Positions 1 through 64,000 of a stretch of DNA of 64,000 nucleotides are shown here, in pieces. The first letter of the stretch is position 1; each line of letters opens with the position of its first letter. The stretch is taken from the NCBI GenBank assembly GCA_003213555.1, contig QCMS01000003.1:33152-97151 (forward strand). Direction: 5' to 3'. The stretch comes from Pelagibacteraceae bacterium AG-422-I02 (GTDB lineage: Bacteria > Pseudomonadota > Alphaproteobacteria > Pelagibacterales > Pelagibacteraceae). The notes under the pieces were generated by a model, which was not told the origin of the DNA, made no database searches, and saw only the letters and a list, made by a program, of their open reading frames with translations. Position numbers and translations under genes: made by a program.

Positions 1-2341
1 TTAAAGCATGGTGTGTGATAATTATAAATTTTGTCTTTGTTATTTTAGTAAGTTCATCTAACAATGCACAAAATCTAGTTACATTTGCGTCGTCTAAAGG
101 AGCATCTACTTCATCTAAAACACAAATTGGTGAAGGATTAACTAAAAATACTGCAAATACTAGTGACAAAGCTGTTAAAGCCTGTTCCCCTCCTGACAAT
201 AATGTTATTGATTGCAATCTTTTTCCAGGAGGAGAAACATACATTTCTAAGCCCGCTTCTAAAGGGTCATCGGAGTCTACCAACTCAATTTTAGCTGAAC
301 CGCCATTAAACAATTTTGTGTAGACTTCATTAAATTTTCTATTAACTTTGGTATAAGCGTCCAATAATCTTTCTCTTCCTTTTTGATTTAATTCATCAAT
401 ACTAGTTTTTAATTTCACTATTGCCGAGTAAAGATCGGCTCTATCATCTTCCATCTTTTTTATTTCAGACTCATATTTTTTAGTTTCCTCATCCGCTCTA
501 AGATTTACTGATCCTAAAGACTCTCTTTGTTTTTTTATTTTGTCTGACTTCTTTACTTGTTCTTCCAAAGAGGGAAGACTGTCTGGAGATGTTTCGTTTA
601 AATCTGATCGTGGAAGTAATTCATCTTCATTTAAGATATTTAATTCATTTTTTACAGAATATAATAAATCTTTTTTTCTATTTTCTATACCATCTATAGT
701 TGCCTCATTTCTTGCCTTATTTTCTTTTAATTCAGCTAGTTTTGACTGCACCTCTTTTATATTTTGGTTGATAGAATTGTATTTTTTTTCTACCTCAACT
801 AGTTCTTTTTCTATTTCTTCATTCCTTTTTTTCGTGTTTTCCAAATTTTGAAGGTTTTGTCCTTTTAACGAGGCTATACGCTCTGGATTTTTTTGATTAT
901 CAATCAATTCAGTTTTTATTTTATTTTTTCTATCAGTTAACTCAGAAATCATTTTTTCTGAGTTAGATTTTAAGCTTATCCAATTATCCAATTCGACATC
1001 AATATTTTTGATTCTTTCTTTTCTTTTAATAGAGTCACTTTGTATTGATCTATCTTTTCCATATTTTTCAGCATACTCTTCTTGAGAAGAGGTAATTTTT
1101 TTCACCAGCTGTTTTAGTTCAACAAAGATTTTTTTAGTAAGTTTTTTGTTCGCATCAATATCTTTTTCAATGATGTCTAAAATTTCGTCTAATTTAGTTT
1201 GTAATTGATCTAATTGAAATTTTGACTCTTTCAACTCTTTTGAGGAATTTGTTTCAACCATTGCTAATTCATTTTCAGTTTTTAGTAGTTCTACTTTTTC
1301 TCTGGAAATTCTTTTTTCATTAAGATCTGCATCAAGAGAAATACTTTTTTCTCTTTCAAGATCTGACTCAATAGTTTTCAAGGATTTTTCAAGTTTTTCT
1401 TGTAAAGATTTAACTCTTGACTCCTCTTCATCTAGACCAGTGATATCTAAGTTAAGTTTTTGTAAACTTGCGGCGCTTTCCATTTTTTTGTCCCTAAGTG
1501 GAGCCAACTTTTTATTTTCTTCTTCTAAAAGGGTGTTATTGTGATTTAAATCGATATTTATTGCGCTTATTTCGTCTTCGAGTTCACTTAGTTTTTCAAC
1601 TATTTTTTTTTTATCTTTGTTTATCTCTCTAATCTTTAAATAATACATACCTGCTTCGACCCGCTTTATCTCTCTCGATATTTCTTTATATCTAGTAGCT
1701 TCCTCTGCTTGTTTTTTTAGATTATCCAATTGTTTTTGTTGTTGCTTTTTTAATTCATCTGCTCTTTTCAAATTATTCTCAGCCGCATTTAGCCTTGTTT
1801 CAGCTTCTTGCCTTCTGGCATGAATTCCTGATATTCCTGCGGCCTCCTCTAAAATTGATTTTCTTTCTATTGGTTTAGCAGTAACTAGCTGTCCTATTCT
1901 TCCTTGGCTGATAAGAGAGGGAGAATGTGCTCCGGTAGATAAATCAGCAAATAGAGTTTGCACATCTCGTGCTCTAACTTCTTTATCATTGATATAATAT
2001 TTTGATCCTTTATCTTTTTCAATTTTTCTTTTTATTGTAATCTCATCTAAATCTTTATAAATAGCAGGTCCCTCTTTATTTTGATTGTCAAGGTATAATA
2101 AAACTTCTGAAATATTTTTTGATGCTCTATTAGAAGTTCCGGAAAAAATAACATCTTCCATTCCGCTCCCCCTCATGCTTTTTGCTGAATTTTCACCCAT
2201 GCACCAACGTAAAGCCTCTACTATGTTTGATTTACCGCAACCATTTGGACCAACAATACCTGTTAAGCCATCTTCAATTAAAAAAGTTGTTTTTTCTGAG
2301 AATGATTTAAACGCCGTGATGTCAATTTTTTTAAATTTCAT
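1..2341 (-). CDS. smc: Chromosome segregation ATPase SMC, C-terminal end cut off by window edge; apparently shortened and hinge-less
   Basis: Not in ORF track because it runs off the edge. Manual reverse translation from ATG at 2341: MKFKKIDITAFKSFSEKTTFLIEDGLTGIVGPNGCGKSNIVEALRWCMGE (Walker A); later LGSVNLRADEE, TLLSGGEQALTAL (signature), CVLDEVDAPLDDANV (Walker B/D-loop), IIITHHAL (H-loop). Open frame throughout. Confidence 0.93.
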   Translation of the reverse strand, partial: MKFKKIDITAFKSFSEKTTFLIEDGLTGIVGPNGCGKSNIVEALRWCMGENSAKSMRGSGMEDVIFSGTSNRASKNISEVLLYLDNQNKEGPAIYKDLDEITIKRKIEKDKGSKYYINDKEVRARDVQTLFADLSTGAHSPSLISQGRIGQLVTAKPIERKSILEEAAGISGIHARRQEAETRLNAAENNLKRADELKKQQQKQLDNLKKQAEEATRYKEISREIKRVEAGMYYLKIREINKDKKKIVEKLSELEDEISAINIDLNHNNTLLEEENKKLAPLRDKKMESAASLQKLNLDITGLDEEESRVKSLQEKLEKSLKTIESDLEREKSISLDADLNEKRISREKVELLKTENELAMVETNSSKELKESKFQLDQLQTKLDEILDIIEKDIDANKKLTKKIFVELKQLVKKITSSQEEYAEKYGKDRSIQSDSIKRKERIKNIDVELDNWISLKSNSEKMISELTDRKNKIKTELIDNQKNPERIASLKGQNLQNLENTKKRNEEIEKELVEVEKKYNSINQNIKEVQSKLAELKENKARNEATIDGIENRKKDLLYSVKNELNILNEDELLPRSDLNETSPDSLPSLEEQVKKSDKIKKQRESLGSVNLRADEETKKYESEIKKMEDDRADLYSAIVKLKTSIDELNQKGRERLLDAYTKVNRKFNEVYTKLFNGGSAKIELVDSDDPLEAGLEMYVSPPGKRLQSITLLSGGEQALTALSLVFAVFLVNPSPICVLDEVDAPLDDANVTRFCALLDELTKITKTKFIIITHHAL

Positions 2342-2932
2342 CTACAAATTTTTGTCAATTATTTTTTTGAATGTTTTATAGTCACTTTTATCTGTATATT
2401 TTTTTTCATTTACTATGATTGTTGGCGTGGACTCAATCTCATATTTTTTTTGAGCATCTATTCTTTGATTAAGAATTTCATCTTGTGCTTTATCATCTTG
2501 AAGACACGCTTCCATTTTTTCTTCTGTTAAATCAAAATTAGTACCAATTTTTTTTATTAGTACGTTAATCTTATTTATGTCAGAGCCAACTGCCCAAATT
2601 TTTTGCTTATTATAGATTGCTTCTAATAATTCAAATTTTTTATTATTGTTTAATTGACATCTTACAATAATTTCAGCATTAAGGGCGGCCAAGTCTAATG
2701 GAAAAGCATGGTGCTCGAATCTGACCAAACCTTTATCAATATAATCTTTTTTTAAATCATTGAATATTGCAGTATGAAAATTTGCGCAGTGTGGACACGT
2801 TAATGAGGAAAAAACTTTTACAGTTACCTTAGCCTCAGTGCTCCCCATAGTCAAAATTTTACTCTCCAGTGGACTTACAAAAGTAAAAAAACTTAACAAA
2901 ACTATATTTAAAAATTTATTTATTTCTTTCAT
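2342..2932 (-). CDS. DsbA-family thioredoxin-like periplasmic protein
   Basis: 196 aa, N-terminal signal, SSLTCPHCANFH CxxC motif, TPTIIVN cis-Pro motif. Confidence 0.85.
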   Translation of the reverse strand: MKEINKFLNIVLLSFFTFVSPLESKILTMGSTEAKVTVKVFSSLTCPHCANFHTAIFNDLKKDYIDKGLVRFEHHAFPLDLAALNAEIIVRCQLNNNKKFELLEAIYNKQKIWAVGSDINKINVLIKKIGTNFDLTEEKMEACLQDDKAQDEILNQRIDAQKKYEIESTPTIIVNEKKYTDKSDYKTFKKIIDKNL

Positions 2933-3401
2933 TGAATGCTTTTAATAAGTTGTTTAATGAATTTTTTAGTTCGTCGTTTCTAATTTTACTCATTTTTTCT
3001 TTAATTGAAGCAATATTTTTAATTTGTGGAAAAACCTTGTAGTTAGATTTTGATGAATCTTGTATGATTTTCAGTGTGACGTGACTAATGCAATCATATC
3101 CAAAAAAACTATTAATTTTTTCCATTATCTCTCCTTTTTTATATTCAATTTCCATTTCTTTTCCATGGATCACATTTAAAACCAAAGTTCCATTTTTCAT
3201 GTTCTTACCCATTTTAACTGACGAAGGATAGCTCGCATCAGAAATTTTCTTAGAAATCATTTTTGTCCAATTGTCTACAATATTAGAATAATTATAACTT
3301 CCTTTTTGGAGATATTTTTTAAGGGTTTTGGGCACTGTTCGTGAAAAAGGTCTAAGCCCTTGAATGAACGTATTGGTTTTATTATTATTTTTTATATGCA
3401 T
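2916..3401 (-). CDS. DUF721 / DciA-family protein
   Basis: 161 aa, N-terminal GLRPFSRTVPKTLKKYLQKGS...IVDNWTKMIS and C-terminal pattern resemble DUF721/DciA. Confidence 0.7.
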   Translation of the reverse strand: MHIKNNNKTNTFIQGLRPFSRTVPKTLKKYLQKGSYNYSNIVDNWTKMISKKISDASYPSSVKMGKNMKNGTLVLNVIHGKEMEIEYKKGEIMEKINSFFGYDCISHVTLKIIQDSSKSNYKVFPQIKNIASIKEKMSKIRNDELKNSLNNLLKAFNERNK

Positions 3402-4397
3402 TTAAATCCAACATTATCAAAAAAAATTCTAGCTTGGTATGATAATAGCAGGCGAAATTTACCTTGGCGTGTTAGCAAAAATTCTCCGAAAAGGCTCTAT
3501 TATAGACTTTTAAGTGAATTTATGTTGCAACAAACACAAGTAAAAACTGTAATACCATATTTTAACAAATTTATTAATAAATATACTACGCTTGAGTCCT
3601 TATCAAAAATTAATGAAAATCAAATTTTAAAGCTATGGGAAGGTTTAGGATATTACAGAAGAGCACGAAATCTTTTAGCTACCAGCAAATTATTAGTAAA
3701 AAAATACAAATCTAAACTTCCTAAGACATTTAAAGAAGTAAAAACTTTGCCGGGTGTAGGAGATTATACAGCCAACGCTCTTTTGGGGTTTGTTTATAAT
3801 AAACCGACATTAGCAATAGATGGAAATGTAAAAAGAGTATTTTCTAGGTATCTTAATAAAAAAGAGACAAATATAGATTTTGAAAGATTAATTATTATAA
3901 ATAAAAGAAATCTTTTTATTACCAATAGAAACTCAGAACTAATTGAAGCTTTAATGGAATTTGGTGCTTTAGTTTGTAAACCAAAAGACCCAAAATGTAG
4001 TCAATGTTGTTTGAATAATAATTGCAGGTACATAAAATCAACAAAAAAAATTAAAACAAATAAAAGAAAAAAAATAAAGATCATGAATTACGATATTTTT
4101 TGTTATGTAAACAAAAAAAAACAAATCGCCCTGACAAAAATAAACAAAATAAGTTTTCTTAAAAACTTTAATTTACCGCTTATTAAAAAAATGAAAAGTA
4201 ATTCTATAAATAAAGAGTGGAAGTTTTTAAAAAATTATAAAAATTCTATTTCTAATTTAAATCTAAATATTAATTTATATTATAAATTTTCTAATAAAAT
4301 TCCAAATTCATATAATTGGTACTCTTTAAAAAACAATAAAGAATTAATACCTAGTTTTACTAAAAAAATATTTAATCAAATTTCAACTCTATTCTAA
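3396..4397 (+). CDS. mutY: A/G-specific adenine glycosylase MutY
   Basis: LPWR, LMLQQTQV, LPGVGDYTANAL (HhH), IDGNVKRV, and Fe-S cysteines C-x6-C-x2-C-x5-C (CKPKDPKCSQCCLNNNC); ATG at 3396 preferred to ORF start 3360. Confidence 0.92.
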   Translation: MHLNPTLSKKILAWYDNSRRNLPWRVSKNSPKRLYYRLLSEFMLQQTQVKTVIPYFNKFINKYTTLESLSKINENQILKLWEGLGYYRRARNLLATSKLLVKKYKSKLPKTFKEVKTLPGVGDYTANALLGFVYNKPTLAIDGNVKRVFSRYLNKKETNIDFERLIIINKRNLFITNRNSELIEALMEFGALVCKPKDPKCSQCCLNNNCRYIKSTKKIKTNKRKKIKIMNYDIFCYVNKKKQIALTKINKISFLKNFNLPLIKKMKSNSINKEWKFLKNYKNSISNLNLNINLYYKFSNKIPNSYNWYSLKNNKELIPSFTKKIFNQISTLF

Positions 4398-5530
4398 TGA
4401 AAAAAAAATGTGCAATAATTGGTGCTGGTATCGCAGGATTAACTCTAGCAAATTTAATAAAAAAATATACTGATCATGAATTCATGGTTTACGAAAAAGA
4501 TGATAGTTTATCCCTTGAGGAAGGTTATGGTATTCAATTAGGAACAAATAGTATAAAAATTTTAAATCAAATAAGTTTTGATAAAATTAACAAAGAAAAA
4601 ATTTTTCAACCGAAAACAATAGATATTTATAATATTCAAAACGAAAAAATATGCGATTTAAATTTATCTAAGTTTAACAGTCCAGAAGCAAAATACACCA
4701 CGCTTCAAAGATCGACTTTAATAGAATTTTTAAAAGAGGAAATTTACACACAGCATTTAAGATTTGGAAAAAAAATAAAAGAGGTCTCTGAACTAAAAGA
4801 TAAAGTTCTTATCAAATTTGACGATAATACAAATGATTTAGTAGATTTCGTTTTTGCTGCAGATGGAATATTTTCTAACACCAGGTCATTTTTTGAAATA
4901 AAAAAAAATGAGCCAAGATTTAAAAAAGCTATTGCAGCAAGAATTATTTTAAATTCAAAATCTGAATTTGATATAAATGAGGAAAATATAAGTTTAATGC
5001 TTGGAAGTAATAGTCATATTGTTCTTTATCCAATAAACAAAAAAAAAGAACTCAATATGGTTTGTATAATGAGATGTAAAAAATATGAACCTGATAATGT
5101 CAAACATTTGGTCCAAGAAATAATTTTAAAACAAAATCCAAAATTAAAAAATATATTTGAGAATGAAATAAAAACATGGCCTTTATATTTTACTCCAAAA
5201 ATTATTCCCTCTTCTAATAAAAAAGTATTTTACATCGGAGATGCTTTTAATGGGTTTTTACCAACTCTCGCACAAGGTGCTGGGCAGTCTATAGAAAGTG
5301 CTTTTGAAATATTTAATTTATTGGCAAAAGATAAGCTTGGTAAAGAAAATAATTATTTTGAAATTAGATTAAAAAGGGCAAAAATTATTAGAAGTAGGTC
5401 AAATTTTAACTTCTTTGTATTTCACTTTAAAAGCAAAATTATGCAAAATTTAAGAAATCTATTTTTGAAGTTTTTGGTAAAACGCAAATTTTTTGTAAAA
5501 AGATACTTAGGTAAAGTTTATAAGAATTAG
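4397..5530 (+). CDS. FAD-dependent monooxygenase (UbiH/salicylate hydroxylase-like)
   Basis: IIGAGIAGLTLANLIKK Rossmann motif, GDAFNGFLPTLAQGAGQSIESA; overlaps mutY stop by 1 nt. Confidence 0.8.
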   Translation: MKKKCAIIGAGIAGLTLANLIKKYTDHEFMVYEKDDSLSLEEGYGIQLGTNSIKILNQISFDKINKEKIFQPKTIDIYNIQNEKICDLNLSKFNSPEAKYTTLQRSTLIEFLKEEIYTQHLRFGKKIKEVSELKDKVLIKFDDNTNDLVDFVFAADGIFSNTRSFFEIKKNEPRFKKAIAARIILNSKSEFDINEENISLMLGSNSHIVLYPINKKKELNMVCIMRCKKYEPDNVKHLVQEIILKQNPKLKNIFENEIKTWPLYFTPKIIPSSNKKVFYIGDAFNGFLPTLAQGAGQSIESAFEIFNLLAKDKLGKENNYFEIRLKRAKIIRSRSNFNFFVFHFKSKIMQNLRNLFLKFLVKRKFFVKRYLGKVYKN

Positions 5531-6600
5531 ACTTTATTTTTAGAGATAAATTTTTGTCTTAAACTATCAATTACAACAGTGGATCCATTAATATTACAAT
5601 GCCAATACGTCCAACCATTGAAGCTCTCGGCACCCATAATTGTTGCAGCTACTTTATGAATTGAACCCTCCGACTCTTTATACTTAATACTTCCATCAGC
5701 CATAATTTTAGCATTAATCTTCTTTTTCGAATCAAATAGGGTAGTACCAGGCTTTAATATTCCTAGTTCTATTAGAGAGCCAAATGGTATTCTTGGTTTA
5801 AATTTATTATTTTCAATAGTATCTAAATAACTTTCCTCTACAGCTTTTGTTTTATTTATTCTTTCTCTAGCAGCTTTAAAATACTTTTTATCTCTTTCTA
5901 TTCCAAAATATTTTCTACCTAATTTTTTAGCAACTACAGCTGTTGTTCCAGTACCTAAAAAAGGATCAAAGATGGCATCACCTTTGTTTGTTGTAGCTAA
6001 AATAATCCTATGCAAAAGGGCCTCTGGTTTTTGTGTAGAATGAATTTTTTTCCCATTTTTCTTTAGTCTTTCTTTTCCGTTACAAATAGGTAATGTCCAG
6101 TCTGATCTCATCTGTAAGTCATCATTTAAGCATTTTAATGACTGATAATTAAACGTGTATTTTGATTTCTTATTTTTTGAAGCCCAGATAAGAGTTTCAT
6201 GTGCATTAGTAAATCGTGTACCTCTAAAATTTGGCATTGGATTATTCTTTCTCCAGATGACATCATTAAGAAGCCAGTAATTTAAATTTTGTAAGTGATA
6301 ACCTATACGAAAAATATTGTGATAAGAACCTATCACCCAAATACTACCATTATCTTTTAGAATTCTTTTACACTCATTAAGCCATGCAATGCAGAATTCA
6401 TCGTAATGTTTGAAACTGTCAAACTGATCCCACTTGTCATTCACACCATTAACTTCACTTGAGTCAGGTCGAGTTAACTTTTCACCAATCTGCATATTGT
6501 AGGGGGGGTCAGCAAAAACTAAATTATAGGATTTATCAGGAATATTTTTTATTTCCTTTAAACAATCTCCATTAACAACTTTATTAAAAAATTTTGACAT
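5527..6600 (-). CDS. ccrM: Cell-cycle regulated adenine DNA methyltransferase CcrM (GANTC)
   Basis: VFADPPYNMQI (DPPY), FLGTGTTAVVAKKLGR, and conserved CcrM C-terminus ELGILKPGTTLFDSKKKINAKIMADGSI...SFNGWTYWH; ATG at 6600 (ORF track starts at TTG 6612). Confidence 0.93.
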   Translation of the reverse strand: MSKFFNKVVNGDCLKEIKNIPDKSYNLVFADPPYNMQIGEKLTRPDSSEVNGVNDKWDQFDSFKHYDEFCIAWLNECKRILKDNGSIWVIGSYHNIFRIGYHLQNLNYWLLNDVIWRKNNPMPNFRGTRFTNAHETLIWASKNKKSKYTFNYQSLKCLNDDLQMRSDWTLPICNGKERLKKNGKKIHSTQKPEALLHRIILATTNKGDAIFDPFLGTGTTAVVAKKLGRKYFGIERDKKYFKAARERINKTKAVEESYLDTIENNKFKPRIPFGSLIELGILKPGTTLFDSKKKINAKIMADGSIKYKESEGSIHKVAATIMGAESFNGWTYWHCNINGSTVVIDSLRQKFISKNKV

Positions 6601-6605
6601 TTTTA

Positions 6606-6659
6606 GATTCAACCTTAAATTGAATCTTGGGTCAAACCTTTTTGATGAGAAAATGAATC
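6606..6659 (-). promoter_or_regulatory. ccrM upstream region with three GANTC sites, two in an inverted repeat
   Basis: GATTC 6606-6610, GAATC 6622-6626, GAATC 6655-6659; GATTCAA(6606-6612)-N7-TTGAATC(6620-6626); candidate minus-strand promoter TTGACC (6635-6630), 17 nt, TTGAAT (6612-6607). Confidence 0.6.
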
Positions 6660-6677
6660 TTCTTGTGTTTGAAATTC

Positions 6678-7250
6678 TTAGTTGGACAATATCTTGTGTA
6701 CAGGTTTGAAACCTTTTCTATGATGAGATGTAATGCCAAATTTTTTAAGGCCTTCTAAATGAGCCCTAGTTCCATAACCAAAGTTACTTTCCCAAGCATA
6801 ATCAGAAAATTTCTGAGCAAGTTTAATCATGAGGTTGTCTCTGTAAACTTTTGCAATAATAGAGGCTGCACTAATCACTTTTATTTTTTCATCACCATTG
6901 ATAATAGTTTTACAATTTTTTAATCCACTAGGAGTAAAATTTCCATCTATTAATATAAGATTTGGTTTTAAAGGTAATCTTTCAATAGCTCTTTTCATCG
7001 ATAGCAATGAAGCTTGAAGAATATTTAAATCTAAAATTTCGTCAACAGACGCTAGGCCAATAGCATAATACGAATAAAATTTAATATGATCTGAGATCTT
7101 TTGCCTTTTATTAAAGCTAATTTTTTTGGAGTCTTTGAGAAGGTTTAAATTAATACCCTGTTTTAGTATTACAGCTGCAGAAACTACTGGACCAGCGAGA
7201 CATCCTCTACCAACTTCATCAACTCCAGCAGTAATAATTTTTTTGTTCAA
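6678..7250 (-). CDS. rnhB: Ribonuclease HII
   Basis: AGVDEVGRGCLAGPVVSAAV and LIDGN motifs, 190 aa. Confidence 0.95.
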   Translation of the reverse strand: MNKKIITAGVDEVGRGCLAGPVVSAAVILKQGINLNLLKDSKKISFNKRQKISDHIKFYSYYAIGLASVDEILDLNILQASLLSMKRAIERLPLKPNLILIDGNFTPSGLKNCKTIINGDEKIKVISAASIIAKVYRDNLMIKLAQKFSDYAWESNFGYGTRAHLEGLKKFGITSHHRKGFKPVHKILSN

Positions 7251-7251
7251 T

Positions 7252-7944
7252 TTAATTAGTTTTTTTATCTCTTATCATTTTTAAGTCAATCCAAGCCATC
7301 TTTTTTTGAGCTGGTTGCCTCATTAAAAATGCAGGGTGAAATGTAATAATTACAGAGGTTCTACAATTACCAAATTTTTTTTCAATCCATTTTCCTCTCA
7401 TTTTAGATATTACTTCGTCATTTCCAATTAATGCATTCATCGCCGTACTACCAAGTAAGACTAAAATTTTTGGGTTAATAATTTCAATATGTCTTGAAAC
7501 GAAAGGTAAATATCTCTTTATCTCCTCATCGGTTGGTCTTCTATTGTTAGGCGGACGGAAATTTATAATATTTGTTATATATACTTTTTTTCTATCTAAA
7601 TTGATCGACGAAAGCATTTTGTCAAGTAAGGCACCGGCACGACCTACAAATGGTAAGCCTTCTTCATCCTCATTAGCTCCCGGGGCTTCTCCAATAAGCA
7701 TTATATTAGATTTTGGGTTTCCATCACTGAATACCATGTTAGTTGCGTTATTTTTGAGATCACAGTTTTTAATGCTATGTATTGATTTTACAAGTCTTTC
7801 TAATTCAAGGGCTTTATTACCAGAAATTTCAAGATTGTTTCTTTTGTACCTATTGATTGCTTTGTTATTGTAAATTAAATTATGATTTATAAGTTTATAA
7901 TATTTTACTAATTTTATTGGATTAGAAATATTTTTTTTAATCAT
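7252..7944 (-). CDS. Uracil-DNA glycosylase, family 4-like
   Basis: LIGEAPGANEDEEGLPFVGRAGALLDKML, RPPNNRRPT, TFHPAFLMRQP. Confidence 0.88.
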   Translation of the reverse strand: MIKKNISNPIKLVKYYKLINHNLIYNNKAINRYKRNNLEISGNKALELERLVKSIHSIKNCDLKNNATNMVFSDGNPKSNIMLIGEAPGANEDEEGLPFVGRAGALLDKMLSSINLDRKKVYITNIINFRPPNNRRPTDEEIKRYLPFVSRHIEIINPKILVLLGSTAMNALIGNDEVISKMRGKWIEKKFGNCRTSVIITFHPAFLMRQPAQKKMAWIDLKMIRDKKTN

Positions 7945-7952
7945 CAGTTTAT

Positions 7953-9641
7953 ATGAAAAAAATTAATTATATATATAAGATTACAGGACAAATCTTATTT
8001 GTCATTATATTTTTGTCCACATCGCCTGTTAAATCATTGGATAAGTTTAGTAATGCTGAACGTATTTCAAATTATTTTTCAGGCATATTACTTCTAAATG
8101 ATGATCAATACGAAGACTCTCATAGATTTTTAAAAAAATTAAATGGACTTGAAAGTAGTCATGTTGATTATTCAATAAAATATTTATATTCTTTGGTAAA
8201 TTCTGGAAATTTAAAGGAGGCGTTTAACTATTCTCAAAAAATTGAGAAGAAAAAACTTGATAGCTTTGAAAGTCTTCTAATCTCAGGAATTTTTTATCTC
8301 AAAAATTCCAATATTAGTCTAGCGCAGAAATATTTTTTCAAAGCAATGAATAGAAACTCAAGATTTGTTTTGAACAATTTTGTTTCTAATTCTCTTTATA
8401 ATTGGTCTAATTTATCCAATCTGCAAAAAGCCACATCAGATCTTAATAATCTAGATGAAAGATTCGAAAATCTGAAAAAAATACAAAATATTTTTTTAAA
8501 CTGTTATTTTGAAAGTTCAAATACAAGCGATATTTTTTTAAATGTAATCTCTGATTCAAAAACAGATTTTTCAAGATATAATTATTTTTATGCTTCGTAT
8601 GTTGCATCAACGGGAGATATTGATAGTGCAAAAGAAATAGTTAATACTGCTCTAGAACTTTATCCAAGAAATTTGTTACTTAACCAATATAAAATTAATT
8701 TGAGAGAAAGTAATAATATTTCGATATTTGATTGCAAACAAAAAAAACATGTAATTGCAGAAATTTTATATATAACTTCTAATGCTTTAGCTTCACAATC
8801 TTTGTATTCTCTCTCAAATTTTTATTTAAATATGGCTAAATATTTGAATGAAGATTTTTACTCTTACGATACATTATTAGCAGAAAATTATTATAAGGTT
8901 AATAATTTTGAGAAGGCAAAAAAAATTTATTATTATTTAAGAAATAAAGGAGAAGCGTTTAATTGGTATGCTTCTAAACAACTTGCGAGAATTTTTATTC
9001 AGAACAAAAATAAAAAAGAGGCATTTAGAATTTTAAAAACATCTTACATGAGTTTATCAAACAAAGAAATTTACGAAACATTTGATTATGCAGAGTTTCT
9101 AAAAAACAATGAAAATTTTGAAGACTCAATTCCACTTTATACAAAAATAATAAATCAAATTAATAAAGCGCATCCATTATATCCAGAAGCTACTGACGGA
9201 AGAGGAGTCGCCTACGAAAGAGCTGGTGATTGGAGCAAAGCTGAGAGAGATTTATTGGACTCATTAAAAGCTAATCCTGATCAAGCTTATGTAATTAATT
9301 ACTTAGCTTATTCTTGGCTTGAGCAAGGAATTAAAATAAAAAAATCTTTAAACATGCTTGAGAAAGCAAATAAATTAAGATCAAATGACCCTTATATTAC
9401 CGACTCCCTTGGTTGGGCGTTTTTTAAATTAGGAAATTATAAAGAGGCAAAAAAATATCTTCAATTAGCTGTAAGATTATTACCAGCAGATCCGACAGTT
9501 AACGATCATTATGGAGATGCTCTTTGGAAAAATGGAAATAAAATTCAAGCCAGATATTACTGGAACTACGTATTGAGTCTCAAAAAAACAGAAGAAAAGG
9601 TTAAAAAAAATATTAAAGATAAATTAATTGAAGGTCTTTAA
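7953..9641 (+). CDS. Tetratricopeptide repeat protein with signal peptide
   Basis: 562 aa, TPR-like repeats near C-terminus (YITDSLGWAFFKLGNYKEAKKYLQLAVRLLPADPTVNDHYGDALWKNG). Confidence 0.85.
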   Translation: MKKINYIYKITGQILFVIIFLSTSPVKSLDKFSNAERISNYFSGILLLNDDQYEDSHRFLKKLNGLESSHVDYSIKYLYSLVNSGNLKEAFNYSQKIEKKKLDSFESLLISGIFYLKNSNISLAQKYFFKAMNRNSRFVLNNFVSNSLYNWSNLSNLQKATSDLNNLDERFENLKKIQNIFLNCYFESSNTSDIFLNVISDSKTDFSRYNYFYASYVASTGDIDSAKEIVNTALELYPRNLLLNQYKINLRESNNISIFDCKQKKHVIAEILYITSNALASQSLYSLSNFYLNMAKYLNEDFYSYDTLLAENYYKVNNFEKAKKIYYYLRNKGEAFNWYASKQLARIFIQNKNKKEAFRILKTSYMSLSNKEIYETFDYAEFLKNNENFEDSIPLYTKIINQINKAHPLYPEATDGRGVAYERAGDWSKAERDLLDSLKANPDQAYVINYLAYSWLEQGIKIKKSLNMLEKANKLRSNDPYITDSLGWAFFKLGNYKEAKKYLQLAVRLLPADPTVNDHYGDALWKNGNKIQARYYWNYVLSLKKTEEKVKKNIKDKLIEGL

Positions 9642-9644
9642 TTT

Positions 9645-10481
9645 ATGGTTATTAAATCATACTCAAAAATAAATTTAACATTAAAAGTTAATTCTAGAAC
9701 TAAAAGTGGTTTACATGAAATTCAGACTTTTTACAGCTGGATAAATCTAATTGATAAAATCAATATTAACAAAATAAAAAAAAAAAAAGATAGAATTAGT
9801 TTTAAAGGTCCTTTTGCAAAATTAGTAAAAAATAAAAACAATACTGTGAATAAGCTTCTGAAAAGACTTAGAGAATTAAATTTAATTTCTAGTTATTATT
9901 CTATTGTAATTACAAAAAATATCCCTGTTTTTAGTGGTTTAGGGGGAGGTACAAGTAATGCAGCATTTATATTAAAATATTTGTTAAAAAATAAGATTAA
10001 TATCAGTTTATTAAATAAAATAGAGGAATTAATTGGATCTGATTTCAAACTTTTTTTCAATAATCAAGGGTACTTGAAAAATTTAGGTAAAATAATTGGT
10101 TTTAAAAAAAGACATAACTTTTGTTTTGTTCTTATTCAACCAAAAATAAAATGTTCAACAAAAGAGATTTATTCAAAAGTAAAAAATTTTTCAGTAAAAG
10201 AGAGTTTGAATAAAAATGTGGTAAATTCAAAAAAAAAACTTATGGATTATTTGTTAAAAAATAGAAATGATTTACAATTTATTGTTGAGAAAAAATACCC
10301 ACTAATTAAAAGATTATTAAAAGATATTAATAGTGAGAAGGGATGTCACTTTTCAAGACTGACTGGATCTGGGTCAGTTTGTTACGGTTTGTTTAGGGAT
10401 CAATTTATGGCAAAAAAAGCCTTATATAAATTAAAAATCAAATATCCTAAATTTTGGTTTTCAATAGCTAAAACTGTTTAA
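9645..10481 (+). CDS. ispE: 4-diphosphocytidyl-2-C-methyl-D-erythritol kinase
   Basis: SYSKINLTLKV, IPVFSGLGGGTSNAAFIL GHMP motif, LTGSGSVCYGLF. Confidence 0.93.
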   Translation: MVIKSYSKINLTLKVNSRTKSGLHEIQTFYSWINLIDKININKIKKKKDRISFKGPFAKLVKNKNNTVNKLLKRLRELNLISSYYSIVITKNIPVFSGLGGGTSNAAFILKYLLKNKINISLLNKIEELIGSDFKLFFNNQGYLKNLGKIIGFKKRHNFCFVLIQPKIKCSTKEIYSKVKNFSVKESLNKNVVNSKKKLMDYLLKNRNDLQFIVEKKYPLIKRLLKDINSEKGCHFSRLTGSGSVCYGLFRDQFMAKKALYKLKIKYPKFWFSIAKTV

Positions 10482-10517
10482 TTTTTGTGATATATGATAT
10501 ATCTGACTTTTTAAAAT

Positions 10518-10591
10518 TGGGGCATAGCCAAGCGGTAAGGCAGCGGTTTTTGATACCGCCATCCTAGGTTCGAATCCTAGTGCCCCAGCCA
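10518..10591 (+). tRNA. tRNA-Gln (TTG), CCA encoded
   Basis: TGGGGCA/TGCCCCA acceptor stem, GCGGT-TTTTGAT-ACCGC anticodon arm with TTG, CTAGG-TTCGAAT-CCTAG T arm, GCCA end. Confidence 0.96.
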
Positions 10592-10598
10592 ATGACAT

Positions 10599-11861
10599 AT
10601 GCTTGATAAAAGTTTCAATTTCATTAAAAAAATTAAGAGAAACTTCTTCCCATTTTATAAAAATAAAGAGTTAAGGTTTGTTTTTAACAAGCTTCAGGAG
10701 GGTTTTCCAAAAGATACTATTGCCGCTAGATTTGTTGGAGGCTGTGTCAGGAAGTATTTATCTAATGATGAAATTGACGATGTCGATATAGCCACAATAT
10801 TAAATTCTGATGAAATCAAAGAAAAATTTAAAAATACTGATTTTAGAATTGTTGATACAGGTATTAAACATGGAACTATTACCTTGATATCTAAAAAATT
10901 TAAACTTGAATTAACAACATTAAGAAAAGATTTAGAAACAGATGGAAGGCATGCTGAAGTAGAATACATTAATAATTGGCAGCTTGATTCTGAAAGAAGG
11001 GATTTTACTATCAACGCTATTTATCTTGATATAAATGGAAATATTTTTGATCCTCAAAACGGAAAAAAAGATTTAAAAAATAAAATAGTTAAATTTATAG
11101 GCGATCCCCAAAAACGGATTGAAGAAGATTACTTACGAATAATACGATTTATTCGTTTTAAAATTATGTACGATTTCAAATTAGAGCCTACTACGTGCAA
11201 AGCAATCAAGCTTAATTTGAGTGGAGTTAAAAAGATATCAAAAGAAAGAATTTTAGTAGAGTTATATAAAATTTTAAATTTAAAAAATTTTATGAATTTA
11301 AATCAAAGTACAGATTTAAAAGAAATTTTCACTCTTATCTTTCCAGAATTTAAAAACCTTAGACGTTTAGAAAGATTAATTAAAATTTGCGACCACTCTC
11401 AAGTAAGCATAAATTTATTGTTGGCTATACTTCTTATAGATGACCAAGATACTCATGAATATTTTAGTCATAAATACAATATTTCAAACAATATTAAAGA
11501 CAATCTTAATTCTTTAGCTAAAAATTTTAGACTCATTAAACAAAAAAAAAGCTTCTTTAATAAAGACTTAGAAAAAAATATTTATTTACACAATAAAAAT
11601 TATTTAATTAATCTAAATATTCTTAACTTTGTTCTCAATTCAAGTACAAAACTTACAGATTTTTCTGAGATACTTAATAGAATATTAAAATCTAAAACTC
11701 ATAAGTTTAATATTGACGGTAAATATTTGATTGAAAATGGTATGCAACAAGGCACATTAGTGGGCAAGGCTTTAAAAGAGATTGAGGAGGAATGGATAAA
11801 AAACAATTTTCAAATTACTAAAGAGCGAGTCAAAGAAATAATTCATTCATACTCAAATTAA
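10599..11861 (+). CDS. CCA tRNA nucleotidyltransferase / poly(A) polymerase family
   Basis: RFVGGCVRKYL...IDDVDIAT, GTITLI, ERRDFTINAIYLD, IEEDYLRIIRFIRF. Confidence 0.92.
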   Translation: MLDKSFNFIKKIKRNFFPFYKNKELRFVFNKLQEGFPKDTIAARFVGGCVRKYLSNDEIDDVDIATILNSDEIKEKFKNTDFRIVDTGIKHGTITLISKKFKLELTTLRKDLETDGRHAEVEYINNWQLDSERRDFTINAIYLDINGNIFDPQNGKKDLKNKIVKFIGDPQKRIEEDYLRIIRFIRFKIMYDFKLEPTTCKAIKLNLSGVKKISKERILVELYKILNLKNFMNLNQSTDLKEIFTLIFPEFKNLRRLERLIKICDHSQVSINLLLAILLIDDQDTHEYFSHKYNISNNIKDNLNSLAKNFRLIKQKKSFFNKDLEKNIYLHNKNYLINLNILNFVLNSSTKLTDFSEILNRILKSKTHKFNIDGKYLIENGMQQGTLVGKALKEIEEEWIKNNFQITKERVKEIIHSYSN

Positions 11862-12334
11862 ATATACTGAACATCTAGTATTTCAAAGCTTTTTTCACCC
11901 GAGGGTGTATTTACTGTTACCATCTCACCTTTATCTTTTCCAATTAAAGCTTTTCCTATTGGGCTTTTAAAAAAAATTTGATTTTTTTTAATATCGGCCT
12001 CGTCTTGTCCAACCAATTTATAAGTAATTTGTTTGTCCGTCTCAAGATCTTGAAGTTTTATGGTAGAACCAAAAATAACTTTCCCGTCATTTTCAATCTT
12101 AGTTACATCAATTACATTAGCTCGAGCAATTAAATCATTAATTGCGATTACTCTACTTTCAATTAAAGCTTGTTGTTCTTTTGCTGCATGATATTCAGCA
12201 TTTTCTTTTAAATCTCCGTGAGACCTAGCTTCGGCTATTGCTTCCACAACTTTTGGTCTTTGAACATTTTTCAAATCTTCTAATTCTGCTTTTAAATTTT
12301 GAAGACCATTAACCGTTATTGGTTCTTTATCCAT
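11858..12334 (-). CDS. greA: Transcription elongation factor GreA
   Basis: MDKEPITVNGLQNLKAELEDLK, EARSHGDLKENAEYHAAKEQQ, SPIGKALIGKDKGE; ATG at 12334. Confidence 0.95.
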   Translation of the reverse strand: MDKEPITVNGLQNLKAELEDLKNVQRPKVVEAIAEARSHGDLKENAEYHAAKEQQALIESRVIAINDLIARANVIDVTKIENDGKVIFGSTIKLQDLETDKQITYKLVGQDEADIKKNQIFFKSPIGKALIGKDKGEMVTVNTPSGEKSFEILDVQYI

Positions 12335-12336
12335 TA

Positions 12337-13161
12337 TTATCTCCACTTAGCCTCAGGTGGTAAAGACATTAAAATAGAATCAATATTACCTCCAGAGTTT
12401 AAACCAAATTTTGTTCCTCTATCATAGAGGAGATTAAACTCTACATATCTTCCGCGTTTAAGCAATTGTTTTTCCTTATCTTTTTTTGTGTATTTAAATT
12501 TTTTCTTTCTATTGATTAATTTATTCGAAATATCAATAAAAGTTAATCCGAGTTCTCTCACAAATTTGAAGTTTTTAATCCAATCTTTAGTTTCATAATC
12601 AAAAAAAATTCCACCGATACCTCTAGCTTCTTTCCTATGGGGTAGATAAAAATATTCATCACACCACTTTTTATATTTTTTATAATTTTTATAATTTTGT
12701 AGGCAAATTTTTTTAAGATTATTATGGACAATTTGACTTTCTTTTTTGTCTTCATGACTAGGCGTTACATCCATCCCTCCACCAAACCATTCTTTGGATG
12801 TAACTATAAATCTAGTGTTAAAATGGATTGCAGGAATCTTTGGGTTTTTCATATGTGCAACCACAGAAATACCCGAAGCCCAATACTTGCCATGATTTTC
12901 GGCACCAAGAATATTTGATCTAAATTTTTTTGGAAACACACCCGAGACAGTTGATTTATTAACCCCAACTTTATCAAAAATCTTTCCTTTAGTTAATAAA
13001 TAAGAAGTTCCACCACCTTCTTTAATATTTTTTTTATACCAATCTCGTTTAGAAAATTTTAATTTATTATCTTCCAGATTTTCAAAAGATTTACATATCT
13101 GAACTTGGAGGTATGAAAACCAACTATCAGCCATTTTTTTTCTATAATCAGATGTAGTCAT
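12337..13161 (-). CDS. hemF: Oxygen-dependent coproporphyrinogen III oxidase
   Basis: GGGMDVTPSHEDKKE, HRKEARGIGGIFFDY, RGRYVEFNLLYDRGTKFGLNSGGNIDSILMSLPP. Confidence 0.96.
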   Translation of the reverse strand: MTTSDYRKKMADSWFSYLQVQICKSFENLEDNKLKFSKRDWYKKNIKEGGGTSYLLTKGKIFDKVGVNKSTVSGVFPKKFRSNILGAENHGKYWASGISVVAHMKNPKIPAIHFNTRFIVTSKEWFGGGMDVTPSHEDKKESQIVHNNLKKICLQNYKNYKKYKKWCDEYFYLPHRKEARGIGGIFFDYETKDWIKNFKFVRELGLTFIDISNKLINRKKKFKYTKKDKEKQLLKRGRYVEFNLLYDRGTKFGLNSGGNIDSILMSLPPEAKWR

Positions 13162-13610
13162 TATTTTAATAAGTTATTTTGCCTAAGAGCTTCAGTAGAA
13201 ATAATTGCTACGCTCATAGCTACATTAAGTGATCTAGTCTTTTTATTCATAGGAATTTTCACTTTATTTTTTATTGTTTTATGTAGACTTTCTGGTACTC
13301 CAGCACTTTCTCTCCCAAACAACAGAATATCATTCTTTTTGAAATTAAATCTAATATAATTTTTTTTAGCTTTAGTTGTCATAAGCACGATTCTTCTTTT
13401 TTTATTTTTACTTAAAAAATTATCATAATCCTCGTACCGAAAAATTTTACCAAATCCCAGATAATCCATAACGACACGTTTAAATCTAGGGTCATGTAAA
13501 TCGAAGCCACAAGGCTCAATAATATGAATTTTAAGTTTTAAGCAAGCACCTAATCTTATTATGGCCGCTGTGTTTTGAGGTATATCGGGTTTATATAGAG
13601 CTATGTGCAT
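13161..13610 (-). CDS. trmL: tRNA (cytidine(34)-2'-O)-methyltransferase (SPOUT)
   Basis: MHIALYKPDIPQNTAAIIRLGACL, LLFGRESAGVP, SLNVAMSVAI. Confidence 0.92.
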   Translation of the reverse strand: MHIALYKPDIPQNTAAIIRLGACLKLKIHIIEPCGFDLHDPRFKRVVMDYLGFGKIFRYEDYDNFLSKNKKRRIVLMTTKAKKNYIRFNFKKNDILLFGRESAGVPESLHKTIKNKVKIPMNKKTRSLNVAMSVAIISTEALRQNNLLK

Positions 13611-13699
13611 TATTATTGCTTAATTTATGTGTCATTCTGACCCTAGAGTATTTAAAAACATAGTTTAAATAATTAAATATATTATAAACACAAACATTA

Positions 13700-14221
13700 A
13701 TGAGCAAAGAAGAAAAAAAAGTAAATCGTAGAGACTTTTTATTTACAGCTAGTTACACTATTGGAGCAGTAGGAGTTGGAGCAGTAATTTGGCCAATGAT
13801 AGACCAAATGAATCCAGATAAAGCTCAACAAGCTCTAGCAACTACAGAAGTTGACATTAGTAGTATAGAACCCGGCAAATCAATTACTGTTTTATGGAGA
13901 GGAAAACCGATATTTATAAAAAAAAGAACATCAGATGAGATAGCCGAGGCCAGGGCGGTAAAATTGGACGATTTGCCTGATCCTCAAAAAGATGAGGATA
14001 GGGTAAAAGATGGCAAAGATGAATGGTTGGTGATGCTAGGGGTTTGCACACATCTTGGATGCGTGCCTTTAAAAGATAAAGGTGACTTCAATGGATGGTT
14101 TTGTCCTTGCCATGGTTCACATTACGATGTATCAGGCAGAATAAGAAAGGGACCAGCTCCAACAAATATGGAAATACCAAAGTTTGAATTTGTTGATAGC
14201 AATACAATTAAGATTGGATAA
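13700..14221 (+). CDS. petA: Ubiquinol-cytochrome c reductase Rieske iron-sulfur subunit
   Basis: Tat-like NRRDFLF, CTHLGCVPL and CPCHGSHYD cluster motifs. Confidence 0.97.
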   Translation: MSKEEKKVNRRDFLFTASYTIGAVGVGAVIWPMIDQMNPDKAQQALATTEVDISSIEPGKSITVLWRGKPIFIKKRTSDEIAEARAVKLDDLPDPQKDEDRVKDGKDEWLVMLGVCTHLGCVPLKDKGDFNGWFCPCHGSHYDVSGRIRKGPAPTNMEIPKFEFVDSNTIKIG

Positions 14222-14227
14222 ATAATT

Positions 14228-15487
14228 ATGAGTGAACACGAATACGTACCAAAATCTAAAGCAGGAAAATGGTTTAACGATCGTTTACCTTTGCTTACGC
14301 TTGGAGCACATCTAACAGATTACCCAACTCCTAAAAATTTAAATTATTGGTGGACCTTTGGTGGAATTTTAACTTTTTGTTTGATAACTCAAATAGTTAC
14401 AGGAATTGTTTTAGCAATGCATTACGTCGCTCATGCAGATTTAGCTTTTGCAAGTGTGGAACACATTATGAGAGATGTAAATTATGGTTGGTTAATAAGA
14501 TATATCCATAGCAATGGTGCATCTATGTTTTTCCTAGCAGTTTACATACACATTTTTAGATCTTTATTTTACGGGTCATATAAATCACCAAGAGAAGTTA
14601 TTTGGATAATTGGTCTTATGATTTATTTATTAATGATGGCAGCAGCTTTCATGGGTTACGTTTTGCCTTGGGGTCAAATGAGTTTCTGGGGTGCAACAGT
14701 TATAACTAACTTATTTAGTGCGATACCATTAGTTGGAGACAGTATAACAACTTGGTTATGGGGAGCATATTCTGTAGATAACCCAACATTAAATAGATTT
14801 TTTAGTTTACATTATTTAATACCTTTTTTGATTTTAGGATTAGTAGTTTTACACATTTGGGCATTACATGTTCCAGGAAATAATAACCCTGTAGGAATTG
14901 ATATAAAGAAACCTTCTAAAGATACAGTGCCATTCCATCCATATATAACAATTAAAGATGCTTTTGCGCTTTTAGTATTTATGATCATATTTGCTGGATT
15001 TGTATTCTTCACGCCTAATGTTTTGGGTCATTCTGATAATTATATTCCGGCTAATCCGTTAGTAACACCAGCACATATTGTACCAGAATGGTATTTATTA
15101 CCCTTTTATGCAATCTTAAGATCTGTTCCAGATAAATTAGGCGGGGTGATTTTAATGTTTGGAGCAATCTTTATCTTATTTGTATTACCGTGGCTGGATA
15201 CTTCTAAAGTTAGATCGGCAGTATTCAGACCAATTTACAGACAGTTTTACTGGATATTTGTTTTAGACGTTTTAATGCTTGGTTATGTTGGTGCTATGCC
15301 AGCTGAAGGAATTTACTTAGTATTAGCTAGAGTGGGAACTATTTACTATTTTGCTCATTTTATAATTGTAATGCCAGTAGTTGGATTGTTAGAGAAAACA
15401 GATCCGATTCCTATGAGCATCTCCGAGCCAGTATTAACCGGAGGAGCAGAACCATCTTTGGCTAGGAAGGTTAATGATAAAGTTTAA
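14228..15487 (+). CDS. petB: Cytochrome b of bc1 complex
   Basis: [32 protein letters not shown] (PEWY). Confidence 0.98.
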
Positions 15488-16256
15488 TCTAAAACTAATC
15501 GTTTTATCCTTTTTATTACTTTTCTCACTTAGACCGATACAAAGCGCTGAAATGGTTGATCCAATTAAAGTGGATTGGAGTTTTAAAGGATTAACAGGAA
15601 CTTTTGATAGAGCATCACTACAAAGAGGCTTTCAAGTTTATAAAGAAGTCTGTGCTTCTTGCCACTCAATGCAATACCTTAGCTATAGAAACTTAGGAGA
15701 GCCTGGAGGACCTGAGTTTTCAGAACAAGAGGTAAAAGCTATTGCTGCTAGCTTCGAAATAGAAGATGGTCCAGACTCTCAGGGAGAAATGTTTACTCGA
15801 CCAGGAAAACCTTCAGATAAATTTAAGAGCCCATACCCTAATGTCCAAGCTGCAACAGCTGCTAACGGTGGAGCATACCCGCCTGATATGTCAGTTTTAG
15901 TTAAAGCAAGAAAAGGAGGAGCTAATTACATATATTCAGTTCTTGTCGGTTACGAAGACCCTCCTCCAGGTGTAACTCTTGATGACGGTGTTTATTACAA
16001 TAAATATATGGCCGGCAATAAGATTAAAATGCCAAATAATTTAATGGATGGCCTAGTTGAATATGCAGATGGCACCGAGTCCACTGTTGATCAAATGGCT
16101 AAAGATGTAACAACTTTTTTAGCTTGGGCAGCTGAGCCTGAATTAGAAGAAAGACACAGAACAGGTGTAAAAGTAATTATCTATTTAATCCTTTTAACTA
16201 CTTTAGTATATTTAAGCATGAAGAAAATCTGGTCACGGGTTGACACGGAAGTATAA
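15474..16256 (+). CDS. petC: Cytochrome c1 of bc1 complex
   Basis: [18 protein letters not shown] heme c motif, C-terminal TM anchor; 14-nt overlap with petB. Confidence 0.97.
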
Positions 16257-17303
16257 TACGTCTCCATCTTTTACAATATAATCTTTACCTTCAATTCTTA
16301 GTTTTCCATTTTCCTTACATTTTTCTGCGCCACCAAATTTAATAAAATCTTCATATGTTACGGCCTCTGCTCGAATAAAATTTTTTTCAAAATCAGTATG
16401 GATTACGCTCGCCGCTTGTGGCGCTAGAGTATTTTTTTCTACTGTCCAAGCTCTACTTTCCTCTGGCCCAGATGTAAAAAATGTATCGAGGTTTAAAAGA
16501 TCATAACCTTCTTTTATTAACTGATTTAAACCAGTTTTATTTAGACCTATTTCTTTCATGAAAGTCTCCCTTTCATTATTGTCTAATCCCATGATCTGAT
16601 CTTCTATATCTACACAAATGGTTACTATTTTCTCATCAGGGCATTTTCTTTTCACGTCTTCCGTAAAAGTATTGCCTGTTGCTAAACTTTCTTCATCAAC
16701 ATTACAAACTATAATTTTAGGTTTGATACTTAATAAACCTAGTGTAGTTAAAAACTTTTTCTCAAATTCATTATTTAAAATTACCTCCATGCCTTCATTT
16801 AATTGTTCTAATTTTTCCTCAAGAATTTTTACCTCTTTTTCTTGAAGTAATTTTTTTTTACCTTTTTCAAGTTTTTTTTGAATGATATCTAGATCAGAAA
16901 GTACTATTTCAGTTTTGATAGTTTCAAGGTCTTCAACTGGATTAATTTTTGAATTAACGTGGGTAATTTTTTCAGATTCAAAGCATCTTACTAAGTGAAC
17001 TATTGCATCGACTTCTCTGATATGAGAAAGAAATTTATTTCCTAATCCCTCTCCTTTTGAAGCTCCTTTAACAAGTCCAGCAATGTCTACAAATGTAATA
17101 TTGGTGTATATTTTTTTTTTTGAATTAGATAGTTTTGTTAATTTATCTAACCTTTCATCAATTACATCAACAATTCCTATGTTTGGATCTATAGTACAAA
17201 AAGGAAAGTTTGCTGCTTCAGCATTTTTAGAAGCTGTTAAAGCATTAAATAATGTTGACTTCCCTACGTTCGGAAGTCCGACAATTCCACACTTAAATCC
17301 CAT
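16233..17303 (-). CDS. ychF: Redox-regulated ATPase YchF (Obg family)
   Basis: GFKCGIVGLPNVGKSTLFNALT, IDPNIGIV, C-terminal TGS-like domain. Confidence 0.97.
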   Translation of the reverse strand: MGFKCGIVGLPNVGKSTLFNALTASKNAEAANFPFCTIDPNIGIVDVIDERLDKLTKLSNSKKKIYTNITFVDIAGLVKGASKGEGLGNKFLSHIREVDAIVHLVRCFESEKITHVNSKINPVEDLETIKTEIVLSDLDIIQKKLEKGKKKLLQEKEVKILEEKLEQLNEGMEVILNNEFEKKFLTTLGLLSIKPKIIVCNVDEESLATGNTFTEDVKRKCPDEKIVTICVDIEDQIMGLDNNERETFMKEIGLNKTGLNQLIKEGYDLLNLDTFFTSGPEESRAWTVEKNTLAPQAASVIHTDFEKNFIRAEAVTYEDFIKFGGAEKCKENGKLRIEGKDYIVKDGDVLYFRVNP

Positions 17304-17865
17304 TTAGGTCTTGATTTACTTTGCTTGAAAATAGATCTATTTTTTTCTCAATTAAGGTAGGTAGTTGCTTAACAATATTTTCTGTAATCTCATTTATCTT
17401 TTCTTCTTCATCTTCTTTAAAATCTTCAAGGACGTGGCTATTCACTTTTTTCTTTTGTTTCGGATGACCGATTCCTATACGAACTCTTGAATAATCTTTG
17501 CCTATAAATTTATCTATTGACTCTATACCGTTGTGTCCTGCGCTACTTCCTCCAAATTTAGCTTTTATTTTTCCAAAATCAATATCCATATCATCATGAA
17601 AAACAAAGACGTCTTTTGCGTCAATCTTAAAATAATCAATTAGCTCTTTAATTGCTGTGCCAGAGTTATTCATAAAGGTTAAAGGCTTTATTGCATAGAT
17701 TTTTTTTTCATCAATATTACCTGTGGTAAGTAGACCTTTGAATTTAGGTTTTTGCTTTGAAAGTTTAAAATGTGTATTTATTGCATCAATTATTTTGAAA
17801 CCAATATTGTGTCTTGTATTAGTGTAGTTGGATCCGGGATTTCCTAATCCGACGAGTAAAAGCAT
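17293..17865 (-). CDS. pth: Peptidyl-tRNA hydrolase
   Basis: LLVGLGNPGSNYTNTRHNIGF, KPLTFMNNSG, HDDMDIDFGKIKAKFGGSSAGHNG. Confidence 0.97.
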   Translation of the reverse strand: MLLLVGLGNPGSNYTNTRHNIGFKIIDAINTHFKLSKQKPKFKGLLTTGNIDEKKIYAIKPLTFMNNSGTAIKELIDYFKIDAKDVFVFHDDMDIDFGKIKAKFGGSSAGHNGIESIDKFIGKDYSRVRIGIGHPKQKKKVNSHVLEDFKEDEEEKINEITENIVKQLPTLIEKKIDLFSSKVNQDLNGI

Positions 17866-17870
17866 ATTAA

Positions 17871-18608
17871 TTATTTCTTTTCAGCAGGTTTTTTTTCGTC
17901 AGGTTTTTTATCAGCACCTTCTTTAGGCTTATCATCTTTTTTAGCTACATCCCCGTCTTTGGTAGCAGTTTCTGCTCCTTCTGCAGGAACTTCTCCCTCA
18001 GCACCTTCAGCTGCGACTTCTCCTTCAGCAGGTTTTTCAGGTTCTTTAATAATAGTAGGAGAGGCTACTGTTGCGATAACAAAGTCACGATCCGAAATAG
18101 TTGGAGAAACATTTTCATCTAATTTTACGGATGAAATTTTTATACTCGTTCCAATATCAGTTCCCGCTAAATCGACCACTATTTCATTTGGAATATTTTC
18201 TGCAGGGCATTTTAATTCGACTTTTCGTCTGACAATATTTAATACTCCACCTCTTTTTAATCCTGGGGAGTCAGGGTGGTTGATAAACTTAACAGGAATT
18301 TCAAGAATAATTTTTTTTCCAGAAACAATTCTCATAAAATCTATATGAATTGGTTCTTCAGAAACAACGTTAAATGCAACATCTCTAGGAATGACTTTTT
18401 CTTTTTTACCGTCTACTTCTAATTCTAGTACCTTTGATAAAAAAGTATCGGAAGTTATTATATTAGATAATTCTTTTTTACTAACTGAAATATTAAGGTT
18501 AGGAGTTTTTCCCCCATAAAGAATAGCGGGTATGTGACCTTGAGCTCTCAATTTATTATTTGAGCCAGTAGAAATACTATTTCTTTTAGTTGCTTTTAAA
18601 TTACTCAT
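17871..18608 (-). CDS. rplY: Ribosomal protein bL25 (CTC form) with low-complexity C-terminal tail
   Basis: LRAQGHIPAILYGG, IHIDFMRI, FINHPDSPGLKRGGVLN; tail VAAEGAEGEVPAEGAE...KK. Confidence 0.94.
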   Translation of the reverse strand: MSNLKATKRNSISTGSNNKLRAQGHIPAILYGGKTPNLNISVSKKELSNIITSDTFLSKVLELEVDGKKEKVIPRDVAFNVVSEEPIHIDFMRIVSGKKIILEIPVKFINHPDSPGLKRGGVLNIVRRKVELKCPAENIPNEIVVDLAGTDIGTSIKISSVKLDENVSPTISDRDFVIATVASPTIIKEPEKPAEGEVAAEGAEGEVPAEGAETATKDGDVAKKDDKPKEGADKKPDEKKPAEKK

Positions 18609-18657
18609 AAATTTATTGAAGTGGGTATATAACCCATGATCTTAATCAAAACAAGTA

Positions 18658-19590
18658 TTAATTAAATAAATCAGATACTGAATTTGAATTTGCAATCCTT
18701 TTAATTGCTTCTGACATTAATGAAGATATTGATAAAACCTCAATTTTAGTATTATTATTAATTTTTTTACTATTATCTATAGTGTCTGTTACTACAAGTT
18801 TCTTAATTTTCGAATTTTTGATTTTTTTTGCCGCATCTCCGCTTAAGACACCATGAGAAATAAATACGTAAACTTCATTTGCTCCATTTTTAATTAAAGC
18901 ATCAACAGCATTAATTATCGTGCCTCCGCTATCGATTATATCATCAACAATTATACATGTTTTATTTTCAACATTTCCTAAAATATTCATAACTTCAGAT
19001 TTACCAGGAGCAGGTCTTCTTTTATCTATAATAGCGAGATCAGCTTTTATTCTATTGGCTAGATCTCTAGTTCTTGCCACTCCCCCAACATCTGGAGAAA
19101 CACAAATAAGTTTTTTATTACTCAACTTTTTTTTAATATACTTCGCAAATAGTGGAGCGGTATATAAATTATCTACAGGCATATCAAAGAAACCTTGAAT
19201 TTGACCAGCATGCAAATCAACAGTAACAACTCTAGTTGCTCCTGCGTTAGTTATTAAATTTGCCATCACTTTGGCTGAAATGGAAGTTCTAGGAGCAACC
19301 TTACGATCTTGTCTTGCATAACCAAAATACGGAATGACAGCTGTTATAGTTTTAGCAGAAGATCTCTTTAAAGCATCAATTACTAACAGAAGTTCCATTA
19401 TATTATCATTGGCCGGATTAGAAGTAGATTGAATTACAAATACACTATTACCTCTAATATTCTCATTAATTTCTATATAGATTTCACCATCAGAGAATCT
19501 TCTTATATTTGTGTTAATTAATTTTAGTTTTAAATTTTTAGCAATATTTTTACTGAGTTTTAAATTACTAGTTCCAGATAAAATTTTCAT
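18658..19590 (-). CDS. prs: Ribose-phosphate pyrophosphokinase
   Basis: FSDGEIYIEI, PYFGYARQDRK, DLHAGQIQGFFD, CIIVDDIIDSGGTI. Confidence 0.97.
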   Translation of the reverse strand: MKILSGTSNLKLSKNIAKNLKLKLINTNIRRFSDGEIYIEINENIRGNSVFVIQSTSNPANDNIMELLLVIDALKRSSAKTITAVIPYFGYARQDRKVAPRTSISAKVMANLITNAGATRVVTVDLHAGQIQGFFDMPVDNLYTAPLFAKYIKKKLSNKKLICVSPDVGGVARTRDLANRIKADLAIIDKRRPAPGKSEVMNILGNVENKTCIIVDDIIDSGGTIINAVDALIKNGANEVYVFISHGVLSGDAAKKIKNSKIKKLVVTDTIDNSKKINNNTKIEVLSISSLMSEAIKRIANSNSVSDLFN

Positions 19591-19640
19591 GAAATGTAAC
19601 TACTTATACCTTATTTCTTCATCTTTTCAAATTAATAAAA

Positions 19641-20393
19641 CTATATTAAGCAAATAACAGATATACATCTACCATAATCTTTTTGCTTTAATTTACATGA
19701 TCTTCTGTAACTAAAAAAATTACTTTTTTCTTCAAAAGTATCTTTATTAACCTGATCAACTTTTACGTTTAAATTTAAAAGCTTATTTGTAACAAATTTT
19801 CTTAAATTAAATAATTTTTTTTTCTTATTTTTGTAAGAAAAATAAATTTTATTTTTCCTAGATTTTGCCACAAACCTTTTATAAAATTTTATATCTACTT
19901 CGTAATTTTTCTTCCCTATGCAAGGACCAACAGACGCATAAATTTTATTTTTAGGGTTTAGCTTTTCAATTTTTTTAATAGTTTTTTTTATTATATTTGA
20001 ATAAGCACCTTTCCAACCCGCATGAACACAGCCAATTATTTTATTCTTAATGTCATAAATTATTATAGGAACACAATCAGCTGTTACCACACCTAAAGCA
20101 ACACCTTTCATTTTAGTAATCATAGCATCTGCAATTATTTTTTTTCGGTAATTATTTTTTTTTATTTCAACCACTTTACTACTGTGAGTTTGATGCATTA
20201 GTATTAATTTAGTCTTATCTACAGACATCGTTTTAGACACGAATTCTAAGTTTTTATTAATATTATTTTTTTTATCTTTTGATCCTCTTCCACAATTTAA
20301 ACCTTTATAAATGCCTTTAGAGTAACCATTTTTTCTAGAAAAAAAACAATGTTTAATTTGACGAAGTTTTTTTAATTTTTTTGAATAAAACAT
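19641..20393 (-). CDS. PgeF/YfiH (DUF152) family protein
   Basis: LNCGRGSKD, MHQTHSSKV, GVVTADCVPIIIYD, GCVHAGWKGAYSNI, SVGPCIG. Confidence 0.9.
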   Translation of the reverse strand: MFYSKKLKKLRQIKHCFFSRKNGYSKGIYKGLNCGRGSKDKKNNINKNLEFVSKTMSVDKTKLILMHQTHSSKVVEIKKNNYRKKIIADAMITKMKGVALGVVTADCVPIIIYDIKNKIIGCVHAGWKGAYSNIIKKTIKKIEKLNPKNKIYASVGPCIGKKNYEVDIKFYKRFVAKSRKNKIYFSYKNKKKKLFNLRKFVTNKLLNLNVKVDQVNKDTFEEKSNFFSYRRSCKLKQKDYGRCISVICLI

Positions 20394-21454
20394 TATTTAA
20401 ATCCGGCAAAATTACTTTTACTAAATTTATAGGCTAAAATTACTTTAAATAATTTACCCATGTATCTTGGGCTTATTAGCCTTTTAATTCTCAAGTATAA
20501 GTCTGATTGTTCAGTAAATTTCATTTTTTTTGCTACTATTTCTGCTCTCTCAAAAATACCCATATTTTCTAAAAACTCTTTTTGTGTAATCAAATTTTTT
20601 GTTTTTAAACTATTTTTAGAGAAAAACTCATTAAGAAGATTAAAGTTTACATGTGAAGTGATATCTGCGGATCCTAAATTATTGAGTAAATTATTTTTTC
20701 TATGTTTCATCACAGATTGTAAGGTATTTTGATTGTTTGATTTTAAATAACCATAATCGATTAACAAAATACATCCTTTTAGTTTAGAAATTTTCTTAGC
20801 CACCTTTTTAAGTTCTTGAAAACCAAATTTTGGAAATTCAATAAAATTTAAATTTTTTAATGTTTTATAAGATTTAATGATTTTCGTGTTAGAGGTTGAG
20901 GCTTTTTTGAAAACTTGTTTGATCTTATCATTTTTATCAAGTGTATAATTTTTTTCCAAAAAAGAATTTTTAATCTTCTTAAATTGTTTAATTGGTATTG
21001 CGTCAAAGAATTCATTTCCAAAAAATATTATAGGACCCTTTTTAATTTCATTAAAATTTTTTGTCCATTTTACTTCTTTACTTATTTTTTTCTTTTGAAT
21101 TTTTTTTAGATAATTACTCTTTTCATATAAAAAAAGTTTTTTTATTGAATTAAACTCAGGAAATTTTTTAAATGATTTTAATAAAATTCTTGATAGACTT
21201 CCATCACCAGGTCCAAGTTCTACGATATTGAAATTTTTTGGTTTACCAAATGTTTCCCAGCAGGTTACAATCCAAATCGCAATTATTTCAGAAAATAAAT
21301 TTGAAATTTTAGGTGCAGTAATATAATCACCTTTTTCTCCAAACGGAATTCGCGAAGTATAATAGCCAAACTTTTTATCATAAAGAACATTCATTAGAAA
21401 CTTATCTACTGAAAGAATTTTTGAATTTTTAAAAAATATCCTGTTATTTTTCAT
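20393..21454 (-). CDS. MidA/NDUFAF7-family SAM-dependent methyltransferase
   Basis: FGYYTSRIPFGEKGDYITAPKISNLFSEIIAIW, VELGPGDGSL, NEFFDAIPIKQF. Confidence 0.9.
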   Translation of the reverse strand: MKNNRIFFKNSKILSVDKFLMNVLYDKKFGYYTSRIPFGEKGDYITAPKISNLFSEIIAIWIVTCWETFGKPKNFNIVELGPGDGSLSRILLKSFKKFPEFNSIKKLFLYEKSNYLKKIQKKKISKEVKWTKNFNEIKKGPIIFFGNEFFDAIPIKQFKKIKNSFLEKNYTLDKNDKIKQVFKKASTSNTKIIKSYKTLKNLNFIEFPKFGFQELKKVAKKISKLKGCILLIDYGYLKSNNQNTLQSVMKHRKNNLLNNLGSADITSHVNFNLLNEFFSKNSLKTKNLITQKEFLENMGIFERAEIVAKKMKFTEQSDLYLRIKRLISPRYMGKLFKVILAYKFSKSNFAGFK

Positions 21455-22235
21455 TTTTTTTTAAATTTATTAAAATAAAAATTCCGGTAATAATCATAAA
21501 CAAACTTAAAATACTACCCATACTCAATAAATTAAACAAATAACCTAATTGAACATCTGGCTCTCTAAAAAATTCTGATATTATTCTGAAGACACCATAA
21601 AGAATTAAAAATAAATATGAGCAAGTTCCAATTTTATATTTTTTTTTTAAAACAAAAAAGTTTAATATTAAAAATAAAATTGCACCTTCAAGCACAGCTT
21701 CATATAATTGAGAAGGATGTCTTGGAAGCATATCAACAGTTGGAAAAATTATCCCCCAGGAACCACTAGTAGCTTTTCCAATTAACTCACCATTAATGAA
21801 ATTAGCTACACGCCCAAAAAAAATACCTATCGGAGAAACACATGCTATAATATCTAGCAAAAATAATGTAGAGATGTTTTTTTTTTTAGAAAAAAAATAT
21901 GTTCCAAAAATTACTCCAATCAAAGCTCCATGAAAGGACATTCCTCCCTCCCAAACTTTAATCATATCAAAAGGATTTGCGATATAATATTCCAGGTTAT
22001 AGAAAATTATATATCCAAGTCTACCGCCTATAATTATTGAAATAATCAAATAAGAGATCAAATCATCGAAATAACTTAATTTAAATTTTAGACTTGTGGT
22101 TTTTATAATATGTCTTGCGATTTTTTTTCCGACCCACCATCCTAGAATAATCCCAAAAATATATGCTAATGAATACCATCTGATAACTAATATCCCGAAA
22201 TCTAATAAAACGGGGTCTAAATTATGGGTATACAT
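21444..22235 (-). CDS. lgt: Prolipoprotein diacylglyceryl transferase
   Basis: YSLAYIFGIILGWW, GGMSFHGALIG, GRVANFINGELIG, RHPSQLYEA. Confidence 0.96.
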   Translation of the reverse strand: MYTHNLDPVLLDFGILVIRWYSLAYIFGIILGWWVGKKIARHIIKTTSLKFKLSYFDDLISYLIISIIIGGRLGYIIFYNLEYYIANPFDMIKVWEGGMSFHGALIGVIFGTYFFSKKKNISTLFLLDIIACVSPIGIFFGRVANFINGELIGKATSGSWGIIFPTVDMLPRHPSQLYEAVLEGAILFLILNFFVLKKKYKIGTCSYLFLILYGVFRIISEFFREPDVQLGYLFNLLSMGSILSLFMIITGIFILINLKKNEK

Positions 22236-22286
22236 AATTACTTATATCATATTTGAAATTAAGATTGCCATCAAATAAGATGAGTT

Positions 22287-22532
22287 ATGAATAATTCGGA
22301 AAAAATTTTAAAATCATTATCTAACTTAATTGAAAACGGTTTTTTGTCTTCAAATGATCTTAAAAAAGAAATTTCAACAGACTTAAAATTTAAGAGAGAT
22401 AAATTAATTAGTAAGCTTGAATTAGTCTCTAAGAAAGAATTTGATGTTTTAAAAAAGATTGTTCAAAAACAGGATATAATGTTAAAAAAATTATTGAAAA
22501 AAAAAAATACTAAAAAGGCAAAGAGACCTTAA
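22287..22532 (+). CDS. ubiK: UbiK/BMFP-domain accessory factor
   Basis: 81 aa; KEEFDVLKKIVQKQD-type coiled coil (VSKKEFDVLKKIVQKQDIMLKKL) and neighbour of lgt. Confidence 0.7.
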   Translation: MNNSEKILKSLSNLIENGFLSSNDLKKEISTDLKFKRDKLISKLELVSKKEFDVLKKIVQKQDIMLKKLLKKKNTKKAKRP

Positions 22533-23829
22533 CTTGCAGTCCATTATATTTACTTTTTCCTAATTGAATATTCCCACCATGCGAATTAATAATATCCTCT
22601 ACTATCGCTAAGCCCAAACCAACTCCTGATTGATTCAAACTTCTACTTTTGTCCAGTCTAAAGAAAGGTTTGAAAACATTCTTGTGTTGATCCTCTGGTA
22701 TACCAGGACCATCATCTTCTATAGTAATGAAAACTCTTTTATTTCCTTTTTGAACATCAATATCTACTTTATCTCCATAAGTTAAACCATTTTGAATAAT
22801 ATTTTCAAAAGATCTTTTTAATGCCACAGGCCTACCTGTCATTTCAATCAAGTCATTATTGTTATTAAATGTGATTTTATTATTATTAAAACTACTTTTT
22901 ATTGAATTTATTAAATTATTCAAATTAATCTTAGATGTATTTTCTTGAGACTGGGTTTTTGCGAATTGTAAATAATCATTAAGCATTTTTTCCATCTCTT
23001 TAATGTCTTCGGACATTTTATCCGAGACATCTTTTTGCTTAAGCATTGCTAATTGTAACTTTAGTCTTGTTAATGGTGTTCTTAAATCATGACTTATTCC
23101 TGAAAGCATTTCTGCTCTTTGATTAAGGTGACGATTTATTCTTTTAGCCATACGATCAAATTCAAAAGCTGCTTTTCTGATTTCTTGAGACCCGGAGGCT
23201 CTAAAGTCATTCACATAATCCCCTTTTCCGAATCGCTCAGCCGCCTTTGCTAATTTTACCAAAGGCTTAGTTTGATTTTTTAAAAATATCAAAGCTATAA
23301 TTATTAAGACCAAAGAGGGCAGTGTAGTCCATAAAAGGAATAATCTTACCGATGAAGCTGAAACCATTTCTTTTGGAACTAAAAATTCAATTACATCAGT
23401 CCCTGATTTTATCTTAATTTCTACAGCATTTTTAAATTTTGAAGTATCAAACCAATAATTGTTATTCCCAAAAACAGATTTCAATTCTCTTCGCAATGAT
23501 CTATCCATAGGACTAAATTTCCTTTCTCCGCTATTATTGGGAAATGCCTCTTGATTTATGCCAATCTCAAAATTAAAATTATTTTTATAGCTATCTGTAA
23601 AAAAATCTAAATTTTTTTTATCGTTTTGATATACTTCTTCTATGGCCTTCAACTGGGAAACAAGTGATCTAGTTATATTTTTATTAGCTTTGATCCATAT
23701 ACTGTCATAAAAAACTACAGTTATTATTATTTGTAAAATAATTGTTGGAGCAGCAACAATGATTAATGCCCTATAAAATAGTCTTTTTGGTAATATATAT
23801 TTTATAAATTTATTCAACCCAGAGAACAT
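22510..23829 (-). CDS. EnvZ-like sensor histidine kinase
   Basis: Two TM, HAMP, GISHDLRTPLTRLKLQ H-box, DDGPGIPEDQ, GVGLGLAIV. Confidence 0.93.
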   Translation of the reverse strand: MFSGLNKFIKYILPKRLFYRALIIVAAPTIILQIIITVVFYDSIWIKANKNITRSLVSQLKAIEEVYQNDKKNLDFFTDSYKNNFNFEIGINQEAFPNNSGERKFSPMDRSLRRELKSVFGNNNYWFDTSKFKNAVEIKIKSGTDVIEFLVPKEMVSASSVRLFLLWTTLPSLVLIIIALIFLKNQTKPLVKLAKAAERFGKGDYVNDFRASGSQEIRKAAFEFDRMAKRINRHLNQRAEMLSGISHDLRTPLTRLKLQLAMLKQKDVSDKMSEDIKEMEKMLNDYLQFAKTQSQENTSKINLNNLINSIKSSFNNNKITFNNNNDLIEMTGRPVALKRSFENIIQNGLTYGDKVDIDVQKGNKRVFITIEDDGPGIPEDQHKNVFKPFFRLDKSRSLNQSGVGLGLAIVEDIINSHGGNIQLGKSKYNGLQVKVSLPF

Positions 23830-24487
23830 AACCAGACCCCCTTATCGTTTGTAGGTATTTTGGATTTTTTGGATTTATCTCTATTTTTTGCCTTAATCTA
23901 GTTATCATAACATCAATCGATCTTTCTTGACCAATACCAGAAATTTTTCCAATTTCCTCCCTAGAAAATGTTGTTCCTAAATTACTAAGCATTTCAACTA
24001 AAACTTTTTTTTCTGTGTTATTAATTTTCCTTACTTTATTATTAAGACTCACAGTCATTTTATTTAAATCTATTTCAGCAGATCCAACTATATGTTTAGA
24101 TTTTAAATCTAGCTTGTTATTTTTATTAATTATATTTTTAATTCTTAATAATAATTCTTTTGGTTCAAATGGTTTTCCAATGTAATCATCTGCTCCAATT
24201 TCCAATCCTTTTATCCTATTTTCAACCTCTCCTTTTGCTGTAAGTAGTATTATAGGTACTTTAACTTTGTTTTTAATTTCTTTTGTAAGATCATATCCAT
24301 TCTGCCCTGGCATCATTACATCTAGAATAATTATATCAAATTTCAGGTATTTAAGTCTTTCTTTAGCTTGATCTGCGTTCTCTGCCGTAGAAACAATATA
24401 TTTATTCTCTGATAGATAATCTTTTAATAGATCGCGAATTCTATTATCGTCATCAACAATGAGTATGTGATTTCTATTACTTTCCAT
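23810..24487 (-). CDS. OmpR-family response regulator
   Basis: ILIVDDDNRIRDLL, DIIILDVMMPGQNGYDL, LTAKGE, wHTH C-terminus LQTIRGSGYVL. Confidence 0.95.
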   Translation of the reverse strand: MESNRNHILIVDDDNRIRDLLKDYLSENKYIVSTAENADQAKERLKYLKFDIIILDVMMPGQNGYDLTKEIKNKVKVPIILLTAKGEVENRIKGLEIGADDYIGKPFEPKELLLRIKNIINKNNKLDLKSKHIVGSAEIDLNKMTVSLNNKVRKINNTEKKVLVEMLSNLGTTFSREEIGKISGIGQERSIDVMITRLRQKIEINPKNPKYLQTIRGSGYVLWVE

Positions 24488-24917
24488 TAATTATTTTTTT
24501 TAAAACATCTTTAAACTTTATTACTGAGTCAGAACTTGAATTTTTTAAAGCATTAAATATCCTTTTTTTTTGTGTATTATATACTATCTCAAAAAAAACT
24601 TTTCCTTCTTTATCTAAAAATAAATTTTTCTTTCTTGTATCTGTCTCATCTTGTATTTGTTTAATCATTTTAGATTTTATTAAATCTCGCAAAACTCTAT
24701 TTAAGCTTTGTTTGGTGACTTTTAATTGAAATATTAGTTCGCCTAAATTAATACCTGGATTACGCTCAATTAAATTTAATGCTCTTAGGTGAGCAGGACC
24801 AAAAAACCTCTTTGATAATATTTCTTTTGGATCAGAAAACGTCTCTCTGTAAGCGTAATAAAGAAGCTGAATAAAATCTTTAATTTGCTCATCTTTAAGA
24901 TAAAGTAAATCTTTCAT
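24477..24917 (-). CDS. MarR-family transcriptional regulator
   Basis: 146 aa, NPGINLGELIFQLKVTKQSLNRVLRDLIKSKMIKQIQDETDTRKKNLFL wHTH. Confidence 0.88.
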   Translation of the reverse strand: MKDLLYLKDEQIKDFIQLLYYAYRETFSDPKEILSKRFFGPAHLRALNLIERNPGINLGELIFQLKVTKQSLNRVLRDLIKSKMIKQIQDETDTRKKNLFLDKEGKVFFEIVYNTQKKRIFNALKNSSSDSVIKFKDVLKKIINGK

Positions 24918-24992
24918 AATGGTAAGTTATATTGACTTATCCTGACAATGAATATACTTTTTTATAATTAAAAAATCTATATATTTACAGAA

Positions 24993-25880
24993 ATGGAAAG
25001 CATACCTTACGACAAACGGTCTGGAAAAATTTGGTTTAATGGGAAAACCGTAGAATGGGCAGATGCAAATATTCATATATTAAACCACGGATTACATTAT
25101 GCAAGTTGTGTTTTTGAAGGGGAAAGAGTTTATGATGGTGAAATATTTAAATTAGAAGAACACACCAACAGATTATTTTATTCTGCAAAAAGAATGGGGA
25201 TAACAGTCCCTTATTCTCAAGACGAAATAAACAACGCAAGTAAAAATATAATTAACATTCAAAAAGTGCAGAATGGATATGTAAGACCCCTTATCTGGAG
25301 AGGGAGTGAAATGATGGCCATTTCCGCTCAAAAAAATAAAATACATGTAGCAATTGCAACATGGGAGTGGGGGTCATATTTTGATCCTAAACTTAAACTT
25401 AAAGGAATTAAGCTAAATATTTCAAGCTGGAGAAGACCAGCACCAAATACAATACCATGGGATACCAAAGCTGCAGGATTATATATGATTTGTACATTGT
25501 CAAAACATGAAGCCGAAGCAAAAGGTTACACAGACTCTTTAATGCTTGATCATGAGGGTAACGTTGCTGAAGCAACAGGAGCTAACATTTTTTTTAAAGA
25601 TAAACAAGGCGATTTACATACTCCAATTCCTGACTCTTTTTTAAATGGTATTACAAGAAGAGAAGTTATCAAGATTGCTAAATCAAAAGGTATTAAGGTT
25701 ATTGAGAGAAAAATTAAACCAGATGAAATGAAGGATTTTGAAGGATGTTTCTTAACTGGAACTGCGGCTGAAGTAACACCAGTTTCACAAATTTCTGATT
25801 ACGAATTCAAAGTTTGTAAAACAATTACTGACTTAAATGAATCTTATCAAAATTTAGTAAGGAAAAAATCAGCTGCTTAA
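24993..25880 (+). CDS. ilvE: Branched-chain amino acid aminotransferase
   Basis: HGLHYASCVFEGERVYDG, PLIWRGSE, SLMLDHEGNVAEATGANIF, TGTAAEVTPV. Confidence 0.96.
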   Translation: MESIPYDKRSGKIWFNGKTVEWADANIHILNHGLHYASCVFEGERVYDGEIFKLEEHTNRLFYSAKRMGITVPYSQDEINNASKNIINIQKVQNGYVRPLIWRGSEMMAISAQKNKIHVAIATWEWGSYFDPKLKLKGIKLNISSWRRPAPNTIPWDTKAAGLYMICTLSKHEAEAKGYTDSLMLDHEGNVAEATGANIFFKDKQGDLHTPIPDSFLNGITRREVIKIAKSKGIKVIERKIKPDEMKDFEGCFLTGTAAEVTPVSQISDYEFKVCKTITDLNESYQNLVRKKSAA

Positions 25881-26620
25881 TTTTTTTTTGCTACAATCAA
25901 AACTGACCAAGCTAATTTTTTAAAAATGTTTATTTTGAATAAAAATTGATCAATTTCTTTTAAAATCTTAAAAATAATTGAAGTTTTTGGTGAGTAGTAT
26001 AGAGGAAAAAAAATTAATGTTAAAAATCCATAATATTTTATATTCATATTAGAAAATTGTTTATTAATTAAATTTAAATCTTGGTTATTTAGTGGGTGTT
26101 CATCTTCAGATCTTGAATTTGGAGTTAGTTTTCTATAAAAATTGATTAAAGGATTTGTGCCTAATGGTTCTATAAACACAAACTGTCCACCCGGTTTTAA
26201 AATTCTATAAATTTCATTTATACATAACTGCATGTTTAAATGATGCAGAATACCTGTTCCGTAAACAATATCAAAAGTCTCATTTTTAAATCTTGTATTT
26301 TCGCAGTCATCAACTGATAACTCTATATTTAAATCTTCTTCAGCAACTAGTTTTTTAGCTTTTTCAATAGATACTTCAGAAATATCTATACCAGATATTT
26401 TTTTTGGATTAAATTTATAAACTTTCTTTAATGAATGACCGATGCCACATCCATAATCTAGAATTGTTAAATCTTTTGTGTTATTTTTTAAAAAATTTAG
26501 AAAATCTTCGCCAGAATTATAAATTGCTTTATAAAAAACATTTTCAAATCTTCCTTTAGAGCTAGATTGTAGTTTATTATGAAAATCTCTTTCTCTGATA
26601 TTTTTTTCTGTGAGAGACAT
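25877..26620 (-). CDS. Class I SAM-dependent methyltransferase
   Basis: ILDYGCGIGHSL, ISGIDISEVSIEKAK, GTGILHHL, LKPGGQFVFIEPLG. Confidence 0.88.
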   Translation of the reverse strand: MSLTEKNIRERDFHNKLQSSSKGRFENVFYKAIYNSGEDFLNFLKNNTKDLTILDYGCGIGHSLKKVYKFNPKKISGIDISEVSIEKAKKLVAEEDLNIELSVDDCENTRFKNETFDIVYGTGILHHLNMQLCINEIYRILKPGGQFVFIEPLGTNPLINFYRKLTPNSRSEDEHPLNNQDLNLINKQFSNMNIKYYGFLTLIFFPLYYSPKTSIIFKILKEIDQFLFKINIFKKLAWSVLIVAKKN

Positions 26621-27207
26621 TATAAATCTTTAGAGTCTTGATTAATGGCGTGATCTATTCCTTTTCTCACATAATCATAACCAGTATACAAAGTTAAAAA
26701 AGCAGAGAGCCAAAGAAGAATAATTCCTATTGTTTGAGCGTTATAATCTTGAAAATTAATTATTTTATTTCCGCTTTCACCGGTCAAGAGTATGGCAATC
26801 GAGACCATTTGAATAAAAGTTTTTAGTTTGGATAAACTTGTGACCTGCATAGCAATTTGTCCTTTTGCTAAAAACTCTCTTAAACCTGATACTAAAATTT
26901 CTCTTGTAAGAATTATAATTGCAGCAATAACCTCGTAATTCTTTATTGTCCCATTCATAACAAGCAAAATAAGAGCAGCAGACACAAGGATCTTATCTGC
27001 TATAGGATCTAGAAGTTCTCCTAGTTTGGACTCTTCTTTAAACACTCTAGCTAAAAGTCCATCAAGATAATCAGTAAAACTTGCTAAAGCGAAAAGAAAA
27101 AAAGGTATTAAATCACCAAAAAAACCTGGTATAAAAAAAGTTAAAACAAAGATAGGCACAATAATTATGCGACCTATTGTAAGAATATTTGGTATTTTTA
27201 ACTTCAT
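26620..27207 (-). CDS. pgsA: CDP-diacylglycerol-glycerol-3-phosphate 3-phosphatidyltransferase
   Basis: NILTIGRIIIVP and CDP-alcohol motif DYLDGLLARVFKEESKLGELLDPIADK. Confidence 0.95.
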   Translation of the reverse strand: MKLKIPNILTIGRIIIVPIFVLTFFIPGFFGDLIPFFLFALASFTDYLDGLLARVFKEESKLGELLDPIADKILVSAALILLVMNGTIKNYEVIAAIIILTREILVSGLREFLAKGQIAMQVTSLSKLKTFIQMVSIAILLTGESGNKIINFQDYNAQTIGIILLWLSAFLTLYTGYDYVRKGIDHAINQDSKDL

Positions 27208-27210
27208 AAT

Positions 27211-29049
27211 TTATTCGTGAAAATAATTATATATTTTATTTGCAATACTGTCTTCTATTCCTTCGATGGCTTTTAAATCCTCAAGACTTGCTGATTCAAC
27301 CGCTCTTGCAGAACCAAAATGGTTTAACAAAGCTCTCTTTCTTTGTTTACCAATGCCCTCTATCTGATCTAAAAGAGACTTACTCAAATTTTTCTTTCTC
27401 TTTGCTCTGTGAGCACTAATTGCAAATCTATGTGCTTCATCTCTCAGCCTTTGAATAAAGAATAAAAGCGGATCATTTTTACTTAAAATGAATTCTTTAT
27501 TTTTGTAATAAATTTTTTCCTCACCAGCGTTCCTTTTTTTACCTTTTGCCACTGCTAATATTGGTAAGTCGTGTAAACCAAGTTCATTTAAAACTTCTCT
27601 GCTAACAGAATACTGTCCTTTACCTCCATCAATCAAAATTAAATCTGGAAGCGATAAAGATCCTGATTTCTCTTTCACTGCTTTAGAAAATCTTCTAAAC
27701 AAAACCTCTTTCATCATTCCATAATCATCATTTTTTACTTTCTCATCTTTTATATTGAATTTTCTGTATCTTTTTTTTACAAAACCCTCGTTGCTAAAGC
27801 ATATTAGAGCTCCAACAGAATTAGTTCCTTGAATGTGACTGTTATCGTAAACTTCTATGAGATCTATACTGCTGTTAAGTTGAAATTTAGTGGCGAGTGT
27901 CTCAATTAAATTATTATTTGTATCAGACTGGATGAGTTTTTGTTTTAAAGCTTGTTTTGCGTTCTTTTCTGCAAGTTTTGATATGGATAATTCATTTTTC
28001 GATTTAGCTGTTTTTATTATTATTTGCTTATTTTCTTTTGTAGAGAATGTTTTTTCAAGAAGTTTTTTTTCATTTGCTTCTATATTTGTAAGGATTATCT
28101 CTGGAATAGTTTTATTTTCATAAAATTGAGGTAAAAAAGATGAAAGAATTTCTTCAACCGTATCATCCGTGTCATGTTTTGGGTAAAATGCCTGATTACC
28201 CCAATTTTGTTTAGATCTAAAAAAGAAAACTTGAATACAAGTTTTTCCAGTTTCTTTATAAATACTTATAACATCTGCTTCATTTAAATTTGTTTGGTTT
28301 ATTTTTTGTGAGGTTTGTATTTGAGTTAAGGCTTTAATTCTATCTCGTGCGATAGCTGCTTTCTCGTAATCAAGTTCTTTACTGGCTTTTTCCATCTCTT
28401 TAGATAAGTTTTTTTGAATCCTTCTTGATTTACCTGAAATAAAATCAATCGCATCATTGACAGTAGACAAATAGTCCTTTTCATCAATATGGCCAACACA
28501 AGGACCAGAGCATCTTTTAATTTGATAAAGAATACATGGTCGGTCTCTATTTTTGAAAACTGTATCATCACAAACCCTTAATTGAAAAATCTTTTGAAGA
28601 ATTTTAATTGTCCAATTAGCTGAGCCTATTGATGCAAATGGACCAAAATAATATCCTGTTTTTGATTTTTTTCCTCTTAACTTAGTTAGCTGAGGCCATT
28701 TATCTTTATTACCAATATATATGTATGGAAAAGATTTATCATCTCTTAGTAAAATATTGTAGCGAGGTTTATGTTTTTTAATTAAGTTTGCTTCGAGCAA
28801 TAAAGCTTCACTTTCATTACTTGTAGTAGTTGTTTCCAGATTATGTGTAAGAGATAACATTCTTTCAGTTCTTATAGGCAGGTTTGAGTCTGTAACATAA
28901 CTCTTTAACCTGTTTGGGATATTTTTTGCTTTACCAATATAAAGAATTTCACCTGTTGAGCTTAACATTTTATATACCCCAGGATTTTTTGGAATTAATG
29001 GTATTTTATCTTTAATTACTTTTTTTCCTAGTTCTAAACTATTAATCAT
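27211..29049 (-). CDS. uvrC: Excinuclease ABC subunit C
   Basis: [64 protein letters not shown], HhH. Confidence 0.97.
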
Positions 29050-29441
29050 ATTTTAGTCTTTGATACTGCGATACCAACAGATTTGGTTTTTTTTAAGATA
29101 TCTAGCTTTTCTAATTTTAAACTTATTTTTTTTACAAGTTTGTTTTTAAAAATAATATTAAAAATATTTTCTGCTAAATCCTCAAGTAATTCGTGGTGTG
29201 TTGAATTTGCGAGTTTTTCAATTTTTATTACAACCTCTTCATAATTTAAAATTGAATTTAGGTCTTTACTATTTGGAGACACATAAGGATCTGTCAAAAT
29301 TTCAATATTAAATTTTACTCTTTGCTTCTTTTTTTTCTCAAAGTTATGTATTCCAACTAAAATCTTCAAAGTAAGATCTTTGATGATTACTTTTCTTTTG
29401 TATTTAAATTTTTCTCTTTTTTTAAATTTTATTATTTTCAT
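29046..29441 (-). CDS. folB: Dihydroneopterin aldolase-like protein
   Basis: [50 protein letters not shown]. Confidence 0.85.
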
Positions 29442-30193
29442 TCTTTTGTATTAATTATATCAGGTGTTTGCCATGCCAGTCTTTGCCCACCATCAATATT
29501 AATTATTTCTCCAGTTATGCTTTTACTTTCAATAAGAAATTTTACACCATTACAGATATTTTCTAAATCTACTTTTTTTCTTAATATTATTGACTTCCAC
29601 TGTTTCTTAAAATGTTTCTCAGATTGTCTTTTATTTTTTAAAGTAGGACCAGGTGAGATACCATTCACTCTAATATTGGGAGCTAGTTTCATAGCTGAGG
29701 TTTTTGTTAAAACCGCTAAGGAAGATTTACTTAAAGTATATGAGAAAAAAAAGGGGGTTAATTTTTCAACTCTTTGATCAATAATATTGATAATGCATCC
29801 CTCTTTATCTCTTACAAACTTATGAAAGTTTTTAGTTAAAATTGCAGGCGCTTTTAAATTAATATTAATATGTTTAGTGAAAGATTTTTCAGAGAAATTT
29901 TCAAGATTATCGTTTTCAAAAACAGAGGCATTATTAATCAAACAATCTAAACCTTTCATCTTCGTATACGCATTCTTAATCAAACTATTAGTTTGCTTAA
30001 AGTTATTTAAATCTGCCTTTAATAAATAAGTTTCGGCGCCAAGTTTCTCTAGTTCTTTTTTTAATTTTAAGGCACTACTTTTAGAACGATTGAAATGAAC
30101 AACAATTTTTGTATCAAAACTTACTAGGTTTTTTGCGATAGCAGCGCCTATTCTTGTAGCTCCACCGGTTATAATTATTTTTTTGGCTTCCAT
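29438..30193 (-). CDS. SDR oxidoreductase, pteridine reductase/FolM-like
   Basis: [16 protein letters not shown] (TGxxxRxG), [23 protein letters not shown]; adjacent to folB. Confidence 0.82.
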
Positions 30194-32346
30194 TTTTTAA
30201 TTGCTTTTTTAGGTTTAGTACCTGGCATGCCCATCGTTGATCTCCCTTTTGGGTAAACCCTACTTTTCAAATTATATTGAGAAATTTTTGGATTTAAAGT
30301 TATTTCAAGCTCACTTGCTTCCAACTTTCTCATTTCATCTCTTAATTTTGCGGCTTCCTCAAACTCTAGGTTAGAAGCAGCTTCTTTCATTTTTCTATTT
30401 AATGCTTTTAGATGTTTTTTTAAGTTTCCACCTACATTTGAACCTTCGCTAATTTTTACGTAATCTTTTTCGTAAACAGACTCTAAAATATCGCTTATTT
30501 CTTTTTTGACAGACTCTGCAGTTATTCCATTTTTTTTATTATATTCTAATTGTTTATTTCTTCTTCTCTCTGTTTCCTTTATTGCTTTATCAATACTTTT
30601 TGTGACTTTATCAGCATATAAAATTACTTTACCGTCTATATTTCGAGCTGCTCTTCCAATAGTTTGTATTAAAGAAGTTTCTGATCTTAAAAAACCTTCT
30701 TTATCAGCATCTAATATTGCCACTAAAGCGCATTCAGGAATATCTAATCCTTCTCGCAATAAGTTTATACCGACAAGAATATCAAATACTCCCATTCTTA
30801 GATCTCTAATAATTTCAATTCTTTCGAGAGTATCAATATCAGAGTGCATGTATCTTACTTTAAGGCCATTTTCGTGAAGGTATTCAGTAAGATCCTCTGC
30901 CATCTTTTTAGTAAGTGTTGTGGCAAGAACTCTGTAACCTTTTTTTACAATTTCTTTTGCTTCATGCATAAGATCATCAACTTGAGTTTTGGCTGGTCTT
31001 ATTTCTACTGGTGGATCTATTAAACCTGTTGGTCTAATAATTTGGTCAATGTGCTTATTGCTAGTTTGTTTTAGTTCCCATGGACCCGGAGTTGCAGACA
31101 CGAATACAGTTTGTGTTCTCATTAAATCCCACTCTTCAAACTTTAAAGGTCTATTATCCATGCAAGATGGAAGTCTAAATCCATACTCAGCTAATGTGCT
31201 TTTCCTGGTTCGGTCTCCTTTATACATCCCATTTAATTGAGGGACAGTTACATGACTTTCATCCACGAATATAATTGCATTATCTGGAAAATACTCAAAC
31301 AAAGTAGGCGGAGGTTCTCCAGCTTTTCTTCCAGACAAAAATCTTGAATAATTTTCGATACCTGCACAAGTTCCAGTCGCTTCAATCATTTCTAAATCAA
31401 ATTTAGTTCTCTCCCTTAGTCGCTGTTCTTCTAAAAGTTTATTATTTTCTCTGTGTTTTTTTAATGTTTCAGCTAATTCAGATTTTATTTGTCTTATGGC
31501 TTGTTCGATAGTTGGTTTAGGAGTTATGTAGTGGCTATTAGCGTAAATTTTTATAATAGAGTAATCATTAGTTTTATCACCAGTAAGTGGATCAAATTCT
31601 TCGATTTTTTCTAATTTATTTAAATTAAAACTTATTCTCCAAGCTCTATCCTCCAAATGCGATGGGAAGATTTCTAAATTTTCTCCCCTTACCCTAAAAG
31701 TTCCTCTAAAAAAATTTTGATCATTTCTTTTGTACTGTAAATTTATAAAAGCTCTAATTAAATCATCTCGTTCATACTCATAATTCTTTTTTAAAGTAAT
31801 TGTCATTTTTGAGTACGCCTCAACAGAACCTAAACCATAAATGCATGATACACTCGCAACAATAATTACATCGTCTCTTTCCAACAAAGATCTTGTTGCC
31901 GAGTGTCTCATACGATCAATTTGCTCATTTATTGAAGCTTCTTTTTCTATATAAGTATCAGATCTAGGAACGTATGCTTCTGGAGTGTAGTAATCGTAAT
32001 ATGACACAAAATATTCTACAGCATTATTTGGAAAAAAACTTTTAAACTCTCCGTACAATTGAGCAGCCAAAGTTTTATTTGGCGCTAGAATTAGTGCTGG
32101 CCTATTAGCCTTTTCGATAACTTTTGCCATTGTAAAAGTTTTACCCGATCCAGTAACCCCCAAAAGTACTTGTTCTTGTTTGTTATCTTTTAAGTTTTTT
32201 AATATTTGCTTTATTGCCTCTGGCTGGTCACCGCTAGGTTGAAAATCACTTTTGATTTTAAAGTTAATACCTCCCTCTAACTTCTTAATTTTTTTTGAGT
32301 TATTAACTTCTAGATCAGCTAATTTTTCTTGATAAGTATTTTGCAT
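30175..32346 (-). CDS. uvrB: Excinuclease ABC subunit B
   Basis: [59 protein letters not shown] motif. Confidence 0.98.
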
Positions 32347-32384
32347 TTTGTGTTAATAATAAATTAATTATATTATAAATTTCA

Positions 32385-33572
32385 ATGAGCATAGTTTCCA
32401 ATAGTTTAAAACGTATAAAACCGTCGCCTACAATAGCAGTTACCTCAAAAGCTAGAGAAATGAGAGCTGCTGGAAAGGACGTTATAGGTTTAGGGGCTGG
32501 AGAGCCTGATTTTGATACTCCAGATAATATTAAAGAAGCAGCAATAGAAGCAATTAGAAAAGGCGATACAAAATATACTGCAGTGGATGGAACCCCAGCA
32601 TTAAAAAAGGCTATCCAAGCAAAATTTTCTAGAGAAAATGATTTATCATATGAGCTTGATCAAATCTCAGTTGGAACTGGTGGAAAGCAAGTTTTATATA
32701 ACGCTTTTATGGCAACCATAAACAAAGGTGACGAAGTAATTATTCCAGCTCCTTATTGGGTTTCTTATCCTGACATTGTTTTGTTAGCCGGGGGAAAACC
32801 CAAAATAATTAAATGTGATGAAAAAAATAATTTTAAATTAACACCAGAAAAATTAAAAAAGGCAGTTTCAAAGAAAACAAAGTGGATAATTATAAACTCT
32901 CCATCTAACCCTACAGGCTCTGGCTACACCAAAGATGAGATAATAGCTTTATCAAAGATTTTAATAAAATATAAAAATTTATATATTTTAAGCGATGATA
33001 TTTATGAACATATTACTTATGACGGATTTAAATTTTTTACAATTGCCCAAATTGAAAAATTAAAAAGCAGAACTTTAACCATGAATGGAGTGAGTAAATC
33101 TTATTCAATGACTGGCTGGAGGATAGGTTATGCTGCAGGCCCAAAAGAAATTATTAAAGCGATGGCTAAAATCCAATCTCAATCTACTAGTAATCCCACA
33201 TCTATAAGTCAAGCAGCTGCAGTAGAAGCTTTGAACGGAACACAAGACTTTATTTTAGAGAGATCAAATTCTTTTAAAGAAAGAAGAAATTTTGTTGTTG
33301 ATAGTTTAAATAACATAAAAGGTATAAGCTGTTTAAGTCCTGAAGGAGCTTTTTACGTTTTTCCTAATTGCAAAAAATTACTTAACAACAAAACTAAACT
33401 AAAAACTGACAAAGACTTTGTAGAAAAGTTGTTGGAAAAAGCCGAGGTAGCTGTAGTTCAAGGCTCTGCTTTTGGTTTAGAAGGTTACTTTAGAATATCT
33501 TACGCCACATCAATGGATAATTTAAAAAAAGCAATGGAAAGAATTAAATCTTTTTGTAATAGCCTTAATTAG
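32385..33572 (+). CDS. Aspartate/aromatic aminotransferase, class I
   Basis: GLGAGEPDFDTPDNI, NSPSNPTGSGY, MNGVSKSYSMTGWRIGYAAGP. Confidence 0.95.
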   Translation: MSIVSNSLKRIKPSPTIAVTSKAREMRAAGKDVIGLGAGEPDFDTPDNIKEAAIEAIRKGDTKYTAVDGTPALKKAIQAKFSRENDLSYELDQISVGTGGKQVLYNAFMATINKGDEVIIPAPYWVSYPDIVLLAGGKPKIIKCDEKNNFKLTPEKLKKAVSKKTKWIIINSPSNPTGSGYTKDEIIALSKILIKYKNLYILSDDIYEHITYDGFKFFTIAQIEKLKSRTLTMNGVSKSYSMTGWRIGYAAGPKEIIKAMAKIQSQSTSNPTSISQAAAVEALNGTQDFILERSNSFKERRNFVVDSLNNIKGISCLSPEGAFYVFPNCKKLLNNKTKLKTDKDFVEKLLEKAEVAVVQGSAFGLEGYFRISYATSMDNLKKAMERIKSFCNSLN

Positions 33573-34515
33573 ACTCAGATAAATATTTTTCAGCCTCAAG
33601 TGCAGACATACAGCCCATACCAGCAGCTGTAACAGCTTGTCTGAAAATTTTGTCTTTTACATCACCCGCCGCAAATACTCCTGGAATATTTGTAGCCGTT
33701 GAATCCGGTTGAGTTATAAGGTATCCTTCTTTATCCATTTTTAATTGATCTTTGAATAAAGATGTTGCTGGATCATGACCTATTGCAATAAATAAACCGT
33801 CAACTTTAAGATCTTTAACTTTATTATCTTTAACATTTTTAATTTTTAATGCATTCACAGTTTTAGGCTCTTTTGTACCTAATACGTCTTCAACAACACT
33901 GTCCCAAATAATTTCTATTTTTTTATTTGCTTTTAATTTTGCTTGAAGCATTTTTTCTGCTCTTAATTCATTTCTTCTATGAATTAGGTAAACTTTTGAA
34001 GCAAACTTAGTTAGAAACATTGCTTCTTCCACAGCTGCGTTTCCTCCGCCAACTACAGCTACCTCTTTTTCTTTGAAGAAAAATCCGTCGCACGTAGCGC
34101 AAGCTGAAACTCCGAAACCTCTGAATTCTTGCTCAGACTTCAAATTTAACCATCTAGCTTGTGCGCCTGTTGAAATTATGAAACTATCTGCAGTATAAAT
34201 TTGTCCGCTATCACCAGTTGCTGTAAAAGGTTTTTTCGTTAAATCAACTTTACTTATGTGATCTTGTATCATTTCTGTTCCAACAGCTTCCGCTTGGCCT
34301 TTCATTTCGTCCATCAGCCACGGTCCCTGAATCACTTTTGCATACCCAGGGTAATTCTCAACATCAGTTGTGGTAGTCAATTGCCCTCCAGGTTGAGAAC
34401 CATGAACAAGTATTGGTTTAAGCATGGCTCTGGCCGCGTAAATAGCCGCTGTATAACCAGCAGGACCAGATCCAAGAATTAACACTTTTGTATGTTTTGG
34501 TGATTTATTATTCAT
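33565..34515 (-). CDS. trxB: Thioredoxin reductase
   Basis: LILGSGPAGYTAAIYAARA, ACATCDGFF CxxC, VVGGGNAAVEEA, GVFAAGDV; ATG at 34515. Confidence 0.97.
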   Translation of the reverse strand: MNNKSPKHTKVLILGSGPAGYTAAIYAARAMLKPILVHGSQPGGQLTTTTDVENYPGYAKVIQGPWLMDEMKGQAEAVGTEMIQDHISKVDLTKKPFTATGDSGQIYTADSFIISTGAQARWLNLKSEQEFRGFGVSACATCDGFFFKEKEVAVVGGGNAAVEEAMFLTKFASKVYLIHRRNELRAEKMLQAKLKANKKIEIIWDSVVEDVLGTKEPKTVNALKIKNVKDNKVKDLKVDGLFIAIGHDPATSLFKDQLKMDKEGYLITQPDSTATNIPGVFAAGDVKDKIFRQAVTAAGMGCMSALEAEKYLSESN

Positions 34516-34538
34516 TATGTAAAGGTATATAATAACTA

Positions 34539-35492
34539 ATGTTAGAATTAAAAGCACTTCTTTTAACGCAAGGTATGCACGGTATGGTTAGTCAGGTAGA
34601 GGGATTAGCTAAAGCTTTAGGCCTAAGTTATAAACACCAAAAAATTGAATTAAAATCTTTTTGGAATATGATACCGCCAAAAATCAGTCCGATCTCAGAA
34701 AATTTGGTAAAAAATAAATTCGTATGTGATTGTAAAATCATTATATCGTGTGGAAGAAAAAGTGTAATACCATCAATAGCATTAAAAAAAAGACTCGGAA
34801 ATGAAATTTTTAATATCCATATCCAAGATCCAAAAATATCGTTCAAACATTTTGATCTTATAGTGAGCCCGGAGCACGACAATCTAAAAGGTGAAAACAT
34901 AATTAATACTACTGGAGCTATTCATTATTTAACCAAAAAAGAAATCATGGATAACTCTCAATATTTAGCAATTGAAAAGGATAAGAGAAGGGAACTAGTT
35001 GCCTTTATTATTGGTGGACCAAATAAATATTACAAATATTCTGAAAAACAAATTCATGAACTTTTCAACAAAGTAAAAACCTTGTTCACCCCAGATAAAT
35101 TTAAGATAATTGTCATTCCTTCTTATCGAACACCTGAAAATATTTTAAAAATAGCATTTAACACTTTTAATGTTGATCATCATGTTGTAAAAACAATAGA
35201 TAAAAAAGCTTATCTTTCTGCATTAGCAATTTCTAATTATATTGTTGTTACATGCGACTCTACGTCAATGATTTCAGAGGCAGCTATCACTGGAAAACCA
35301 GTTTACATTGCAATGATGAAGTCCTTCAAACCAACAGGAAGGTTTAAAAAATTTTATTCACAATTAAGTAATTTAGGTATAACAAGAGAACTAGGAAATA
35401 GTGTTGAAAGTTGGGGTTACAATAAATTAAACGAAGTAGGTAGAATAGCACCAATTATAAAAGCAAGTATGAAAAAAAATGGAATTATTTAA
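34539..35492 (+). CDS. ELM1/DUF1022 family protein
   Basis: MHGMVSQVEGLAKALGL, IISCGRKSVIPSIAL, IQDPK, FDLIVSPEHD, VTCDSTSMISEAAITGKPVYIA. Confidence 0.82.
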   Translation: MLELKALLLTQGMHGMVSQVEGLAKALGLSYKHQKIELKSFWNMIPPKISPISENLVKNKFVCDCKIIISCGRKSVIPSIALKKRLGNEIFNIHIQDPKISFKHFDLIVSPEHDNLKGENIINTTGAIHYLTKKEIMDNSQYLAIEKDKRRELVAFIIGGPNKYYKYSEKQIHELFNKVKTLFTPDKFKIIVIPSYRTPENILKIAFNTFNVDHHVVKTIDKKAYLSALAISNYIVVTCDSTSMISEAAITGKPVYIAMMKSFKPTGRFKKFYSQLSNLGITRELGNSVESWGYNKLNEVGRIAPIIKASMKKNGII

Positions 35493-36144
35493 GTCACTAG
35501 AAACAAGAACTAAAATATTTAGTGTTCCTTTCAAACACTTTGAAATCAATGAACCATTGACACAAAGTGCAATTGATGAAATTTCTAATGCTGAAATAGC
35601 TGACCCTAGAAAACAAAATTTAAATTATGACGGAACAAGAGCACTTGACGGTGGAGAGGGAGCTTTCAGAGCAGGAATTAAAGATGGCGGTAAGGCAAAA
35701 AAACTTAGATGTTATGTTACTAAAGAAAACTCTAATCAATTTCCTAATTTAAAAAAGTTTATTGAAGAATTGAGATCGCCAAAAGTTTACAAAAAAATTG
35801 GATCATTAATTGGAAAAGATTTAAGAAATTCATATGTGAGACTAGAGGTAATTTGTGACCGAGAAGGTTTTTGGCTGAAACCTCACTGTGATATTGAGGA
35901 AAAATTAATGTCTTCAATAGTATTTATTAATCTACATAACGAGTCTGAAAATCTAGGAACAGATTTTTATGATGCGAAACTAAATAAAGTCAAAACAGTT
36001 CCTTACAAGCATAATTATGGATACTTTTTTACTAGTGGGCCAAATACTTGGCATGGTATGGAAAAAAAAGAGATTAAAAAAGAGAGAAGGTGCATTCAAA
36101 TAAACTACGTAACTTTTGAAACTGATTGGAAAGTAAAAAGTTAA
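35479..36144 (+). CDS. 2OG-Fe(II) oxygenase-like protein
   Basis: 221 aa; [20 protein letters not shown]...LGTDFYD and [27 protein letters not shown] (HxD...H pattern). Confidence 0.7.
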
Positions 36145-39100
36145 ATATCTTGCAAAGAAGTTACACTGATATCTCTTAGTTTTAGAGATTTTATACCTTC
36201 CAAACAAACCTTCGCCGTAGACATATTAGTGCAATATGGAACCTTATTAGCAAGAGTAGCTCTTCTCAAAGCCACTGCATCACTTAATTGCGTTTCACTA
36301 TTTTCACCTCCAGTATTAATCACTAAAGCTATCTTTTTGTCATTAAGAACATCAACAATATGAGGAGAGCCTTGATTAACTTTATTTATTTTTTTACAAT
36401 CAATTCCATGTTGATTTATATAATCAGCAGTTCCACCAGTCCCGCAAAGTTTAAAATTCAACTTAATTAATTGTTTTGCTAATTCTACTCCCTCTTTTTT
36501 GTGACTATTTTTTAAAGAGATAAAAGCTAAGCCTTTTTTAGGAAGAGAGTTGGAGGCTGCGATTTGACTCTTTGCAAAAGCCATCCCAAAATTTTTATCA
36601 AAACCCATTACCTCACCTGTAGACTTCATTTCTGGACCAAGTAAAAGATCACTGTTTGGAAATTTATTGAACGGAAACACTGCTTCTTTAACTGCAAACA
36701 TGTCTTTCGTTTTACTTTTTAAGTTAAACTTAGTTAATTTTTCACCAGCCATTACTCTCGAGGCTATCTTAGCAAGTGGTAAATTTTTTGCTTTTGAAAC
36801 AAACGGAACAGTTCTACTAGCCCTTGGGTTTACCTCTATTACATATATTTTGTCATTTTTAATTGCGTATTGAACATTCATGAAACCTTTGACTTCGAGA
36901 GCTAGAGCTAATTTTTTTGTTTGATTTTCAATTTCTTTTATTAAAAAGGATTTAATTGATACTGGCGGTAGACTACATGCAGAATCTCCAGAGTGAATCC
37001 CAGCTTCCTCTATATGTTGCATAATACCAGCGACGAAAACATTTTTGCCATCCGAAATTGCGTCCACATCAACTTCCATTGCATTATCAATGAACTTATC
37101 AATTAAGATCGGATTTTTTTCAGCAACTTTAAATGCCTCTTTTACAAAGTTTTTAAGCTGACTTTTTTCATGAACTATTTCCATAGCTCTGCCGCCTAGT
37201 ACATACGAAGGCCTTACCATTAAAGGCAAACCTATTTTATCGGCTATTTTAATTGCTTGAGGGAAAGTTTTTGCAATACCGCTTTCAGCTTGATTTAATT
37301 TCAATTTATTTAAAAGATTTCTAAATCTATCCCTATCTTCAGCGAGATCAATCGACGTGTATTGTGTTCCTAAAATTGGAAGTTTATTTTCGTGCAAAAA
37401 TTTCGCAAGCTTAATAGGAGTTTGACCACCGAATTGAGTAATTACACCTTTTACGTTACCTTTTGATTTCTCCTTTTTTATAATGTTGAAAACGTATTCA
37501 TCCGTTAAAGGTTCAAAATATAACCTATCACTTGTATCGTAATCGGTTGATACAGTTTCTGGATTACAATTAACCATAATTGTTTCGTATTTAGCCTCTT
37601 TAAGAGCAAAACTAGCTTGGCAACAGCAATAATCAAATTCGATACCTTGACCTATTCTGTTTGGACCTCCGCCAAGTATTATAATTTTATTTCTACTAGA
37701 AGGATCAGACTCGCATTCTGTATAAGAAGAGAAATTTCTTTGATAAGAAGAGTACATGTATGGAGTAAAAGATTTAAATTCTGCAGCACAAGTATCTACT
37801 TTTTTATAAACTGGTAAAACTTTTAATGCAGTTCTTTTCTTTCTAATTAATGACTCTGAGGTATTTGTGAGTTCAGATAATTTTTTATCAGAAAATCCTA
37901 TTGATTTTATATAATTGAATTCATTGAAAGTTTTTGGAAGACCTTTCCTCTTTATTTTGATTTCATTATCTATGATTTCTTTAATTTGGCTTATAAACCA
38001 AGGGTCTATTTTTGATAATTTATGTATTTTATTTAAATTGATTTTTTTTCTAATAGCTTCTGCAACGATTAAAATTTTATTGGGAATATTTTCCTTAAGT
38101 TTCTTTTCTATTTTTTTTTTATTAAGATCAAATATTTGGTCTAAACCTGAGAAACCTGTCTCTAAGGAAACTAAAGCTTTTTGCAAGGATTCTTTAAAGT
38201 TTCTGCCTATTGCCATAGCTTCACCTACAGACTTCATTGACGTACCTAAAACTGCGGCAGAAGTAGAAAATTTTTCAAAGGTAAATCTTGGAATTTTTGT
38301 CACTACATAATCTATTGTAGGTTCAAAAGAGGCAGGGGTTACTTTTGTAATTTCATTTTTTAATTCATCTAAAGTGTACCCAACTGCTAGCTTTGCAGCT
38401 ACTTTTGCTATTGGAAACCCAGTTGCTTTAGAAGCTAAAGCAGATGACCTTGAAACTCTTGGGTTCATCTCAATAATTACCATTCTTCCATTTTTTGGAT
38501 TGATCGCAAATTGAACATTAGATCCTCCCGTTTCTACTCCAATTTTTCTAAGGCAAGCTATAGAAGCATTTCTCATAACTTGATACTCTTTGTCAGTTAA
38601 AGTAAGTGCAGGTGCAATAGTAACCGAGTCCCCAGTATGTATACCCATAGGGTCTACATTTTCTATTGAACAGATAATAATACAGTTATCATTTTTATCT
38701 CTTACTACTTCCATCTCAAATTCTTTCCATCCTTCTAGACACTCCTCTACTAAAACTTGATTAACAGGTGACTCATACAGTCCATTCTTTATTATCTTAA
38801 AAAACTCTTTTTTATTTTTAGCAATACCACCGCCTAACCCACCTAAAGTGAATGCTGGTCTAATTATTGCAGGTAATCCAATTTGCTTTAATGCTTTGGT
38901 GGACTGATTAAATTTATTTACAATTTTTGACTTAGGAAGATCTAAACCAATCTCGATCATGTTTTTTCTAAACTTTTTTCTATCTTCAGCATTAGATATT
39001 GCTTTTGAATTAGCACCAATAAGTTCAATTTTATATTTTTTAAGAATTCCTTTTTTTTCAGCCTCCATTGCTAAATTTAAAGCTGTTTGACCTCCCATGG

Positions 39101-39365
39101 TCGGTAAAATTGCGTCAGGTTTTTCTTTTATAAGAATTTTTTCAAGCACTTCTATTGTAATGGGCTCGATATACGTTTTGTCTGCAACATTTGGATCAGT
39201 CATTATTGTTGCTGGATTAGAATTAATTAAAATTACTTTGAACCCCTCATCTTTTAGCGCTTTACATGCTTGTGTTCCCGAGTAATCAAATTCACAAGCT
39301 TGACCAATAATAATAGGACCTGCGCCTACAACTAAAATTTTCTTAATATCTTTTCTTTTTGGCAT
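36141..39365 (-). CDS. carB: Carbamoyl phosphate synthase large subunit
   Basis: 1074 aa, [38 protein letters not shown], duplicated ATP-grasp. Confidence 0.98.
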
Positions 39366-40551
39366 TTTTTTTCATACTTTCTATAAATTCTTTAAATAAA
39401 TAAACGCTATCTTGTGGACCAGGATTAGACTCCGGGTGATACTGCACAGAATAAACGGGTTTGTTTTTCAATTTTATTCCCTCAACACTATTATCAAAAA
39501 GAGATTGATGAGTAATTTGTATATTTTTTTTTAAACTGCTTTTTATAACTTCAAATCCATGATTTTGACTTGTAATTTCTACATTCCCATTAATTAAATT
39601 TTTTACTGGATGATTTGCACCTCTATGGCCTAAAGTCATTTTTTTTGTTTTTGCGCCTAAAGCTAAAGCAAGGATTTGATGGCCAAGACAGATACCAAAT
39701 ATGGGTAAATTTTTTTTAATTAATTCTTTTACTATAGGTATCGCGTATTTGCCTGTGGCAGCTGGATCACCTGGTCCGTTGGATAAAAAAACCCCGTTTG
39801 GTTTTAATTTAATTATATCTGTTGCTAATGTTTTGCAAGAAACTACTGTTACTCTACAATTAAAGTCTGAAAAATATCTTAAAATATTTTTTTTAACTCC
39901 ATAATCTATTGTGACAACATGAAATTTTTTTTTATTATTTTTAACGAAACCTGTTTCTTTTTTCCATGTTTTTAAACCTCTCCAAGTGTAGATCTTTTTT
40001 GTTGAGACTTTTTGAGCTAAATCTAAATTTTTCAGGCCACTCCATTTTTGTGTTTGTCTAAGAAGTTTTTTTATATTTATTTTTTTCTTCTTCGAGTAGG
40101 ATATGGTTCCTTTGGGAGCTCCTTTATCTCTTATAAAATTTGTGAGATTTCTTGTGTCGACTCCAGTAATACCTACAATTTTATTTTTTTTTAACCACTC
40201 ATCTAAGTGCTTGAGCGCCCTGTAGTTTGAAGGACTTGTAATTTCAGAGTTTATAATGACTCCCTTAGTCCAAATTTTATCAGACTCATGATCCTCTTGA
40301 TTAGTGCCTACATTACCAACGTGAGGAAATGTAAAATTTATAATTTGGTCTGCGTAAGAGGGGTCTGATATTATTTCTTGATAACCAGTTATTGATGTAT
40401 TGAAACACACTTCGCCAGTAGCTTCACCAGGATAACCTAAACCAATACCTTTAAAAAATTTTCCGTTTTGTAGAACTAAAATAGCGTTGGAATCGATCTT
40501 ATTAAGATTTTTATTTGAGTATATATTTTGAATAAAAGGTTTCAAATACAA
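39343..40551 (-). CDS. carA: Carbamoyl phosphate synthase small subunit
   Basis: [49 protein letters not shown]; start appears to be TTG. Confidence 0.95.
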
Positions 40552-40673
40552 CTCATGAGTTAAAGTAAAAAACTTATAAACATGATTTTGCGCAACATAT
40601 GAAATAGTAATAAAATCGTCAAGAAAGTTCTTTTTATTTTGGATAAGAATTGTGATTAAAATAATTTTTAAAC

Positions 40674-41129
40674 ATGTCTTTAAAAAAGCAAATTGAACAA
40701 AAACTTAACGAAGCACTCAAGGCAAAGGACAAGAACATTTATCCAACCCTTAGGTTAGTAGTATCAGCCATAAAAGACGCTGAAATAGCAAGCCGAACCA
40801 AAGATCAAAAGGAAATATCCGATAGCGATTTGACTGCTATTTTAAAAAAAATGATTAAACAGAGAAATGAGTCGTGTGAGGTCTATAAAAAGGCTGGACG
40901 GAATGAACTTTTAGAAAATGAAACTAAAGAGATAGAGGTGATAAGTGCTTTTTTACCAAAACAACTTAGTGAAGAAGAGACAAAAAAAATATGTGAGGAA
41001 GCTATAAAATCTTCTGGTGCATCTTCTATGAAAGATATGGGAAAAGTTATGGGAGTTTTGAAAGCAAAACATGCAGACACTCTTGATTTTTCAAAAGTAA
41101 GCTCAATCATAAAAACACTTTTGAACTAA
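40674..41129 (+). CDS. GatB/YqeY domain protein
   Basis: 151 aa, LRLVVSAIKDAEIASR, MIKQRNESCEVYKKAGR, YqeY-like C-terminus MKDMGKVMGVLKAK. Confidence 0.93.
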   Translation: MSLKKQIEQKLNEALKAKDKNIYPTLRLVVSAIKDAEIASRTKDQKEISDSDLTAILKKMIKQRNESCEVYKKAGRNELLENETKEIEVISAFLPKQLSEEETKKICEEAIKSSGASSMKDMGKVMGVLKAKHADTLDFSKVSSIIKTLLN

Positions 41130-42914
41130 ATGAAATATCCTAAAGAATATCTTGATGAAATAAAATTAAGATTAAAAGTATCTCAAGTTGTAGGAAAAAC
41201 AGTTCAATTAAAAAAAAGAGGAAAAGAATTTATTGGACTCTCACCTTTTAAGAATGAAAAAAGCCCATCTTTTACAGTTAATGATGAAAAAGAATTTTAT
41301 CATTGTTTTAGTAGCGGCGAACATGGAAATATTTTTGATTTTCTAATGAAAACAAAATCAATAGGTTTTGGTGAAGCTGTTAGAACTTTAGCTGCGGAAG
41401 CAGGAATGCAGCCTTATAGATTTTCTAATTTTGATCAAAAAAAAGACTTAAGATTTCAAACTTACAAAAATATCTTTAAGGATTATACTAATTATTTTCA
41501 TCAACAACTATTAAATTCAGATAATAAAGAAATAGTAGAATACCTTTTGAAAAGAGATTTAAAAAAAAATACTATTGAGGAATTTCAATTAGGTTATGTC
41601 TCATGGCAAAATAAATTCTATGAAAAGCTACTAAAAAAATACTCTGAGGAAGAAATTAATTTAACAGGTTTATATTATAAAAATGATAAAACCGGAAAAT
41701 ATATAGATAGATTTAACTCAAGAATTATATTCCCAGTTAATAATATCACTGGTGACACAATCGCTTTCGGCGGAAGGATAATACGCGAGGGAAATTTAGC
41801 TAAATATATTAATTCTCCAGAAACAGAATTTTATAAAAAAGGAAATATGATTTTTAATTTAGATAAAGCTAAAGATTTAAGGTCAGAGACAGATGAAGTT
41901 TTAATTGTAGAGGGTTATATGGATGTTATAAGCGTCTATTCATCCGGTGTAAAGAATGTAATTGCTAACTCGGGTACTGCTTTAACAGAAAGACAAATTA
42001 GTTTGATTTGGAAGTTTTTTTCAAATCCAATTATTTGTTTAGATGGTGATGAGAGTGGGCAAAAAGCTGCTTTTAGAATTGCAGAAAAATTCTTTCCATT
42101 AATAAATGAAAAAAATAAAATTTTTTTTTCTATAATGCCCGAGGGCACGGACCCAGATGATTACATAAAAAAATACGGAAAAGATGGATTACAAAATTTA
42201 CTAAAGGAAAAACAAATTATTCAATCTTTTGTTTGGAATTATCATTTAAGAAAAATAGATCAAAATAATCCTTATGAAATTTCCAAGTTTGAAAAAGAAA
42301 TTCAAAAATTATCGTATTCTATTCAAGATGAAACTTTGAAAAAATATGTCCTCGAAGATTTTTTAGAAAAAATTAGAAAATTGACACCCATCCAAACCTC
42401 AAGAAAAAACTTTAAACGTATGTCATTTAAAAAAGAGAGAGATTATCATATTTTAAAAGAGACAAAACTTTTACATCAAAAAAAACAAAATTTGTCTAAA
42501 GTACAAATTATTGAATATTCAATTTTATATTTAATCTTAAATTTTTTTGAAATCATATCTAAAAAAATTGAAGATTTGTCAGAGTTAAATTTTCAAAGTG
42601 AAAAAAATGAAAACTTGAAAAAAAACGTCATTAATTCAATTACAGAAGGCGATGATAAGACAATTTTAAACAGAAAAATTGCCAGTTTTGAAAAGACAAT
42701 CCATGAAATTAATGAAAATTCTAGTATTCAGATGATTGCAAATAATAAAACTGAACAAGAAATACTAGATATACTTGACGACTTAATTCAAGATCACAAG
42801 AAGCAATATAGCCTTAAAAAAATAGAATCTCTTGAGCAGAAATTAATAAACAACTTGGATGAAAGCTCTTTCTCAGAGCTTCTTAAGCTCAAAAGTCAGT
42901 TAAATAGGGATTAA
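41130..42914 (+). CDS. dnaG: DNA primase
   Basis: SPFKNEKSPSFTVNDEKEFYHCFSSGEHGNIFDFLM, FGGRII, VEGYMDVI, DGDESGQKAA. Confidence 0.97.
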   Translation: MKYPKEYLDEIKLRLKVSQVVGKTVQLKKRGKEFIGLSPFKNEKSPSFTVNDEKEFYHCFSSGEHGNIFDFLMKTKSIGFGEAVRTLAAEAGMQPYRFSNFDQKKDLRFQTYKNIFKDYTNYFHQQLLNSDNKEIVEYLLKRDLKKNTIEEFQLGYVSWQNKFYEKLLKKYSEEEINLTGLYYKNDKTGKYIDRFNSRIIFPVNNITGDTIAFGGRIIREGNLAKYINSPETEFYKKGNMIFNLDKAKDLRSETDEVLIVEGYMDVISVYSSGVKNVIANSGTALTERQISLIWKFFSNPIICLDGDESGQKAAFRIAEKFFPLINEKNKIFFSIMPEGTDPDDYIKKYGKDGLQNLLKEKQIIQSFVWNYHLRKIDQNNPYEISKFEKEIQKLSYSIQDETLKKYVLEDFLEKIRKLTPIQTSRKNFKRMSFKKERDYHILKETKLLHQKKQNLSKVQIIEYSILYLILNFFEIISKKIEDLSELNFQSEKNENLKKNVINSITEGDDKTILNRKIASFEKTIHEINENSSIQMIANNKTEQEILDILDDLIQDHKKQYSLKKIESLEQKLINNLDESSFSELLKLKSQLNRD

Positions 42915-42966
42915 AAAAGTATAGATTTTTTAGAGTTAGTCATTATATATACTTCGTTGCTTAAAT

Positions 42967-44832
42967 ATGTCTGAAAAACTTATAACTAAATCATTTGAAA
43001 GACTTCTCGATAAAGGAAAGCATAGAGGTTTTATAACTTATGAAGAATTAGGAAAATCTTTAGGAAAAAGAAACGGTACTAATGAAAACATTGAGAGGGC
43101 TTTAATAATTCTAGTAGATGAAAAAGTCACATTAGTAGAAAAAAAATCTCAATTTCAATCAAACAAGAAGAAAGAGACGGCAAATCAAACTGAGGAAAAA
43201 ACTTCTGATAAAAGCGATGATCCAATTAGAATGTATCTTAGAGAGATGGGAGGTGTCGAACTTTTATCAAGAGAGGGAGAGATTGCGATAGCCAAAAGAA
43301 TAGAGGCTGGAAAAGATGTGATGATTAATGCACTTACTCAAAGTCCTATAGTAGGAAAAAAAATATTTGAATGGAAAGAGCAAATAGAAAATCAACAAAT
43401 GTTAGTGAGGGACATAATTGATATTGACTCTACATATGAAGATTTTGAGTCTTTAAATGAAGATAACGATGATGGGACAAAGGTAAATAAAAAAACTAAG
43501 TCAAAAAAGGAGAACGATAAAAAAGATGAAGTAGAAAAGAAGGATGAAACAAGTGATGATGATGAGTTTAATGTTTCTCTTGCTAAAATGGAGGAAGAAA
43601 TAAAACCAAAAATTATAAATATTTTAGACTCATTAAATAAAAATTATTCAAAACTAAAAAAATACCAAATTGAAAAACTTGAATGTCTGCTAGCTTCAAA
43701 AGAATTATCTGTATCAAAAAATAAGAATTTTAAAAAAATTCAAGAGATTTTAGTCGATAACTTTAAGAATTTACAATTAGCTCCTCACATTGTCGAGGAA
43801 TTGGTGCAATCACATTATAAAGAGAACAAAAAAATTGTTTCACTTGAAGGTGTGCTTATGAGATTAGCTATGGATAATAAGATTTCTCGAGAAGAATTTT
43901 TAAAATATTATGTCGGTAATGAAATTAATCCAAAATTTGAAATTTTTTTAAAAGAAAACCCGACCTGGAAAGCTTTCTTTAAAAAATATAAAAAAGATTT
44001 TACAGAAATTAAAGATAGATTAGTGGAGTTTAGTAAAAAAATTGGTTTATCTGTAGGTGAATTCAAAAAACTAGTTAGTAGGATACAAAAAGGTGAAAGA
44101 GAATCTAGAATAGCAAAAAAAGAGATGGTAGAGGCAAACTTAAGATTAGTAATATCTATAGCAAAAAAATATACAAATAGAGGACTTCAATTTTTAGATT
44201 TAATACAAGAGGGTAATATTGGCCTAATGAAAGCAGTAGATAAGTTTGAATACAGAAGAGGTTACAAATTTTCAACTTATGCAACTTGGTGGATTAGGCA
44301 AGCAATAACAAGATCAATTGCTGACCAAGCAAGAACAATAAGAATACCAGTACATATGATTGAAACTATAAATAAGATTGTAAGAACTCAAAGACAAATA
44401 ATGAGTGAATTTGGAAGAGAGCCGACCCCTGAAGAGCTAGCAAAAAAACTCGCTATGCCATTGGAGAAAGTAAGAAAAGTTTTAAAAATTGCAAAAGAAC
44501 CAGTATCACTTGAAACACCAGTGGGTGACGAAGAAGATAGTAGTCTTGGAGATTTTATTGAAGACAAAAATGCACTACAACCGCTTGACACAGCAATTCA
44601 ATCTAATCTAAGTGAATCAACAACTAAAATTTTAGCTTCACTAACTCCCAGGGAGGAAAGAGTTTTAAGAATGCGATTTGGCATAGGGATGAATACTGAT
44701 CACACGCTTGAGGAGGTGGGGCTACAATTTTCAGTGACAAGAGAAAGAATAAGACAAATAGAAGCAAAAGCTCTAAGAAAGCTAAAACATCCAAGTAGAT
44801 CGAAGCAACTGAAAAGTTTTCTAGAAAAATAA
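42967..44832 (+). CDS. rpoD: RNA polymerase sigma factor RpoD
   Basis: [22 protein letters not shown], region 2 [40 protein letters not shown], region 4 [20 protein letters not shown]. Confidence 0.98.
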
Positions 44833-44854
44833 AAATTTGAAAAATATATAAAAT

Positions 44855-45628
44855 TTGTCATTTGCATTAAAAAGAAAATTACCACAAATTTATAAAATCT
44901 TAAAAAAATTTGAAAAATACGTTCCAGCGGAAGTTTATCTATGGGATAAAAAAAAATACTCAGCAAATCTTAAAATAGTTTCACTTTTAAGTATATGGCA
45001 AAGTTGGCCACGGCTCAAAACTGAGTCTAAAGTCGTTTATGACTTTTATACAGGAGGTGATGTTTTAGATATTGGTGCCTTTCAAGGAATATACGCTTTT
45101 ATTCTTGCTCCAAAAGCGAAAAAAAATGATACCTTCATTTTGTGCGAACCAGATATGAGTGTAAAAAAAGAGCTTCTAGATAACATAAGGATTTTAAAAA
45201 ATTTATTTAAGTACGTAAATTTTAAACATATTTTTGAACCAATCGGAAATGGAAATAAAGTTGTGAGAAATCCCACGATTTATGGACACCCAAAATTTGA
45301 GAGCAAAGATACTTTTAATAATAAAAATAATTCTACAGAAAGTTTTAATTCGATAACTTTGGATGAATTAGTTAAAATTAATAAAATATCACCGACTTTT
45401 ATTAAAATTGATGTTGAAGGTGCTGAATACAATGTTTTAAATGGAATGAAGAATATTTTCGAAACTTTAAAACCTATAATTATGCTTGAAAAGCACCCTA
45501 CATTATTACCGAAGAATGTTAATATCGGCTCTATTAATAGTCTACTGCATCAAAATGGCTACGAGATGGTTAAAGAAATTTATAAAGATGATGTAGCAAT
45601 TACAGAAATTTGGAAAAATTCTAATTAA
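44855..45628 (+). CDS. FkbM-family methyltransferase (TTG start)
   Basis: DVLDIGAFQGIYAFILAPKAK, FIKIDVEGAEYNVLNGM. Confidence 0.8.
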   Translation: MSFALKRKLPQIYKILKKFEKYVPAEVYLWDKKKYSANLKIVSLLSIWQSWPRLKTESKVVYDFYTGGDVLDIGAFQGIYAFILAPKAKKNDTFILCEPDMSVKKELLDNIRILKNLFKYVNFKHIFEPIGNGNKVVRNPTIYGHPKFESKDTFNNKNNSTESFNSITLDELVKINKISPTFIKIDVEGAEYNVLNGMKNIFETLKPIIMLEKHPTLLPKNVNIGSINSLLHQNGYEMVKEIYKDDVAITEIWKNSN

Positions 45629-45698
45629 AAATTCTATTAAGAAGATTAAGTTTTTCTTGAAGGTAGGCTGAAAGACTTGTAAGTATTATTTTAATTAA

Positions 45699-45775
45699 GG
45701 GCCTGTAGCTCAGTTGGTTAGAGCAGTACACTCATAATGTATTGGTCCCAGGTTCGAGTCCTGGCGGGCCCACCA
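45699..45775 (+). tRNA. tRNA with CAT anticodon, likely tRNA-Ile2 (lysidine-type), elongator Met not excluded
   Basis: GGGCCTG/CGGGCCC acceptor, GTACA-CTCATAA-TGTAT anticodon arm, CCAGG-TTCGAGT-CCTGG, encoded CCA; C4-G69 and C5-G68 pairs favour Ile2 over Met. Confidence 0.9.
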
Positions 45776-45777
45776 AA

Positions 45778-46374
45778 TTAGTTTTTGATAAATTCGTCAA
45801 GTTTGTTAATCAAAATTTGAATATCGTTATTATTAGAACTTAATATTGATGCAAATTCTTCTTTTTGTGTTCTAGCCAAACTTAAACCTTCAACTATTAG
45901 ATCTCTTATTAAAGGTTTTTCAGGATTCTTAGTATAAACTCTCCAGTCTATCTCAATCTCCGGTGAACCATCACTTGGTTTTACTTTTGAATTTACGATC
46001 GTGTAATTATCACTTTTTTTGTCTGAGCTAAGCACTTCAAATTTACTTGATGAATAATCTGAAAGTCTTGATGTAAGACTTTTTAAAAAGTATTTTTCAA
46101 ATGACTTTTGATAGTTTACCAGAACCTCACTATCTGAAGATTTTCTTAGCTCCCCAAGTGTATAAAGACTAAGTGCTTTAATGTCTACATGTTCAAGAGC
46201 TATTTCCCTAACAAAATTTTTTTTCTGATCCGTGTTTAAATTTTCGTCTCCTAACTTAGTAATTACATCATTTACCAACTCATTTACAAAATCTTTTGGA
46301 TTTAAACTATAAGCTTTTAAAGAACTGCTAAAGATTAAAAATATTAAAATTAAAAAAATACTAAACTTTTTCAT
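45778..46374 (-). CDS. mlaC: MlaC/Ttg2D-family phospholipid-binding protein
   Basis: Signal peptide, FVREIALEHVDIKALSLYTLGELRK, DWRVYTKN, LIRDLIVEGLSLARTQKEEFASIL. Confidence 0.87.
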   Translation of the reverse strand: MKKFSIFLILIFLIFSSSLKAYSLNPKDFVNELVNDVITKLGDENLNTDQKKNFVREIALEHVDIKALSLYTLGELRKSSDSEVLVNYQKSFEKYFLKSLTSRLSDYSSSKFEVLSSDKKSDNYTIVNSKVKPSDGSPEIEIDWRVYTKNPEKPLIRDLIVEGLSLARTQKEEFASILSSNNNDIQILINKLDEFIKN

Positions 46375-46381
46375 TAATATT

Positions 46382-47125
46382 TTAATTATCTAAACTTCCC
46401 CACTCATCCTCGTTTTGAATGGAATTTTTTATTTTATTTTCTCTATCTTGCAAATAAATACTTTTTAGAGATGAATATAAATCAATAGTATTTTTCTTTA
46501 AGCTTTCAATATTTTGATTATTATCTGCTCTAAAATCGATAGCTGTTGCCCCCCTAACTGAAAAATAATCCAAACTGTTTCCCGATGTGCTAAAAATTTC
46601 TTTTTCTCTGATAGTTATATGAGCGAAAGGATCAACAAAAGTATCTGCAATCATTCCTATAGAGTCTCTTGCAGTAGTTGGTCCTAAAACAGGAAGAACA
46701 AAGTAACAGCCTGGGCCTACCCCGTAAGAACCCAAAGTTTGTCCCACATCCTCTTTGTGAGGCTTGAGACCAATTTTTTCTGCTGGATTTAAAAATCCTA
46801 GAATCCCAACCGAGGTGTTAATCGCAAAGCTGCCAACGGAGTGACCCAGCTGTTTAAAATTTCCTTGTAATATATTGTTAGGTATAGATAATAAAACTCC
46901 AATATTCGAGGTAAAATTACTTGTACCAGTTTTTATTGGATCTGGTAATTTGTTGTAGCCTTTAGCTAATGGTTCTAAAACAATTTCATCTAAAGCCATG
47001 TTGAACTTAAAAACTGCCCTACTAGTGTTTTCAAAACACTCCTCAGTAGCTTTAGCACTAACATGAAAAGTTGATATCATTATGTATAGTGCAATGATAA
47101 ATTTTATGTTTTTAAAAATATGCAT
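46382..47125 (-). CDS. mlaA: MlaA/VacJ outer membrane lipid asymmetry protein
   Basis: ENTSRAVFKFNMALDEIVLEPLAKGYNKLPDPIKTGTSNFTSNI, EDVGQTLGSYGVGPGCYFVLPVLGPTTARDSIG. Confidence 0.93.
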   Translation of the reverse strand: MHIFKNIKFIIALYIMISTFHVSAKATEECFENTSRAVFKFNMALDEIVLEPLAKGYNKLPDPIKTGTSNFTSNIGVLLSIPNNILQGNFKQLGHSVGSFAINTSVGILGFLNPAEKIGLKPHKEDVGQTLGSYGVGPGCYFVLPVLGPTTARDSIGMIADTFVDPFAHITIREKEIFSTSGNSLDYFSVRGATAIDFRADNNQNIESLKKNTIDLYSSLKSIYLQDRENKIKNSIQNEDEWGSLDN

Positions 47126-47221
47126 ATTGGCTATATATATAATTTTAACTTATAATCTATATAAAATTTAACTTAATTTTGTTTAAATCATGAAAAAAAA
47201 AGATCATTAAACACTAATTTT

Positions 47222-47926
47222 ATGAAAAAAATATTAGATTTTTCACCTAATTACTCGAAAAAGATCAGATCAAAGAAGAGTATAAAATATGTGATTATCC
47301 ACTATACAGGAATGCAATCTGAAATTGAATCTATTAAAAAACTTAAAAATTTAAATTCAAAAGTTAGTTGTCATTATCTAATTAATAGAAAAGGCATTAT
47401 CTTTCAGATGGTTAGAGAAAGATATATAGCTTGGCATGCTGGCAAATCGAAATGGAAAGATGTTGTAAACCTTAATAGTCAATCCATAGGAATTGAACTA
47501 GTTAATAAAGGCCATGAATATGGATATCAGAATTATAAAAATGAGCAAATTAAAAGTTTAATTAAACTTTGTAAGTATTTGAAAAAGAAATATGCAATTA
47601 AAAGAGAAAATTTTTTGGGCCATTCTGATATTGCTCCTTTAAGAAAGAAAGATCCCGGAGAAAAGTTTCCTTGGGAAAAACTTAGCAATTACCATTTAGG
47701 GAAATGGGTTAAACCTAAGAAAACATTTAATTATAACATAAAAAAAACTAAATACTTATTTTTCAAAAATTTGCATCTTTTAGGTTACAGATACTTTAAT
47801 ATTCTGAAAAGAAAAAAAAATGACGTAAAAATTATAAAATCCTTTCAAAGGCATTATTTGCCTTATAACGTTAGTGGAAAAATTGATAAAAAAACCTTAA
47901 TTATAAGCCATTTTTTAACCCAATAA
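47222..47926 (+). CDS. N-acetylmuramoyl-L-alanine amidase (AmpD-like)
   Basis: VIIHYTGMQSE, SCHYLINRKGIIFQMVRERYIAWHAGKSKW, GHSDIAPLRKKDPGEKFPW. Confidence 0.93.
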   Translation: MKKILDFSPNYSKKIRSKKSIKYVIIHYTGMQSEIESIKKLKNLNSKVSCHYLINRKGIIFQMVRERYIAWHAGKSKWKDVVNLNSQSIGIELVNKGHEYGYQNYKNEQIKSLIKLCKYLKKKYAIKRENFLGHSDIAPLRKKDPGEKFPWEKLSNYHLGKWVKPKKTFNYNIKKTKYLFFKNLHLLGYRYFNILKRKKNDVKIIKSFQRHYLPYNVSGKIDKKTLIISHFLTQ

Positions 47927-47972
47927 GTTTAAATACCTTGATTAATTTTAGATTATTAATTAAAAGATAATC

Positions 47973-48327
47973 GCCAGATAATTGGATAATCGCTATTATG
48001 CAGTTAATAGAGGAAAGTCCGGGCTCCGTAAAGACACAGTGCCAGTTAATAGCTGGCGAAGGTGACTTCAGGGATAGTGCCACAGAAAATAAACCGCCTA
48101 ATCAAGGCAAGGGTGAAACGGCGAGGTAAGAGCTCACCGGTTTTTTGGTAACAAAAAACGCAAGGCAAACCCCACTGGGAGCAAGGTTAAATAGAGAAGA
48201 CATTGTGTTTGACACTAAAAACAGTCTTTAGTTAGTCTTCTGGGTTAACCGCTTGAGCTTAAGTGCGAATTTGAGCCTAGAGAAATGATATCTTCAATGA
48301 CAGAACCCGGCTTACAGATTATCTGGC
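47973..48327 (+). ncRNA. rnpB: RNase P RNA, type A
   Basis: GAGGAAAGTCCGGGCTCC 5' core, GGTGAAACGGCGAGGTAAGAGCTCACCG, ACAGAACCCGGCTTA 3' core; P1 pairing GCCAGATAAT/ATTATCTGGC fixes ends. Confidence 0.96.
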
Positions 48328-48385
48328 AACACCTTTCGGTATAAAAAATGTTCTACTTTTGTACTTTTAAAAAAGTATAAACTTA

Positions 48386-48427
48386 TTGACTAATTTATAA
48401 AAACCCATACTATCCCAATTAATCCCA
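48386..48427 (+). promoter_or_regulatory. Putative mra/dcw promoter overlapped by three MraZ-type boxes
   Basis: TTGACT (48386-48391), 16-nt spacer, TACTAT (48408-48413); CCCA at 48404, 48414 and 48424, i.e. TGGGN-N5-TGGGN-N5-TGGGN on the minus strand. Confidence 0.7.
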
Positions 48428-48478
48428 TATTGGAGGATATATTGGAAAATACAAATTATAAGTGGTTTTTATTAAAAA

Positions 48479-48937
48479 ATGTTTTTATCAAGTTACGAGA
48501 ACAAAATAGACAAGAAGGGACGTGTCTCTGTGCCAGCAACATTTAGATCTCACTTAAATTCAATGGGCTACAATGGTTTCATAGGGTACCCGTCTTTTAA
48601 TCATTCAGCTTTAGAGGCTTGCTCTCAAGATAGAATAGAAAAACTTTCAAATACGATTGACTCGCTCAATCCCTTTGAAGAAAAAAGAGATTTCTTTGCT
48701 ACCTCAATACTGTCAGAAAGTGAAAACTTACAATTTGATACTGAAGGAAGAGTTTCTATATCAAACAAATTACTTAATCATGCAAAAATTAAAAACAATG
48801 TTTTATTTGTTGGTTTAGGAAAAACATTTCAAATTTGGGAGCCAAAAATTTTTGAAAAATTTAAAACTTTAGCTAGGAAGAAAGCTTATCAAAATAGATC
48901 TTACTTAAAATGGGAGACAAAACAGAAGGAAATTTAA
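48479..48937 (+). CDS. mraZ: Transcriptional regulator / division protein MraZ
   Basis: MFLSSYENKIDKKGRVSVPATFRSHL, LQFDTEGRVSISNKLLNHAKIKNNVLFVGLGKTFQIWEP. Confidence 0.95.
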   Translation: MFLSSYENKIDKKGRVSVPATFRSHLNSMGYNGFIGYPSFNHSALEACSQDRIEKLSNTIDSLNPFEEKRDFFATSILSESENLQFDTEGRVSISNKLLNHAKIKNNVLFVGLGKTFQIWEPKIFEKFKTLARKKAYQNRSYLKWETKQKEI

Positions 48938-48938
48938 T

Positions 48939-50438
48939 ATGAGTATAAATATTGGTGGAGGAGAATTAAAAGAATTAAAACCTAGAATTTTAGTTTTAGG
49001 AGTTGGAGGCGCAGGAGGAAATGCAATAAATGCAATGATTGAGTCTGGAATGGAAGGCGTAGAATTTGTTGCTGTGAATACAGATGCTCAAGATTTGAAA
49101 ATGAGTAAAGCTGACGCCAAAATTCAGATAGGAATGAATTTAACTAAAGGCTTGGGAGCTGGTGCTAAACATGATATTGGCCAAGCCGCCGCCGATGAGT
49201 CTATGAATGAAATTACGAGTTATATGCAAGGTGCGAATATGGTTTTTATTACATCTGGAATGGGTGGAGGCACAGGCACTGGTGCATCTCATGTGATTGC
49301 AAGAGCAGCAAGAGAATTAAATATTTTAACTGTTGGTGTTACAACTTTACCTTTTTCTTATGAAGGTCCAAAAAGAATGCGGAGAGCATTAGAGGGATTA
49401 GAAGAATTTAAAAAACATTTAGATACTGTAATTGTAGTTCCAAATCAAAACCTTTTCAAGATCGCAAGTGAGACAACTACATTTGAAGAATCATTTAATT
49501 TATCAAATAATGTTTTAAAGCATGGAGTGCAAAGTGTTACTGATTTAATGGTTAGACCTGGAATGATTAATTTGGATTTTGCTGATGTTGAAACTGTTAT
49601 GAGTGCAATGGGAAAAGCTATGATGGGTACAGGAGAAGCAGAGGGTGAAAATAGAGCTATGTCTGCTACTGAAATTGCTTTAAACAATCCATTGATTGAT
49701 GAGTATTCTCTTCAAGGTGCCAAAGGATTATTAATTAATATAACTGGTGGAAATGATCTTACACTTTTTGAGGTCGATCAATCTGTTAATAAAATAAGAG
49801 CAGAAGTTGATCCTGAAGCTGAATTAATTTTTGGCGCAATCAAAGATGAAAATATGACAGGAAAAATTAGAGTTTCAATAGTAGCAACTTCACTTGATGG
49901 ACATAAAACTGAGAATAAAACAGTATTAAATATGTTTTCAAGAGTTCAAAATCGAAACACAGGGTATTCTGAGAATTTATTTTCTCAGAATTCACGAATT
50001 GAAAAAAATACTTTAAATTCTATTGATGGTGCTACTGCATTAAAACTTGATGAAAGTTTTGAATTAGATGAACATAAGATGAATAATTTACTTAATGATG
50101 CGGAAAATCAATCAGTTAATGATACAAAATTTGAAACTTCCCTAGACGCAGTGAAGCCAACTAATGAGATACCTTCTGGTGTCTCTATTGAAAGTGCCTC
50201 ATACATGGAAAAAAATAGCTCAATAGAAAATGACTTAAATCAACCAATATCAGCACCCAATGAAGATGAAGAGTATACACCAAAATTATTTTCTGATGAA
50301 CAGGGCTATCAATCAGATAAAGACATGGAAGAGTCAAATGCTCAAGAAAAAAACGATATTGATGAATTATTTAATCAAGAAGTAAATGAGGAAGAGGATT
50401 TCGAAATTCCAGCATTTTTAAGAAAACAAAAGTTTTGA
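48939..50438 (+). CDS. ftsZ: Cell division protein FtsZ
   Basis: GVGGAGGNAINAMI, NTDAQDL, GMGGGTGTGASHVIA, C-terminal peptide DFEIPAFLRKQ. Confidence 0.98.
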   Translation: MSINIGGGELKELKPRILVLGVGGAGGNAINAMIESGMEGVEFVAVNTDAQDLKMSKADAKIQIGMNLTKGLGAGAKHDIGQAAADESMNEITSYMQGANMVFITSGMGGGTGTGASHVIARAARELNILTVGVTTLPFSYEGPKRMRRALEGLEEFKKHLDTVIVVPNQNLFKIASETTTFEESFNLSNNVLKHGVQSVTDLMVRPGMINLDFADVETVMSAMGKAMMGTGEAEGENRAMSATEIALNNPLIDEYSLQGAKGLLINITGGNDLTLFEVDQSVNKIRAEVDPEAELIFGAIKDENMTGKIRVSIVATSLDGHKTENKTVLNMFSRVQNRNTGYSENLFSQNSRIEKNTLNSIDGATALKLDESFELDEHKMNNLLNDAENQSVNDTKFETSLDAVKPTNEIPSGVSIESASYMEKNSSIENDLNQPISAPNEDEEYTPKLFSDEQGYQSDKDMEESNAQEKNDIDELFNQEVNEEEDFEIPAFLRKQKF

Positions 50439-50456
50439 TGACTCTGTCTTGGATTC

Positions 50457-51467
50457 ATGAACAATCATATCTCATCACTGGAAACATTTCATCTTCCAGT
50501 AATGTTAAATGAAGTTATAAAATTATCTTCACCTTCTTCAAAAAAAAAATTTATTGATTGTACATTTGGAGGCGGAGGCTATTCAAAAGAAATTTTAAAG
50601 TTTCCAAACACTTTTGTGCAAGCAATAGATAGAGATGATAAAGTATTAATTATTGCAAAAAAACTTGAGAAAAAATTTCAAGAAAGATTTAAATTTACTC
50701 AGATTAAGTTTAGTCAATTAGCTACTATTGCAAAAGATTGTGTAGATACTGTTATTTTTGATTTAGGCTTATCATCTATTCAATTAGATGATCTTGATAG
50801 AGGATTTTCTTTTAAATCTAGAAAAAAATTAAATATGACAATGGGGCTTAACGATCTAACAGCTTTGGAAGTAATAAATAATTTAAGTGAAAAAGATTTA
50901 AAGTCAGTAATTAAAATTTTAGGCGACGAGAAAGAGGCGAATAAAATTGCTAAAAATATAATTAAACATCGTAATATAAAAAAAATAACAAACACAGTAG
51001 ATTTGGTAAGAATAATTGAAAAAAGTAAAAAAAAAAATTATTCAAGTAAAATTAATCCAAGCACAAAAACCTTTCAGGCTTTAAGGATTTTTGTAAATAA
51101 AGAAATAACCGAGTTGATATATGGCATAATTAACGCAACCAAAATATTAAAACCAGGTGGAAAAATTCTTGTTGTTAGCTTTCATTCACTAGAAGACAGA
51201 ATTGTAAAATATTTCTTTACTAATTTTTCCAAAAATAAATCAAGGCCTTCTAGGTATTTTCCCGAAAAAGAAATAAAAGACTCGTCATTATTTGATGAAT
51301 ATAAAAATAATGTAATAAGACCATCAAAAAAAGAAATAGAGCAAAACAATAGATCAAGGTCAGCAAAATTAAGATTCGCAGTTCGCAGTAAAAACAAATT
51401 CAGCTTTCCAGAGGGGTTAATTGAAAAATTTAAAAAATATTTAGTCTTGGAGTCAATAAATGATTAA
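50457..51467 (+). CDS. rsmH: 16S rRNA m4C1402 methyltransferase
   Basis: HLPVMLNEV, DCTFGGGGYSKEIL, FDLGLSSIQLDDLDRGFSF, VVSFHSLEDRIVK. Confidence 0.97.
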   Translation: MNNHISSLETFHLPVMLNEVIKLSSPSSKKKFIDCTFGGGGYSKEILKFPNTFVQAIDRDDKVLIIAKKLEKKFQERFKFTQIKFSQLATIAKDCVDTVIFDLGLSSIQLDDLDRGFSFKSRKKLNMTMGLNDLTALEVINNLSEKDLKSVIKILGDEKEANKIAKNIIKHRNIKKITNTVDLVRIIEKSKKKNYSSKINPSTKTFQALRIFVNKEITELIYGIINATKILKPGGKILVVSFHSLEDRIVKYFFTNFSKNKSRPSRYFPEKEIKDSSLFDEYKNNVIRPSKKEIEQNNRSRSAKLRFAVRSKNKFSFPEGLIEKFKKYLVLESIND

Positions 51468-51798
51468 ATCAAGATTTATAATTTCTATTACTTTAATTGT
51501 AGTTTTTTTTATAATTACATCATTTGTAAAAAATAAAACTAGAATAATAGAGAAACAAATATCGATCTTAAAAACAAGCGTTTCAAAAAAGAAAAACAAT
51601 GTAAATGAAGCTCAACTAGAATTTTATTATTTAACGTCACCAAGAGAGGTTGAAAAAAAAATTAAAGTTATTGGTTTCGATCAATATCACCCTATTCATT
51701 ATTCAAATATTTATTTTAGTTTTCAAAGCTTCAAAAACAACGATAAAAAAATTTCTAACCTAAATAAATTGAATGAAAAAAAAATACAAAATAAATAA
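51460..51798 (+). CDS. ftsL: FtsL-like division protein
   Basis: 112 aa, single N-terminal TM plus coiled coil, between rsmH and ftsI. Confidence 0.7.
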   Translation: MIKSRFIISITLIVVFFIITSFVKNKTRIIEKQISILKTSVSKKKNNVNEAQLEFYYLTSPREVEKKIKVIGFDQYHPIHYSNIYFSFQSFKNNDKKISNLNKLNEKKIQNK

Positions 51799-53494
51799 AA
51801 ATATTTATCAGAAAAGTTTCTATTTTGAAGATTATATAGAGACAAATAAAAAAAATAAGATATTAGGAAAATCTAATAATTTTAAAGATAGAATTTACTT
51901 ATTATTTTTCATTTTTATTTCTCTTATATTAATTTTTTCAATAAAAATTTTACATATTTCATTTAATAAACAAAATGTACTCAACTTTGAAAAGCAAACA
52001 CTAGAATTTAAACTGATTAGAAGAGATATAGTCGATAGAAATGGAGTTATAATTTCAAGAAATATTAATACTTTTCATGCAGCTATTAATCCAAATTTAG
52101 TTAGAGACAAAAAAAATTTTATTATAAAATTAAGACTTAACTTCCCCGATCTACCAATTGATGAAATAGAAAAAAAATTGGAAGAAAAAAAGTACTTTCG
52201 AATCAAAAAAAGAATTGATCAAATTGAAAAAGATAAATTTTGGGCTATGGGAGAAAAAGGCATTATATTTGAACCGTTTCAAGCTAGAATGTATACACAT
52301 GGAAATCTTTTTAGCCATATCATTGGTCAAGTTGATTATGATAATTATGGAATATCTGGTGTTGAGAAATATTTTGATAAAAAATTAAAAGATAAAAATG
52401 AAATAAATAAACCTTTAAGATTAACCTTAGACAGTAACATTCAATACATAATTAATAATGAATTAAGTGAAGCTATAAAAACCTTCGATGCAACAGGTGG
52501 TGGAGCTTTATTAATGAATGTAAATAGTGGTGATATATTATCATTGGTCTCACTACCTGATTTTAATATTAATCAAAGAGTCGATATTAAGGACAAAAAA
52601 TTTATTAATAAGATTACTAAAGGCGTTTATGAACTAGGTTCAATTTTTAAAACTTTTACAGTAGCTTTGGCTCTTGATAATCAATTAGTTGATACAGATA
52701 CTATAATTGAGAATATACCAAGAAAAATTAAATGTTCTAATCATAATATCACAGACATAAAAGAGCATCCAAAAAATTTATCAGTTGAAGAAATTTTAGT
52801 AAGGTCATCCAATGTAGGCTCTGTATTTCTGGCAAAAAAATTAGGTGAAGAAAGTTATAAAAAGTTCATAAATGAAACTCGTCTAACAAAAAATCCAGAA
52901 ATTGAATTGGAGGAAGTCGGTGTACCCCATCAATTAAATTGGAATAAATGTAAACTAGAAACGATTTCTTTTGGTCACGGAATTACTACTACTCCTTTGC
53001 AAGTCACTGCTTTGTATGCTGCAATGATCAATGGTGGTAACATGATTTTACCTAGTTTAATTAAAGATAGAAAAATAAAAAAATCACAAAAAATAATTTC
53101 TAGTGATACCAGTGATAAACTCAGAAATATTTTAAGAAAAGTTGTTAAAAGTAAAAATGGTACAGCAAGTTTAGCTGATAAAGAGGGATATTACGTTGGC
53201 GGCAAAACTGGAACTGCGGAAAGTTATGGAGATAAAAAAAATAGAATTAACACTTTTATTTCAATTTTTCCCTCTTACCACCCAAATTACACATTATTTG
53301 TAATGCTAGAAAACCCAAAAATTAATAAAGATTTGATTTATAATTATCGTGGAATTAAGACCAAGGCACCTCACAATACATCAGGTTGGAATTCTGTTTA
53401 TGTTGCTGGCAAAATTATAAAAAAAATTGGGCCAATTTTAGCCATAAATAACGAAGAGTTTAAAAACCAGTATGTTACTGAAAAATTTAATTAA
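51773..53494 (+). CDS. ftsI: Peptidoglycan transpeptidase FtsI (PBP3)
   Basis: RRDIVDRNGVIISRN, ELGSIFKTFTVALAL (SxxK), SSNVG (SxN), GGKTGTAE (KTG). Confidence 0.95.
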   Translation: MKKKYKINKNIYQKSFYFEDYIETNKKNKILGKSNNFKDRIYLLFFIFISLILIFSIKILHISFNKQNVLNFEKQTLEFKLIRRDIVDRNGVIISRNINTFHAAINPNLVRDKKNFIIKLRLNFPDLPIDEIEKKLEEKKYFRIKKRIDQIEKDKFWAMGEKGIIFEPFQARMYTHGNLFSHIIGQVDYDNYGISGVEKYFDKKLKDKNEINKPLRLTLDSNIQYIINNELSEAIKTFDATGGGALLMNVNSGDILSLVSLPDFNINQRVDIKDKKFINKITKGVYELGSIFKTFTVALALDNQLVDTDTIIENIPRKIKCSNHNITDIKEHPKNLSVEEILVRSSNVGSVFLAKKLGEESYKKFINETRLTKNPEIELEEVGVPHQLNWNKCKLETISFGHGITTTPLQVTALYAAMINGGNMILPSLIKDRKIKKSQKIISSDTSDKLRNILRKVVKSKNGTASLADKEGYYVGGKTGTAESYGDKKNRINTFISIFPSYHPNYTLFVMLENPKINKDLIYNYRGIKTKAPHNTSGWNSVYVAGKIIKKIGPILAINNEEFKNQYVTEKFN

Positions 53495-56234
53495 AGAAAT
53501 TCCAAAAGATAAAAGAAATATTTTTATCACTGGACTTTCAAGTAATAGCAAAGAAATAAAAAAGAATTATATTTTTTTTGCTATTAAAGGAAATAAAACG
53601 AATGGAGAGAAATTCATAAAAGATGCAATAAATAAAGGTGCTTCAGTAATTGTTTGTTCTCAAAGTTGTAAATTTCAAGACAAAAAAATTTTAATAATCA
53701 AAAAGAATAATATTAGGTATTTTTTAAGCGAGATAGCCTCTAAATTTTACAAATTAAAACCAAAAAATATAATCGCTGTTACTGGAACAAATGGTAAAAC
53801 GTCAGTTGCTGATTTATTTTATCAAATATTAAGAATTAATAATCAATCTGCAGGAAGTATTGGTACTTTGGGAATTAAATATAATGGAAAGATTAAAAAA
53901 ACTAATCTTACATCTCCTGATACTATTTCACTTCATAAATACTTATACCTTCTAAAAAAGAAAAAAATAAACAATGTAATTATTGAAGCCTCAAGCCATG
54001 GCTTGCACCAAAAAAGATTACATCATATCAAATTAAAAGGTGCTATTTTTACAAATTTTAGCCAAGACCATTTAGACTATCATAAAAACATGAAGTCCTA
54101 TCTAAATGCCAAATTTTTATTGTTCAAAGAAGTATTGAAAAAAGGGTCCACAATAATTTCTGATAGAGAAATCGACCAATTTTATCAAATAAAAGAAATA
54201 GCAAATAGAAAAAATTTAAAACTTTTAGATATCAGCAAAGAGTTAGAATTACTTAAAAATTTTTATTTAAATTCGTTCAATGACTTTAAATTAAAAAATT
54301 TAGCTATGGCAATTAAGGCAATCAAACTTTGCAGTCCAAAAGAAAATTCAATTTACGGATCTTTAAAAAAAATAAAAGATGTAAATGGTAGACTTGAATT
54401 AGTAAAAAAATACTCAAACGATATAAGAGTTTTTGTAGATTATGCTCATACGCCTGATGCTTTATTAAAAACCTTAAAATCACTTAATAATAGTTATGGA
54501 GATAAAATATCTTTAGTTTTTGGCTGCGGTGGTGATAGGGACAAAAAAAAAAGATCTCTAATGGCAAAAATAGCTGATAGTTATTGTAAAAAAATTTATG
54601 TAACAGACGACAATCCTAGAAATGAAAAACCAAGTAAAATAAGAAATATAATTCTTAAATTTATAAAAAAAAACAAATCTTTTAATATTGGGAATAGATC
54701 CTTAGCAATAAAAAAGGCTATTAAAAACGCAGAACCAGGGGAGATAATTCTTGTGGCTGGTAAAGGACATGAAAAAAAACAAATTTACAAAAATAAAATA
54801 ATTAAAATTTCAGATAAAAAAATTATACAAAAAATAAACTTTAAAAGTAAAATTTTAAATAAAAAAGAGTTAATCTATCGTCAAAATCAATTTTTATTAA
54901 GTAATATTTTAGGTAAAAAAAAAGGTGTAAAATTTAATGGATTATCAATTGACTCCAGGTCAATAAAAAAAGGTAATTTATTTTTATCAATTAAAGGAAA
55001 AAATAATGATGGTAAAAAATTTATAAATGATGCATTGAAAAAAGGTGCAGGGTGTGTAATCACAGACTCAATAATTCAAAAAAAAAATAAAAAAATTTTT
55101 AAAGTAAATAATACAATTTCTTTTTTAAATAACTTTGCCAAATCAAAAAGGGCTCAAAGTCAAGGTAAAATAATAGCAGTAACAGGAAGTGCTGGTAAAA
55201 CATCTGTAAAAAATTTATTAAAAAACCTGCTAAAAAATTTTGGAAAAACTTACTGTTCACCAAAATCTTTCAATAATCATCTCGGCGTACCTATCAGTTT
55301 ATCGAACTTAAGTTTTGATGATAGATTTGGGATTTTTGAAGTAGGTATGAGCAAAATTGGAGAGATCAAAAAACTTTCAAAGATGATTAAACCTCATATT
55401 GGAATAATTACAAATATTGGAGAGGCCCACTTAGAAAATTTTAATAATATTCATGGAATAGCCAAAGCAAAATCAGAATTAATTGAAAATATAGAGCCCG
55501 GAGGAACAATCATCTTAAATAGAGATGATAAATTTTTTAATCATTTATTAAAAAAGGCAAAAAAATATAAATTAAAGATTTCTACATTTGGAAAACATAA
55601 AAAGTCAGATATTTGTTTAAAAAAGATAATAAAAAAAGGCAACATATTTAAATTATTAATAAATATGGGCTATCAAAAAATAGAACTAATAATTAAAGAT
55701 TTAAATTTTTATAACGTACTGTCCTCTTTAGCAGTTTTAAAAGAGTTAAAAATGGATGTTTCAACAATTAAAACAAAATTTAGATTTTTGGATTCCTCTG
55801 AAGGAAGAGGTAAAAAATATATAATTTCGAGATACAATAAAAAATTCAAATTAATAGATGAAAGTTATAACGCAAATCCATTATCAGTAAGAAATGCTAT
55901 TAATAAATTAAGTTCGATAAAGAAAGAAAAATCAAAAAAGTATTTATTATTTGGTGACATGCTTGAATTAGGCTCAAAGTCCAGAAAATATCATGAAGAA
56001 CTTTCTAAAGTTATTAACAATTCTGATATTGATAAAGTATTCATTAAAGGAAATAAATCAATTTTCACATATAAACATCTTAATAAAGATAAAAGAGGAA
56101 ATATTTTACAAAATAAAGAAGATATAGATAGCTGTTTAAGTAAGATTATATCAAATAATGATTATCTTATGATTAAAGGATCTAATGCAACTGGACTTAA
56201 CGAATTTAGTAAAAAAATGATAAAAGGGAAATAA
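53472..56234 (+). CDS. Bifunctional MurE-MurF fusion
   Basis: One uninterrupted 920-aa ORF: MurE half with GTNGKTSVADL, TNFSQDHLDYH, DDNPRNE; MurF half from ~54900 with GLSIDSRSIKKGNLFLSIKG, TGSAGKTSVKNLL, NIGEAHLENF, DESYNANPLSV. Confidence 0.95.
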   Translation: MLLKNLIKEIPKDKRNIFITGLSSNSKEIKKNYIFFAIKGNKTNGEKFIKDAINKGASVIVCSQSCKFQDKKILIIKKNNIRYFLSEIASKFYKLKPKNIIAVTGTNGKTSVADLFYQILRINNQSAGSIGTLGIKYNGKIKKTNLTSPDTISLHKYLYLLKKKKINNVIIEASSHGLHQKRLHHIKLKGAIFTNFSQDHLDYHKNMKSYLNAKFLLFKEVLKKGSTIISDREIDQFYQIKEIANRKNLKLLDISKELELLKNFYLNSFNDFKLKNLAMAIKAIKLCSPKENSIYGSLKKIKDVNGRLELVKKYSNDIRVFVDYAHTPDALLKTLKSLNNSYGDKISLVFGCGGDRDKKKRSLMAKIADSYCKKIYVTDDNPRNEKPSKIRNIILKFIKKNKSFNIGNRSLAIKKAIKNAEPGEIILVAGKGHEKKQIYKNKIIKISDKKIIQKINFKSKILNKKELIYRQNQFLLSNILGKKKGVKFNGLSIDSRSIKKGNLFLSIKGKNNDGKKFINDALKKGAGCVITDSIIQKKNKKIFKVNNTISFLNNFAKSKRAQSQGKIIAVTGSAGKTSVKNLLKNLLKNFGKTYCSPKSFNNHLGVPISLSNLSFDDRFGIFEVGMSKIGEIKKLSKMIKPHIGIITNIGEAHLENFNNIHGIAKAKSELIENIEPGGTIILNRDDKFFNHLLKKAKKYKLKISTFGKHKKSDICLKKIIKKGNIFKLLINMGYQKIELIIKDLNFYNVLSSLAVLKELKMDVSTIKTKFRFLDSSEGRGKKYIISRYNKKFKLIDESYNANPLSVRNAINKLSSIKKEKSKKYLLFGDMLELGSKSRKYHEELSKVINNSDIDKVFIKGNKSIFTYKHLNKDKRGNILQNKEDIDSCLSKIISNNDYLMIKGSNATGLNEFSKKMIKGK

Positions 56235-57320
56235 ATGTTATTTAATTTACTTACTTCATTAATTGATCAATATTCATTTTTAAATGTATTTAAATACCTA
56301 ACTTTTCGAACTGGATTATCAGTAATAACATCTTTAATTGTTGTATTCTTAATTGGTGGCCCATTAATAAAATTATTTTCAGAAAAAATGATCACAGGGC
56401 CAATACGGCAAGATGGGCCAATCGATCATATAATAAAAAAATCTGGAACTCCTACTATGGGTGGGGTAATTATAATTATTGGAATTTTATCAAGTACACT
56501 TTTATGGGCCGACTTATCCAATATATATGTTTGGACATTAATATTTGTCTCATTATCTTTAGGCGCGTTAGGGTTAGTGGATGATGTGCTTAAAATTAAA
56601 TATAAAAATTCAAGAGGTCTTAAATCTAAGTATAAATTTTTTGGGCAAATAATAATTGGAGTTATCACTTTGTTAATTTTAATAAAGTTTTCTAGCCATG
56701 AATATTTATATAATCTTTATTTTCCATTTTTTAAAAATCTAATATGGCAGATGGGTTTAATTTTTATTCCTTTTGGATTATTTGTTATTATCGGAGCATC
56801 GAACGCTGTAAATTTGACCGATGGTTTAGATGGTTTAGCAACAGTGCCCGTAATGTTAGTTGCACTTTCTTTTACCTTAATTTCATATGTAGTTGGAAAT
56901 ACAATTTTTTCAGAATATTTACAGATCCAATATATACCCGACGTTGGCGAGTTATCTATTTTCTGCGGTTCTATTGTAGGAGCTTGTTTAGGCTTTCTTT
57001 GGTATAATGCGCCTCCTGCTAAGATATTTATGGGAGACACTGGCTCTCTTTCATTAGGAGGTTCATTAGCTGCAATTGCAATTATAGTGAAGCATGAGAT
57101 TGTTTTAGCAATAATTGGCGGTTTATTTGTTTTAGAAACTGTTTCAGTTATTATTCAAGTTGTCTCTTTTAAACTTACTGGAAAAAGAATTTTTAAGATG
57201 GCGCCCATACATCATCATTTTGAAAAAAAAGGTTGGGCAGAATCTACGATAGTAATTCGATTTTGGATAATAGCCATCATATTAGCCTTAGTAGGATTAG
57301 CAACATTAAAATTAAGGTAG
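56235..57320 (+). CDS. mraY: Phospho-MurNAc-pentapeptide transferase
   Basis: GTPTMGGVIIII, NAVNLTDGLDGLA, MGDTGSLSLGG, PIHHHFEKKGWAE. Confidence 0.98.
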   Translation: MLFNLLTSLIDQYSFLNVFKYLTFRTGLSVITSLIVVFLIGGPLIKLFSEKMITGPIRQDGPIDHIIKKSGTPTMGGVIIIIGILSSTLLWADLSNIYVWTLIFVSLSLGALGLVDDVLKIKYKNSRGLKSKYKFFGQIIIGVITLLILIKFSSHEYLYNLYFPFFKNLIWQMGLIFIPFGLFVIIGASNAVNLTDGLDGLATVPVMLVALSFTLISYVVGNTIFSEYLQIQYIPDVGELSIFCGSIVGACLGFLWYNAPPAKIFMGDTGSLSLGGSLAAIAIIVKHEIVLAIIGGLFVLETVSVIIQVVSFKLTGKRIFKMAPIHHHFEKKGWAESTIVIRFWIIAIILALVGLATLKLR

Positions 57321-57323
57321 AAA

Positions 57324-58601
57324 ATGCTACTTAATTCAAAACTCAAAGAACTATCGTTCCTTGTTTATGGACTAGGTTTATCTGGACAGTCAGTAATTAA
57401 ATTTTTTAAAAAAAATAAGATTAATCATTTTAAGGTTTGGGATGATAAAAATTTAAATTTATTAAAAAGATATAGAACCAACAATCTAAATAGGTCATTA
57501 AAAGAAGTTGATTACATAGTTTTATCACCTGGAATAAGTTTAATAAAGAATAAAAAACTGAAAAAATATAAAAAAAAAATTATTACTGATATTGATCTAT
57601 TTTATTTATCAAAAAATAAGAGCAAAACAATTGTAGTAACTGGCACAAATGGAAAATCAACAACATGTAAATTGATAGAACATCTTTTAAAAAAAAATAA
57701 AATTAAATGTTCAGTCGGTGGAAATTTTGGAAAGCCAATTTTAAATTTAAAGGTTTCTAAAAATAGTTATGTCATAATTGAGTCATCTTCTTTTCAACTT
57801 TCACACTCACAATTTATTCTTCCTGATTTTGCTATTTTTTTAAATATTGCAGATGATCATTTGGACTGGCATGGAAATAAGAATAATTATTTAAATTCAA
57901 AATTGAAGATTTTTAATCTTCAAACAAAAAAACATTTTGCTTTACTAGGCATACAATTAAGGAAATTTTTCCTAAAAAAAAAATTTTTAAGTAAATTAAT
58001 CATACCTAACAATTCAGAATTTAAAAAAATTAAAAATCAAATTAATAATCCATATTTATCTACAGGGATTAACGATGAAAATATGAATTTTACTTACACA
58101 CTAGCAAAGTTATTGGGAATAACAAAAAAAGCATTCATTAATGCTTTAAAATCATTCAAAGGTTTACCTCATAGGTTTGAAATTTTTTATAAAAAAAAGA
58201 ACATTACATTTATTAACGACTCTAAGGCAACTTCATTTAGAGCCACACAATCTGCATTATCCAGCCTTAAAAATATTTATTGGATTTTAGGAGGATTACC
58301 TAAAAAGGGAGATAAAATTAATTTATCAAAATACAAAAACAACATTACCAAGTGTTACTTAATTGGCGAAAAAACCAAATTTTTTGAAAATCAAATTCAA
58401 GATAAATTAACTTTTTCAATTACTAAAAACTTACAAAAATCAATAATTCAAATTTTGAAAGATATAAAATTACAAAAAAAAAATAATAAATTTATTTTAT
58501 TGAGTCCAGCAGCTGCTTCATTTGATCAATTTAAAAATTTCGAAAAAAGAGGTGAAAAATTTAAAAGGCTATGTAAAATTTATGGAAGTAAATATATTTA
58601 A
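57324..58601 (+). CDS. murD: UDP-N-acetylmuramoylalanine-D-glutamate ligase
   Basis: YGLGLSGQSVIKF, VTGTNGKSTTCKL, ADDHLDWHGN, INDSKATS. Confidence 0.96.
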   Translation: MLLNSKLKELSFLVYGLGLSGQSVIKFFKKNKINHFKVWDDKNLNLLKRYRTNNLNRSLKEVDYIVLSPGISLIKNKKLKKYKKKIITDIDLFYLSKNKSKTIVVTGTNGKSTTCKLIEHLLKKNKIKCSVGGNFGKPILNLKVSKNSYVIIESSSFQLSHSQFILPDFAIFLNIADDHLDWHGNKNNYLNSKLKIFNLQTKKHFALLGIQLRKFFLKKKFLSKLIIPNNSEFKKIKNQINNPYLSTGINDENMNFTYTLAKLLGITKKAFINALKSFKGLPHRFEIFYKKKNITFINDSKATSFRATQSALSSLKNIYWILGGLPKKGDKINLSKYKNNITKCYLIGEKTKFFENQIQDKLTFSITKNLQKSIIQILKDIKLQKKNNKFILLSPAAASFDQFKNFEKRGEKFKRLCKIYGSKYI

Positions 58602-59709
58602 ATTTTTATTAATAGATTATTGGCGAAGTATAGATAAAAAAATATTATTGTGCTTTCTGATTTTGTTTTCCTTGGGTTTATTTTTTTCATTTACTTCTAC
58701 ATCTTCTTTAGCTGGTGAAAGACTTAATAAAGATTTTTATTTTTTTTTTTCCAAACATCTGATTTTTACTTTTTTAGCACTTGTTATTATGATTTCAATT
58801 TCTATGATTAATACCCAACTTTTAATAAAATCTGTAATTCCGTTATTTATTTTATCTTTTTTATTTTTAGCATTAGTTCCAATAATTGGTATTGAAGTGA
58901 AAGGTGCAAAAAGATGGATTGATTTCTTCTTTTTTAGAATACAACCTATTGAATTATTAAAGCCATTTTTTATCTTAATGACGGCAAAATTATTAACTTC
59001 TGAAAAAATTCATAATACTCAAATTAAATATATTTTAAGTTTTTTGCTTTTAAGTTCAGTGATAATTTTATTAATTGATCAACCTGATTTAGGGCAATCA
59101 ATTTTGCTGTTAGGAACTTGGATAGCAACTGTTTTTATTTCTGGTGTAAGCTTAATATATATAATCATTTTTTTTTCGATATTTTTAATTACAATTAGTG
59201 CTTTATTATTTTTTTTACCAGAAAAATTTGGATATATAATTAATCGTCTTGTAACTTTCTTTGACCCAAGCCAAGGAGATAAGTTCCAATCATCAGTGGC
59301 ACTTGATGCAATTAAATTAGGCGGTTTGACAGGTCAAGGCATGGGTGAAGGTATATTGAAAGAGAGCGTACCAGAAGCACACACTGATTATGTTATAGCT
59401 GTTATTTCTGAAGAATTTGGTTCTTTAGTATCTATCATTATAATTGCGATGTTTTTGTATATTTCCTTTAGGATTATAAAAAATTGTTTCAATCAAGAAA
59501 ATCAATTTTTAAAAATTTCTTTAAGTGGTTTGGCAACGTTATTAGTATTTCAGACATTTATTCATGCAGGAGTTAATACGAATTTATTACCAACAACAGG
59601 CATGACTTTGCCATTCTTGAGCTACGGCGGCTCCTCCTTGCTAGGTAGTGCAATTTTAGCAGGATTAGTTTTAAATTATACAAAAAATAAATCTTACTTA
59701 TATGATTAA
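58582..59709 (+). CDS. ftsW: Lipid II polymerase FtsW (SEDS)
   Basis: GAKRWIDFFFFRIQPIELLK, PDLGQSILL, PEAHTDYVIAVISEEFG, LPTTGMTLPFLSYGGSSLL; ATG at 58582. Confidence 0.96.
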   Translation: MEVNIFKFLLIDYWRSIDKKILLCFLILFSLGLFFSFTSTSSLAGERLNKDFYFFFSKHLIFTFLALVIMISISMINTQLLIKSVIPLFILSFLFLALVPIIGIEVKGAKRWIDFFFFRIQPIELLKPFFILMTAKLLTSEKIHNTQIKYILSFLLLSSVIILLIDQPDLGQSILLLGTWIATVFISGVSLIYIIIFFSIFLITISALLFFLPEKFGYIINRLVTFFDPSQGDKFQSSVALDAIKLGGLTGQGMGEGILKESVPEAHTDYVIAVISEEFGSLVSIIIIAMFLYISFRIIKNCFNQENQFLKISLSGLATLLVFQTFIHAGVNTNLLPTTGMTLPFLSYGGSSLLGSAILAGLVLNYTKNKSYLYD

Positions 59710-60796
59710 AAAAAAAATTGTAATAGCAACAGGTGGAACAGGAGGTCATGTTTTGCCAGCATACAGTTTAGCTAATAGTTTTTTAAAAAAAAATTATATT
59801 ATCAAAATAACTATTGATAAAAGAGGTATGAAATATTTTGAGAATCATAGCCGTTTTAACTTTGTAAAATTACCGCTTTCTCCATTGATAAAAAAAAATC
59901 TTTTTACTATTTCATACTCATTTTTAAAAATTTTGCTCTCAACAATTAAATCTTTATTATTTTTGTTGCAAGATAGACCTTCTTTAGTTTTTGGAATGGG
60001 AGGATATTCATCTTTACCAGTCTGTATTGCTGCATTCATATTAAGAATAAAATTTATCATTTATGAGAATAATTTATTAATCGGTAAAGCAAATAAAAAT
60101 CTACTACCTTTTGCTGATAAATTATTCGTTTCCTATAAAGAACTCGAAGGTGTACCAAAAAAATATGAAAATAAAATTTCTACTATTGGCAATATTATTA
60201 GAGAAGAAATTATAAATTTAAACATTAATGATGATAAAACCAATTATTTAGAAAATTTAAAAATTTTAGTTTTAGGAGGCAGTCAAGCAGCTAAAATCTT
60301 TGCCGAACAATTACCAGAAGTATTCGAGAAACTTAAAAATTCAAATAAGAAAATTAAAATTTATCAACAATGTCAAAAAATACAAAATGATAAATTATCT
60401 AATTTTTATCAAAAGTCAGAAATAAATTATGAGATATTTAATTACACAAATAATATTATAGATTATTATTCTAAAGCAAATTTAGTAATCACTCGATCAG
60501 GCGCATCAGTTTTAGGAGAACTTATAAATGTTAAAATTCCTTTTATTGCTATTCCATTGCCTTCAGCGGCAGATAACCATCAATATAAGAATGCTAATTT
60601 TTACGCTAGTAAAGGATTAGGATTTTTATTAGAAGAAAAAGATATAAAAAATAGGCTTTATGAACAAATAGACTCTTTTTATAAAGATAAATCAGTAATT
60701 AAAAATGTTTTATTGAGTCAAAGACAATATTCTGACAAAAAAATCTTTAGTAATTTAAATACCGAAATAGAAAAAATTTTAAATGAAAAAAATTAA
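59702..60796 (+). CDS. murG: UDP-GlcNAc:lipid I GlcNAc transferase
   Basis: IATGGTGGHVLPAYSLA, GMGGYSSLPVCIAA, VLGGSQAAKIF, ITRSGASVLGEL, PLPSAADNHQ. Confidence 0.97.
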   Translation: MIKKKIVIATGGTGGHVLPAYSLANSFLKKNYIIKITIDKRGMKYFENHSRFNFVKLPLSPLIKKNLFTISYSFLKILLSTIKSLLFLLQDRPSLVFGMGGYSSLPVCIAAFILRIKFIIYENNLLIGKANKNLLPFADKLFVSYKELEGVPKKYENKISTIGNIIREEIINLNINDDKTNYLENLKILVLGGSQAAKIFAEQLPEVFEKLKNSNKKIKIYQQCQKIQNDKLSNFYQKSEINYEIFNYTNNIIDYYSKANLVITRSGASVLGELINVKIPFIAIPLPSAADNHQYKNANFYASKGLGFLLEEKDIKNRLYEQIDSFYKDKSVIKNVLLSQRQYSDKKIFSNLNTEIEKILNEKN

Positions 60797-62180
60797 TTTA
60801 GGTCAGAAAGATATTATTCACTTTGTAGGTATAGGCGGCATAGGTATGAGCGGTCTTGCTAAAATAATGAAAAATATGGGTTTTTTAATTCAAGGTAGTG
60901 ATCAGGATAAAAATAAAAATACAATCAGTTGTTTGAAATATGGAATAAAAACTTTTATTGGACATTCAGTATCTAATATAAAGAAAGCTACAATTTTGGT
61001 AAAATCTACAGCAATAAAAAATAATAATATTGAAATAAAATATGCAAAAAAAAATAAAATTCCAATTTACTCTAGAGCAGAAGTTTTAGCTGATGTCGTT
61101 TCTTTAAAAAAAAACATAATTATCACTGGATCTCATGGGAAAACTACAACAACTTCTTTAGTTGCAAAAATTTTATCTGATCAAAGACTCGATCCTACTA
61201 TTATTAACGGAGGGGTAATAAATTCCCTGAAGAGCAACGCAAAGCTAGGTAAAGGTGAATGGGCAATATTGGAGGCGGATGAATCAGACGGAAGTTTCTT
61301 AAAATTACCTATTAATTATTCGATTGTTACTAATATTGATTATGAACATTTAGATTTTTATAGGAATTATAAAAATTTAGAAAAATCATTTGTAGAATTT
61401 ATTAACAAAACCCCACCTACTGGCAAAGCTGTTATTTGTATGGATAATTTTAACATTAGAAAAATACTTAATAAGATTAAAAACAAAAATATATTAACAT
61501 ATGGTGAAAACAGAAGAGCCAAATATCAAATAAAAAAAATTAGATATAATATTTATAATACAACTTTTGAATTAGTTTTTTCAAATAAAGATAAAAAAAA
61601 AAGAATTATTAAAAATATCAATGTCAAATTATTAGGAAAACATAATGTTTTAAATACTACGGCAGCTTTAATAGTTTGCTTGAATTTAGGAGCAAATTTA
61701 AATTTAGCTAAAAAATCACTTAAAAATTTTTCTGGTGTGCAGAGGAGAATGACAAAAGTGTTCTCAAATAAAAAAAATGATTTCTACGACGATTACGCTC
61801 ATCATCCAACTGAGATAAGTTCAATTTTGGATGGAGTAAAAAATGTTAATTCAAGAAGAAAAATTATAAGTGTTTTTGAACCTCACAGATACTCTAGAGT
61901 ATTGTCACTTAAAAATGAATTTTCAAAATGTTTTATTAAAACAGATTTAGTAATTTTATGTCCTCTCTATGCGGCTGGAGAAAAAAAGAACAATAAATTT
62001 AATTTAGTAAAATTTGCAAACTTAATTTCTAAAAATTCCAAAACACAAGTTATTATTGTAAAAAATGAGTCTGAATTAAGTAATTTTTTGAAGAAAAACT
62101 TAATAAGTAATGAAATCGTAATTGGAATGGGAGCGGGTTTAATATCAAAATGGATGTCAGGACTTAAGCTAAATTTATGA
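60783..62180 (+). CDS. murC: UDP-N-acetylmuramate-L-alanine ligase
   Basis: HFVGIGGIGMSGLAKIM, ITGSHGKTTTTSL, EADESDGSFL, DDYAHHPTEI. Confidence 0.97.
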   Translation: MKKINLGQKDIIHFVGIGGIGMSGLAKIMKNMGFLIQGSDQDKNKNTISCLKYGIKTFIGHSVSNIKKATILVKSTAIKNNNIEIKYAKKNKIPIYSRAEVLADVVSLKKNIIITGSHGKTTTTSLVAKILSDQRLDPTIINGGVINSLKSNAKLGKGEWAILEADESDGSFLKLPINYSIVTNIDYEHLDFYRNYKNLEKSFVEFINKTPPTGKAVICMDNFNIRKILNKIKNKNILTYGENRRAKYQIKKIRYNIYNTTFELVFSNKDKKKRIIKNINVKLLGKHNVLNTTAALIVCLNLGANLNLAKKSLKNFSGVQRRMTKVFSNKKNDFYDDYAHHPTEISSILDGVKNVNSRRKIISVFEPHRYSRVLSLKNEFSKCFIKTDLVILCPLYAAGEKKNNKFNLVKFANLISKNSKTQVIIVKNESELSNFLKKNLISNEIVIGMGAGLISKWMSGLKLNL

Positions 62181-63082
62181 ACTTAGAAAATAATCTTACA
62201 AGCATATTTGGAGAAAATTTTAGGAAAGAGGTAAATTTATCAAATTATAGTTGGTTTAATTTAGGTGGAAATGCCGAATATTTTTTTAAAGCTGACAGTA
62301 AAGATGAATTAATGGAATTTTTAAGACATGCAAAAAAAATGAATTTAAAAACTTTTATTTTAGGTGCTGGCTCAAATATATTGTTTAGAGACAAAGGTGT
62401 AAAAGGTGCTGTCATAAAATTGGGAAAGAATTTTTCATATACTAAGTTAATCAACAGCAATACCATCGAAGTAGGCGCTGCAACGCTTGATCGTAAGGTA
62501 TCTAATTTTGCAATAGATAACTCTTTGGGTAACTTAGAATTTTTATCATGCATACCAGGCTCTATAGGTGGGGCGATAATTATGAATAGTGGTTGCTATG
62601 ACAATGATATTTCCAAAATATTAGTATCTATTCGGGTCATTGATAAAAACAAATTATCTATTTCTGAGGTAAAAAGAGAAGACATTAAATTTATTTACAG
62701 AGGAACAAATTTACCAGATAATTTAATAATAATTTCAGCAAAATTAAAAGGATTAATAAGTAAAAAAGATATCATAAAAAAAAAACAACTAGAATTAATT
62801 GAGAGAAAAAAAGTATCACAACCGAGCCAAGTAAAAACATGTGGAAGTACTTTCAAAAATGTAAGCAATGATAAAAAAGCTTGGAAGCTTATCAAAGAAG
62901 CAGGTTGCGATTACTTTAAAGAAGGAGACGCAATTATTTCAAAAACACATTGTAATTTTTTTGTTAATAATGGTGATGCAAAATCTTCCGATATTGAAAA
63001 ATTAATTAAAAAAGTAAAAAAATCTGTTCACGATAAGACTGGGATAAATTTAGAACTAGAAATAAAAATTGTTGGTGAATAA
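62177..63082 (+). CDS. murB: UDP-N-acetylmuramate dehydrogenase
   Basis: SWFNLGGNAEYFF, LGAGSNILFRDKGVKGAVI, CIPGSIGGAIIMNSGCY, TCGSTFKN. Confidence 0.96.
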   Translation: MNLENNLTSIFGENFRKEVNLSNYSWFNLGGNAEYFFKADSKDELMEFLRHAKKMNLKTFILGAGSNILFRDKGVKGAVIKLGKNFSYTKLINSNTIEVGAATLDRKVSNFAIDNSLGNLEFLSCIPGSIGGAIIMNSGCYDNDISKILVSIRVIDKNKLSISEVKREDIKFIYRGTNLPDNLIIISAKLKGLISKKDIIKKKQLELIERKKVSQPSQVKTCGSTFKNVSNDKKAWKLIKEAGCDYFKEGDAIISKTHCNFFVNNGDAKSSDIEKLIKKVKKSVHDKTGINLELEIKIVGE

Positions 63083-64000
63083 AAAAAAATTTAAAAACGT
63101 TTTGGTGGTTTTAGGAGGAACATCCGGGGAAAGAGCTGTAAGTTTAGAAAGTGGCAAAGCATGTATAAAAGCTTTAAAAAAAAAGGGTTATAATGTCTTT
63201 CCTTTTGATCCCCAAAAAAAAAATTTTAATTTAATTGATAAAAATAAAGTTGATGTTGTTTTTAATGCACTTCATGGAAGAGATGGAGAGGATGGTATCG
63301 CTCAAAGTCATTTTGAGTATCTCAAAATTCCATATACTCATTCAGGCGTAATTAGCTCTTATAACTGTATGAACAAAATTTATTCAAAAGAATTATTTAT
63401 TAAAAATAAAATTAATACACCTAAGTATACAACAATAAATAAATTTAACTTTAAAAAAAATTTAATATTCAGAGACATTAAATACAAAAAGATAAGATTT
63501 CCAATTGTTTTAAAACCAGTTAACGAGGGTTCAAGTTTAGGAGTTCAAATTTTTAAAAATAAAAAAAATCTAAAAAAACAAATAAAAGCTCTATTAAAAA
63601 AATATCATAACTTACTTTTAGAAGAATATATCGGAGGGCAAGAAATCCAAGTGGCTGTATTAAATAGTAAACCATTAGGCGCAATTGAACTTATACCAAA
63701 AAGATTTTTTTATGATTACAAAGCTAAGTATACAAAAAAAGCAAAAACTAGACATATAATGCCTGCAAGATTAAACAAAATTAAGTATCAAGAGGTTTTA
63801 AAAATTGCAAAAAAAGTTCACCAAACCCTTAAATGTCGAGGTGTTACTAGATCTGATTTTAAGTTTTTCAATAATAGTTTTTACTTATTAGAAATCAACA
63901 CCCAACCTGGAATGACAAGTCTATCATTAGTTCCTGAAATTGCTGAACATAAAGGACTTAATTTTGAGACTCTTGTTGAAAAAATTTTATTGGATGCAAG
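63075..64000 (+). CDS. ddl: D-alanine-D-alanine ligase, 3' end cut by window edge (GTG start)
   Basis: Manual translation: MNKKKFKNVLVVLGGTSGERAVSLESGKACIKALKKKGY, FNALHGRDGEDGIAQ, PVNEGSSLGVQI, EINTQPGMTSLSLVPEIAEHKG; overlaps murB by 8 nt. Confidence 0.95.
   Translation, partial: MNKKKFKNVLVVLGGTSGERAVSLESGKACIKALKKKGYNVFPFDPQKKNFNLIDKNKVDVVFNALHGRDGEDGIAQSHFEYLKIPYTHSGVISSYNCMNKIYSKELFIKNKINTPKYTTINKFNFKKNLIFRDIKYKKIRFPIVLKPVNEGSSLGVQIFKNKKNLKKQIKALLKKYHNLLLEEYIGGQEIQVAVLNSKPLGAIELIPKRFFYDYKAKYTKKAKTRHIMPARLNKIKYQEVLKIAKKVHQTLKCRGVTRSDFKFFNNSFYLLEINTQPGMTSLSLVPEIAEHKGLNFETLVEKILLDA

Follow-up and report, generated by a model that had tools for sequence, protein, structure and literature searches.

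The MraZ operator of E. coli, said to have been described by Eraso et al. in 2014, reportedly consists of TGGGN-N5 repeats; in the E. coli locus included in our comparison (L285), it reads GTGGGAAATTGTGGGGCAAAGTGGG and shares with SAR11 three TGGGN boxes at a 10-bp period 5' of mraZ. In Mollicutes, a MraZ-family protein is likewise accompanied by direct-repeat boxes in the mraZ promoter (structures 9r4j and 9sz7), but the box sequence, AAAGTG[T/G], differs from that in SAR11 (PMC8475190). A small ORF 5' of mraZ is known from another alphaproteobacterium, R. sphaeroides, whose dcw leader comprises the sRNA UpsM and an sORF that is confined to this species and overlaps the UpsM terminator; unlike for the SAR11 leader presented here, an overlap with mraZ is not described (PMC5089854). 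As for overlapping frames, ribosomes on phage fr RNA that have terminated scan for the nearest start, which may also lie 5' of the stop, and the closest one is used exclusively (reviewed in PMC12548453). The coat-lysis coupling of fr and MS2 resembles the SAR11 arrangement in its out-of-frame overlap and in a start upstream of the stop being reached, whereas SAR11 has a short leader without conserved sequence as its upstream ORF, and the nearest candidate start, the GTG at codon 18, lies inside mraZ and in frame with it. Finally, the ambiguous starts AUGUG and GUGUG of E. coli give overlapping frames (PMC9841429). Here, too, one ribosome-binding region feeds two frames, comparable to the 7-nt ATG-N4-ATG of many SAR11 relatives, but SAR11 differs in its spacing and in a long, conserved stop-free overlap.

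We analysed a stretch of 64,000 nucleotides from Pelagibacteraceae bacterium AG-422-I02 (the window) and compared its mraZ locus with loci from the Pelagibacteraceae (f1), a sister family of the same order (f2), other alphaproteobacteria and other Pseudomonadota. Family counts refer to 178 distinct Pelagibacteraceae mraZ loci from 13 genera, which are related and not independent; change counts are by parsimony on a single-gene tree built from the mraZ codons beyond 25. The rnpB gene lies upstream of mraZ in 167 of 169 relatives, as it does in Cand. P. ubique HTCC1062 (PMC2704228). On the 3' side of the promoter follow mraZ, ftsZ, rsmH, an unassigned ORF where ftsL would be expected, and ftsI. 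While mraZ-rsmH is the usual order elsewhere, including E. coli, ftsZ directly follows mraZ in 177 of the 178 family loci, with stop and start codons that overlap in most of them and lie at 48935-48941 in the window (Table 1). Further downstream (53472-56234), a 920-codon ORF with two Mur-ligase-like halves resembles, by eye, a MurE-MurF fusion. The mraZ product has two domains, each with a D-x-x-x-R motif, seen in the sequence as IDKKGR and FDTEGR (D-x-x-G-R), and its fold matches the MraZ-promoter complexes 9r4j and 9sz7. By domain and fold, the cognate protein is MraZ.

Table 1. Features of the mraZ locus; positions are those of the window.
Feature	Position	Strand	Evidence or remark
rnpB, RNase P RNA class A	47974..48330	+	Rfam RF00010, 299 bits; upstream neighbour of mraZ promoter
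-35 element TTGACT	48386..48391	+	TTGAC 17-21 bp 5' of box 1 in 176/178 relatives
Probable MraZ box 1 (TGGGT on minus)	48403..48407	-	sequence and family conservation
-10 element TACTAT, flanked by boxes 1 and 2	48408..48413	+	same place: TACTAT 84/178, TAATAT 27/178
Probable MraZ box 2 (TGGGA on minus)	48413..48417	-	sequence and family conservation
Probable MraZ box 3 (TGGGA on minus)	48423..48427	-	sequence and family conservation
Shine-Dalgarno (SD) GGAGG of leader ORF	48432..48436	+	median anti-SD duplex energies across loci
Leader ORF, TTG start, 34 codons, +1 frame relative to mraZ, 68-nt mraZ overlap, TAG 48544-48546	48442..48546	+	phase, openness and stop position conserved
mraZ	48479..48937	+	PF02381, E 1.7e-19, 70 bits, two stretches; fold matches 1n0e, 9qlg, 9r4j, 9sz7
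mraZ codons 6 (TAC), 8 (AAC), 11 (GAC), C-ending	48494..48511	+	C in 178/178, 177/178, 176/178; keep leader frame open
SD-like GAAGGGA before codon 18	48514..48520	+	median -8.9 kcal/mol in f1, -7.9 in f2, -7.2 in other alphaproteobacteria
mraZ codon 18 (Val, GTG), putative in-frame start within the gene	48530..48532	+	GTG 178/178 vs 6% of Val codons in the background
ftsZ	48939..50438	+	PF00091/PF12327; starts one base past mraZ stop

Operator boxes over the dcw promoter

The original prediction placed three MraZ-type boxes over a candidate dcw promoter, and direct reading of the sequence bears this out. CCCA occurs at 48404, 48414 and 48424, the minus strand reading TGGGA-TTAAT-TGGGA-TAGTA-TGGGT, which is the E. 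coli MraZ signature of TGGGN direct repeats with 5-nt spacers. The predicted promoter, TTGACT-16-TACTAT, was found as proposed, with its 16-bp spacer: box 1 starts within the -35/-10 spacer, box 2 abuts the -10 element and box 3 lies at or just past the expected transcription start, which we placed by inference from the -10. That the repeats stand out from the background also proved correct, as CCCA-N6-CCCA-N6-CCCA occurs just once on both strands of the 769,465-base assembly and its reversed control not at all. The single copy is the array over the mraZ/dcw promoter, and the same genome encodes MraZ. Two-box sites (CCCA-N6-CCCA) exist at four other places in the assembly (G000:C1:25517, C1:29414, C2:1446 and C6:15745), compared to 1+1 for the control pattern; this excess is too small for us to claim a MraZ regulon in AG-422-I02.

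A lack of conservation of the CCCA-N6 period in related genomes had been named as the finding that would speak against the boxes. Across SAR11, the array is kept at its 10-bp period in all 178 loci, with three exact CCCA boxes in 154 and a weakened box 1 (NCCA followed by two CCCA) in the other 24. It also keeps a fixed register with TTGAC, and the commonest sequences between boxes 1 and 2 are TACTAT and TAATAT. The boxes are conserved over the 13 genera of the family, in the sister family and in other alphaproteobacteria, always 5' of mraZ. Judging from this pattern and from the cognate MraZ with both of its D-x-x-G-R motifs, the three boxes very probably constitute the MraZ operator over the dcw promoter.

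The orientation of the boxes relative to E. coli had been flagged for checking, and comparison across classes, with the sequences 5' of mraZ in L236-L314, reveals that those of SAR11 are inverted. Among other alphaproteobacteria, CCCA pairs lie on the coding strand in 46 loci and TGGG pairs in none, while nine loci have no pairs, so that CCCA is found in 46 of 46 scorable loci; L310 is a further alphaproteobacterial locus with CCCA on this strand. In beta- and gammaproteobacteria, including E. coli, it is TGGG that the coding strand carries (all 16 scorable loci of other Pseudomonadota), indicating that box orientation differs by class. The SAR11 boxes thus do not share the strand of their E. 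coli counterparts, and orientation is a lineage trait rather than a defining feature of the MraZ operator. A second difference from E. coli is their position over the -10 element and the expected start. As the three boxes, one helical turn apart, cover both of these, bound MraZ would exclude RNA polymerase; from this overlap of operator and promoter, together with the precedents of E. coli and Mycoplasma, we infer that MraZ would repress its own gene in SAR11.

A leader ORF that overlaps the start of mraZ

The original prediction made no mention of a leader ORF downstream of the boxes. Behind box 3, GGAGG is followed after 5 nt by a TTG codon, which opens a frame that crosses the mraZ ATG (Table 1). 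We know of no overlapping leader for the mraZ of Mollicutes, and the literature we searched, from which subscription papers were mostly absent, contained no report of this ORF or of SAR11 MraZ boxes. Across the loci, the median anti-SD duplex energy is -9.3 kcal/mol at the leader start vs -3.1 at the mraZ ATG.

The window leader alone could be a product of chance, but this does not hold for the family, in which the same phase is kept despite varying length. The start with the strongest SD of any frame lies in phase 1 in 167 of the 178 loci, and in 165 this frame is also open through the mraZ start; most of the exceptions to the strongest-SD rule also have a phase-1 ATG 7 nt before mraZ. Leader starts lie anywhere between 7 and about 79 nt from the mraZ ATG. 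On the tree, we count about 53 changes in the length of the leader region and four in the phase class. Since the distance list used in the analysis of stop positions comprises phase-1 leaders only, the evidence for phase comes from the strongest-SD survey and the tree. A sequencing error, one extra A before the ATG, was considered as the cause of the out-of-frame leader and rejected, as relatives of many leader lengths share the phase. Three close relatives (L033, L041 and L151) no longer have a start codon at SD spacing, and in L026 and L151 the phase is shifted within a homopolymer, be the shift real or an assembly error. In L176 and L207, a single-base change brings the SD-led start into the mraZ frame and yields an N-terminal extension. 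The sister family (L213, L218, L225, L227, L230, L231, L234 and L265-L273) has an SD-led TTG or ATG in frame as well, extending MraZ at its N-terminus by about 11-14 residues of the MIILITNFFYKM-like type.

Within the overlap, the codon usage of mraZ preserves the openness of the leader frame. A third-position T in mraZ codon 6 (Y/F/H), 8 (N) or 11 (D) would create a stop in the leader frame, and these at-risk codons end on C in 529 cases and on T in 2 (n=531), compared to about 20% C in the same-gene background and 2-62% C in all other C/T columns of mraZ. Both T's occur in L176, where the leader is fused in frame and the stop-avoiding codons are already lost. Given protein and codon usage, the probability that phase 1 is open to +59 averages 0.006, whereas it is open in 177 of 178 loci; the other out-of-frame phase has no excess openness (expected 0.32, observed 19/178). 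In the sister family, codon 8 is AAT in 16 of 16 loci, and this phase has early stops and no stop avoidance. The mraZ frame itself displays normal third-position variation in the overlap, indicating that both frames are used. On this comparative evidence, the leader frame is in all likelihood translated.

The N-terminal part of the leader varies freely in sequence and in length, from a few residues to about 25, and family comparison detected neither a codon-position pattern of protein conservation nor a third-position excess in this part. A leader that is itself so little conserved in sequence favours a role in cis over a functional peptide. Nor does it look like an attenuation leader peptide, given the non-conserved N-terminal part and the RNA structure of the window leader, which is not unusual and does not exceed that of shuffled sequences (z +1.35).

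The leader stop and codon 18 of mraZ

The leader ends at +62 in 48 loci and at +68 in 129, together 177 of 178. All loci with a C in codon 22, which removes the +68 stop, have the +62 stop (Fisher 7.7e-5, not tree-corrected), indicating that the position of the leader stop is under selection too. Shortly before it lies Val18 of mraZ, whose invariant GTG underwent no change on the tree, compared to 62 changes at Val16 and 60 at Ser17. GTG is the only valine codon able to start translation. It is retained in both genomes with in-frame leaders, L176 and L207, while only 2 of 16 sister-family loci have GTG at Val18. GTG18 (+52) begins 8 or 14 nt before the leader stop, which amounts to a start-stop overlap of 11 or 17 nt and, on comparative evidence, gives the arrangement typical of termination-reinitiation, in which a translated first ORF stops close to the start of the second. 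Measured coupling falls with overlap length and, according to one of the studies reviewed in PMC12548453, had disappeared at -25 nt; the SAR11 overlaps are -11 or -17.

The SD-like GAAGGGA before codon 18 is mostly a by-product of the KKGR codons and not specific to a start at this site, since leaderless relatives score nearly as well (Table 1). In one clade of 14 genomes (L003, L006-L008, L010-L012, L014, L016, L018, L021, L026, L049 and L068), however, the otherwise conserved Gly14 of DKKGR is replaced by W, R or M, which usually creates GGAGGG 5 nt before GTG18. In the AF2 model of MraZ (mean pLDDT 68; residues 11-30 above 80), strands span residues 5-9 and 15-17 and a helix starts at 20, so that initiation at codon 18 would leave out precisely one hairpin, the first, together with DKKGR. 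Taken together, we give a coupling of leader termination to a start at GTG18 an even chance. The invariance of this codon could instead preserve the Ala of the leader frame or another signal.

It is conceivable that the leader acts purely as a throttle, diverting ribosomes from the mraZ ATG into a dead-end frame to keep the repressor scarce, with GTG18 being no start at all. Stops close to the ATG would be selected against, as any ribosome that ended there would start anew at this codon, and the strong leader SD next to a weak one at the ATG, the extension of stop avoidance over the first 20 codons and the non-conserved peptide all agree with this reading. We still regard it as unlikely, as it leaves unexplained both the GTG at Val18 in 178 of 178 loci and the constant leader stop at +62 or +68. 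Distinctly less probable is that the leader codes for a small protein with a function of its own, its C-terminal half being basic (LRKQxRQKRKGxSA-like) and its overlap with mraZ incidental. Such a protein would account for the open frame and for the invariant G of Val18, which yields an invariant Ala in the leader frame; yet the residues beside this Ala vary, the N-terminal part is free in sequence and length with no third-position excess, and MraZ is joined to this frame or takes its place in L176, L207 and the sister family. The -62/-68 geometry is reminiscent of the MS2 coat-lysis overlap of -50 (PMC12548453), and a positive coupling of this kind would have leader translation open the mRNA, with a stop beyond +60 leaving the mraZ start uncovered; as the window RNA is no more structured than its shuffles and the invariance of GTG18 would again be unexplained, we consider this very improbable. 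A programmed +1 frameshift that joins leader and mraZ into one protein, with an N-terminal extension like those from the SD-led in-frame starts of the sister family and two SAR11 genomes, is hardly credible, given that the genera share no slippery site near the ATG (flanking sequences, including T5 and A-runs, vary), that stop avoidance reaches 20 codons past the ATG while conservation of the mraZ frame begins at codon 1, and that for a shift at the leader stop the preceding codon could not re-pair after a +1 slip in the 48 +62 loci.

Possible two-layer control of mraZ-ftsZ

The reading that we prefer combines the MraZ operator with a coupling of the leader to GTG18, and we consider it about evenly balanced whether these two layers control mraZ-ftsZ in SAR11. 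Ribosomes loaded on the strong leader SD would bypass the weakly initiated ATG, and we think it rather probable, from the comparative pattern, that the leader limits use of the mraZ ATG in this way. On termination at +62 or +68, they would re-initiate at GTG18 and produce MraZ without residues 1-17, that is, without its first beta hairpin and the DKKGR motif; the sole source of full-length repressor would be ribosomes that start directly, and weakly, on the ATG. The coupled ribosomes would keep moving towards ftsZ, and as ftsZ starts at or next to the mraZ stop, traffic from GTG18 would also feed ftsZ. More tentatively, and as something less likely than not, one may picture two forms of MraZ from one gene: the bulk of the product would be missing the N-terminal hairpin that binds DNA and could poison the MraZ ring or cap it, the scarce full-length form would bind the operator, and the leader would, through translation, determine how active the repressor is and how much ftsZ is expressed.

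SAR11 bacteria are among the most abundant cells of the ocean and have few transcription regulators. For their division cluster, the locus offers what is very probably a clean, family-wide operator, and the class-level inversion of box orientation constrains models of how the MraZ ring is seated on the promoter. Upstream ORFs of the overlapping kind are familiar from eukaryotes but poorly documented in bacteria; here, a bacterial leader ORF that shadows the start codon of a repressor has left a strong comparative signature. If the start at GTG18 holds true, SAR11 would have a means of setting the dose of its repressor, and possibly the isoform, without extra genes.
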